The notes under the pieces were generated by a model, which did no database searches, was not told the DNA's origin, and was given only the letters and a program-made list of their open reading frames with translations. Positions 1 to 34,329 of a stretch of DNA of 34,329 bases are shown here, in pieces (the stretch's first letter is position 1; the number at the start of each line of letters is the position of its first letter). Source of the stretch: a virus; IMG/VR virus record IMGVR_UViG_3300033149_004062, positions 1 through 34,329 of that record, one strand, 5' to 3'. The translations under genes were made by a program, and so were the position numbers.

Positions 1-312
1 TCCGTTCGGACAGGTGGCGAGCACAAGCGATTGAGGGTAGAGCGCAGGTAGATGTCGGCACTGGTGTCCGTTCGGACAGGTGGCGAGCACAAGCGATTGA
101 GGGTAGAGCGCAGGGACAACGGCAAGGGGCTCACCGACGCCCTGGGTGGCGAGCACAAGCGATTGAGGGTAGAGCGCAGGCCTTCCCCGCGCTGGCCAAT
201 GACGCATCTCGGTGGCGAGCACAAGCGACTGAGGGTAGAGCGCAGGGGTCATGACCGGTCATGGTCGACAAATGGGGATGGCGAGCACAAGCGATTGACG
301 GTAGAGCGCAGG
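1..312 (+). CRISPR. CRISPR array, leader-distal end (5 repeats, 4 full spacers)
   Basis: Five 36-bp repeats, each starting GGTGGCGAGCAC and ending AGAGCGCAGG, lie at 13-48, 79-114, 145-180, 211-246 and 277-312. They are separated by four spacers of exactly 30 bp (49-78, 115-144, 181-210, 247-276). Bases 1-12 are the end of a further spacer, so the array continues beyond the left edge. The first three repeats are identical, the fourth has one change (229) and the fifth two (278, 299). This decay is typical of the leader-distal end, so the leader should lie to the left. The 36/30 geometry fits type II arrays but does not exclude others. No cas gene is in the window. Spacer 2 matches the capsid gene at 18386-18415. 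Confidence 0.96.
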
Positions 313-334
313 CAGAATGACGTGCCACGGCGGA

Positions 335-622
335 AAAGCGTGGCAAACCGGGCCGGAAACGGGGAGCTGCCGCAAGGTTGGCCGTAACTCGGGACTCGGA
401 TTCGCGTTACGACGGCTTCTGAGCCTCGGTCCCTTGTTTCGACGGTTGCGAGCGGCTGTGCGGTGCGAAAACGGGCGGCAAGTCCCGCAACTCGAATGTG
501 CTTGCCGCGCGGACAGTTGGGCTTCTCGTCGTCTCGTGGCCCGCGAAAAAAAAGCGCGGCAGACCGGGCAGGAAGCGCGGGGCGCTTGCAAGGCTAGCGG
601 TAAGCCGGGACGCGGACTGGCG
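335..622. repeat. Diverged ~72-bp direct repeat flanking the anti-repeat
   Basis: Bases 335-406 and 551-622 align without gaps over about 72 bp at a 216-bp offset, with roughly three quarters of positions identical; both copies begin AAAGCG and contain ACCGGGC, GCAAGG and CGGGAC blocks. The copies bracket the putative anti-repeat. An open frame spans both, but its composition is low-complexity and Arg-rich, so I do not call it a gene. The rest of 313-670 contains a 7-bp inverted repeat (TGCCACG 323-329 / CGTGGCA 339-345) and no convincing gene. Confidence 0.6.
484..509 (+). ncRNA. Putative tracrRNA anti-repeat
   Basis: This stretch is an inverted, diverged copy of the CRISPR repeat. Paired with repeat bases 1-25 it gives 12 contiguous pairs (repeat 2-13, two of them G-U), a 2x2 internal loop, then three 3-bp blocks (CGA, TTG, GGG) separated by a bulge and a mismatch. 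Pairing with the 5' half of the repeat is what a type II tracrRNA does when the array is transcribed on the + strand. Downstream, a CCGCG/CGCGG hairpin around an A-run (about 542-559) and a perfect 7-bp hairpin (642-660) could belong to the tail. No U-rich terminator is visible, so the RNA ends are unknown. A degenerate inverted repeat with no RNA function is the alternative. Confidence 0.5.
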
Positions 623-670
623 TCGTGAAGGTTAGTTCGGAAGCTCCGAAAACCGGAGCTATGATGCGAG

Positions 671-880
671 ATGCACATCAAGAAGATCACTAATCGGCAT
701 TACGAGATCGTCGACGTGCCCGGTTGCCCGGAAGGCTGCGGACCCTACGAAACGCGGGCCGAGGCACAACGGGACATGCGCGGCATGGCGAGGACGTTCC
801 GAGCGATCGGCTTGGAGCCGCCGCGTCGAGAGCGAAGAGGCAAGCGACGCGACGGAGCGGTCCGGGCCGTCCGAGACTAA
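671..880 (+). CDS. Small phage protein, Cys/Gly motif
   Basis: This 69-residue protein starts with a compact domain (residues 1-35: MHIKKITNRHYEIVDVPGC, then EGCGPYETRAEA) and ends in a very basic Arg/Lys-rich tail (residues 50-69). The CP.GCGPYETRAEAQRD pattern resembles small proteins I associate with planctomycete phages, but no function is known to me. It is the first gene after the CRISPR region. The ATG follows closely on a 7-bp hairpin (642-660) and no strong ribosome-binding site is visible. It is separated from the next gene by about 200 bp holding a promoter. Confidence 0.6.
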   Translation: MHIKKITNRHYEIVDVPGCPEGCGPYETRAEAQRDMRGMARTFRAIGLEPPRRERRGKRRDGAVRAVRD

Positions 881-930
881 GGCCACCGATTGCCCCGCGC
901 CCCCCGCTTCCCCCCCACAGAGGTATTTTA

Positions 931-989
931 CCGAATTCCGGAAAATTCCGGACTATTCGGATTGACGATATCGGGATGGCCGATATAAT
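931..989 (+). promoter_or_regulatory. Strong sigma-70-like promoter with embedded palindromic operators
   Basis: TTGACG (962-967), a 16-bp spacer and a perfect TATAAT (984-989) form a near-consensus promoter firing toward the gene at 1083. The spacer and -10 box are overlaid by an inverted repeat, ATATCGG (968-974) / CCGATAT (980-986). A second palindrome, TCCGGAA (937-943) / TTCCGGA (946-952), sits just upstream of the -35, flanked by CCGAAT (931-936) and ATTCGG (955-960). Placement over and beside the core promoter suggests repressor binding. The XRE-type protein at 1880-2110, in the operon this promoter would drive, is an obvious candidate for autoregulation, but this is inference. Confidence 0.75.
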
Positions 990-1082
990 TACAGGTAGAG
1001 TGAGGGTGGGAGCCCAAGCCGCCGGGGCTGAGCGGCGGCAACTCGCCCGCGGAGAGCAGCGGGAGGCAACGGGAGATGACTG

Positions 1083-1292
1083 ATGAAATTCACCTGTCGG
1101 GGTAGCGTCCGTGGCGGCTGTGGTATTCAGCATCGTACACTGGAGGCAGCGGAGCGTTGCTGCCAGCGGGATGCCGCTGCAATCCGCCGAGCTTATCCGA
1201 GCACATTTCCTGCGCAGGCGTATTCAGACCGCGAGATCATCGCGCTGGATATCGAAGCCGAGGAAGCGTTGCGCGACCATTACGAGACATGA
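1083..1292 (+). CDS. Small Cys-containing phage protein
   Basis: This 69-residue protein has an N-terminal half reading MKFTCRGSVRGGCGIQHRT followed by ERCCQRD, with Cys at 5, 13, 26 and 27 and a His at 17 that could form a small metal site. The C-terminal half is acidic and helical. The ATG at 1083 follows GGGAGATGACTG and overlaps an upstream TGA. It is the first gene after the promoter at 962-989 and starts a tightly packed string (1083-2110) with a 0-4 bp spacing. No function is known to me; a DNA- or RNA-binding early protein is a guess. Confidence 0.75.
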   Translation: MKFTCRGSVRGGCGIQHRTLEAAERCCQRDAAAIRRAYPSTFPAQAYSDREIIALDIEAEEALRDHYET

Positions 1293-1883
1293 GTGAAAGT
1301 GAATACGAGGCGTCTTGCTGAGCAGATTGCGAAGGTGGCGACCGAAATGGACCTCGACGCCGTGGTCGAGGATTCGGTTCTCTCAGAGGCTCGGTACGTC
1401 TACTGCGAGGATGCGACGATTCGAGTCGCATCGCACGATAGCCGGCCGACATACGAGCTGCAACACGGCGCTGCCGACTTCACCGTCGGCACCGTGGTTC
1501 GCCGCACGGGTCGCGTCGAACAGCTCATCGTCACGTCGGACGGCGACTGGCTCGATGCCGTCGCTTGGCTGGCTCGACGCTATGGCCGGGTCCTGCCGGT
1601 GCGTTATCGGCGGCTGATTGCCTCTCGTAACGAGGCTGTCAGCCGCTATGAGGAAGGTATCAAGGCGCAGCAAGAAGCCCGGCGGAATGCAGCCTTGGCC
1701 GGTCGGGCCTCGGTCGCCGAGATTCGAGCCTGGGCTCGCGGCGCGGTCCCGGATCTGCTAGCTCGGCTCATCGAGCTAGAATCCCAAATGGGGATCCCGG
1801 GCGAAGGACGCCGGTGCCGGCGCCGGCGCAAGACTATTTGGGGGCAGATAGTGCAAGCCTACGATAACAGGTCTACGCTATGA
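1293..1883 (+). CDS. Hypothetical early phage protein
   Basis: The product is 196 residues. The GTG start at 1293 directly abuts the previous stop codon. The N-terminal half (about 1-105) looks like a mixed alpha/beta domain with repeated charged strands, and 105-195 is helical and basic, ending in a run of arginines (about 168-177). I do not recognise the family. The end overlaps the start of the XRE regulator gene by an ATGA junction, which suggests translational coupling and a regulatory or early role. An in-frame alternative ATG near the start is not obvious, so the GTG is preferred. Confidence 0.7.
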   Translation: MKVNTRRLAEQIAKVATEMDLDAVVEDSVLSEARYVYCEDATIRVASHDSRPTYELQHGAADFTVGTVVRRTGRVEQLIVTSDGDWLDAVAWLARRYGRVLPVRYRRLIASRNEAVSRYEEGIKAQQEARRNAALAGRASVAEIRAWARGAVPDLLARLIELESQMGIPGEGRRCRRRRKTIWGQIVQAYDNRSTL

Positions 1884-2110
1884 GACACGTCAGACACATC
1901 AATTGTGGGGAGCGGATTCGTGACGCCCGCAAGTCGGCGGGCCTCACGCAGGTGGAGCTTGCCGCCAAGGTCGGCATAAGTCAGCCGACGGTGTCAGAAA
2001 TCGAGTGCGGCGAGCGCGGCGTCCCCATCCCGCTACTTTGCCGCATCGCGGACGCCCTCGCCTTGGACTGGCGGTACGACGGACGGCTGACTTTCCGCTC
2101 CCGAGGCTGA
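1880..2110 (+). CDS. XRE-family helix-turn-helix regulator
   Basis: This 76-residue protein is essentially one HTH_3/Cro-cI domain. Residues 10-30 carry the first helices (ERIRDARKSAGLTQVELA), and the recognition helix is in KVGISQPTVSEIECGER (about 34-50), followed by the typical PLLCRIADAL helix. It overlaps the previous gene through ATGA (1880-1883). Such proteins act as dimeric transcription repressors or activators in phages. No dimerisation domain is attached. The palindromes at 931-986 and the 5-5-5 palindrome at 2202-2216 are plausible targets, by inference from position only. Confidence 0.88.
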   Translation: MRHVRHINCGERIRDARKSAGLTQVELAAKVGISQPTVSEIECGERGVPIPLLCRIADALALDWRYDGRLTFRSRG

Positions 2111-2184
2111 GGATGCGGAACCGGGTCAGGCCGTGCCCTTCTTGTAATCCCTTCCCGCGGTCTCCTTTCGCTGGTGCTTGCCCC

Positions 2185-2216
2185 TATAATTAGGTATAAT
2201 CACCGGCATACCCGGT
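2185..2216 (+). promoter_or_regulatory. Tandem TATAAT boxes with downstream palindrome
   Basis: Two perfect TATAAT hexamers lie 4 bp apart (2185-2190 and 2195-2200), followed at once by the palindrome ACCGG-CATAC-CCGGT (2202-2216). No good -35 hexamer at 16-18 bp is visible, so this would be an activated or weak promoter; the palindrome sits where an operator would block initiation. It would drive transcription into the structured region 2230-2386 and the gene at 2527. Confidence 0.45.
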
Positions 2217-2229
2217 AAGTCCTAAGGCG

Positions 2230-2386
2230 GTGGCAGCCCCAGAGTTAGGCCAGCCGGCGGATCCGAGAAGAGGGGGCTGCCACGCCCATCCGCCGCGCTG
2301 GCCTAATTTCCCCTGGGTACGCAGCCCGATCAGTAATAGACTCGAGGGTGTTATGTGGCAGCCCCTCGGAGTCTCCGATGGCTGCC
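2230..2386 (+). promoter_or_regulatory. Interleaved inverted repeats (pseudoknot or switch-like leader)
   Basis: The 11-mer GTGGCAGCCCC (A, 2230-2240) is perfectly complementary to 2273-2283 (A'). Between and beyond them, 2245-2262 (B) pairs with 2288-2306 (B') as 18 bp with one bulged C. The order A-B-A'-B' means the two stems interleave, giving a pseudoknot or two mutually exclusive folds. The identical 11-mer recurs at 2355-2365 and makes its own hairpin with 2380-2386 plus an inner TCGGA/TCCGA stem. No convincing gene covers 2111-2526; an open frame through it has no protein character before the ATG at 2527. This is probably a non-coding leader or regulatory RNA. Confidence 0.55.
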
Positions 2387-2526
2387 TCTCAACCCACGCA
2401 CGTCTTCCGGTTTGGCTACGGGTCGTCCACGGCCAAGCCCCCCATCGCATCCTTGCTGGGCACGAGATGTTTGTTGTGCGCACAGCGGCCCCCGGTCTGC
2501 GCACAGACGCAGGGGGGGGCAAGACG

Positions 2527-2823
2527 ATGATCGACCGCGATACGGCGCAAAAAGTTCTCGACCTCAAGGCCCGAGGCGCATCGAGCCGGGCGATCGCCAG
2601 GGAACTGAGAGTCGCGCGCGGGACGGTGATGGCGATTTGCCGCGGCACCTGGGCCGGATTCCGACGGCCGCCCCGCGAAGCGGCGGAAGAGCCGGAGCGC
2701 ATCGAGGAGCACTGCGAGCGTGGCCGCTGTGTCGAGTGCGGCGCGCTTTTGGACGTTCGGCCGTGCCGGGCGTGCCGCGTCCTGCGGAGAATCCAAGCGA
2801 GAAAGACAGGAGTTGAGACATGA
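2527..2823 (+). CDS. Helix-turn-helix plus zinc-ribbon protein
   Basis: The 98-residue product has an N-terminal helix-turn-helix of the resolvase/Hin or transposase type (residues 1-40: a DLKARGASSRAIARELRVA segment followed by the recognition helix RGTVMAICRG). It ends in a Cys cluster (CVECGALL then CRACRVL, about 72-90) that fits a zinc ribbon. The ATG at 2527 follows a G-run 6 bp upstream; the frame is open further upstream but that part overlaps the structured leader and is unlikely to be translated. The stop overlaps the next start (ATGA at 2820). It could be a DNA-binding regulator of the following operon; function unproven. Confidence 0.75.
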   Translation: MIDRDTAQKVLDLKARGASSRAIARELRVARGTVMAICRGTWAGFRRPPREAAEEPERIEEHCERGRCVECGALLDVRPCRACRVLRRIQARKTGVET

Positions 2824-3206
2824 TCCTTAGGAACGAACTTTACGAGCAGATCAAGGAGGCCGTCCAGGCGCTCAAGGCGGGTTTCCGCGACGCCCTGGCC
2901 GACGGCAAGATCACGCTGGCCGAGCTGTGGCTCTTGGTCCAACATCTGGTGATCGATCTGGTAGGCATCGTCAACGGACTCGATGACCTGAGTCCGGAGC
3001 GCCGCAAGGAGGCCATTCTTGAGCTGGTAGACGAGGTCTACGCCGACGTGATCGCACCGATCGACCTGCCGTGGGTACCGGAGTTTATCGAACGATCCCT
3101 CGTTGATCCGATCCTCGGGATCGCCCTGCACGAGGTCGTTTCGCGTCTGCTGGACCAGTACGGTGGCGGGCAAGACGGGAAACTTAACGCGAAAAGCAAA
3201 GCATGA
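2820..3206 (+). CDS. Hypothetical helical protein
   Basis: This is a 128-residue, largely helical, acidic protein. A central hydrophobic stretch (about 38-58: LAELWLLVQHLVIDLVGIVN) could be an amphipathic or membrane-associated helix, and the C-terminal half (about 85-118) has a PWVPEFIERSLVDPILGI segment. It is coupled at both ends (ATGA overlaps at 2820 and 3203) to the HTH gene and a membrane protein gene. The position between a regulator and a membrane protein/protease pair would fit a lysis or envelope module, but I cannot assign a holin. Confidence 0.65.
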   Translation: MILRNELYEQIKEAVQALKAGFRDALADGKITLAELWLLVQHLVIDLVGIVNGLDDLSPERRKEAILELVDEVYADVIAPIDLPWVPEFIERSLVDPILGIALHEVVSRLLDQYGGGQDGKLNAKSKA

Positions 3207-4093
3207 TGTGGGGACCAACAGAAAACGAATGGCGAGCTCTCTTTTGGGGTCTTCTGCTGACAGGGTTGATTGTCGGGGTGGGCCTGACCCTGCTGGTCAG
3301 CCGGTGTGTGGGGGCGGAAATCGTCGGACCTGAAACCGTCGAACCCGGTGCGCCCGCCTGGTACGCGGTCGCGGACGCGCCGGCCGGCTCGAGCGCTGTC
3401 TTTTTGCCGAGTCTCGAGTTGGAGGCGGGCCCGCCGCACCTGCTTGACGGGCACGCGCTTTTCTGGACACGTACGCCGGGCCGGTACGTAATCCACGCAA
3501 TCGTGGTCGACTGGGACGCGAAGCGGATCGTGCCCCTGGCCCAATCCATCGTGGTCGGTCCGGAGCCGGGCCCCGATCCTAATCCGGAGCCCGACCCGAA
3601 CCCTGATCCTGATCCCATCCCTCCGGTCGTCCAGTTTCTCTGGTCATTTATCGTCGAGGAGTCGAGCGAGCGTACGGCAGCGACCGCGGCTATCATGACC
3701 TCGCCGGAAGTTCGCAGCCTCTTCAGGCCTGAGCATTTCCGCGTTGTCGATCAAGACAACCGGACGAACAAGGCCTTGGCCGAATGGATCGACAAAGTGC
3801 CGAACGGAAGCGCTCTGCCTTACTGGTTTTTGACTACCGAAACAGGCAGGATCGTCCATCAAGGATCTTTGCCGCAGTCGGTTGACGACGTGGTCGCCGT
3901 CGTCAAGAAGTACTTGCCGAAGGAGCAAGACAAGAGGAGCGCGCCGGGGAAGCGAAAAACGGCTCGATCCACGTCGCGATTACCACCCATGATGTATGAG
4001 TACGTGCCGTCGGTGCAGTCCATGCCGAGCTATTCGGGGTGGGGTCCCGGTGGGTATTGTTGCCCCGCTGGCCAGTGTGAGGGATTTTGGTGA
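3203..4093 (+). CDS. Membrane-anchored protein with Pro-rich linker and thioredoxin-like domain
   Basis: The 296-residue protein has an N-terminal membrane anchor (about 11-36, ALFWGLLLTGLIVGVGLTLL), an Ig-like beta domain (about 40-118), a spacer of alternating Pro and Asp/Asn (PDPNPEPDPNPDPDP, about 122-140), and an alpha/beta domain (about 145-235) resembling a thioredoxin fold but without a CXXC active site. A short Gly/Tyr/Cys-rich end (CCPAGQC) follows. The stop TGA shares one base with the ATG of the papain-like protease gene. The architecture suggests an envelope-anchored protein displaying a domain away from the membrane; the role is unknown. Confidence 0.65.
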   Translation: MMWGPTENEWRALFWGLLLTGLIVGVGLTLLVSRCVGAEIVGPETVEPGAPAWYAVADAPAGSSAVFLPSLELEAGPPHLLDGHALFWTRTPGRYVIHAIVVDWDAKRIVPLAQSIVVGPEPGPDPNPEPDPNPDPDPIPPVVQFLWSFIVEESSERTAATAAIMTSPEVRSLFRPEHFRVVDQDNRTNKALAEWIDKVPNGSALPYWFLTTETGRIVHQGSLPQSVDDVVAVVKKYLPKEQDKRSAPGKRKTARSTSRLPPMMYEYVPSVQSMPSYSGWGPGGYCCPAGQCEGFW

Positions 4094-4809
4094 TGCCGAA
4101 CTACGCTGTGCCCGATTGGGTTAAGCCGGGCTGTCTTCCGAGAAAGACGCAGTTCGGGAAACTCAAGGGCGTTCCCGCCTTTCGGGAATCCATCGAAGTC
4201 ATTCCCAAAAAGGACTGGCCCGAGCTCATCCCGAAACAACCGGGGATACGGTTTTGTGTTCCGGAGCCGGAAGGCGTTTACAATCAGGGACAAGTCGGAT
4301 CCTGCGCTTGCGAGTCGGGGAGCCAAGCCCTGTCGATCGTCCGCGTATTCTGCGGGCAACCATGGCTGCTGTTCAATCCGTACGGCATCTACGGGCGCGT
4401 CAACGGCGGTGTCGACGCCGGCTCGTCACTCGACGACGTGGCCGCATTCCTGCGCAAGTACGGTGCGTTCCCGGAGTCCGTCTGGCCTCGGTCGAAAGGT
4501 TGGCGCGCCGAGCCGACGGACGAGGCCTACGAAGCGGCGTACTCCTACCGATTGTTGGAGAGCTACGACATCGGCTCGGCGGAAGAGGCCGTAACGGCAC
4601 TGCTGCTTGGAATGCCGGTGCACTACGGCAGCAACGGTCACGCGAAGTGCTTTGTCCGCGTGCTCACGCCGGAGAAGGGGTTGTACGTCAACTCGTGGGG
4701 CAGCGACTGGGGCGACGGCGGCTTCGGTACGGAGCGCTTTGCGAACATCTGGTGGCAGTACGGCGCGTTCGCGTACCGAACAGCGGTCGATACAGGCAGG
4801 ATCTCTTGA
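4093..4809 (+). CDS. Papain-like (C1A) cysteine peptidase
   Basis: The product is about 238 residues. The papain-family core is recognisable in order: an oxyanion-hole Gln and catalytic Cys in QGQVGSCACES (Cys about residue 71), a catalytic His in NGHAKCFV (about 183), and the Asn motif VNSWGSDWGDGGFG (Asn about 200), close to the classic NSWG..WG..G. All three catalytic residues are present. There is no clear signal peptide or propeptide. The ATG at 4093 overlaps the preceding TGA. In phages the family is uncommon; it could act in lysis, virion maturation or host-protein cleavage. The neighbouring membrane-anchored gene hints at an envelope role. The fold is well supported, the role is not. 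Confidence 0.85.
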   Translation: MPNYAVPDWVKPGCLPRKTQFGKLKGVPAFRESIEVIPKKDWPELIPKQPGIRFCVPEPEGVYNQGQVGSCACESGSQALSIVRVFCGQPWLLFNPYGIYGRVNGGVDAGSSLDDVAAFLRKYGAFPESVWPRSKGWRAEPTDEAYEAAYSYRLLESYDIGSAEEAVTALLLGMPVHYGSNGHAKCFVRVLTPEKGLYVNSWGSDWGDGGFGTERFANIWWQYGAFAYRTAVDTGRIS

Positions 4810-4822
4810 AGGAGGACATGTC

Positions 4823-5236
4823 ATGGCGGGACGAATCGCCGAAGCCAAAGCCCTATTCGCGATCAAAGCGATTGCATCTCAACGCTCGCGCGCTCTGCGG
4901 GCGCTGCTGCGCCCGGGCAAGACGGCGTTCAGGCTCCAGCTAAGCGGTTCGATTTCGGCCGCGCGGATCGATCTCGCGTACAGCGGCGCATTGGCCATCG
5001 AACGTGACGGTACACAGCAAGTCGCGCCCTCCGCGATCGAGCTCTTGGCCGCGGTAAAGCGCATCGTGATGCTGTGGGAAGAAGATGAAACCTGGGGGGC
5101 GCTAGCCCGCGAGCTCATCCGCTTTCGCTGGCATGAGCTCGAGCGCGCCGAGCTCAAGGCCATCAGCGAGGAGGTATTGGATCGGCTGCGCCGGACATTT
5201 CCAAAGCGGGGAAATGTGAGGGTCTACCTGGACTGA
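4823..5236 (+). CDS. Hypothetical phage protein
   Basis: The 137-residue protein starts at the ATG at 4823, preceded by GAAGGAGG at a good distance, which decides this start over a much longer open frame upstream that overlaps the protease gene. It is basic at the N terminus and helical through the C-terminal half (a WEEDETWGALARELIRFR segment and following helices). No family is recognised. It ends the 2527-5236 cluster; the following 88 bp hold no gene. Confidence 0.65.
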   Translation: MAGRIAEAKALFAIKAIASQRSRALRALLRPGKTAFRLQLSGSISAARIDLAYSGALAIERDGTQQVAPSAIELLAAVKRIVMLWEEDETWGALARELIRFRWHELERAELKAISEEVLDRLRRTFPKRGNVRVYLD

Positions 5237-5324
5237 CGTTCAGTGGGTCCTTCCCCGACGGCCGCTCCGCGCGGGCACGGGAACAATCCCACCACCAAAC
5301 TCACTTTCTTTCGATTGTCCGATC

Positions 5325-5519
5325 ATGAAACCGCGCATCGTAGCCTTGTCGGTCACCGACGTAGCCCGTGTGCTGTCGGCCGCGAGCGGCGAAAAGATTC
5401 TGCCGAGCATGATCGAACAGGACTTGAGGCAAGGGGCACCACAAAACGGAGACGGTTCAATCAACCTGATCGAATATACCGCGTGGCTGGTCCGTGAGGT
5501 ATGCGCACTGAGAGTTTGA
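5325..5519 (+). CDS. Putative small terminase subunit or DNA-binding accessory
   Basis: This 64-residue protein lies immediately before and overlaps (19 bp) the large terminase gene, the usual place of a small terminase. It has the layout of a small winged-helix/excisionase-type domain: LSVTDVARVLSA helix, a second helix, then GDGSINLIEYTAWL. The large terminase N terminus shows the same layout (LRPSELATLLNS ... GDGTHVDIFRYAAWL), so the two appear to be paralogous domains. It is short for a TerS, which normally also carries an oligomerisation region. Function inferred from position and this similarity. Confidence 0.6.
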   Translation: MKPRIVALSVTDVARVLSAASGEKILPSMIEQDLRQGAPQNGDGSINLIEYTAWLVREVCALRV

Positions 5520-7744
5520 ATCTCCGCAGGCTGCGGCCGTCCGAGCTGGCAACGCTTCTGAATTCGACGCCTCTCGGGACTGTCGCGAATGAACGCCAAC
5601 TTCGTCGTCACCGGATCGAAGGAGGGTTGCGCATCGGCGATGGCACGCACGTCGACATTTTTCGTTACGCCGCTTGGCTCACCGTTCGCCACCGCACTCC
5701 GCATGGGAGCCGGTCGTACGAGGAGCAAAAGGAGGCGGCGCGCGAGCGCGCTGCCCGTCTGTCGAAATCCGGACGGGACATCGGAGAGTTGCCTCCTGTG
5801 GCCGACGCGCAGCGCCGGGCGAGCGCCGAGAATGACTTCCGGATGTTTTGCGAGACGTATTTCGGGACGCTCTTTTACCTGCCGTGGTCCGATGATCATC
5901 TTGCAGTCGTAAACACGATCGAGCGAACCGTGAACTCTGGCGGACAATTCGCTCTGGCAATGCCGCGAGGCAGCGGGAAAACGACCCTGTGCGAGGTTGC
6001 CTGTCTCTGGGCGTTACTCAGCGGCAAACGCCGGTTCGTTGTCCTCGTCGGCGCCGAGGAGGCGCACGCGATCGAGCTACTCCAATCGATGAAGGTGGAG
6101 CTGCTGTGCAATGATCTACTGCTGGCGGATTGGCCTGAGGTGATGTACCCGTTTCGCCGGCTCGAAGGGATAGCCCACCGGTCCAAGGGCCAGCTCTACC
6201 AAGGCAAGCCGACCCACGTTGCGTGGGCCGAACGGCAAATCGTTTTCGCATCGATTCCCGGCAGTCCCGCGAGCGGGGCTATCGTCCGGGCCAGCGGATT
6301 ATTGGGCCGCCTTCGAGGCATGAAGCACACCCGGCCGGACGGTCGAGCGGTCCGGCCTGATCTGGTGATCGTCGACGATCCACAAACCGAGGCGTCGGCC
6401 ATATCACCTCTTCAGTCCGCTCGGCGCGAGCACATCCTTACCGGCGCAATTCTCAACCTCGCAGGGCCTGGGCAGCGAATAGCGGCGGTCATGCCATGCA
6501 CCGTAATCCAGGCCGGCGATATGGCCGACAATCTATTGGACCGGCGACGGCATCCTGAATGGCACGGCGAACGGTTCAAGCTCGTGTATCGTTGGCCGGA
6601 CAACGAAAAGCTCTGGGAGCGCTACGCCAAAATCTACCGCGACCCGGGGCGAGCGCAAATGGAATGCCTTGCCGACGCCACGGAGTTCTATCGGGACCAC
6701 CGGGCGGAAATGGACGCTGGGGCGAAGGTCGCCTGGCCAGCGCGGTACGAGCCGGGAGAGATATCCGCAATCCAGCACGCCTACAACCTGCGGCTGCGCG
6801 ACGAGCCGACGTTTTTCGCGGAGTATATGAACGAGCCTCAGCGTGCGGCCTACGAAGGCGACTTCTGTAGCGCCGATCAGATCGCGGCGAAGCTCAACGG
6901 GCTCAAACGCGGCGAGGTGCCGACCGGGTACAGCTTGCTGACCGGACACGTCGACGTGCACGACAAGCTCCTCTATTTCGTGATTGCGGCCTGGAACCCG
7001 GAGAATTTCTCAGGCGCGGTCATCGATTACGGCACGTACCCTCGCCAGCGGCGCCGGTACTTTACGCTCCGGCAGGCAACTGCGACGCTCGGGCGGCAGA
7101 AGCCCGGCGCCGGAAAAGAGGGAGCGATCCATGCGGGGCTGGTAGCGCTGTTGGACGATTTGCTGGCGCGCGAGTGGAAGAGCGTCGACGGGCAAGCGCT
7201 CAGGATCGGCCGAATGCTGGTCGACGAAGGCTACAAGCCGGAGACGGTCAGGGCGGCCATCCGAGTGAGCAAGTACGCGGCGCTGATCCAGCCGTGCAAG
7301 GGAGTGTCGGTCCGAGCCGCCCACAAGCCCCTTGCCGAATACATCAATAAGGCCGGCGATGTGGCCGGACACTACTGGCGCACCGGCAAAGCGGCCCGGC
7401 GCGAGCTGCGAGGCGTTATGGTCGATATCAACTGGTGGAAGTCGCGCGTGCACACAGCGTTCGGAACCGCGCGGGGCGACCCCGGCAGCCTGGAGTTATG
7501 GGGCAAGACCCCCGAGGAACACCGCATGTACGCGGAGCACCTGGCCGACAGCGAATACATGGTGATGACTACCGGGCGAGGTCGGACCGTGCACGAGTGG
7601 TTTGAGCGGCCGGGCCGGCCCGACAATCATCTGTTTGACAGCACGGTAGGCGCAGCCGTCGCCGCGTCGATCAGCGGGGCCAAGATCCCCGGCAGCGCGC
7701 CGCCAAAACCCCGGCGGCGGAGGAGGAAATGGCGGTACCTATGA
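5501..7744 (+). CDS. terL: Terminase large subunit (packaging ATPase/nuclease)
   Basis: The 747-residue protein has an extra N-terminal DNA-binding-like domain (about 5-60), then the packaging ATPase. Walker A is MPRGSGKTT (about 154-162) and Walker B is LVIVDDPQ (about 288-295). The RNase-H-like nuclease follows, with acidic positions in GHVDVHDK (about 481-488), LVDEGYK (about 573-579) and FDSTVGAA (about 711-718). TerL cuts concatemeric DNA and pumps it into the prohead through the portal. It is longer than most TerL proteins (450-600 residues) because of the N-terminal domain and C-terminal extension ending in a basic RRRRRK tail. The ATG at 5501 lies inside the end of the preceding gene. 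Confidence 0.95.
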   Translation: MRTESLNLRRLRPSELATLLNSTPLGTVANERQLRRHRIEGGLRIGDGTHVDIFRYAAWLTVRHRTPHGSRSYEEQKEAARERAARLSKSGRDIGELPPVADAQRRASAENDFRMFCETYFGTLFYLPWSDDHLAVVNTIERTVNSGGQFALAMPRGSGKTTLCEVACLWALLSGKRRFVVLVGAEEAHAIELLQSMKVELLCNDLLLADWPEVMYPFRRLEGIAHRSKGQLYQGKPTHVAWAERQIVFASIPGSPASGAIVRASGLLGRLRGMKHTRPDGRAVRPDLVIVDDPQTEASAISPLQSARREHILTGAILNLAGPGQRIAAVMPCTVIQAGDMADNLLDRRRHPEWHGERFKLVYRWPDNEKLWERYAKIYRDPGRAQMECLADATEFYRDHRAEMDAGAKVAWPARYEPGEISAIQHAYNLRLRDEPTFFAEYMNEPQRAAYEGDFCSADQIAAKLNGLKRGEVPTGYSLLTGHVDVHDKLLYFVIAAWNPENFSGAVIDYGTYPRQRRRYFTLRQATATLGRQKPGAGKEGAIHAGLVALLDDLLAREWKSVDGQALRIGRMLVDEGYKPETVRAAIRVSKYAALIQPCKGVSVRAAHKPLAEYINKAGDVAGHYWRTGKAARRELRGVMVDINWWKSRVHTAFGTARGDPGSLELWGKTPEEHRMYAEHLADSEYMVMTTGRGRTVHEWFERPGRPDNHLFDSTVGAAVAASISGAKIPGSAPPKPRRRRRKWRYL

Positions 7745-8028
7745 AGAACGATCCATCCCGAAAAAGAAAACGGCGTGGCCGGCCCAAGGGGTCGGCGAAC
7801 GTGCGCCGAACGGTTATCGCTTGCCACCCGGGCCGTTGCCCGAATTGTGGCAGGACCGTAAAGCTGAATCTCAATGCGAAGCCCAACCGCGTGTACGACC
7901 ATACGGGCCGACTGCCCGATGGTCAGACAACATACGACCGGATCGAGTACCGGCACACGAGCTGCGCGTGCGGTCAAGGGCTGGTGGTATGGACGGCCGT
8001 CACGGAAGGAAAGACCGATGGCGAGTAA
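7741..8028 (+). CDS. Small basic zinc-ribbon protein
   Basis: The product is 95 residues from the ATG at 7741, which overlaps the TerL stop (ATGA); an ATG 12 bp earlier (7729) lies too close to AGGAGG (7721-7726), so the later start is preferred. The N terminus is very basic with an AT-hook-like RRGRPKGSA segment, followed by CHPGRCPNCGR and a second pair in HTSCACGQG, consistent with one zinc site. Nucleic-acid binding is likely. Its place between TerL and the ParB-like gene suggests a packaging or DNA-handling accessory role. Confidence 0.65.
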   Translation: MKNDPSRKRKRRGRPKGSANVRRTVIACHPGRCPNCGRTVKLNLNAKPNRVYDHTGRLPDGQTTYDRIEYRHTSCACGQGLVVWTAVTEGKTDGE

Positions 8029-8713
8029 CCCGATCCGCGACCGCATCAAGGAGTTTCGCCGGGTGAAGGCGAGCGAGTTGCACCCGGCGCCACACAACTG
8101 GCGAGAGCACAGCGATCAACAGCGCGATGCGCTCCGCGGCATCCTGGCCGAGATCGGCTACGCCGAGGCCCTGATCGCGCGAGAACGCAAGGACGGCAGG
8201 CTCGAGCTCGTCAATGGCCATCTCCGGGCGGAGACGACGCCGGACATGGAGGTCCCCGTACTCATACTCGACGTGAGCGCGGAAGAGGCGGCGATCCTGC
8301 TTGCGACGATGGATCCAATCGGGCAGATGGCCGAGGCCAACACCGCCGCACTTGCCAAGCTGCTGGAAGGTCAAGAGCCCCAGGACGCCAACCTGCGCGA
8401 GCTTCTTGAGGACCTCGCGCCCGAAACGATCGAAGCAATCGCGGGCTCCGGCGACAAACCCCGAGCCGGCACCGAAGGCGAGGACCGGATGCCACTCCGT
8501 CCGCACGAGCACTATGACTACGTGCTGGTGCTCGCGCGGACGACGCAAGAGTGGGCTCGGCTCGTTGAACTCCTCGGGCTCGAACCCATCACCACGCGCG
8601 GCAAGATCGGCCTCGGGCGCGGCTACCCGGCCGAGAAGCTCATCGCCAAGCTCGAAGAGAAACCCGATGGAAAGCCTCCGAATCGTCGTTCCAAGTCGAA
8701 AGCGCGTCAATAA
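8018..8713 (+). CDS. ParB/Srx-like nuclease-domain protein
   Basis: The 231-residue protein begins with a ParB N-terminal-like domain (about 12-110). The hallmarks are VKASELHPAPHNWREHSDQQRDAL at the start, the ELVNGHLRAE motif (matching the ELxxGHRRxxA of the family) and the VLILDVSAEEAAILLATMDP segment. The C-terminal part (about 150-231) is a charged domain with a basic tail. ParB-like proteins near phage terminases are common and may bind or nick DNA, or serve adjacent modification enzymes. The start at 8018 has GGAAGGA 8 bp upstream. The next gene starts inside it (8667). Confidence 0.85.
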   Translation: MASNPIRDRIKEFRRVKASELHPAPHNWREHSDQQRDALRGILAEIGYAEALIARERKDGRLELVNGHLRAETTPDMEVPVLILDVSAEEAAILLATMDPIGQMAEANTAALAKLLEGQEPQDANLRELLEDLAPETIEAIAGSGDKPRAGTEGEDRMPLRPHEHYDYVLVLARTTQEWARLVELLGLEPITTRGKIGLGRGYPAEKLIAKLEEKPDGKPPNRRSKSKARQ

Positions 8714-9437
8714 CATGCGCCGGCTACTGGGCCTTATTCCCGAGGCCTTGGTGTGCGTTGCGCGCGAAGAGCTGAGCGCCTACGCCCAAGCCGTACCGAA
8801 GAGGCAACTCCTCGGGCACGATGTATCCGGCGGTCTGCCGGCGATCCGCGACTGGATCAACGAAACGATCCAAGAGGACTGCCTCGTCATGATCGACGAC
8901 GATCTCCAATGCGTTCGCGCTTTGACCAAACCCCGTGGCAATCGTCGGATCACCGATCCGGTGGTCCTCGGACAAATCATCGAGAACAGCGCCCGGGTCG
9001 CCGCGGATCTGGACATCGGCGTGTTCTGCTGGACGCGGACGATGAACCGTCTCCTGCTCGATCCGCTCGTCATCCCGTTCAAACCGGTGCAGCCCATGTC
9101 GAGCTCGTTCGGCCTGCGCGGGCCGGCCCGTCAACGGCGGTTCGACTCGGGGCTGCTGGCCCGGGCCGACGTAGATTTCACGATGCGGACGCTTCGCGAT
9201 GATCGGCTTCTACTGTGCGACTGCCGATTCTATTTCGACCACGGCCGCATTTTCTCGGGGAGCGGCGGCCAGGTCGGCCTCGTCGATTCGGCGTCTTTTG
9301 ACGCGGCGACCAAGGAGCTCGAGCGCCGTTGGGGCAAGTTCCTCTCGCTCAAACCGCCGAACTACTCAAAGACCGGACGATACGTCGCCGCCTGCGGCAT
9401 CCGCGTTATCCGATGCAACCCGCTCTGCAAGGAGTAA
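8667..9437 (+). CDS. GT-A-type glycosyltransferase (TAGT-like)
   Basis: The 256-residue protein starts with LRIVVPSRKRVNNMRRL, the nucleotide-binding start of GT-A glycosyltransferases. It has a metal-binding MIDDDLQCV motif (DDD about 77-79) and a later region (SSSFGLRGP, DFTMRTLRDDR) matching the acceptor and second metal region. The overall form resembles the phage glycosyltransferases described near base-modification genes (TET-associated type), though no TET/JBP or base-modifying enzyme was seen here, so protein or surface glycosylation is equally possible. It overlaps the ParB-like gene by 47 bp. A longer open frame upstream is rejected because it lies antisense in phase to the real ParB-like frame. 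Confidence 0.75.
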   Translation: MESLRIVVPSRKRVNNMRRLLGLIPEALVCVAREELSAYAQAVPKRQLLGHDVSGGLPAIRDWINETIQEDCLVMIDDDLQCVRALTKPRGNRRITDPVVLGQIIENSARVAADLDIGVFCWTRTMNRLLLDPLVIPFKPVQPMSSSFGLRGPARQRRFDSGLLARADVDFTMRTLRDDRLLLCDCRFYFDHGRIFSGSGGQVGLVDSASFDAATKELERRWGKFLSLKPPNYSKTGRYVAACGIRVIRCNPLCKE

Positions 9438-9439
9438 TC

Positions 9440-10390
9440 ATGAAAGCACTCGTGATCCCCTCGAATTCCAAGAGGCGCCTTGAAAACTTCTTCGCGGCCT
9501 GGCGGCCGGTTGCCGATTGGGACGTGGCGATCGTCGTCTTCGACGCCTGCTGCCCGCCTGCCATCGACGGCGCCGATGAGGTCTACGCATGGCATGACAT
9601 CGACCGAGAGCTTGGCGACGCAGCCTGGATCATCTCCCGCCGTAACGCCGGCATCCGGACCTTCGGATTCCTGCGGGCCTACCAGATGGGCGCCGAAGTG
9701 ATCGCGACCCTCGACGACGACTGCCTGCCAGGCGATCCGCTGTTCGAGTCACACGTGCGAAACCTCACGGAAACAACCTGCTGGACCTCAAGCAGCCTAA
9801 ACATAACGGCCCGCGGGATGCCCTACCGCAACCGGGGGCACCTTTTGGATGTGGCGGTCAACGTCGGCCTCTGGCGGAATGTCGCCGACTGGGATGCGCC
9901 CCATACGCTTGTGACCAGGGCGGATAGCGAATGGTTTGAACCCGTGGCCTTCGATCGGATGATCCCGGCCGGGCAATATGTGCCCATGTCGACCATGAAT
10001 CTCGCGTTTGCGCGAATGGCTCTCCCGGCCTTTTATTTACCCCGCATGGGTCAGGGCGTCGAGTACGACCGCTTTGACGACATCTGGGGTGGCGTGATCG
10101 TCAAGCGGATCTGCGATCACCTCGGATGTCATGTCACCGTGGGCCGGCCGGTTGTCGAACATCAGCGGGCGAGCGATCCGTTCACGAACCTGGTCAAGGA
10201 GGCCAACGGGATCGCGCGAAACGAAACCTTCTGGCAGGACATCCATGCGATGCAGCTTCGCGGCAGCGACTTCCGCGAATGTATGGCGGAGATTGGCAAC
10301 CACCTGCTCCGCGAGAAGAACGCCTTCGGCGCATACTTTCAACAACTTGGTCAGGCAATCCTTCTATGGCTCGAACTGCTCAATACATGA
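9440..10390 (+). CDS. Reversibly glycosylated polypeptide / UDP-arabinopyranose mutase-like protein
   Basis: The 316-residue protein matches the RGP family (plant UDP-Ara mutases and bacterial relatives). Features are an N-terminal VIPSNSKRRLENFFAAW strand-helix, the DDD motif in ATLDDDCLPG (about 91-94), STMNLAFAR, the highly characteristic YDRFDDIWGGVIVKRICDHLG (about 208-226, quoted in part) and HQRASDPFTNLVKEA. Family members interconvert UDP-arabinopyranose and UDP-arabinofuranose, or act as protein-bound glycosyl carriers. The catalytic Arg of the family may be the one in IISRRNAGIR (about 72-74). The ATG at 9440 has AAGGAG at ideal spacing. It is flanked by a glycosyltransferase and a sulfotransferase-like gene, forming one sugar-modification cluster. 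Confidence 0.85.
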   Translation: MKALVIPSNSKRRLENFFAAWRPVADWDVAIVVFDACCPPAIDGADEVYAWHDIDRELGDAAWIISRRNAGIRTFGFLRAYQMGAEVIATLDDDCLPGDPLFESHVRNLTETTCWTSSSLNITARGMPYRNRGHLLDVAVNVGLWRNVADWDAPHTLVTRADSEWFEPVAFDRMIPAGQYVPMSTMNLAFARMALPAFYLPRMGQGVEYDRFDDIWGGVIVKRICDHLGCHVTVGRPVVEHQRASDPFTNLVKEANGIARNETFWQDIHAMQLRGSDFRECMAEIGNHLLREKNAFGAYFQQLGQAILLWLELLNT

Positions 10391-11043
10391 TCGTGTCGAT
10401 CCCCAACTCGGGGACCGACTGGCTGGCGTCGATTATCGAAAAGTGGGGCTCCGGACTCCGCTACTATCGAAAGGAGTTCTTCAACCCGATCTGCAATCCG
10501 CGGTACGGCCAGCAGCTCGAACTCGGCTTCGGCTGTGAGCTCGTGAGTTGCTATCGCAACATCGGCGTGCGGTCCGCCGATCAGGTCAAGACGCTGGACG
10601 ATGTCTACCGACGGACCTGGATGCGGGAAAACTGGAACTTCGACAAGGAGAACTTCTCTGCCTTCAAGGTGCCGTGGCTCGCCGAACACTTCGAGCTCGT
10701 GTTTCTCTATCGGTCCTACGACAGCATGTTCCCGCCCAGCCGGCTCCGTGTGCTGGCCTGGTATGATGCGATCTACAATGCCCTGGCCGACGCCGACATG
10801 GCGATTCGCTCCAAAATCGGCCTCCGCGAACGGGCCCGCGTGGCCCACAGCCTTTGTTGGGACGAGATGATCCCGCAGGCCCGGCGGCTGGGTGCGCCAA
10901 TCCTTGACTACAATCGGTTCTGTACGGGCAATCTGCCCGCCGTCCTGCGCGAACTCGATCAGGGCTGGCTCGGGAAAGTCCTCGATGTCGAGGGCGCCGC
11001 GCGGTGCGTCCTGGAGACGCGGCGATATCACCCCAAACGCTAG
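10387..11043 (+). CDS. Sulfotransferase-like protein
   Basis: The 218-residue protein begins MIVSIPNSGTDWLASII, close to the 5'-phosphosulfate-binding loop of PAPS-dependent sulfotransferases (PKSGTTWL type). A segment at about 113-140 (LVFLYRSYDSMFPPSRLR) sits where the 3'-phosphate-binding motif is expected. It would transfer sulfate from PAPS to a sugar or protein acceptor. The start at 10387 overlaps the RGP-like stop (ATGA). It closes the modification cluster 8667-11043. The length is slightly below typical sulfotransferases (about 250-300), so substrate class cannot be given. Confidence 0.72.
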   Translation: MIVSIPNSGTDWLASIIEKWGSGLRYYRKEFFNPICNPRYGQQLELGFGCELVSCYRNIGVRSADQVKTLDDVYRRTWMRENWNFDKENFSAFKVPWLAEHFELVFLYRSYDSMFPPSRLRVLAWYDAIYNALADADMAIRSKIGLRERARVAHSLCWDEMIPQARRLGAPILDYNRFCTGNLPAVLRELDQGWLGKVLDVEGAARCVLETRRYHPKR

Positions 11044-11204
11044 CGGCGTCACGTCATTCGCGTCCCTCCACTCCAAGCCGTCCGCACGGGCGGAAAGCAG
11101 GGCCGAAGCCCCTCAATCCCCCCCCGGGGGGGCTATTCGGCAAAATGACGCCGTAACTGTTTTCCTCACAAGGACTTCCGACGAGGACTTTCTTCAACAT
11201 AACC

Positions 11205-11234
11205 TTGACGGGGGAGCCCCGTATCCCTGAGAAT
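11205..11234 (+). promoter_or_regulatory. Candidate promoter upstream of the AAA/VWA operon
   Basis: TTGACG (11205-11210) followed after 18 bp by a GAGAAT hexamer (11229-11234) could start transcription of the genes from 11277. The 233-bp gap 11044-11276 also holds the palindrome CCCCCCCCGGGGGGG (near 11126-11140) and is otherwise non-coding. The -10 match is poor, so this is tentative. Confidence 0.35.
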
Positions 11235-11276
11235 AGGGCCATATGAGGGGCACAACACCTAACTCAGAGGGTACCC

Positions 11277-12347
11277 ATGGGAACCAACGATCACCCAAAG
11301 GCCGTCCGGGCACGGTACAAGGGCGTGTGTCGCCTGTGCGACCAGCCTATAGAGAAGGGCGAGGCAGTCCTTCCGGTCAAGCAAATGCGGGGCCGGACCC
11401 GCTGGGCGCATCAGGCCTGCGTCCAAGCCGACCAGTCCGCCTCCCTCGCGCCGTCCAACGGCGAGGGGGCCAAGCACGCCGCGGAGGTCCTGGACGTCAC
11501 GCTCCGGGCTTTGAACAGCCTGCAAAAACGGGTCCGAGAGCTCGAAGCCAATGAGCCACGACGGATCGAGCTCCGGACCCCCGAAGGCGACACCCGCGAA
11601 ATCGAAGGCGCCGTCCATCCGGCATTCGAGCGAGTCGTAGAACTCGCCCAAGCCCGCAAGAACATTTTTCTACCCGGGCCCTCCGGCTCCGGCAAGTCAC
11701 ATCTGGCCCGCCAGGTGGCCGAGGCCCTGGGGCTCCAGTTCGGGTCGATTTCCTGTTCGGCCGGCATGTCCGAGTCTCAACTGCTCGGGCGGATGGTCCC
11801 CTACGGCGAGAGCGGCCAGTTCAAGTTCCTGGGCACGCAGTTCCTCGACTGCTACGAGAACGGGGGCGTGTTCCTGTTTGACGAAATCGACGCGGCCGAC
11901 AGCAACGTGCTGCTCGTAATCAATTCCGCTCTGGCGAACGGACACCTCTCAGTCCCGAGCCGGCATGACAACCCGGTGGCCAAGCGACATCCGGATTTTG
12001 TCTGCATGGCCGCGGCAAACACCTGGGGGCGCGGCGCCGATCGGCAGTACGTCGGTCGCAACGAGCTGGATGAGTCGACCCTGGATCGGTTCCGGATCGG
12101 TTGCGTCCCGATGGACTATGACGAGTCGCTCGAGCGCCAGCTTTGCCCGGACAATGATCTGTACAACCGGCTGGCCGGCTACCGCCGTCAGATCGAGGCG
12201 AACCGACTGGAGCGGATCGTATCGACCCGATTCATCGCTGACGCCTACGAGATGAAGCACCGCTGGGGTTGGTCCGATGAACGGATCGATCAGCAGCTGT
12301 TCAACGGGTGGCGCGACGACGAAATTCGCAAGGTCAAGGGGGACTGA
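11277..12347 (+). CDS. CobS/MoxR-like AAA ATPase with N-terminal zinc finger
   Basis: The 356-residue protein has a small zinc-binding domain (residues 16-50: CRLCDQPIEKGE ... WAHQAC), a linker, then an AAA_5/MoxR-class ATPase. Walker A is GPSGSGKS (about 134-141), Walker B is VFLFDEID (about 198-205), sensor 1 is in MAAANTWGRG, and the Arg finger region is in DESTLDRFRIG. The pattern is that of CobS, the ATPase of cobaltochelatase, and of its phage homologues. Such ATPases usually remodel targets together with a VWA-domain partner, and the next gene encodes a VWA-like protein. Phage CobS-like proteins have no settled function; no cobalamin gene is nearby. Confidence 0.85.
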   Translation: MGTNDHPKAVRARYKGVCRLCDQPIEKGEAVLPVKQMRGRTRWAHQACVQADQSASLAPSNGEGAKHAAEVLDVTLRALNSLQKRVRELEANEPRRIELRTPEGDTREIEGAVHPAFERVVELAQARKNIFLPGPSGSGKSHLARQVAEALGLQFGSISCSAGMSESQLLGRMVPYGESGQFKFLGTQFLDCYENGGVFLFDEIDAADSNVLLVINSALANGHLSVPSRHDNPVAKRHPDFVCMAAANTWGRGADRQYVGRNELDESTLDRFRIGCVPMDYDESLERQLCPDNDLYNRLAGYRRQIEANRLERIVSTRFIADAYEMKHRWGWSDERIDQQLFNGWRDDEIRKVKGD

Positions 12348-12349
12348 CC

Positions 12350-13210
12350 ATGCGCACCGACATCTACAAATACAAACCCGGGTCTGTTACTCACGCCTAT
12401 CTATTCGACAGCATCGAGGACCTCTTAGGCGAAATCGCCAAGGTCCCCGAGTCGCGTGTCAAAGGGGCGAACATCGACATCGGTTCCCGATCCTTTGTCG
12501 GGCGCCGATTCAAGTCGTGGGGGGAAGTCTATGATGCGGCGCGTCAGGCCTGGCCCGAAGGCCTGTCGATCGTCGACCGGATGCTACGTGACCTCGACGG
12601 CATCGACTTGCCCCGCCCGACCAGCCGCCGCCGCCGCATCCGCTTTAACGAGGATAACGGGGATGAGGTTGACTACGATCGATTGCGGTCCGGTCAATCG
12701 TACTGGCGGACGACCCGCCGGCAGAATAGCCGGGGCCCCGCGACCATCACAGTACTGGTCGACGTGGGCGCGAACTGCATGGTCAGGCACTCCGATATTC
12801 TCTGGCGTGGGGCGGCAGCCATTGCGCTCACCAAGCGCCTTGAAGAGGCCGGATATCGGGTCGAACTCTGGGCGGTCCACCAATCGACCGACCTGTGGCG
12901 CACGGACATTACTCAACGGCAGGTCGACGGATTCCACGCCGCCTGCCTCAAACGTCCGGGCGATCCCCTGGACCCGAGCACGTTAATCGCGGCGGTCAGC
13001 GGCTGGTTTTTCCGGACAGTCTGGTTCCGGGCTGCTTGTCTCGGCAATCTGGAGGTCCACCGAAACCTCGGCCATCACCGGGTTCCCCGCGAGGTGGACC
13101 TGGACCGAATCACGCCCGACAGCCACCGCATCTTGATCGCCGGTGCCTTCAGCTACGAAGGCGCAGTGAGCCTGATTCGCAACGTACTTACCCAACTCTC
13201 TACCAACTGA
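12350..13210 (+). CDS. VWA-like (CobT-like) partner of the AAA ATPase
   Basis: The 286-residue protein carries a VWA-type fold in its C-terminal half: ATITVLVDVGANCMV (about 132-145) as the first strand and metal-site loop, then ILWRGAAAIALTKRLEEAGY and VELWAV. The MIDAS motif DxSxS is replaced by DVGAN, so metal binding may be altered. The N-terminal half (about 1-110) is a separate helical domain ending in a basic SRRRRIR segment. The ATG at 12350 follows CAAGGGGGA and lies 2 bp after the ATPase stop. Gene order ATPase-VWA matches the MoxR/VWA and CobS/CobT pairs. Confidence 0.7.
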   Translation: MRTDIYKYKPGSVTHAYLFDSIEDLLGEIAKVPESRVKGANIDIGSRSFVGRRFKSWGEVYDAARQAWPEGLSIVDRMLRDLDGIDLPRPTSRRRRIRFNEDNGDEVDYDRLRSGQSYWRTTRRQNSRGPATITVLVDVGANCMVRHSDILWRGAAAIALTKRLEEAGYRVELWAVHQSTDLWRTDITQRQVDGFHAACLKRPGDPLDPSTLIAAVSGWFFRTVWFRAACLGNLEVHRNLGHHRVPREVDLDRITPDSHRILIAGAFSYEGAVSLIRNVLTQLSTN

Positions 13211-13224
13211 AAGGGGGGCTGACG

Positions 13225-13869
13225 ATGCAACTCCAACTCCACGAACAGTACCGACCGCAACGCTGGTGCGACGTGATCGGCCATAAGCGAGTGCTCCGCC
13301 GGATCGAGCGGCTCCGCCGCCGAGGCCTTGGCGGGCGGGCCTACTGGCTGTCCGGCCCGTCCGGGACGGGCAAAACGACGATCGCCCGACTCCTCGCCCG
13401 GGAAGTCGCCTCGGAGTGGTGCACAGAGGAGGCCGACGCAACCGATCTGACCGTCGCCCGCGTGCAAGAGCTGGAACGGCAGTCGCGTTGCCTCGGCCTC
13501 GGGGACAAAACCGGCAGAGCCTTTATCGTAAACGAGGCCCATGCGATGAACAAGCGCGTGGTCCGCCAATTCCTCACTACGCTGGAACGACTGCCGGCTC
13601 ACGTCGTTTGGGTGTTCACGACGACGGAGGCCGGCCACAAGCTGTTGATCGATACGATCGATGGGGACCCGCTCGTGAGCCGGTGCGTCCGGTTGGCACT
13701 CGACACTCAGGGGCTCGATGTCTACTTCGCGCGCCGGGCCCGCAAGATCGCCCGGACCGAGAGGCTCAACAGTCGGCCCTTCGAGTACTACTTGGCGATG
13801 GTCCGCCGGTATCACTGTAACCTTCGCACCGTCCTCGGTGAGATCGAGGCCGGCGCCATGAGCGAATGA
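13225..13869 (+). CDS. Clamp-loader/RarA-type AAA ATPase, N-terminal part
   Basis: The 214-residue protein starts LHEQYRPQRWCDVIGHKRV, the signature opening of clamp loaders (DnaX, RFC) and RarA. It has Walker A GPSGTGKTT (about 42-50), Walker B-like AFIVNEAHA (about 101-109; Asn replaces the first Asp) and sensor 1 VWVFTTTE (about 132-139). A lid domain follows (about 165-214). It lacks the C-terminal collar or oligomerisation domain of full-length family members. The next gene, overlapping by ATGA at 13866, encodes precisely a RarA-type C-terminal domain, so the two probably act together as a split RarA. Confidence 0.85.
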   Translation: MQLQLHEQYRPQRWCDVIGHKRVLRRIERLRRRGLGGRAYWLSGPSGTGKTTIARLLAREVASEWCTEEADATDLTVARVQELERQSRCLGLGDKTGRAFIVNEAHAMNKRVVRQFLTTLERLPAHVVWVFTTTEAGHKLLIDTIDGDPLVSRCVRLALDTQGLDVYFARRARKIARTERLNSRPFEYYLAMVRRYHCNLRTVLGEIEAGAMSE

Positions 13870-14468
13870 AAGGTCCAACCATGGCACCGATTCCTAAAAC
13901 CGTTCACGGCCTGAACGCCTTCGATTGCATCTCGGCGATGCAGAAGTGCATCCGCCGCGGGATGGAACGCGAGGCGATGGAGTTCGCTTGCGAACTCGGT
14001 CACACATCCAAGGGCTTCGCTTCGATGGTCGCCAACCGGCTGGAGATCATCTCCCACGAGGACGTGGGGCTGGCGGCTCCCGACGTGATCCCACTGATCC
14101 GGACGTGCTGCGAGCAGGCCCGGGCTTGGTACCAACCCGACAGGCTCGGCAAATGGCGGATGCCGATCGGCACCGCGATTCGCGCGATGTGCCGCGCCAA
14201 GAAGAGCCGGGAGGGCGATCACTTCCAGGCCGCCGTGGGCCTCCATTCGGAGCTCGACGGATATGCCCCGGAAATCCCCGACTGGGCCTACGACCAGCAC
14301 ACGATCAAGGGCCGGCGCATGGGCCGCGGGCTGGATCATTTCCGGACCGAAAGCACGCGGCTCAGACCGACCCCGAAGAAGCCCGATCCCTACGAGGCCG
14401 AAGCCTACGAGCTCTGGGCCCGCCAGCGTAGCCGGCCCGCGCGCGGGACCGGGCCGGCCTTATTCTAA
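13866..14468 (+). CDS. RarA/MgsA C-terminal-domain protein (split RarA partner)
   Basis: The 200-residue protein matches the C-terminal region of RarA/MgsA replication-recombination ATPases. It contains FDCISAMQKCIRRGMEREAM (like the family's YDLISALHKSVRGS), ANRLEIISHEDVGLAAP (family: RRL..IASEDVGLADP; about 55-72) and DQHTIKGRRMGRGLDHF near the end. The normally upstream AAA domain is encoded by the preceding gene. RarA acts at stalled replication forks. A later ATG at 13881, with AAAGG 8 bp upstream, is an alternative start. The C-terminal tail is Arg/Pro-rich. Confidence 0.75.
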   Translation: MKGPTMAPIPKTVHGLNAFDCISAMQKCIRRGMEREAMEFACELGHTSKGFASMVANRLEIISHEDVGLAAPDVIPLIRTCCEQARAWYQPDRLGKWRMPIGTAIRAMCRAKKSREGDHFQAAVGLHSELDGYAPEIPDWAYDQHTIKGRRMGRGLDHFRTESTRLRPTPKKPDPYEAEAYELWARQRSRPARGTGPALF

Positions 14469-14511
14469 GCCTCGCCCGACGCCCCCGGATTCGGCCCGCG
14501 CAACCGGCGCC

Positions 14512-14535
14512 CGGGCCCAAATCCGGGGGCCCGGC
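14512..14535 (+). terminator. Possible terminator hairpin after the AAA/RarA operon
   Basis: CCGGGCCC (14512-14519) and GGGCCCGG (14528-14535) form a perfect 8-bp GC stem with an 8-nt loop. It is followed by a pyrimidine stretch (CCCCTCTCTATTTC) rather than a clean T-run, so efficiency is doubtful. The rest of the 14469-14852 gap is non-coding and includes an AT-rich patch (about 14680-14720) with a GATAG/CTATC hairpin that may hold the promoter for the head genes. Confidence 0.35.
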
Positions 14536-14852
14536 CCCTCTCTATTTCGTCCCTGTCCCCGGCTCCCCCGCAAGCAGGCTCTCGCACGCGCTACGCGAGG
14601 CCGGGGCCCATCCGGGCATCATTATCCGCCCCTCCCTAACACGAGTCGAATACAGACCAATTCCGGGCGTTCTCAGATAGTTTCCTATCTTAACATAAAT
14701 TGCGTTTTTGAATTCATTCGCTCGCCCGGATCTAGTCCTTGTGCCGCGCGGGCCCGTAGGCTTGATGGCGGACCCTGCGGCACTCCGTTTCTATTTCTAT
14801 TTCAGGAGAACTCACGGGAGTTTTGCGGGCATTTCAGGGAGAATTCACGCTC

Positions 14853-15041
14853 ATGCCCCTAGCCGACGACATCGCCGAACTCGAAGCCATCCTCCAGGAA
14901 GGCGCCGAACAGGTCGCCGTCGACGGCACGAGCGTGCGCTATCGGTTCGACGAGATCCGCCGCCGGCTGGCCGCGCTGAAGCGGCAACAGGAGCCGACGA
15001 AACGCCCGCGGATCGCGCAGATCGACCTATCCGACTGCTGA
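14853..15041 (+). CDS. gpW-like head-tail joining protein
   Basis: The 62-residue protein has the helix-hairpin-helix layout of lambda gpW: an N-terminal helix (ADDIAELEAILQEGAEQV), a beta hairpin around VDGTSVRYRF, and a second helix (DEIRRRLAALKRQ). gpW plugs the portal after packaging. Its position directly before the portal gene is the classic one. The ATG at 14853 is preferred to an upstream TTG because of CAGGGAG 11 bp upstream. A charged tail follows. Confidence 0.72.
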   Translation: MPLADDIAELEAILQEGAEQVAVDGTSVRYRFDEIRRRLAALKRQQEPTKRPRIAQIDLSDC

Positions 15042-15053
15042 GAGGTCCGAATC

Positions 15054-16508
15054 ATGGCCCAACGGAACGGTCACACCGCGATTCTCGGCCCGAACGGCCG
15101 ACCGTACCGTTTCGACTATGACGCCGTCGAGGACAAGAAACGCCGCCGGCCACCGCGGGTGCGCCTCCTGTCGGAGGACAAGCACCTGGCCGAGGGCGAC
15201 CGCAAAAAGCTGGTGGCCACGGCGCGCGATGTCGTCCGCAATTGGACCATAGCCGCATGGATGGTCCGCAAGCATCTGGACTACGTGGCTACATTCGGGT
15301 TCCAGGCGCGGACCGCGGACGAAGCGTTCAACGGCCGGCTGGAAGACCTTGTACGATCGTGGAGCCGCAAGGCGAATTTCGACGTGGCTGGCCGGCACAG
15401 CTTGGGCCGCTATCTACGGCTGGCCGAGGCCCGGCGCACGCTGGACGGCGACTTCGGCACGTTGAAGCTCTCCAGCGGGCGCGTGCAGGCCATCGAAGGA
15501 GATCGTATCCGCACGCCGCGCTCGGGGCTGCCGAAGGGCGTCGATCCCGATGACGTGGTGCACGGCGTGATCCTCACCAAAGCAGGCGCCGCGCGCGGGT
15601 ATTGCCTCCACAAGCGGGGCAAACTAGGTGACGGGTTCGAGTTCGAGCGGATCGTCCCCGCGCGGCATTTCTTAATGACGGGCTATTACGATCGGTTCGA
15701 CCAGGTGCGCGGAATCTCGCCGCTCGCCTCGGCAATCAATACGCTCCAAGACGCGTACGAAGGGCTTAGTTACGCGGCCTGCAAGGCGAAGGTCGCTCAA
15801 ATGTTCGGCCTCGTCACCAAGTTCGGCAGCGAGGAAGAGGAGTCGATGGGGGAGGTGACGACGGAGACGGACGATGCAGGAAACATGCTGAAAAACCGGA
15901 CCGTCGTGGACTTCACGCGGGCGCCCGTGCAGCTGGACCTTGATCCCGAAGATTCGGTGGAACTCCTGGAGAGCAATCACCCGCCGACGCAGCTGCTGGA
16001 GTTCATCAAGCTGTTAATCATGTTGACACTCAAGGCGGTGGATATACCCTATTCCTGGTTTGACCAGAAGTCCGCGACGTGGTCCGCCGGCCGCACCGAC
16101 TGGGTCCTTTACGATGCCTCGGCCGAGTCGCGCCGCGCCGACAACGCGGAGTTCCTCAACGCGCTGCTCGCTTGGCGCATCGTCTTGTGGCTGCTGGACG
16201 CCGAGCTGCAGCTGCCGAAGTCCATGGCGCTGGAAGAGGTCCGTTGGGAATGGATCCCGCGAAAGATGGCCTGGGTCGACCCGGCCAAGGAGGCTGTCGG
16301 GTGGGAGAAGGCCCTTCAGAATAAACTGACCAGCCGATCGCGCATCTGCAAGTCCCAAGGGAACGATTTCTACGAAATCGCCGACGAGTTGGCGGCCGAG
16401 GAAGCATATCTGGCCGGCCAACAACCACCAAACGGCAAAACCAGGCCGCCGGCCAAACAGACGCAATACGTCGCGTCGCTCAAGGACTATCTGGGGATCG
16501 CGATATGA
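15054..16508 (+). CDS. Portal protein (lambda gpB-like family)
   Basis: The 484-residue protein has the typical portal layout: a basic N-terminal region, an alpha/beta wing with FLMTGYYDRFDQVRGISPLA (about 203-222) and SAINTLQDAYEGLSYAACKA, the long stem helix region near LLEFIKLLIMLTLKAVDIP (about 312-330) and a Trp/Asp-rich domain (WFDQKSATWSAGRTDW). GISPLASAINTLQDAYE is a strong match to lambda-type portal proteins. The portal forms the dodecameric DNA channel at one capsid vertex and binds TerL. It overlaps the next gene by ATGA. Confidence 0.9.
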   Translation: MAQRNGHTAILGPNGRPYRFDYDAVEDKKRRRPPRVRLLSEDKHLAEGDRKKLVATARDVVRNWTIAAWMVRKHLDYVATFGFQARTADEAFNGRLEDLVRSWSRKANFDVAGRHSLGRYLRLAEARRTLDGDFGTLKLSSGRVQAIEGDRIRTPRSGLPKGVDPDDVVHGVILTKAGAARGYCLHKRGKLGDGFEFERIVPARHFLMTGYYDRFDQVRGISPLASAINTLQDAYEGLSYAACKAKVAQMFGLVTKFGSEEEESMGEVTTETDDAGNMLKNRTVVDFTRAPVQLDLDPEDSVELLESNHPPTQLLEFIKLLIMLTLKAVDIPYSWFDQKSATWSAGRTDWVLYDASAESRRADNAEFLNALLAWRIVLWLLDAELQLPKSMALEEVRWEWIPRKMAWVDPAKEAVGWEKALQNKLTSRSRICKSQGNDFYEIADELAAEEAYLAGQQPPNGKTRPPAKQTQYVASLKDYLGIAI

Positions 16509-17617
16509 ACCGGAGCGCACGAACCAACCCGGAGGAAAAGAGGCGTGAATATCCCCTCTCCGCGCTGCACCTTGATTGCGACGCCTTCGAGCTTGGCGAC
16601 GCTCCAGCCGACGCCGAAAAAGTGCCGGTGCAAATGCTCATCCGCACGAACGAGGGAGTCGAGCGGTTCGGCGAAGTCTGGTACCACGACTTCGCCGGGA
16701 TGCGCCGCAAAGAGCGAGTGTCGATCGACTATCTCCACCAGCCGGAGCAGGTGATCGGCTATCTCGACGCGTTCGATGTCAAGCCCGAGGGACTGGTCGC
16801 GTCCGGTTACCTCGTACCGTATGGCGAGGATGACGTAACCCGCCAGATCATCCATCGCGCGCGGGCCGGGGTCCCGTACGAGGCATCGATCTATTTCGGC
16901 GGTAACGGCATGCGCATCGAAGAGGTGACGGCCAACGCAAAGACTGAAGTGAACGGCCAGCAAGTGAACGGGCCCGCCGTCGTTTTCCGCGAATGGGCGT
17001 TGCGCTCGGCGGCGATCGTGCCGTGGGGCGCAGACGGCCAGACCCGGACGAAGATGAAGCTCGCCGCCGGCGAGGAAAACATTGCAGTTCGACTCACAGT
17101 GATCGAGGAGGAACCGATGTCCCTTGATGCACAGACGAAGGAAAAGCGGAGCCTGCTGGAAAAACTGGCGGGCCTGCTTGGACTGAACGACGGCGTCGAC
17201 GGTCCAGCCGAGGACGGGCCGGAGCCGGCCGGCCAGGAGGCGCCGAAAGCGCAGGACGAGCCCGGTGCGGATCATGGCGCCGCGGCTGAGGAGGAAACCG
17301 ATGAATCCCGAGCGCAGGAAGCACCGCCAAGAAATCCTGGCCAACGGTTTCTGGACACCTTCGGCGAGCAAGGCGCTCTGTGGTTCGCGGAAGGAATCAC
17401 TTTCGAGGAAGCCGAAAAGCGCTATCTCGCAGCGATCAAGGCCGAGAACGAGGAGCTGAAGCAGCGGCTGTCGCTCGTCGACCGCGGCGAGAAGGAGCCG
17501 GCCGAATTCCGCTCCGACGGCGAGCAGGTTACGGCGAACCGCGAAGAACTGCAAAACTACGGCGACAAGCTGTCGGCTCTTGTGGCCTTCAATGCCGACA
17601 GGATGCGCCGCAAATAG
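16505..17617 (+). CDS. Prohead protease fused to scaffold
   Basis: The 370-residue protein has an N-terminal protease domain (about 20-200) with HK97-protease-like features: His in SIDYLHQPEQV (about 77) and Ser in GVPYEASIYFGG (about 128). It is followed by an acidic Pro/Ala/Glu-rich region (about 225-280) and a helical scaffold end (about 285-350, FEEAEKRYLAAIKAENEEL). This protease-then-scaffold architecture is that of lambda gpC/Nu3. A second start inside the gene (17117) would give the scaffold alone. It precedes the major capsid gene, as expected. Confidence 0.82.
   Translation: MNRSARTNPEEKRREYPLSALHLDCDAFELGDAPADAEKVPVQMLIRTNEGVERFGEVWYHDFAGMRRKERVSIDYLHQPEQVIGYLDAFDVKPEGLVASGYLVPYGEDDVTRQIIHRARAGVPYEASIYFGGNGMRIEEVTANAKTEVNGQQVNGPAVVFREWALRSAAIVPWGADGQTRTKMKLAAGEENIAVRLTVIEEEPMSLDAQTKEKRSLLEKLAGLLGLNDGVDGPAEDGPEPAGQEAPKAQDEPGADHGAAAEEETDESRAQEAPPRNPGQRFLDTFGEQGALWFAEGITFEEAEKRYLAAIKAENEELKQRLSLVDRGEKEPAEFRSDGEQVTANREELQNYGDKLSALVAFNADRMRRK
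17117..17617 (+). CDS. Nested scaffold protein (internal start in protease gene)
   Basis: The in-frame ATG at 17117 is preceded by GAGGAGGA with 4-5 bp spacing, one of the best ribosome-binding sites in the window. The product (166 residues, starting MSLDAQTKEKRSLLEKLAG) contains only the acidic linker and helical scaffold portion. This reproduces the lambda C/Nu3 arrangement, in which the scaffold is made separately from an internal start. Seen: the site and frame. Inferred: that it is used. Confidence 0.6.
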   Translation: MSLDAQTKEKRSLLEKLAGLLGLNDGVDGPAEDGPEPAGQEAPKAQDEPGADHGAAAEEETDESRAQEAPPRNPGQRFLDTFGEQGALWFAEGITFEEAEKRYLAAIKAENEELKQRLSLVDRGEKEPAEFRSDGEQVTANREELQNYGDKLSALVAFNADRMRRK

Positions 17618-17692
17618 ACGAATCGGCCCGGAGCCGGATAAACAGGCACCGGCAGACCTTCAACCCGGAACAGAGAAGAGGAGTCATCACGC

Positions 17693-18628
17693 ATGTCCGC
17701 TCCGACGCTATTGGACGTGATCAAGCGCAACGGGACCGACGCGGCGGTCGGCTTGATCGAGGAAGCCTCGAAGGCGACCCCCGAGGTGGCGCTTGGCGCC
17801 GCCCGCACCATCCGCGGGCTGAACTATAAGACGCGCGTCAGGACCGGCTTGCCGACGGTCGGATTTCGGCAAGTCAACCAGGGTACGGCCGTCTCGAAAT
17901 CCACGATCGAGCAACGGCTCATCGAGTGCTACTTACTCAATCCCCAATTTGAAGTAGACAAAGCCGCCGCTGATGCAGCCGAAGACGGCGCTGCCGCTTA
18001 CTTGGCGGAGGAATCGCTTGGCGTCACGCAGGCGGCTTTTCAGGCGCTCGGCATTTCATTTTTCTACGGAGCTCACTCGTCGTTTGGGAAAAGCGATGCT
18101 TTTCCGGGACTCCTCCAATGCTACAAGAGTGACGAGATGGTCGTGGACGCCGGCGGAACGACCGCCAACACGGCATCGAGCGTCTGGCTTGTCCGGTGGG
18201 GCATTCAGGACGTGAAGTGGGTACTCGGCGAGGGCGGCCGGGCCGAGGTCACCGACCCGATCGAGGTCCGGCTGACAGATGACAACGGAAATCCGTACAC
18301 CGGCTATCGGCAAGAGCTCTATCTCCGGCCGGGTCTCCAGGTGGGATCGATCTACTCGGTGTGCCGGATCAAGAAGCTCACCGAGGACAGCGGCAAGGGG
18401 CTCACCGACGCCCTGATCGACAAGGCGATGGAAAAGTTCCCCGCCGGCCGGCCTCCCACGGCCTGTTACATGACGCGGCGCAGCCGGCGGCAATGGAAAA
18501 ACAGCCGGACCGCTACGACGCCGACCGGCGCGCCCGCGCCGTGGCCCGACACGATCGACGGCCCGGAAGGCCAGATCCCGGTCTACACGACTGACTCGAT
18601 CTCGAACGTCGAGACCCTGACGCTCTAA
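17693..18628 (+). CDS. Major capsid protein
   Basis: The 311-residue protein follows the protease-scaffold gene and has a strong ribosome-binding site (AGAGGAG). It contains a segment typical of phage major capsid proteins: RGLNYKTRVRTGLPTVGFR (about 41-59) and SKSTIEQRLIECYLLNPQF, then a P-domain-like central region and a C-terminal beta region (GQIPVYTTDSI). It assembles the capsid shell. Codons 232-241 (DSGKGLTDAL) form the 30-bp protospacer matched by spacer 2 of the array at 1-312, with one mismatch that changes Ser233 to Asn in the spacer's version. Confidence 0.88.
   Translation: MSAPTLLDVIKRNGTDAAVGLIEEASKATPEVALGAARTIRGLNYKTRVRTGLPTVGFRQVNQGTAVSKSTIEQRLIECYLLNPQFEVDKAAADAAEDGAAAYLAEESLGVTQAAFQALGISFFYGAHSSFGKSDAFPGLLQCYKSDEMVVDAGGTTANTASSVWLVRWGIQDVKWVLGEGGRAEVTDPIEVRLTDDNGNPYTGYRQELYLRPGLQVGSIYSVCRIKKLTEDSGKGLTDALIDKAMEKFPAGRPPTACYMTRRSRRQWKNSRTATTPTGAPAPWPDTIDGPEGQIPVYTTDSISNVETLTL
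18386..18415 (+). other. Protospacer matched by CRISPR spacer 2 (29/30)
   Basis: These 30 bp equal spacer 115-144 except at the fifth base (G here, A in the spacer). The match is in the same orientation as the coding strand and in phase with the capsid codons. The bases following the match begin ATCGACAAGG and the bases before it end CACCGAG; one of these flanks should contain the PAM. Confidence 0.95.
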
Positions 18629-18682
18629 GCCGAAGAGCGAGCGTTTCCGAATCATGACTCTTTGACGGCGAGGACAAAAACC

Positions 18683-19102
18683 ATGGATCGTACAGGATTC
18701 GGCGTGCGGGACGCCAATTTCAAGAAGACGAAGGCTCTGCCGGATGGGGCCGTCTCGGTCCAGACGGCCGGGATGGACCTCGGAGCACTTTCCGGGCGCG
18801 GTGCCCGACTGGAAGAGTTCGAGCTGCTGATCACCGCGCCGGCCCTCACGACGGCCGAGCTGCCGGACACCAAGACCATGAAGTACGACGTGCAGTGCGA
18901 CGGCGACGTGAATTTCGGCAGCCCGAAGACGATCGCGAAGGAAGTGCTCGTGCAAACGGGTGCCGGTGGGGCGGGTGCCGCCGCGGCGACGGCCCGTTTC
19001 CGGCTCCCGTCGGACGTTGAGCAGTACGTGCGCGTGCAGGCGACCAATTCAGGGACCGGCGACGCCAGCGGCAAGAGCATGACGGCGGAACTCCTGTTCT
19101 GA
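18683..19102 (+). CDS. Putative capsid decoration protein or head-associated protein
   Basis: This 139-residue protein follows the major capsid gene. It looks all-beta with alternating polar and hydrophobic stretches and has small-residue-rich loops (TGAGGAGAAAAT). Position right after the capsid gene suggests a decoration or head-completion role. I do not recognise a family. The ATG at 18683 has GAGGA 8 bp upstream; an earlier in-frame start at 18662 is less well placed. Confidence 0.6.
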   Translation: MDRTGFGVRDANFKKTKALPDGAVSVQTAGMDLGALSGRGARLEEFELLITAPALTTAELPDTKTMKYDVQCDGDVNFGSPKTIAKEVLVQTGAGGAGAAAATARFRLPSDVEQYVRVQATNSGTGDASGKSMTAELLF

Positions 19103-19115
19103 CCGAGGTCCGCCC

Positions 19116-19544
19116 ATGCCGAGGCGCATCCAGGGCCCGATCCGCCGCGCGCTAAAGACGCTTCAGGGCGCGGCCGGCGTCGAGGTGACGTACCGCCGGG
19201 GCGAGGACGAAGTCGCCGTGATGGCCACGAAGTCCGAGGTCGACATGGAAATCGACCGCGGCGACGCTGGCCTGACGGTGCTGCGGCTGATGCAGTGGCG
19301 GATACTGGCCGAGGACCTGGTCCTCGGCGGGACGGAGATCGAACCGCAGAAGGGCGACCGGATCGAGGAGATCACCGGCGGAGTGCTACGCACGTACGAG
19401 ACCATGGCCGTGCGCGGCGACAGCCCGTACGAGCTGGTGGATGCGGACGGCACGGCCTACCGAGTGCATACGAGCCTTGTGTCCGAGCAGGCGACGACAA
19501 CCACGACGAGCCCTCCGACGACGACAACGACTTCGGCAGCATGA
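19116..19544 (+). CDS. Head-tail adaptor-like protein with Thr-rich tail
   Basis: The 142-residue protein has a beta-rich body: VEVTYRRGEDEVAVMATKS, then a domain with LVLGGTEIEPQKGDRI that resembles phage head-completion/neck proteins following the capsid genes. It ends in a Thr-rich tail (about 125-142, TTTTTSPPTTTTT), the same composition as the linkers of the fibre protein at 25725-27671. That tail is unusual for a neck protein and could be a glycosylation target or a flexible display tail. It overlaps the next gene by ATGA. Confidence 0.65.
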   Translation: MPRRIQGPIRRALKTLQGAAGVEVTYRRGEDEVAVMATKSEVDMEIDRGDAGLTVLRLMQWRILAEDLVLGGTEIEPQKGDRIEEITGGVLRTYETMAVRGDSPYELVDADGTAYRVHTSLVSEQATTTTTSPPTTTTTSAA

Positions 19545-19807
19545 ACGAAGTTATCCTGAAAGCGACGAACGGCCGATGGGCGTTGAAACTCGGCGTCTGT
19601 CTGGTGAGTCTGCTGACGGCCGGCAGTCTCGTCGCGGGCTGGGTTTGGGCCGCGTCGGCCGACCGGGCCCGGATCGAAGGGGAGGTACAACAACATAGCC
19701 GCATGGTCGAGGATCACGAGAACCGCCTCCGATCGATCGAAGGGCAGCTCGGCGAGATCGCGACCGACGTGCGCTGGATCCGCGAGCAGATAGAGACGAC
19801 ACGGTGA
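19541..19807 (+). CDS. Small membrane protein with coiled coil (spanin- or XhlA-like)
   Basis: The 88-residue protein has one transmembrane helix (about 15-38, LKLGVCLVSLLTAGSLVAGWVWAA) followed by a charged coiled-coil segment (about 42-85, HENRLRSIEGQLGEIATD). This anchor-plus-coil layout recalls inner-membrane spanin subunits or XhlA-type holin accessories, though gene position among head genes is not typical of a lysis cassette. It is coupled by ATGA to the previous gene and GTGA to the next one. Function tentative. Confidence 0.65.
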   Translation: MNEVILKATNGRWALKLGVCLVSLLTAGSLVAGWVWAASADRARIEGEVQQHSRMVEDHENRLRSIEGQLGEIATDVRWIREQIETTR

Positions 19808-20271
19808 GCTGCTACACGGCCTTACTCGCCGACGCGGTGTGCGCGGAGCTGAACGCCGGTACGTTCTGCCAGGCGTTCACGGCCGTTCGCCTTTGGCTCG
19901 TGGAGTGGCGGTTGCCGGAGCTGGCGACGCTCCGCGTGAGCGTGGTCCCGGGCCCACTGACCAGCGAGATCCTGACCCGGGGCCGAGACCTGAAAACGAG
20001 GCTGATCGACGTGGCCGTACAAAAACGGATCGGCGTAGACGGCGACGGCAACGCGCTGACGGCGGAGATCGACGCGCTCGTCGAGCTCGTCGAAGAATTC
20101 GTGGCGTTTTTCCGGAGCCGCACGATCTCGCCGGACGGCCCGGCGGCGGTGTGCATGTCCCGCAAATTGATCACGGCGGACCAGGCCGCGGTTGCCAAAG
20201 AGCATCTTGAGGATCTTCGGACTTTCACGGGCGTGTTGCGCCTGAACTTCCAGGTCCAGGGACAATCCTAG
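19804..20271 (+). CDS. Putative neck/head-closure protein
   Basis: The 155-residue protein starts with GTG overlapping the previous stop. It has an alpha/beta layout (TAVRLWLVEWRLPELATLRVSVVPG) and a DLKTRLIDVAVQKRIGVD segment seen in tail-terminator and neck proteins. Its place between the head-completion genes and the gp10-like gene fits a tail-terminator or head-closure role. The family is not clear to me from sequence alone. Confidence 0.65.
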   Translation: MSCYTALLADAVCAELNAGTFCQAFTAVRLWLVEWRLPELATLRVSVVPGPLTSEILTRGRDLKTRLIDVAVQKRIGVDGDGNALTAEIDALVELVEEFVAFFRSRTISPDGPAAVCMSRKLITADQAAVAKEHLEDLRTFTGVLRLNFQVQGQS

Positions 20272-20282
20272 GGAAAGAGCAG

Positions 20283-20732
20283 ATGTTCGGCATGGCGATC
20301 GAGCAGGCGAAGGGGCTCTTCTTCGACTCCAAGAAGGTCATCGACGCCACCACGAAGGCCGAGCGCAGGGTCTTCTCGCGGTTCGGGGCCTTCGTCCGGC
20401 GAGCGGCCCGCTCCAGCATCCGCAAGCGGAAGCGGGCCTCGGAGCCGAGCAAGCCGCCCTCGAGCCATACCGGGCTCTTGAAGCGCTTCATCTTCTTCGT
20501 CTACGACCCAAATCGGCGCTCGGTGCTGATCGGGCCAGCCCGCTTGAGCGGCAAGGCCGGCGACGCACCGCGGGCCCTGGAGCATGGCGGCAAGTCGAAA
20601 ATCGTCGCCCGTCACAAGGGACGGCCTGCGATCCGCGCGGTGACCATACGGGCTCGCCCGTTCATGGGTCCGGCCTTTGAAAAGGAGAAACCCAAGCTGC
20701 CCGCTATGTGGCGGGACAGCGTGCGAGCATGA
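20283..20732 (+). CDS. HK97 gp10-like minor tail/neck protein
   Basis: The 149-residue, very basic protein has the pattern of HK97-gp10 family members. It has an N-terminal helix with KRKRASEPSKPPSSHTGLLKR, a strand region VLIGPARLSGKAG, a HGGKSK turn and the conserved end RARPFMGPAFEKEK. These proteins are tail completion or neck components in siphoviruses. It lies directly before the tail tube gene. Confidence 0.75.
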   Translation: MFGMAIEQAKGLFFDSKKVIDATTKAERRVFSRFGAFVRRAARSSIRKRKRASEPSKPPSSHTGLLKRFIFFVYDPNRRSVLIGPARLSGKAGDAPRALEHGGKSKIVARHKGRPAIRAVTIRARPFMGPAFEKEKPKLPAMWRDSVRA

Positions 20733-20753
20733 TCGTTAGAGAGGAGAAGACCA

Positions 20754-21173
20754 GTGGCAGCAGGCGACTATCGAATCGGCCTGGACGGAAAGTTCTACTA
20801 CGGGAACGCGGGCGGCCAAGCCAACACCGAGGCGGACAACGTCGACGACGTGACGCTGAACCTGTCGAAGCGCGTCGCCGAGTCCCTGCGGCGCGGGAAG
20901 AAGTGGGTCGCCAAAAAGCCTATCGCGAACGAGGCGACCATCGACTTCAAGGTGCTCGACATCGAGGGCGACGGCTTCGTGGCCGCTCTGGAGTCGGCCT
21001 ACATGAACGACACGCGGATCGCGCTGTATCCGACCGACGGGACCGGCGGCAAGGGCCTGGACGCGGACTATTACATCACCCAGTTCAACCGACAAGAAGA
21101 CAACGAGGGGATCATTTCGTACACGGTCAAGGCGGAGCCAACTGACGAGCTGCGCGATCCGCAGTGGCAATGA
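20754..21173 (+). CDS. Major tail (tube) protein
   Basis: The 139-residue protein starts with GTG behind GAGGAGA. It has the tail-tube style opening IGLDGKFYYGNAG, VDDVTLNLSKR, a GKKWVAKKPIANEATIDFKV strand pair and a final VKAEPTDELRD. Gene order (gp10-like, tube, chaperones, tape measure) strongly supports it. It would form the hexameric rings of the tail tube. Confidence 0.78.
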   Translation: MAAGDYRIGLDGKFYYGNAGGQANTEADNVDDVTLNLSKRVAESLRRGKKWVAKKPIANEATIDFKVLDIEGDGFVAALESAYMNDTRIALYPTDGTGGKGLDADYYITQFNRQEDNEGIISYTVKAEPTDELRDPQWQ

Positions 21174-21188
21174 CGAGGAGCAAGATAA

Positions 21189-21800
21189 ATGGTTGCAACG
21201 AACATGAGCGTGGCCGGCTCGATCGCCGGCTTGACCATCCAGGGCGTCATCAGCCGGAACGGAGAGGGACAAGTCGGGGCCCAGGTCGCCCTTGGCGCGG
21301 GCGAGGCGGGCACGCTCAAGACCCGCATTGACGACGATGAAGGCACGTTCACCGTGAGTGGACACACGTTCCAGGTGGGCGACGTGGTCGACATCTACTG
21401 GGGCGGCGGCGTCCGATACGGGATGGTGGTCAGCGCCGTCAACGGCGACGACTTCACCGCCGGCGGGGCGGGCGGCCCGGGCGCCGGCGACAGCCTGCCC
21501 GCTCAGGACACGGCGATCGTGGCCGACGAGCAGGTTGAGGTGGACATCGATTTCGATGGCGACTCCATGACGCTGATCGTGGTGCACTCGACGCGCCGGG
21601 CCCACGTGGATTTCATCGATTCGGGTGCGGCGAGCCTGAAGGCCGTCGAGCTCACGGCGAACGAACCGTGGATGTGGGCCGATCAAGGTTTTACGCGGCC
21701 GATCACGGGCAACCCGGTCGACAAGGCCCTGATCTCCAACGGCGACCCGCAGAACGCGGCCACGCTTACCATCGGCGTCCGGCTGGACAGCGTGGCTTAA
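21189..21800 (+). CDS. Hypothetical tail-associated beta-rich protein
   Basis: The 203-residue protein is Gly/Asp/Val-rich and almost all beta, with repeated GxVVD and FTVSGHTFQVGDVVDIYWGG segments and a Gly-rich loop (TAGGAGGPGAGDS, about 95-107). It lies between the tail tube and the chaperone genes, so it is probably a tail structural component, perhaps a second tube or Ig-like decoration protein. No family recognised. Confidence 0.6.
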   Translation: MVATNMSVAGSIAGLTIQGVISRNGEGQVGAQVALGAGEAGTLKTRIDDDEGTFTVSGHTFQVGDVVDIYWGGGVRYGMVVSAVNGDDFTAGGAGGPGAGDSLPAQDTAIVADEQVEVDIDFDGDSMTLIVVHSTRRAHVDFIDSGAASLKAVELTANEPWMWADQGFTRPITGNPVDKALISNGDPQNAATLTIGVRLDSVA

Positions 21801-21817
21801 CCCGGAGGTCCGCAGCA

Positions 21818-22336
21818 ATGCCTGAGTTCACCGATGCCAAACGCGATCGATGGACGATCGATGTCACCGCGGGGACGTTGCGGCGTGTGCAGCAGCTCCT
21901 AAAGGACCAGTATGGTAACGTCGACCTCGGCGAGCCTCTGGATGGCGACCCGCCGCTCTTGACCCGGTTCGACGTGGAGATCGCCTTCAAGGTCGACATC
22001 CTCTACGCCGTGCTGAAGCCCCAGTTGGACCAGCGCGGCGTGTCCGATCTGGAGTTCGCCGAGCGCTTGAGCGGCGAGGCTCTGTTTCACGCCTCGGAGG
22101 CGTTCATGGAGTCGTGGGCGGATTTTTTCCGCTCCCTCCGCCGTCCCCACCTGACGGCGGCGATCGAAAGCCAACAGGAGCACGTGGCGAAGATCTGGGC
22201 CAAAGGCGAGGAGCTCGTAAGAAGCGAGGCCCTCCAAAGGAAGCTCGACGGCGACCTGGCGGAACTTGGCAGCTCTGTGTTGAGCTCGCTGCAATCGCCG
22301 GATGCGAGCCGGAACCCCGGACACTCCGCGAGCTAG
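21818..22336 (+). CDS. Tail assembly chaperone, zero-frame product (G-like)
   Basis: The 172-residue protein lies between tail-tube and tape-measure genes, the fixed place of the G/GT chaperones. It is helical, starting PEFTDAKRDRWTIDVTAG, and contains ESWADFFRSLRRPHLTAAIE at about 96-115. At D102-F103-F104 the DNA reads GA-T-TTT-TTC, a canonical -1 slippery site, from which a longer GT product can be made. The start at 21818 follows GGAGG. These chaperones coat the tape measure during tail assembly. Confidence 0.82.
   Translation: MPEFTDAKRDRWTIDVTAGTLRRVQQLLKDQYGNVDLGEPLDGDPPLLTRFDVEIAFKVDILYAVLKPQLDQRGVSDLEFAERLSGEALFHASEAFMESWADFFRSLRRPHLTAAIESQQEHVAKIWAKGEELVRSEALQRKLDGDLAELGSSVLSSLQSPDASRNPGHSAS
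22123..22160 (+). promoter_or_regulatory. Programmed -1 ribosomal frameshift signal
   Basis: The slippery heptamer T_TTT_TTC (22123-22129) is in the correct phase of the zero frame. It is followed by an 8-nt spacer and a perfect 8-bp GC stem, CCGCCGTC (22138-22145) / GACGGCGG (22153-22160), with a 7-nt loop. This is the standard form of -1 frameshift sites in phage G/GT genes. Slippage joins the zero frame to the -1 frame ending at 22551. Confidence 0.82.
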
Positions 22337-22551
22337 CCTGGATGGCCGAGGCCCGCGATCGGGCCGCTTGGAACCGCACCTTCGCCCTGGAAGCCGTACT
22401 CTATAACGCCTTCCGGGGCAAGAACGACGACCCGGTCGACCCGATGCAGTTCTACCCGTGGCCCCTGCCGAAACATGAATCGAAAAAGGTAAAGCGGCTC
22501 ACCCCTGAATTGGACCGAATGCTGAGCGACACCTACCCGGCGAAAAAGTGA
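22129..22551 (+). CDS. Tail assembly chaperone, -1 frame extension (T part of GT)
   Basis: This -1 reading frame is open from a GTG at 22114 to 22551 but has no well-placed start of its own. After slippage at 22123-22129 it continues with a Pro-rich linker (PLPPPSPPDGG) and basic stretch, then a helical domain (WQLCVELAAIAGCEPEPRT, LRELAWMAEARDRAAWN) typical of gpT-like domains. The fusion would be about 244 residues. A second route would be separate initiation at the ATG at 22342, giving a short product. The fused GT recruits tail tube subunits to the tape measure in lambda. Confidence 0.75.
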   Translation, partial: PLPPPSPPDGGDRKPTGARGEDLGQRRGARKKRGPPKEARRRPGGTWQLCVELAAIAGCEPEPRTLRELAWMAEARDRAAWNRTFALEAVLYNAFRGKNDDPVDPMQFYPWPLPKHESKKVKRLTPELDRMLSDTYPAKK

Positions 22552-22554
22552 CCG

Positions 22555-22631
22555 AGAGCTGAAAGCCGAAAGCCGAAGGCGGACGCGGCTATCAGCTTTC
22601 CCCTATCCCCTATCCCCTGACCCCTGTCGCC
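22555..22631. repeat. Short tandem motifs between chaperone and tape-measure genes
   Basis: The gap contains GAAAGCC repeats (about 22560-22578) and then four C-rich heptamer-like units (CCCCTAT, CCCCTAT, CCCCTGA, CCCCTGT). I have the impression that such strings are common intergenic filler in planctomycete genomes. No Shine-Dalgarno is evident before the tape-measure ATG at 22636. Confidence 0.6.
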
Positions 22632-22635
22632 TGAC

Positions 22636-24897
22636 ATGCCCCCCAACGCCTCCGCGATCCGAGCCGGCGCCGCCTACGTCGAGCTGTTCTGCAAGGACAA
22701 CCGGTTCACCCGCGGGCTCAGAATCGCCGAGCGGAGGCTGCGTGCGTTTGGCCAGAAGGTGTCTCAGATCGGCAAACGCATGCTTCTGTTTTCCGGTGCG
22801 ATCGCCACCCCGCTTGCCTTTGCGTCCCGCACGTTCGCCGGCTTCGAAGACCAGATGAAGGCCGTGCAGGCGGTCACCGGCGCAGTGGGTGACGAGTTCG
22901 ATCGTCTGTACGATCAGGCCAAGCGCCTGGGTCGGACCACTTCGTTCACCGCCGCCCAGGTCGCCGGCGGGATGTTGAGCCTGGGCCGTGCCGGTTTCAA
23001 CCCAGCGGAGATCGAGGCGGCCATTCCGGGCGTTTTGAACCTTGCCCGGGCCACCGGCACCGACCTGGCCATGGCAACAGATATCGCGGCCGGCACGCTT
23101 CGGGCCTTCAGCCTCGAGGCCGACCAGATGGGCCGTGTCACAGACGTTCTAGTGGCCACGGCCAACAATTCCGCTCAAACCATGGAAGACTTGGGCGAGT
23201 CGATGAAATACGCGGCCCCCATTGCCGAGGAGTACGGGCTGTCGCTGGAGGAGACGGCCAAGGCGTTGGGCGTGCTGGCCAACATGCAGATCAAGGGTTC
23301 GATGGCCGGCACCACGCTACGCCAGGTCATGCTGCAATTGGCCGATCCGAATGTCCGCCGACAGCTCCAAGAAATCGGCATCCAGGCAACGGACGTGACG
23401 GGCAACCTGCGGCCCTTATTAGGTCGGATCCTGGCCGAGGTCGGAGCGGCCATGGGGCAGATGGGTAGCGCCCAGCGTCTGAGCTTGGCTCAATCCCTGT
23501 TTGGCAAGCGGGCCGCGGCCGGGGCATTGAAGTTGGCCAAAAGTGACTTTCCTGCATTGGCTGACGCAATCGACAATGCCGGTGACGTGGCCGAGCGCAC
23601 GGCTAAGGTGATGGACTCGGGGCTGGGCGGCGCGTTTCGGCGGCTCTTGTCGGCTTTGGAAGGCGTGCAGATCGCCGTTGGTGAGGCACTTTCAAAACCC
23701 TTGGGCGGCGTGATGGACAAGATCGCCGGTCTGGCGGTCACGATTGCGGAAATCATCGCCGAGAACAAGCAGTGGATCATCGGCATCAGTGGCACGGTGG
23801 CCGCAATTGCGGGAGTCGGTGCCGCGCTTGTCGCTCTCGGTATCGCTGGCCAGGCAGTCGCGTTCATCTTCGGTGGAATCGCCGCGACCATCGGGGCTGT
23901 GGGCGCGGCGATCGGGTTTATCGGGTCCGTTCTTGCCGCGTTGCTCTCCCCGATCGGGCTCGTGACCGCGGCTGTCGTCGGCCTGGGAGCTTACTTCCTG
24001 AAAACGACCGGGGCCGGAGGCAAGGCCCTCCAGTGGCTGGCCGGCGTTTTCGGCGAGCTGAAAGAGGACGCTTTGCGGGCCTTCGAGGGCATCCGGGACG
24101 CCCTGGCTGCCGGCGACCTGGAGCTGGCGTGGCAGATCGTCCTCCTCGCGCTCAAGCTCGAATGGCGAAAGGCTGTGGGCTGGCTCCACGAAAAGTGGAT
24201 CGGGTTCAAGGACAAGATGCTGACCGCCTGGAACGAGACGGTCGCCGGCGTCAACATCATCTTCGTCAACGCGATCGCCAAGCTGCAAGAAGCGTGGGTC
24301 GGGTTCACCGGCTTCTTGGTCGAGAAATGGAAGGGAGCCGAAGAGACACTTGCCCGTGGGCTCGGCTGGATCATTGCGAAGATGCAGGGCCTGAGTCCAG
24401 CTGAGGTCGTGGCCGACGTTGAGCGGCAGTACGGCATGGGCAGAGCGGAGCGCGAAGAGGCCCGCCGAAGGAGGCTCGAGGAAATTGAACGCGGAAGGGA
24501 GGAGCGAACCGCGGCGATCGGCGCGGCGGCTACCCAAGCGGCGGCCAAACGACGGGCTGCCCGCGAAGCGGAGCTTGCCCGACTCAACGCGGGACTCGCC
24601 GAGGCCCAGAGAGTATTGGATGAAGCGATCGCCGAAGCCAAACGAAAGCGCGACGAGGCCAAGGCCAAGACGGCGGAAACCGAGAGGCGCCCGGCTGGCC
24701 TGGCGGCCGGCGGCTTGGGAATTGCCGAATCCGTTGCCGGCGGCGTGTTCGGCACATTCTCTGCCGCCGCGGCGATGCGGATGGGTGCCGCCAGCTCGAT
24801 CCAGGGACGGATGGCCGATGGGATCGACAAAATCGCTCAGCACACTGAAGCGATGGAAGGCGAGCTCCACGACCTGGGCATGGAATGGGGAGCCTGA
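22636..24897 (+). CDS. Tail tape measure protein
   Basis: The 753-residue protein has a TP901-type tape measure start: RTFAGFEDQMKAVQAVTG, LGRTTSFTAAQVAGGMLSLG, the conserved region with NNSAQTMEDLGESMKYAAP and GTTLRQVMLQLADP, and FPALADAIDNAGDVAERTA (about 303-321). Hydrophobic segments lie at about 385-455 (VAAIAGVGAALVALGIAGQ and following) and an Ala/Arg/Glu-rich coiled coil at about 600-690. It sets tail length and is ejected at infection. At 753 residues an expected tail would be roughly 110 nm by the usual 1.5 angstrom per residue rule. Confidence 0.92.
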   Translation: MPPNASAIRAGAAYVELFCKDNRFTRGLRIAERRLRAFGQKVSQIGKRMLLFSGAIATPLAFASRTFAGFEDQMKAVQAVTGAVGDEFDRLYDQAKRLGRTTSFTAAQVAGGMLSLGRAGFNPAEIEAAIPGVLNLARATGTDLAMATDIAAGTLRAFSLEADQMGRVTDVLVATANNSAQTMEDLGESMKYAAPIAEEYGLSLEETAKALGVLANMQIKGSMAGTTLRQVMLQLADPNVRRQLQEIGIQATDVTGNLRPLLGRILAEVGAAMGQMGSAQRLSLAQSLFGKRAAAGALKLAKSDFPALADAIDNAGDVAERTAKVMDSGLGGAFRRLLSALEGVQIAVGEALSKPLGGVMDKIAGLAVTIAEIIAENKQWIIGISGTVAAIAGVGAALVALGIAGQAVAFIFGGIAATIGAVGAAIGFIGSVLAALLSPIGLVTAAVVGLGAYFLKTTGAGGKALQWLAGVFGELKEDALRAFEGIRDALAAGDLELAWQIVLLALKLEWRKAVGWLHEKWIGFKDKMLTAWNETVAGVNIIFVNAIAKLQEAWVGFTGFLVEKWKGAEETLARGLGWIIAKMQGLSPAEVVADVERQYGMGRAEREEARRRRLEEIERGREERTAAIGAAATQAAAKRRAAREAELARLNAGLAEAQRVLDEAIAEAKRKRDEAKAKTAETERRPAGLAAGGLGIAESVAGGVFGTFSAAAAMRMGAASSIQGRMADGIDKIAQHTEAMEGELHDLGMEWGA

Positions 24898-24899
24898 CG

Positions 24900-25718
24900 A
24901 TGAGCTATTTCGAGCTGGTCGGCCAGGAGACGAGCGAAGGGCAGAGCCCGCGCGGTCGGCAGATCTGGCGGATCACGGACGTGGACGACGCCACTACCGC
25001 CCGGGCGATCGCCTGGGCCGCCGCTCCCGTCGTGTTCGACGGCCTTTTGAAGCAGGATGCGCATATCAGAGAGATCGGCGGCGGCCAATGGGACGTGGAA
25101 GTGACGTACGGCGTCCTCGGCTCGCCCGAGCCGGACAACATCTCCTGGTCCTTCGATATCGGCACGTCCAGCTTGCATATTACGCAGGCGCTGGAGCACG
25201 TGAACACGTACGACATGTACGGCGGCTTGTTCGCCGGCCACAAGGGCGCAATCGGCGTCAACCGGAGCGGCAACAGCCTGAACGTCGAGGGCTGTGACAT
25301 CGTTATCCCGGTGTTCACCTGGGAGGAGACGCACAACCTGCCGGCGGGTACCGTCGCCTCCTATGCCTGGATCCAGACGATGGAGGGACTGGTCGGCCAT
25401 ATCAACGATGCCCCCTTTCGGATCTGGGCGAAGGGCGAACTCTTGCTGTTGGGCGTGAGCGGCTCTCACGCGAGCCTCGTCGAAAAGTGCTCGCCGATCA
25501 CGTTCAAGTTCGCCTCCAGTCGCACCAAAACCGACCTGACGATCGGCGACATCACGGGCATCACGAAAGAAGGACATCACTGGCTCTGGATCGAGTACCA
25601 GGAGTACGAGGACGAAGCCGCGGGGCTCCAGACCAAAAGGCCGTGGGCCGTGCACGTCGAGCGGGTGTACGAGTATGCCGACTTCGGCGACCTGGGCATC
25701 GGCGATCCGTGGAGCTGA
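24900..25718 (+). CDS. Putative distal tail/baseplate protein
   Basis: The 272-residue protein begins at the ATG 24900, two bases after the tape-measure stop, with GGGGAG upstream. It contains ATTARAIAWAAAPVVFDGL and IREIGGGQWDVEVTYGVLG near the N terminus, and beta-rich repeats through the rest (FKFASSRTKTDLTIGDITG). The position after the tape measure fits a distal tail or baseplate component. No family with known function is recognised. Confidence 0.7.
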   Translation: MSYFELVGQETSEGQSPRGRQIWRITDVDDATTARAIAWAAAPVVFDGLLKQDAHIREIGGGQWDVEVTYGVLGSPEPDNISWSFDIGTSSLHITQALEHVNTYDMYGGLFAGHKGAIGVNRSGNSLNVEGCDIVIPVFTWEETHNLPAGTVASYAWIQTMEGLVGHINDAPFRIWAKGELLLLGVSGSHASLVEKCSPITFKFASSRTKTDLTIGDITGITKEGHHWLWIEYQEYEDEAAGLQTKRPWAVHVERVYEYADFGDLGIGDPWS

Positions 25719-25724
25719 GGAAGC

Positions 25725-27671
25725 ATGGGCGAACTCCGAAAGGCGAAACGCGGCGAGCCTTTTCGGCCATCGGTCGCATGGCAGAACGCTACGATCGACG
25801 CGATCCGCTACGTGCGCGAGCTGCAATCATCCGGAGGTCAGAGCGTTGGGCACTCAGCTAGGCAAGCCGACATTGTGTTCATCAAGAACACGACGGGCTT
25901 GGCCCTCTGTCGTCACAGCGTCGTCGGCACTGAGAAAGCGTGGCCAACTCCGAACGACAATCTGAATCAGTTCCAGAATCTGCCGCTCCTGCACGGTGTC
26001 GTCCCGCAGCGACCGCGACATCTCGGCCGCTATGCGGTTCTCTTGGAGCCGGCCGAGCCCGATGCGATTGTGCCGGCCGTCCTGGACGGAGTGACCGTCG
26101 CGCGGCTTGCCGTTAATCATCCATGCGATGGGTTCGCCGATATCATCGACGGCGATCCCTGGAGACTCTATACCCGCTCCCAGCCGGACCAGGGCAGCGC
26201 CGTCATCCTGTGGAAGGAGAGTGGCGTCGGGCTGAAATGGGGCGTCGTGCGGATCGCGCATTCCCCGGGCGGCCTTTGCACGACGACGACCTGCCCTCCG
26301 TGTGCTGGCCAATGCCGGTGGCAATGCACCGCCTCGGGCTGGGCCAAAGTCATCGACACGTGCGAAGGCGATTGCACGTGCGTCTCGCCTCAACAATGGT
26401 GCCTCCCGACGAACTACGGCGCCATGGCCGACGGCCAGTGTTGCGCCGGGACGACCACCACGACGACAACGACTTGCGAGCCGTGCGAAGGCGGCTGCAT
26501 CTGGGAATGCCGGCCGGGAGGCTGGGCGATCGACCGGTTCTATTGCGCAAGCGAGGACTGCTACTGTCAGACGCCGGCGGAGGCATGCGCCGAAAGCAAC
26601 TACTGGGCGCTGACGGGCTCGGGCTGTTGCGGTGGATCGACGACCACGAGCACCACGACGACGCCGGCTCCGTGTGCTGGCCAGTGCTGCTACATCTGCA
26701 CGCCCTGCGGCTGGGTCCACCTGGCCGGCGAATGCACGGGCGAGGGATGCGACTGCCAACCGGACGACGAGGACTGCATCGAGGGCGAGTACAGCACGGT
26801 CACGGCGATCCAGTGCACCTCGACCACGACGACCGAACCTCCGACCACCACTTCGACGACGGGAGAGCCCACCACGACGACGACCTGCGAGCCGTGCGTT
26901 GGGGGGGCGGATTCCTGCGCCTGGATGTGCACGCCGGACGGCTGGGTCTTGGATACCGACGCTTGCCCGACCGGGTGCTACTGCAACGAGCCGACCTTCC
27001 CGTGCTACCCCAGCGGGATCGGATCGCTCTACTTGACCGACTGCTGTTCGAGCGGACCAACGACCACCACCAGCGCGCCGGACTGCGAAGAGAACCCCGG
27101 CTGTCTCTGGGAGTGTAGTTGCCAGTACGGCAATTGCGACTGGGTCCACACCCCGAACACGTTCTGGACGTGCCGCGACATCGGGTGTTGCTGTGATGCC
27201 CCGGGCCCCGACCACGTCTGCGATTGGGTCGCCTATATAATGGGTGATTACGTAGTGACCGAGTGCCAGGGGTGCGGCAGCACAACGACGAGTACAACGG
27301 GCGAGCCGACAACGACCACAAGCGGCGAGCCTACGACGACAACGACATGTCCGCCGTGTGATCCGGCCGGCCGATGTGTCTATCAATGTCACAACCTGTC
27401 GTGGCGGATCTACTATTCGGACTGTATCGGCGACGGATGCGCATGTCAGCCGCCAAGCAGCGAGTGTACCTGGACCAAGGAATATCAGTTTGAAGAGGGA
27501 ACCTGCTGCGGCCCAACGACCACAAGTACGACCGAAGCGCCGACGAGTTCGACTACCAGTTCGACTACGACTACCAGTTCGACTACGACTACCAGTTCGA
27601 CTACGACTACCAGTTCCCCTTCGACTACCAGTTCGACTACCAGCAGCACGACCAGTACGAGTCCTCCTTGA
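25725..27671 (+). CDS. Mucin-like tail fibre: six Cys-rich modules with Thr-rich linkers
   Basis: The 648-residue protein has an N-terminal tail-attachment region (about 1-183). Six homologous Cys-rich modules of about 50-70 residues follow, starting near 184, 250, 315, 387, 452 and 541. Each has the order C.PC.G.C...C, a G/S-W pair, a GC.C..P segment, a C and a terminal CC. They are joined by runs of Thr, Ser, Pro, Gly and Glu (for example TTTTTTTT and TTTSTTGEPTTTTT), and the C terminus is a Ser/Thr tail of about 40 residues. The composition is that of mucin-type O-glycosylated stalks. The even spacing suggests disulfide-linked beads on a flexible rod that could reach the host surface. The neighbouring gene after the next one encodes a GalNAc-transferase-like enzyme. 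Confidence 0.88.
   Translation: MGELRKAKRGEPFRPSVAWQNATIDAIRYVRELQSSGGQSVGHSARQADIVFIKNTTGLALCRHSVVGTEKAWPTPNDNLNQFQNLPLLHGVVPQRPRHLGRYAVLLEPAEPDAIVPAVLDGVTVARLAVNHPCDGFADIIDGDPWRLYTRSQPDQGSAVILWKESGVGLKWGVVRIAHSPGGLCTTTTCPPCAGQCRWQCTASGWAKVIDTCEGDCTCVSPQQWCLPTNYGAMADGQCCAGTTTTTTTTCEPCEGGCIWECRPGGWAIDRFYCASEDCYCQTPAEACAESNYWALTGSGCCGGSTTTSTTTTPAPCAGQCCYICTPCGWVHLAGECTGEGCDCQPDDEDCIEGEYSTVTAIQCTSTTTTEPPTTTSTTGEPTTTTTCEPCVGGADSCAWMCTPDGWVLDTDACPTGCYCNEPTFPCYPSGIGSLYLTDCCSSGPTTTTSAPDCEENPGCLWECSCQYGNCDWVHTPNTFWTCRDIGCCCDAPGPDHVCDWVAYIMGDYVVTECQGCGSTTTSTTGEPTTTTSGEPTTTTTCPPCDPAGRCVYQCHNLSWRIYYSDCIGDGCACQPPSSECTWTKEYQFEEGTCCGPTTTSTTEAPTSSTTSSTTTTSSTTTTSSTTTTSSPSTTSSTTSSTTSTSPP
27545..27660. repeat. 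18-bp tandem repeat coding the Ser/Thr tail
   Basis: The 18-bp unit TTCGACTACGACTACCAG, encoding STTTTS, is repeated about three times exactly and then degenerates into 9-bp variants of the same (TTCGACTACCAG). This allows slipped-strand length variation of the fibre tail without breaking the frame because the unit is a multiple of three. Confidence 0.85.
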
Positions 27672-27686
27672 CAAGGGCGAGCGGAC

Positions 27687-28757
27687 ATGGGCACGGAATT
27701 ACGGAAGGGATGGTGGAAGCACGACTCGCCGACCCACCGCGGAGAACAGACGTTCAATGCGAACGTGGATCAGCTCGGCGACCTGTTTGACGCGACGAAT
27801 CTTGGGAGCGGATCGGTCGTGGTCGGCTACGCTCTCGATTTGGAGACGCGGGATTTAACAGCTGGGACGGCCTCGTTCGCTGACCTCACCCTCACCGGCG
27901 ACCTCACCGTCGCGAGCCAAGCAGCAATCGGCGGCGCCTCGATCGTCGACGATGCATTAAAGATCGACTGGAGTCCGGAAAACGATAGCGGAGCCTGTGG
28001 TATTGAACTGACTTTCACACCGCAAGCGACTTCAAACGGTTCTTACCCGAATCGCGGATTGAGCTTCAATGTGTGGCCTGCCGTATCGGCCAGCGTCACG
28101 AACAGCTCATACGCATCGTCGATCCGCGGCGCTGCAATGGCCGGCGAGACGCTGGAAGGTACGTTGGACGACCTGCTTGGTCACCACCTCGCCTTTGGTC
28201 TTTACACCGGGTGCACAGGTACGGTCAACCATGTGTACGGGTTCCGACTGGTCCCCTACCGGCAAGCCGGCACGGTTGGCGACTTCTACGCCATCCAGAT
28301 CACGGCACCCTACACCGGCGCAACGGTGACGGGCGAGGCCTGGATGCTTTATTCCGCCAACGCCGACCCGAGCTACCTAGCCGGTTCGCTCGGCATCGGG
28401 TCGCCCAACAAGCCGACAGCCAACGGCGACAAAGTGCTTTGGTTCGGCGACAACGGCGCACAGCCGACCGTAGGGGCTAACACGGCGGCCATTTACGGCT
28501 ACGACAGCGGCAGCGGCACCGTCGAAGTATGGGTCACCGACGAGGCCGGCAATGATACGCAGCTTTCGTCGCATGGTCCGTCGCTCTACAAGCCTCGCTC
28601 AGACGACACGCTTCCGTTCGTTGTTCGCCATGCCAACAGGTCGCTCGGCATAATGCAAGAGATAGACCTGTCGGGCGCCATACGGCTGCTGGAAGAGAAA
28701 TTCGGCGTCAAGCTGATCCACGAATCGACGATTCGGCAGGCGGGCCCGAGCGGCTGA
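27687..28757 (+). CDS. Tail fibre protein
   Basis: The 356-residue protein has a short N-terminal attachment region and then a fibre-type region: DLTAGTASFADLTLTGDLTV, the recurrent xDLTLTGDLTV pattern of trimeric beta fibres (about 56-80), a glycine/serine-rich beta domain to about 290, and a C-terminal helical end (LSGAIRLLEEKFGVKLIHES, about 325-344). It lies directly after the mucin-like fibre. It is probably a receptor-binding or fibre component. No chaperone domain is recognised. Confidence 0.72.
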   Translation: MGTELRKGWWKHDSPTHRGEQTFNANVDQLGDLFDATNLGSGSVVVGYALDLETRDLTAGTASFADLTLTGDLTVASQAAIGGASIVDDALKIDWSPENDSGACGIELTFTPQATSNGSYPNRGLSFNVWPAVSASVTNSSYASSIRGAAMAGETLEGTLDDLLGHHLAFGLYTGCTGTVNHVYGFRLVPYRQAGTVGDFYAIQITAPYTGATVTGEAWMLYSANADPSYLAGSLGIGSPNKPTANGDKVLWFGDNGAQPTVGANTAAIYGYDSGSGTVEVWVTDEAGNDTQLSSHGPSLYKPRSDDTLPFVVRHANRSLGIMQEIDLSGAIRLLEEKFGVKLIHESTIRQAGPSG

Positions 28758-28779
28758 ACGAAAAGAAGGACGCACCACA

Positions 28780-30657
28780 ATGATCGAACTCACGATCGGC
28801 ATGGCCACATACGACGATGTCGATGGCGTCTACTTCACGGTCCAGGCCCTTCGGATGTACCACCACGAGGCCCTGCGCCGCTGCGAGCTGGTTGTCGTAG
28901 ACAACAACCCTGATTCGCCGCACGGGCAGATGGTGCGAGGGCTGATCGAGAACTGGGTCGCTGGCCAGGACAGGGCACGCTATATCCCGCAACCTGAACC
29001 AGTCGGCACCTCGGCCTCTCGCGATCGCGTGTTCCAAGAGGCCGCCGGCGACGCCGTGATGTGCACCGACTCGCACGTGCTCTTCGCGCCCGGAAGTATC
29101 GATCGATTGCTGGAGTTCTACGACGACAACCCCGATTGCCTCGACCTGCTCTCCGGTCCCATGTACTGTGATAATCTCGCGAGCGTCCACACCCATTTTG
29201 ACGACGTATGGCGCGCCGAAATGTGGGGAATTTGGGGCCATGACGCGCGTGGGGACGATCCGGACGCCGAGCCCTTCGAGATTCCGGCGATGGGCCTCGG
29301 GCTGTTTACGTGCCGAAAGGACGCCTGGCTTGGGTTCCATCCCCACGCCCGCGGCTTCGGAGGCGAGGAATTCTACATCCACACGAAGTTCCGGCAAGCC
29401 GGCCGCAAATGCCTCTGCTTGCCGTTTCTGCGGTGGGCACATCGGTTCGGTCGGCCGAACGGCGTTCCCTATCCGTTGACTCAATGGAACAAGGTCCGAA
29501 ACTACGTGCTGGAGCATCAGGAGCTCGGCCTGCCGCTGGATCGGATTTACCGGCATTTTGTGACCCTCGATCCGGAGACGCTGCCGGATGGCACGCTCGC
29601 GGAACCCGCTGTGAATGCGATGAACCAGCATCACTGGGATTACCTCGTGGCCGATCCCGTCACCCGAACCGCACCGCCGCCGGCGCTGGCCCCGCCCAGC
29701 AATCCGAACCCCGCTGGCTGCGGAGGATGTGGAGGCAATCAGCGACCTGCCGTGTCGGCCAGGTCCGCCAATTCGCATCCCACCGACCTGGAGACGCTGT
29801 ATCGCCGGGCCGTCGAACAGCCCAGCGACATCAATGAGCACGTGCCCAAGCTCCGGGAGCTCGCAAGTCAGTGCGAGCACGTCACCGAGTTTGGCAAGCG
29901 GCGGGGCGTGTCGACCGTCGGCCTCTTGGCCGGCCAGCCGAAGCAGCTCGTTACCTATGACCTGGTGCCCGATCGGATTGACGCCGTGCTGACGAAGTGC
30001 CGTGGCGAGACCCAATTCACGTTTCGCCGCCAAGACGTGTTGGAGGCCGAGATCGACTCCACGGACATGCTGTTCATCGACACTAAGCACACGGCCGGAC
30101 AACTCGCCGCCGAGTTGGCCCGCCACGCGGAAAAGGTCCGTCGATGGATCGTGCTGCACGACACCACGATCTTCGGCTTCCGCGGCGAGGACGGCGGGCC
30201 GGGCCTCCTGGTCGCCCTGCGCCGGTATCTCCGCGAGCATCCCGAATGGTCGGTCATCTACCACGTCACCAACAATCACGGGCTCACGGTGATAAGCCGC
30301 GCCGCCGAAGACAAACCCAAACCGCCCGGTCCCGTCGAGCTGGCGGCGAACTTCGGCCGAGCCCTGGCTGAGCACGTCCGCAAAGGCGCCCGAGAAGCGA
30401 GCCGGGAGCTCTTGCAGGCCCGGCTCGAGGCCTGCACGCTTTGCGACCAGCGGACCGGCGAACGTTGTAGCGTTTGCGGCTGTCCGATCGTGGCCAAGGC
30501 CAGCTGGCGCGAGCAGGATTGCGACCTGGCCCGCTGGCCGGAGCCCGAGACAATCGGGGATCACGATACGGATCAGAAAAAGAGATCGTGGCTCAAACGG
30601 ATCGTGCCCAACTGGGCCGGCCGGATGCGAGACGCAAATGCACCAAAGCAGCCTTGA
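28780..30657 (+). CDS. Trimodular enzyme: GalNAc-transferase-like GT, methyltransferase/CmcI-like, zinc ribbon
   Basis: The 625-residue protein has three parts. First, a GT-A domain (1-270): LTIGMATYDDVDGVYFTV start, the metal-binding D-x-H in CTDSHVLFAPGS (about 97-100) and GGEEFYIHTKFRQAG (about 194-208), then LRWAHRFG. This is the DxH ... GGE ... H order of polypeptide GalNAc-transferases (GT27 class). Second, after a Pro/Gly/Cys linker (about 300-325), a CmcI- or SAM-methyltransferase-like domain (about 345-510) with RRGVSTVGLLAG, MLFIDTKHTAGQL and WIVLHDTTIFGFRGEDGG. Third, a C-terminal Cys4 ribbon (about 550-590; CTLCDQRTGERCSVCGC). It starts 22 bp after the fibre gene. It probably glycosylates and possibly methylates virion or host targets; the adjacent Thr-rich fibre is the likeliest acceptor by inference. 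Confidence 0.82.
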   Translation: MIELTIGMATYDDVDGVYFTVQALRMYHHEALRRCELVVVDNNPDSPHGQMVRGLIENWVAGQDRARYIPQPEPVGTSASRDRVFQEAAGDAVMCTDSHVLFAPGSIDRLLEFYDDNPDCLDLLSGPMYCDNLASVHTHFDDVWRAEMWGIWGHDARGDDPDAEPFEIPAMGLGLFTCRKDAWLGFHPHARGFGGEEFYIHTKFRQAGRKCLCLPFLRWAHRFGRPNGVPYPLTQWNKVRNYVLEHQELGLPLDRIYRHFVTLDPETLPDGTLAEPAVNAMNQHHWDYLVADPVTRTAPPPALAPPSNPNPAGCGGCGGNQRPAVSARSANSHPTDLETLYRRAVEQPSDINEHVPKLRELASQCEHVTEFGKRRGVSTVGLLAGQPKQLVTYDLVPDRIDAVLTKCRGETQFTFRRQDVLEAEIDSTDMLFIDTKHTAGQLAAELARHAEKVRRWIVLHDTTIFGFRGEDGGPGLLVALRRYLREHPEWSVIYHVTNNHGLTVISRAAEDKPKPPGPVELAANFGRALAEHVRKGAREASRELLQARLEACTLCDQRTGERCSVCGCPIVAKASWREQDCDLARWPEPETIGDHDTDQKKRSWLKRIVPNWAGRMRDANAPKQP

Positions 30658-30793
30658 TGAAATGCGGCGTATCCTCGACCGCTGTTTGCCGGACGGGATG
30701 CGATTCTTGTTGGAAACCGCCGGGTTGTGCGTGCTCTCGACCTGGCTGAACGAGAACGACTGCTGGGGCATCGGGAGAAAGCCGGCGTGGTGA
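30638..30793 (+). CDS. Short coupled ORF (51 residues)
   Basis: An ATG at 30638 opens a 51-residue frame beginning MHQSSLDEMRRILDRCLPDG and ending WGIGRKPAW, overlapping the previous gene by 20 bp and joined to the next by GTGA (GTG 30790, TGA 30791-30793). The mix of Leu, Asp and Arg in its first 35 residues looks like an amphipathic helical peptide. The two-sided overlap suggests it is translated and couples the two glycosyltransferase genes. No family is recognised. Confidence 0.55.
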   Translation: MHQSSLDEMRRILDRCLPDGMRFLLETAGLCVLSTWLNENDCWGIGRKPAW

Positions 30794-31521
30794 CCGTGGC
30801 TTGCCTGTGTCCGACCTATCGCCGGCCGGCGCGGCTGGTGGCCAACGCCATTGCGTGCTTCCAGGCGCAGACCTACTCGGAGGACTGCCGTCGGCTCATT
30901 GTCCTCGACGACGCCGGTGAGCTTTCGCCGCGTTCGGGCCCGGGCTGGGAAATCGTCAGCGTCCAAAATCGCTACCCGACGCTGCCGGCCAAGTATAACG
31001 CGCTGGCCAAACTGGCTGCCGGTGCAGACGCTTTCGTGGTCTGGGAAGATGACGACATCTATCTGCCCTGGCACGTCGAGGCCCACGCCGCGGCGCTGGC
31101 AAATGCCCCCTGGAGCCATCCATCGCGCGTCTGGAGCCTCTACCGCGGCCTTCACGAAGAACTCGCCGGCGGTCGTTTTCATGCTGCCTTGGCCTTTCGC
31201 CGCGAGGCCCTCGAGGAAGTCGGGGGCTGGCCCAACACATCGCGCGGTGACTTCGACCAGCAGCTCATGGCCGTCTTCTCCCGGCGCTTCGGCACGCCCG
31301 CCGATCCATGCGACGGCTATGCCCCGAGCTACCTATTCCGCTGGGGATCGACCGGCAGCTATCACGGCCAGGCTTTCATGGCCGGCCGCGGCGCCGATGG
31401 CGACTGGTACGGCAAAATGCCCGACCGGATCGAACCACGAGGGGGCGACATCGCTATCAGGCCCAAGCTGGACGAAGAGACCGAAGCGATTTTCAAGGTC
31501 GCCGCGTCTTTCGGCGCTTGA
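30790..31521 (+). CDS. Family 2 (GT-A) glycosyltransferase
   Basis: The 243-residue protein starts at GTG 30790 with VTVACLCPTYRRPARLV, the classic opening of GT2-type enzymes (CPTYRRP). It has LIVLDDAG, the catalytic metal motif VVWEDDDIYLPWH (about 95-107), FRREALEEVGGWP, and a downstream RWGSTGSYHG segment. It is probably cytoplasmic, as no membrane helix is seen. The GTG abuts the small ORF stop through a GTGA overlap; a start at GTG 30727 is possible but would overlap that small ORF. It is the last + strand phage gene, and its end overlaps the convergent SHD1 gene by 29 bp. Confidence 0.85.
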   Translation: MTVACLCPTYRRPARLVANAIACFQAQTYSEDCRRLIVLDDAGELSPRSGPGWEIVSVQNRYPTLPAKYNALAKLAAGADAFVVWEDDDIYLPWHVEAHAAALANAPWSHPSRVWSLYRGLHEELAGGRFHAALAFRREALEEVGGWPNTSRGDFDQQLMAVFSRRFGTPADPCDGYAPSYLFRWGSTGSYHGQAFMAGRGADGDWYGKMPDRIEPRGGDIAIRPKLDEETEAIFKVAASFGA

Positions 31522-32146
31522 ATTCCTGAGCGAGCCACGCTTGGTCGGCCTCGCTCAGCCGCTCTTTGGCGACAACTACGTTGGTCCCGTCTCGCTTGCG
31601 CAACCTGACCTGGCCCATTGTCAGACTGACCAACTCGGCCTCGACCTCGAATTTGCCGCTGGCGTCTCTCCAGATCCGGAACTCTGATACGCCAACGGCT
31701 GGAGCCTCTGCCGGTGCCGGCTCCGGGCTCATGCCTTCGCCGCCCGGTTCCGCGTCCTCAACTGGCCCGCTTTTTTCGACGAAAGCCTGCTGTTGTTCTA
31801 CCGCCGGCTCCATGCCTTTCTTGACGGCCAAGTCGGTCTCTATTGCGTCTGAGACTTCAGGCTCGGAGTCGACCGGAACATCAAGAGGGTCCGCCGACGG
31901 CTCACTTTCATCAAACCCGGTCGCGTCCGTGGCCTCTTCGCGCGGCTGCATTTGCTCGTGGGCGAGCCTCGCGCGCTCGGCGGCCTCCCTCGCCTGATGG
32001 GCTGCGGGAATCAGCATGGCACAACTGCCCACCCCTAACAGGCAACCGCCGACGATCACGGTGGGGATCAAAGCCAACGCCAGGCAAATCCCCAACACAA
32101 GGCCACAGCCGCCACCAAAACCCCTTTGGAAACTGGACTCAGCCAT
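31493..32146 (-). CDS. SHD1-domain membrane protein
   Basis: The 217-residue protein starts at the ATG whose first base is 32146, with GGAGGG about 9 bp upstream (an ATG 15 bp earlier is possible). It has one N-terminal transmembrane helix (about 10-45, CGLVLGICLALALIPTVIVGG), a short charged helix, an acidic Pro/Glu-rich linker, and a C-terminal SHD1 (Sla1 homology) domain (about 150-215: FRIWRDASGKFEVEAELVS and LRKRDGTNVVVAKERLSEAD). SHD1-domain proteins are abundant in planctomycetes. It is convergent with the preceding glycosyltransferase gene, overlapping by 29 bp, which argues that either this gene is phage-borne cargo or the phage end lies within this junction. Confidence 0.85.
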   Translation of the reverse strand: MAESSFQRGFGGGCGLVLGICLALALIPTVIVGGCLLGVGSCAMLIPAAHQAREAAERARLAHEQMQPREEATDATGFDESEPSADPLDVPVDSEPEVSDAIETDLAVKKGMEPAVEQQQAFVEKSGPVEDAEPGGEGMSPEPAPAEAPAVGVSEFRIWRDASGKFEVEAELVSLTMGQVRLRKRDGTNVVVAKERLSEADQAWLAQEFKRRKTRRP

Positions 32147-32438
32147 GGAAAGGCCCTCCATTCTGGGGCGGCCGCGACCGGCCGGAACGGAGGAGAACAG
32201 CCGGCCCGGCCGCCGGTTTTGGATCCAGACCCAGGATATCCCCGATCAAACAGCCGATCAAGCGAGCAGATTCAGATTCTGAGCCTCTGAGCGTCGAGCC
32301 TGATCGCCTCGATTGGCCGATTCCGACAATCCGATCACCCTGCCCTCGCGTGCGATTCTGCGGCAGCTAGGGCCGTTTTTACGGCCTATATGAACAATCC
32401 GATCACGCCTCCAGGAAACGGCCGATCGGACGCATCCT

Positions 32439-32521
32439 GCACCCCTACCCCGACGCAATTCCAGATTTTGAGACAAGATTCTCAGTCCGAAGACAGGGGT
32501 TCGACTCCCCTAGGGGGTGCT
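32439..32521 (+). other. tRNA-3'-end-like sequence (possible attachment site)
   Basis: The segment ends with a canonical T-arm: AGGGG (32495-32499), loop TTCGACT (32500-32506) and CCCCT (32507-32511). The end GGGGTGC (32514-32520) can pair with GCACCCC (32439-32445), enclosing about 82 nt, the size of a Leu/Ser-type tRNA. The T-arm and this acceptor helix are out of register by 2 nt, and no D-arm or anticodon arm is convincing, so it is not an intact tRNA. A tRNA 3' fragment left by phage integration is a natural explanation. No second copy is present in the window. Confidence 0.4.
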
Positions 32522-33086
32522 GATTGGTACGAGGTTGTGCAATCTGGTGCACCGCCGCAAAACCCCTCTTATGGAGTGAAAACGCTGACATCGGACAAAG
32601 ACTCCGATGCCAACCGGCCACACGCCGGTCCGGGAGTCTCCCCGCGTGGTGACGCGCGGGGCGGTCCAAAACGGGTAGCCGTCCCTTTGCGGCCCCGGCT
32701 CTGCAAAACCGAGCTAGGGCTCCCGGTCGGTTCCTGTTGGCTATTTGAGGCGCCTTTTCTGGCAAGCGTCGCTGCCTCGGTTTCTCCGACAAGTCCTCGG
32801 CAGTCTGCGCCATCACCGAAGAATCAATTCACGCCCAGCCGGGTGCCCGCCCTCCGGTTTTGGCTCGTCGATCCAGAACGGATGCGTGTCCACGTCGTTG
32901 TTGCCTTCGACGACCTCAATCGAGACATCGCTCGTCGCTTCGTTCCAGATAGGGTGATGCTACGTCGGAGCCCCGCCCGCCGTCAATAAACGCTCGTGGT
33001 TTATTCGCGTGGGGAGGCGAGTCTCGCTGCTATTGAGGGCTGAAGTATGCCCAGCATGGGGGGCCGAGGGGAGGACATGTTTTTCC

Positions 33087-33260
33087 CTTAGAGGGTGTTT
33101 GAGAAGGGCGTGTTGCCGCCATGATGCTCTGCCAAAACGGGTGCCATGGCCACGCTTGCGTGGCCATGAATGCAGTGCTTTTCCCCGTTTGGCGCATGCC
33201 CACGACAAGCGTGGGCATGGCACCCAATGAGCGTTTGAGCCTTCTTAAACACGCTCTTAG
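33087..33260. mobile_element. MITE-like element with imperfect terminal inverted repeats
   Basis: Ends 33087-33107 and the reverse complement of 33240-33260 share 18 of 21 bases (CTTAGAGGGTGTTTGAGAAGG versus CTAAGAGCGTGTTTAAGAAGG type ends). Inside are two strong palindromes: GCCATGGCCACGC/GCGTGGCCATG (about 33143-33169) and CATGCCCACG/CGTGGGCATGGC (about 33196-33221). No transposase is present. The 174-bp size, terminal repeats and palindromic interior are typical of non-autonomous IS-derived elements; I recall similar palindromes as frequent in planctomycete genomes. No clear target-site duplication was identified. Confidence 0.62.
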
Positions 33261-33497
33261 AATTGTGGCCTGGCCTGCGGACAAGACCGTTGTGGCGAGC
33301 GTAGGTCCATCCCCACACCGTTCCCGAAGGGCTGCGGTCGTTCCAGTGTCTGTTCTCTTCGTCACGGTTGCGGATAGAATGAACGAGGATGCAGAGCGTG
33401 GCGACACCGCCGAGACTGACGGCCTCAGACGTTCGTCGTCTTACGAGCCGAGCGGTCTCGTCAGAGTTCCTCATGATCAAGGCAGAGGAGGTCGGCC

Positions 33498-33947
33498 ATG
33501 AGTCAAGAGACCGTGGGCAGACCCATGGAAATCCTCCTGGTTGAAGACAACCTTGAAGATGCCGGTGCGACGATCCAAGCTCTCAAGCAGGGGAACGTGC
33601 AATGCCGGGTGAGCCTGGTTCGGGACGGCGAGGAAGCGACCGTGTTTTTACGCCGGGAGCACGTGTTCACCAAGGCACCGCGTCCCGACTTGATTCTGCT
33701 GGACATGCAGTTGCCCAAGAAAGACGGCCGAGAGGTGTTGACGGAAATCCGCGCAGACCATGAATTGAAGAACATTCCGGTCGTCGTCCTCACCGGCTCT
33801 TTGGTGCACAAAGCGGTGCTCGAGGGTCAAGGGCTCCACGTGGACGGCTACATGACGAAGCCAGTCAGCCTGGAGCAGTTCATTGACGTGGTCAAGTCGC
33901 TCCGTCGAGCCTGGCTGGCCGAGGTGATCCTGCCGGAGATGGATTGA
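33498..33947 (+). CDS. Single-domain response regulator (CheY/Rcp-like)
   Basis: The 149-residue protein is a receiver domain: MEILLVEDNLEDAG (acidic pocket about 17-18), phosphoacceptor Asp in LILLDMQLPKKDG (about 70), Thr in VVVLTGS (about 99) and Lys in YMTKPVS (about 122). No output domain follows, so it signals by protein contact, as Rcp1-type regulators of phytochrome-like kinases do. The ATG at 33498 has AGAGGAGG 6 bp upstream, and a second ATG lies at 33525. No partner kinase is in the window. It is probably a host gene. Confidence 0.92.
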   Translation: MSQETVGRPMEILLVEDNLEDAGATIQALKQGNVQCRVSLVRDGEEATVFLRREHVFTKAPRPDLILLDMQLPKKDGREVLTEIRADHELKNIPVVVLTGSLVHKAVLEGQGLHVDGYMTKPVSLEQFIDVVKSLRRAWLAEVILPEMD

Positions 33948-33955
33948 TGGCTTGA

Positions 33956-34066
33956 CCGGCCGCGTGGCCGCGCTGTCAAGAGGCCCGTCTGGCCGCAGCC
34001 TGCGGCCTCGCCCGAATCGGCGACGCCGGCTCCGTCGATCTGCTCTTGAAGGCCGCCATGAAGTAG
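33956..34066 (+). pseudogene. HEAT-repeat gene remnant
   Basis: One frame reads EARLAAACGLARIGDAGSVD followed by LLLKAAMK and a stop at 34064-34066. This fits one PBS-lyase-type HEAT repeat (ARLAACRALARIGD pattern). The upstream part has an in-frame stop at 33953-33955 and no start codon, so it appears to be the 3' remnant of a larger HEAT-repeat gene. The fragment is short and the call is tentative. Confidence 0.45.
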
Positions 34067-34213
34067 CAGGGACTCCCTCTCCAGGGAATCATTCGCTTCC
34101 CCACCGGCATTCATGGTTCACGGGCCTTCCCAGGCGTATTACGCTCAGCGTGTACAGTGTCGCAATACGTGTATTCACCGGCAATACTGCCCAGGCAACG
34201 CAAACCGTTTCAA

Positions 34214-34326
34214 TGGATCGAAGAACGTTGATCGCCTCGGCCGCTGCCGCCGCAGCGGCCGGTCGTTGCAGTATTGTCGAGAGAAAGGTCCCTGGGAGCA
34301 CGTTATGCAACGTCGCGATCTCATGA
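34214..34326 (+). CDS. Short Tat-like signal ORF, possibly truncated gene
   Basis: The frame starts MDRRTLIASAAAAAAAG, which has the RR-x-hydrophobic form of a twin-arginine signal peptide, and stops after 37 residues. The sequence after the signal has no domain character. It may be a frameshifted remnant of a Tat-exported protein gene. It overlaps the next start (34305). Confidence 0.3.
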
Positions 34327-34329
34327 AGA
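34305..34329 (+). CDS. Gene start cut by the right edge (Tat-type N terminus)
   Basis: An ATG at 34305 with GGGAG about 6 bp upstream opens a frame reading MQRRDLMK and runs off the edge. The RR-D-L-M-K form matches the start of twin-arginine signal peptides of planctomycete oxidoreductases and sulfatases. Too little is present to identify it. Confidence 0.4.

What the first reader, a model, noticed from the sequence alone, without database searches (positions are those of the whole stretch)
1..312. CRISPR array next to the phage carries a spacer against the phage's own major capsid gene
Spacer 2 (115-144) and 18386-18415 agree at 29 of 30 bases. The one difference, at spacer base 5, changes capsid codon 233 from Ser (AGC) to Asn (AAC), so the spacer was probably taken from a sister phage rather than this copy. 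Coexistence of a near-perfect target with the array implies one of: the mismatch or a missing PAM prevents cutting, the CRISPR system is inactive, an anti-CRISPR is present, or the array is itself phage cargo used against competing relatives, as reported for mini-arrays on some viruses. The adjacency of array and phage makes the last option worth testing.
Basis: partly seen in the sequence, partly recalled or inferred. Interest (0 to 1): 0.88.

Follow-up and report, generated by a model that had tools for sequence, protein, structure and literature searches.

The report
Capsid-targeting CRISPR array in planctomycete prophage
A virus integrated in a planctomycete bacterium appears to carry its own CRISPR array, one of whose guides matches the shell-protein gene of related viruses (and, with one letter changed, its own), which fits a weapon that one virus uses to keep rivals out of the cell it lives in.

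Summary
Positions 13-312 hold five 36-nt repeats with four 30-nt spacers. Spacer 2 (115-144) matches this phage's major capsid gene (18386-18415) at 29 of 30 bases; the mismatch is codon 233, Ser instead of Asn. New findings: (1) The right end carries a junction, 32477-32520: the displaced 3' 44 nt of a planctomycete tRNA-Glu(CTC), followed by host-like DNA. The matching left junction and the integrase are not in the window, so the element should extend leftward past the array. The array is therefore most likely inside the prophage. (2) The target is the third most conserved of 302 ten-codon windows in the capsid gene. Two distant capsid genes (42% protein identity) also match at 29/30, while close sisters have 3-8 mismatches, so the donor was a related capsid gene but not necessarily a sister. 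(3) The repeat is in no collection searched. Its 36+30 geometry equals that of planctomycete Cas9 arrays, but its sequence does not. Cas genes, type, leader and PAM are off the contig or unknown. Best reading: a phage-borne array used against competing relatives, as reported for SPV1/SPV2, cyanophage N-1 and C. difficile prophages. A new member of a known kind.

The parts
1..12 (.). 3' end of a further spacer, cut by the contig end; identical to the last 12 nt of spacer 1
   Evidence: 1-48 is 100% identical to 67-114
13..312 (.). CRISPR array: repeats 13-48, 79-114, 145-180, 211-246, 277-312 (GGTGGCGAGCACAAGCGATTGAGGGTAGAGCGCAGG); spacers 49-78, 115-144, 181-210, 247-276
   Evidence: the repeat finder and pattern search; 36-nt repeat, 30-nt spacers, the last two repeats degenerate
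115..144 (+). Spacer 2, the capsid-matching spacer GACAACGGCAAGGGGCTCACCGACGCCCTG
18386..18415 (+). Near-perfect protospacer in the phage's own capsid gene, 1 mismatch (codon 233 AGC versus AAC)
   Evidence: third of 302 most conserved ten-codon windows of the gene
17693..18628 (+). Major capsid protein (GP7 family)
   Evidence: PF20911, E 1.9e-28; nine close viral relatives
32477..32520 (+). Probable attR: displaced 3' 44 nt of tRNA-Glu(CTC), phage DNA on its left and host-like DNA on its right
   Evidence: 3' end found, mostly once per genome, in 82 of 119 genomes of a planctomycete family
32326..32406 (+). Two exact copies of ACAATCCGATCAC (32326-32338, 32394-32406) just left of the junction; possible integrase arm-type sites (inference)
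2820..4809 (+). Small gene, secreted-protein gene and putative papain-like peptidase upstream of the terminase; phage module
   Evidence: homologues sit together upstream of terminase and portal genes in planctomycete loci L158 and L160, and with tail genes in L162
5501..7744 (+). Terminase large subunit
   Evidence: PF20454, E 3.4e-18
15054..16508 (+). Portal protein, lambda family
   Evidence: PF05136, E 3.3e-33
33498..33947 (+). CheY-like response regulator, host-like flank right of the junction
   Evidence: PF00072; 57-65% identity to planctomycete genomes

Best explanation
A temperate phage of a planctomycete, integrated at the 3' end of tRNA-Glu(CTC), carries a CRISPR array between its off-contig left end and its lysis/terminase genes. 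Transcribed spacers are processed and loaded into a CRISPR effector, either the host's or one encoded in the unsequenced left part of the prophage. Spacer 2 aims that effector at the most conserved part of the capsid gene of related phages, so a lysogen or infected cell excludes competitors. The prophage's own copy differs by one base, which together with the unknown PAM context would spare it. Shown: the array, the 29/30 match, its conserved target, the probable attR. Inferred: that the array is inside the element (about 0.8), that it is expressed and functional, and that the purpose is inter-phage exclusion.
For: Array and match. Displaced tRNA-Glu 3' end at 32477-32520 with unrelated DNA to its left and a CheY gene and a host-type repeat to its right. 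No second copy of that sequence, no intact tRNA-Glu and no integrase found in the window, so the left junction should be beyond the array. In the same family other tRNA-Glu(CTC) genes carry a tyrosine recombinase gene downstream (L100, L106 and probably L110 by Pfam), so the site is a used integration site. The genes from 2820 rightward are phage genes by co-occurrence with terminase, portal and tail genes elsewhere. Precedents: in SPV1/SPV2 the virus carrying a spacer has a point mutation or deletion at its own copy of the target (PMC6858448); cyanophage N-1 carries five repeats and four spacers without cas genes (PMC4916379).
Against: The left junction is inferred from absence. Genes 671-2110 were not matched to any specific phage family (only a generic HTH match), and 313-670 matches nothing. 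In two planctomycete loci with the same lysis-terminase order (L158, L160) a host-type RNA-binding protein gene lies only about 1.7-2 kb upstream, so a border close to the array is conceivable. Only one of four spacers has a target. No cas gene, leader or promoter was seen. The repeat was not found in any viral or planctomycete genome searched, whereas viral mini-arrays carry repeats identical to those of the host (PMC11656645).
Confidence: 0.55

Rival explanations
1. The array belongs to the host chromosome and the prophage happened to insert beside its trailer end. Spacer 2 is ordinary host immunity against the capsid gene of this phage group, and the prophage survives by mismatch, PAM change, an anti-CRISPR or an inactive system.
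For: Cas9 is common in the class (29 of 298 genomes) and its arrays have the same 36+30 geometry. In L158 and L160 a host-type gene lies about 1.7-2 kb upstream of the equivalent phage module. Degenerate trailer repeats face the phage.
Against: No attachment-site copy or tRNA between array and phage genes. The repeat resembles none of the 15 nearby Cas9-array repeats convincingly (best 17/36, shuffle p about 0.01 in 15 tests) and is absent from 119 genomes of the likely host family.
Confidence: 0.22
2. The prophage carries a complete CRISPR-Cas system, of type II or V judging by the long weakly structured repeat and 30-nt spacers, whose effector and leader lie just left of the contig start.
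For: Leader end points off the contig; repeat is not host-like and folds no better than shuffles; the space between the array and the left junction is unread.
Against: No cas gene or tracrRNA anti-repeat in the window. A phage of this size with a full system would be unusual (PMC11656645).
Confidence: 0.15
3. Assembly chimera: the array end of a host contig was joined to the phage.
For: The contig starts in a 48-nt exact duplication, a repeat-rich place; 313-670 matches nothing.
Against: The contig end falls in the array, but the join to the phage at 313-670 is non-repetitive except for one 80%-identical pair of about 75 nt; G+C is even across the left end.
Confidence: 0.06
4. The match reflects only strong conservation of the capsid motif and carries no special link between this array and this phage group.
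For: The site is third of 302 windows in conservation and two distant capsids match equally.
Against: All wobble positions agree with this phage, while eight relatives have 22-28 of 30 bases identical to it; even so the spacer must come from some capsid gene of this type.
Confidence: 0.1

Closest known systems
SPV1/SPV2 virus-borne mini-CRISPR arrays (Medvedeva et al. 2019, PMC6858448)
   Same: Array in a viral genome, spacer against close relatives, own copy of the target differs by point mutation, no cas genes seen
   Different: Here a bacterial integrated tailed phage, at least four spacers instead of one or two, repeat not matched to a host, no leader seen, single mismatch only
Cyanophage N-1 CRISPR array (PMC4916379)
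   Same: Tailed phage; five repeats, four spacers, no cas genes found
   Different: N-1's repeat is host-like and the array was shown to be transcribed, with a leader; its spacers had no known targets, whereas one spacer here has a target
C. difficile prophage CRISPR arrays (as described in PMC4916379)
   Same: Arrays inside prophages with spacers against other phages of the same host
   Different: Those lie in the structural module and resemble the host's arrays; here the array is near the left end and its repeat is unknown
Planctomycete type II Cas9 arrays (loci L116-L137)
   Same: 36-nt repeats and 30-nt spacers
   Different: Their repeats begin G(T/C)TG and end ACACT or nearly so; this repeat does not

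Membership tests
Phage-borne CRISPR array | Direct repeats separated by unique spacers of uniform length | tested here: met
Phage-borne CRISPR array | Lies inside a viral genome or prophage | tested here: inconclusive
   Right junction found, left junction and integrase missing from the window, so inside by inference
Phage-borne CRISPR array | At least one spacer targets related viruses | tested here: met
   Spacer 2: 29/30 to own capsid gene and to two distant capsid genes; 3-8 mismatches in sisters; spacers 1, 3, 4 no target
Phage-borne CRISPR array | Own copy of the target altered | tested here: met
   One mismatch, codon 233; whether it protects is untested
Viral mini-CRISPR array (strict sense) | Only one or two spacers | tested here: not met
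   Four full spacers and part of a fifth
Viral mini-CRISPR array (strict sense) | Repeat identical to that of the host's CRISPR system | tested here: inconclusive
   No match in 119 genomes of the likely host family or in 392 of the phylum, nor exact in the genome-contig collection; the true host is not held
Type II-C CRISPR | 36-nt repeat, 30-nt spacers | tested here: met
Type II-C CRISPR | Repeat like those beside planctomycete cas9 | tested here: not met
Type II-C CRISPR | cas9 and tracrRNA nearby | tested here: inconclusive
   None in the window; left side unread

The most novel reading that the evidence does not exclude
A planctomycete prophage carries a CRISPR system of its own, with a repeat not seen in the collections searched and an effector lying just off the contig, that polices the capsid gene of its own phage group while sparing itself by a single base.
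Probability: 0.15. Interest if true: 0.72.

Novelty: new member of a known kind. Interest (0 to 1): 0.5.

Why it matters
Phage-borne arrays are described in several hosts, but cases where a spacer from a prophage array can be tied to a named gene of its own phage group are few. Here the target is the capsid gene at its most conserved stretch, where escape should be costly, and the carrier differs from the spacer by one codon. That makes a clean test of whether one base is enough to separate self from rival. It would also extend virus-against-virus CRISPR use to Planctomycetota; I found no paper on this in the one library search made for it.

Tried and rejected
Repeat searched exactly in viral contigs and genome contigs, and with up to 3 mismatches in 392 phylum and 119 family genomes: nothing but one chance 22-mer. 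Array against plasmids, array plus flank against phages: nothing. Cores of spacers 1, 3 and 4 in viral contigs: only chance 18-mer hits with 6 or more mismatches over 30 nt. tracrRNA anti-repeat in the window: no better than shuffled repeats. Rfam: nothing. Deriving a PAM: not possible, the only protospacers are orthologues of one coding site (flanks CTCACCGAG|ATCGACAAGG and CTGACCGCC|CTGGCCTCGG). crRNA direction from degenerate end repeats of planctomycete Cas9 arrays: inconclusive. Filing it as a strict mini-array rejected: too many spacers. Filing it as type II-C rejected: repeat sequence differs. Looking for the host flank with the SHD1 protein: no match.

Full report
OBSERVATION. The window is an IMG/VR virus record. 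Its left end holds five 36-nt repeats at exact 66-nt spacing and four 30-nt spacers. Repeats 4 and 5 carry one and two changes, so the old (trailer) end is at the right and the leader end lies off the contig. The first 12 nt equal the 3' end of spacer 1, so the contig breaks inside a duplicated spacer-repeat unit or an assembly loop. Spacer 2 matches 18386-18415 at 29 of 30 bases; no match with up to 3 mismatches is expected by chance. The ORF is a GP7-type major capsid gene.

THE TARGET. Nine viral contigs encode capsids 73-85% identical. At the target the sisters differ from the spacer by 3-8 bases. Two distant capsids, L005 and L006 (about 42% identity), differ by one base only, and carry the spacer's Asn codon. 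The peptide GKGLTD is invariant across all nine aligned capsids, and the site ranks third of 302 ten-codon windows in nucleotide conservation, overlapping the top one. So the spacer comes from a capsid gene of this type; that it came from a sister is plausible but not shown. The other three spacers have no target in IMG/VR with 18-mer cores.

HOST AND BORDERS. The right end holds a CheY gene 57-65% identical to planctomycete genomes, and an inverted-repeat element similar to one in planctomycete locus L134. Position 32477-32520 is the 3' 44 nt of tRNA-Glu(CTC): the pattern occurs in 82 of 119 genomes of one planctomycete family, mostly once per genome, and ARAGORN calls the full gene in the four loci tested. 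Sequence left of 32477 is not tRNA. This is the form of a displaced 3' end at the far side of an element that integrated in the tRNA gene. The near side, with the intact tRNA, should lie at the element's other end. No such sequence is anywhere else in the window, ARAGORN finds no tRNA, and I found no integrase. In the same family three of the twenty tRNA-Glu(CTC) loci read have a tyrosine-recombinase gene downstream by Pfam. Hence the element should extend leftward beyond the array and the array should be inside it. Were the contig instead a free phage, with 32477-32520 as its attP, the array would still be phage DNA.

THE LEFT MODULE. Genes 2820-4809 have homologues placed together upstream of terminase and portal genes in L158 and L160, and near tail genes in L162, so they are phage genes. 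L162's contig has integrases beyond the peptidase, on the side away from the tail genes. Caution: in L158 and L160 an RNA-binding-protein gene of host type lies about 1.7-2 kb upstream and no integrase is near, so the phage module can begin close to where the array lies here. Genes 671-2110 found no relatives, apart from a generic HTH match.

TYPE. The repeat is absent from everything searched. Cas9 is in 29 of 298 genomes of the class, with 36-nt repeats and 30-nt spacers, the same geometry, but different repeat sequence. The repeat folds no better than shuffles. Types II and V are both possible. No cas gene was recognised among the window proteins tested.

MECHANISM. Most likely the array supplies guides to an effector of the host or of the unread left part of the prophage, and blocks related phages at the capsid gene. 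In SPV1/SPV2 the carrier's own copy of the target bears a point mutation or deletion (PMC6858448); cyanophage N-1 has five repeats and four spacers without cas (PMC4916379); the 2024 review treats viral arrays against relatives as an established class (PMC11656645). Base 5 would sit in the seed only if the crRNA is read from the minus strand with a 3' PAM, or from the plus strand with a 5' PAM; this rests on general knowledge of types II and V and was not tested here.

VERDICT. Real, and most likely phage cargo, but the decisive left junction is not in the window. New member of the known class of phage-borne CRISPR arrays.

Noticed in passing
window 334-409 and 549-623: Two imperfect (about 80%) direct copies of a roughly 75-nt element between array and first phage gene; no match elsewhere in fetched loci.
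   Followed up: partly
L158 (G221), L160 (G464): Two planctomycete genomes hold the same lysis-terminase-portal cluster next to the same RNA-binding-protein gene, with no integrase near; possibly a vertically inherited phage remnant or gene-transfer-agent-like cluster.
   Followed up: partly
window 25725-27671: Large protein of repeated Cys-rich modules joined by Thr runs, ending in a tandem Thr/Ser repeat; tail-fibre or adhesin-like by position.
   Followed up: no
window 28780-31521: Glycosyltransferase-like genes (28780-30657 with Pfam Glycos_transf_2) at the end of the phage late region.
   Followed up: no
window 31493-32161, minus strand: SHD1-domain protein gene just inside the right junction, opposite in direction to the phage genes; not found in 119 genomes of the likely host family at E 1e-20.
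   Followed up: partly
window 33138-33230: Inverted-repeat element (GTGCCATGGCCACGC...) similar to one in planctomycete locus L134.
   Followed up: no
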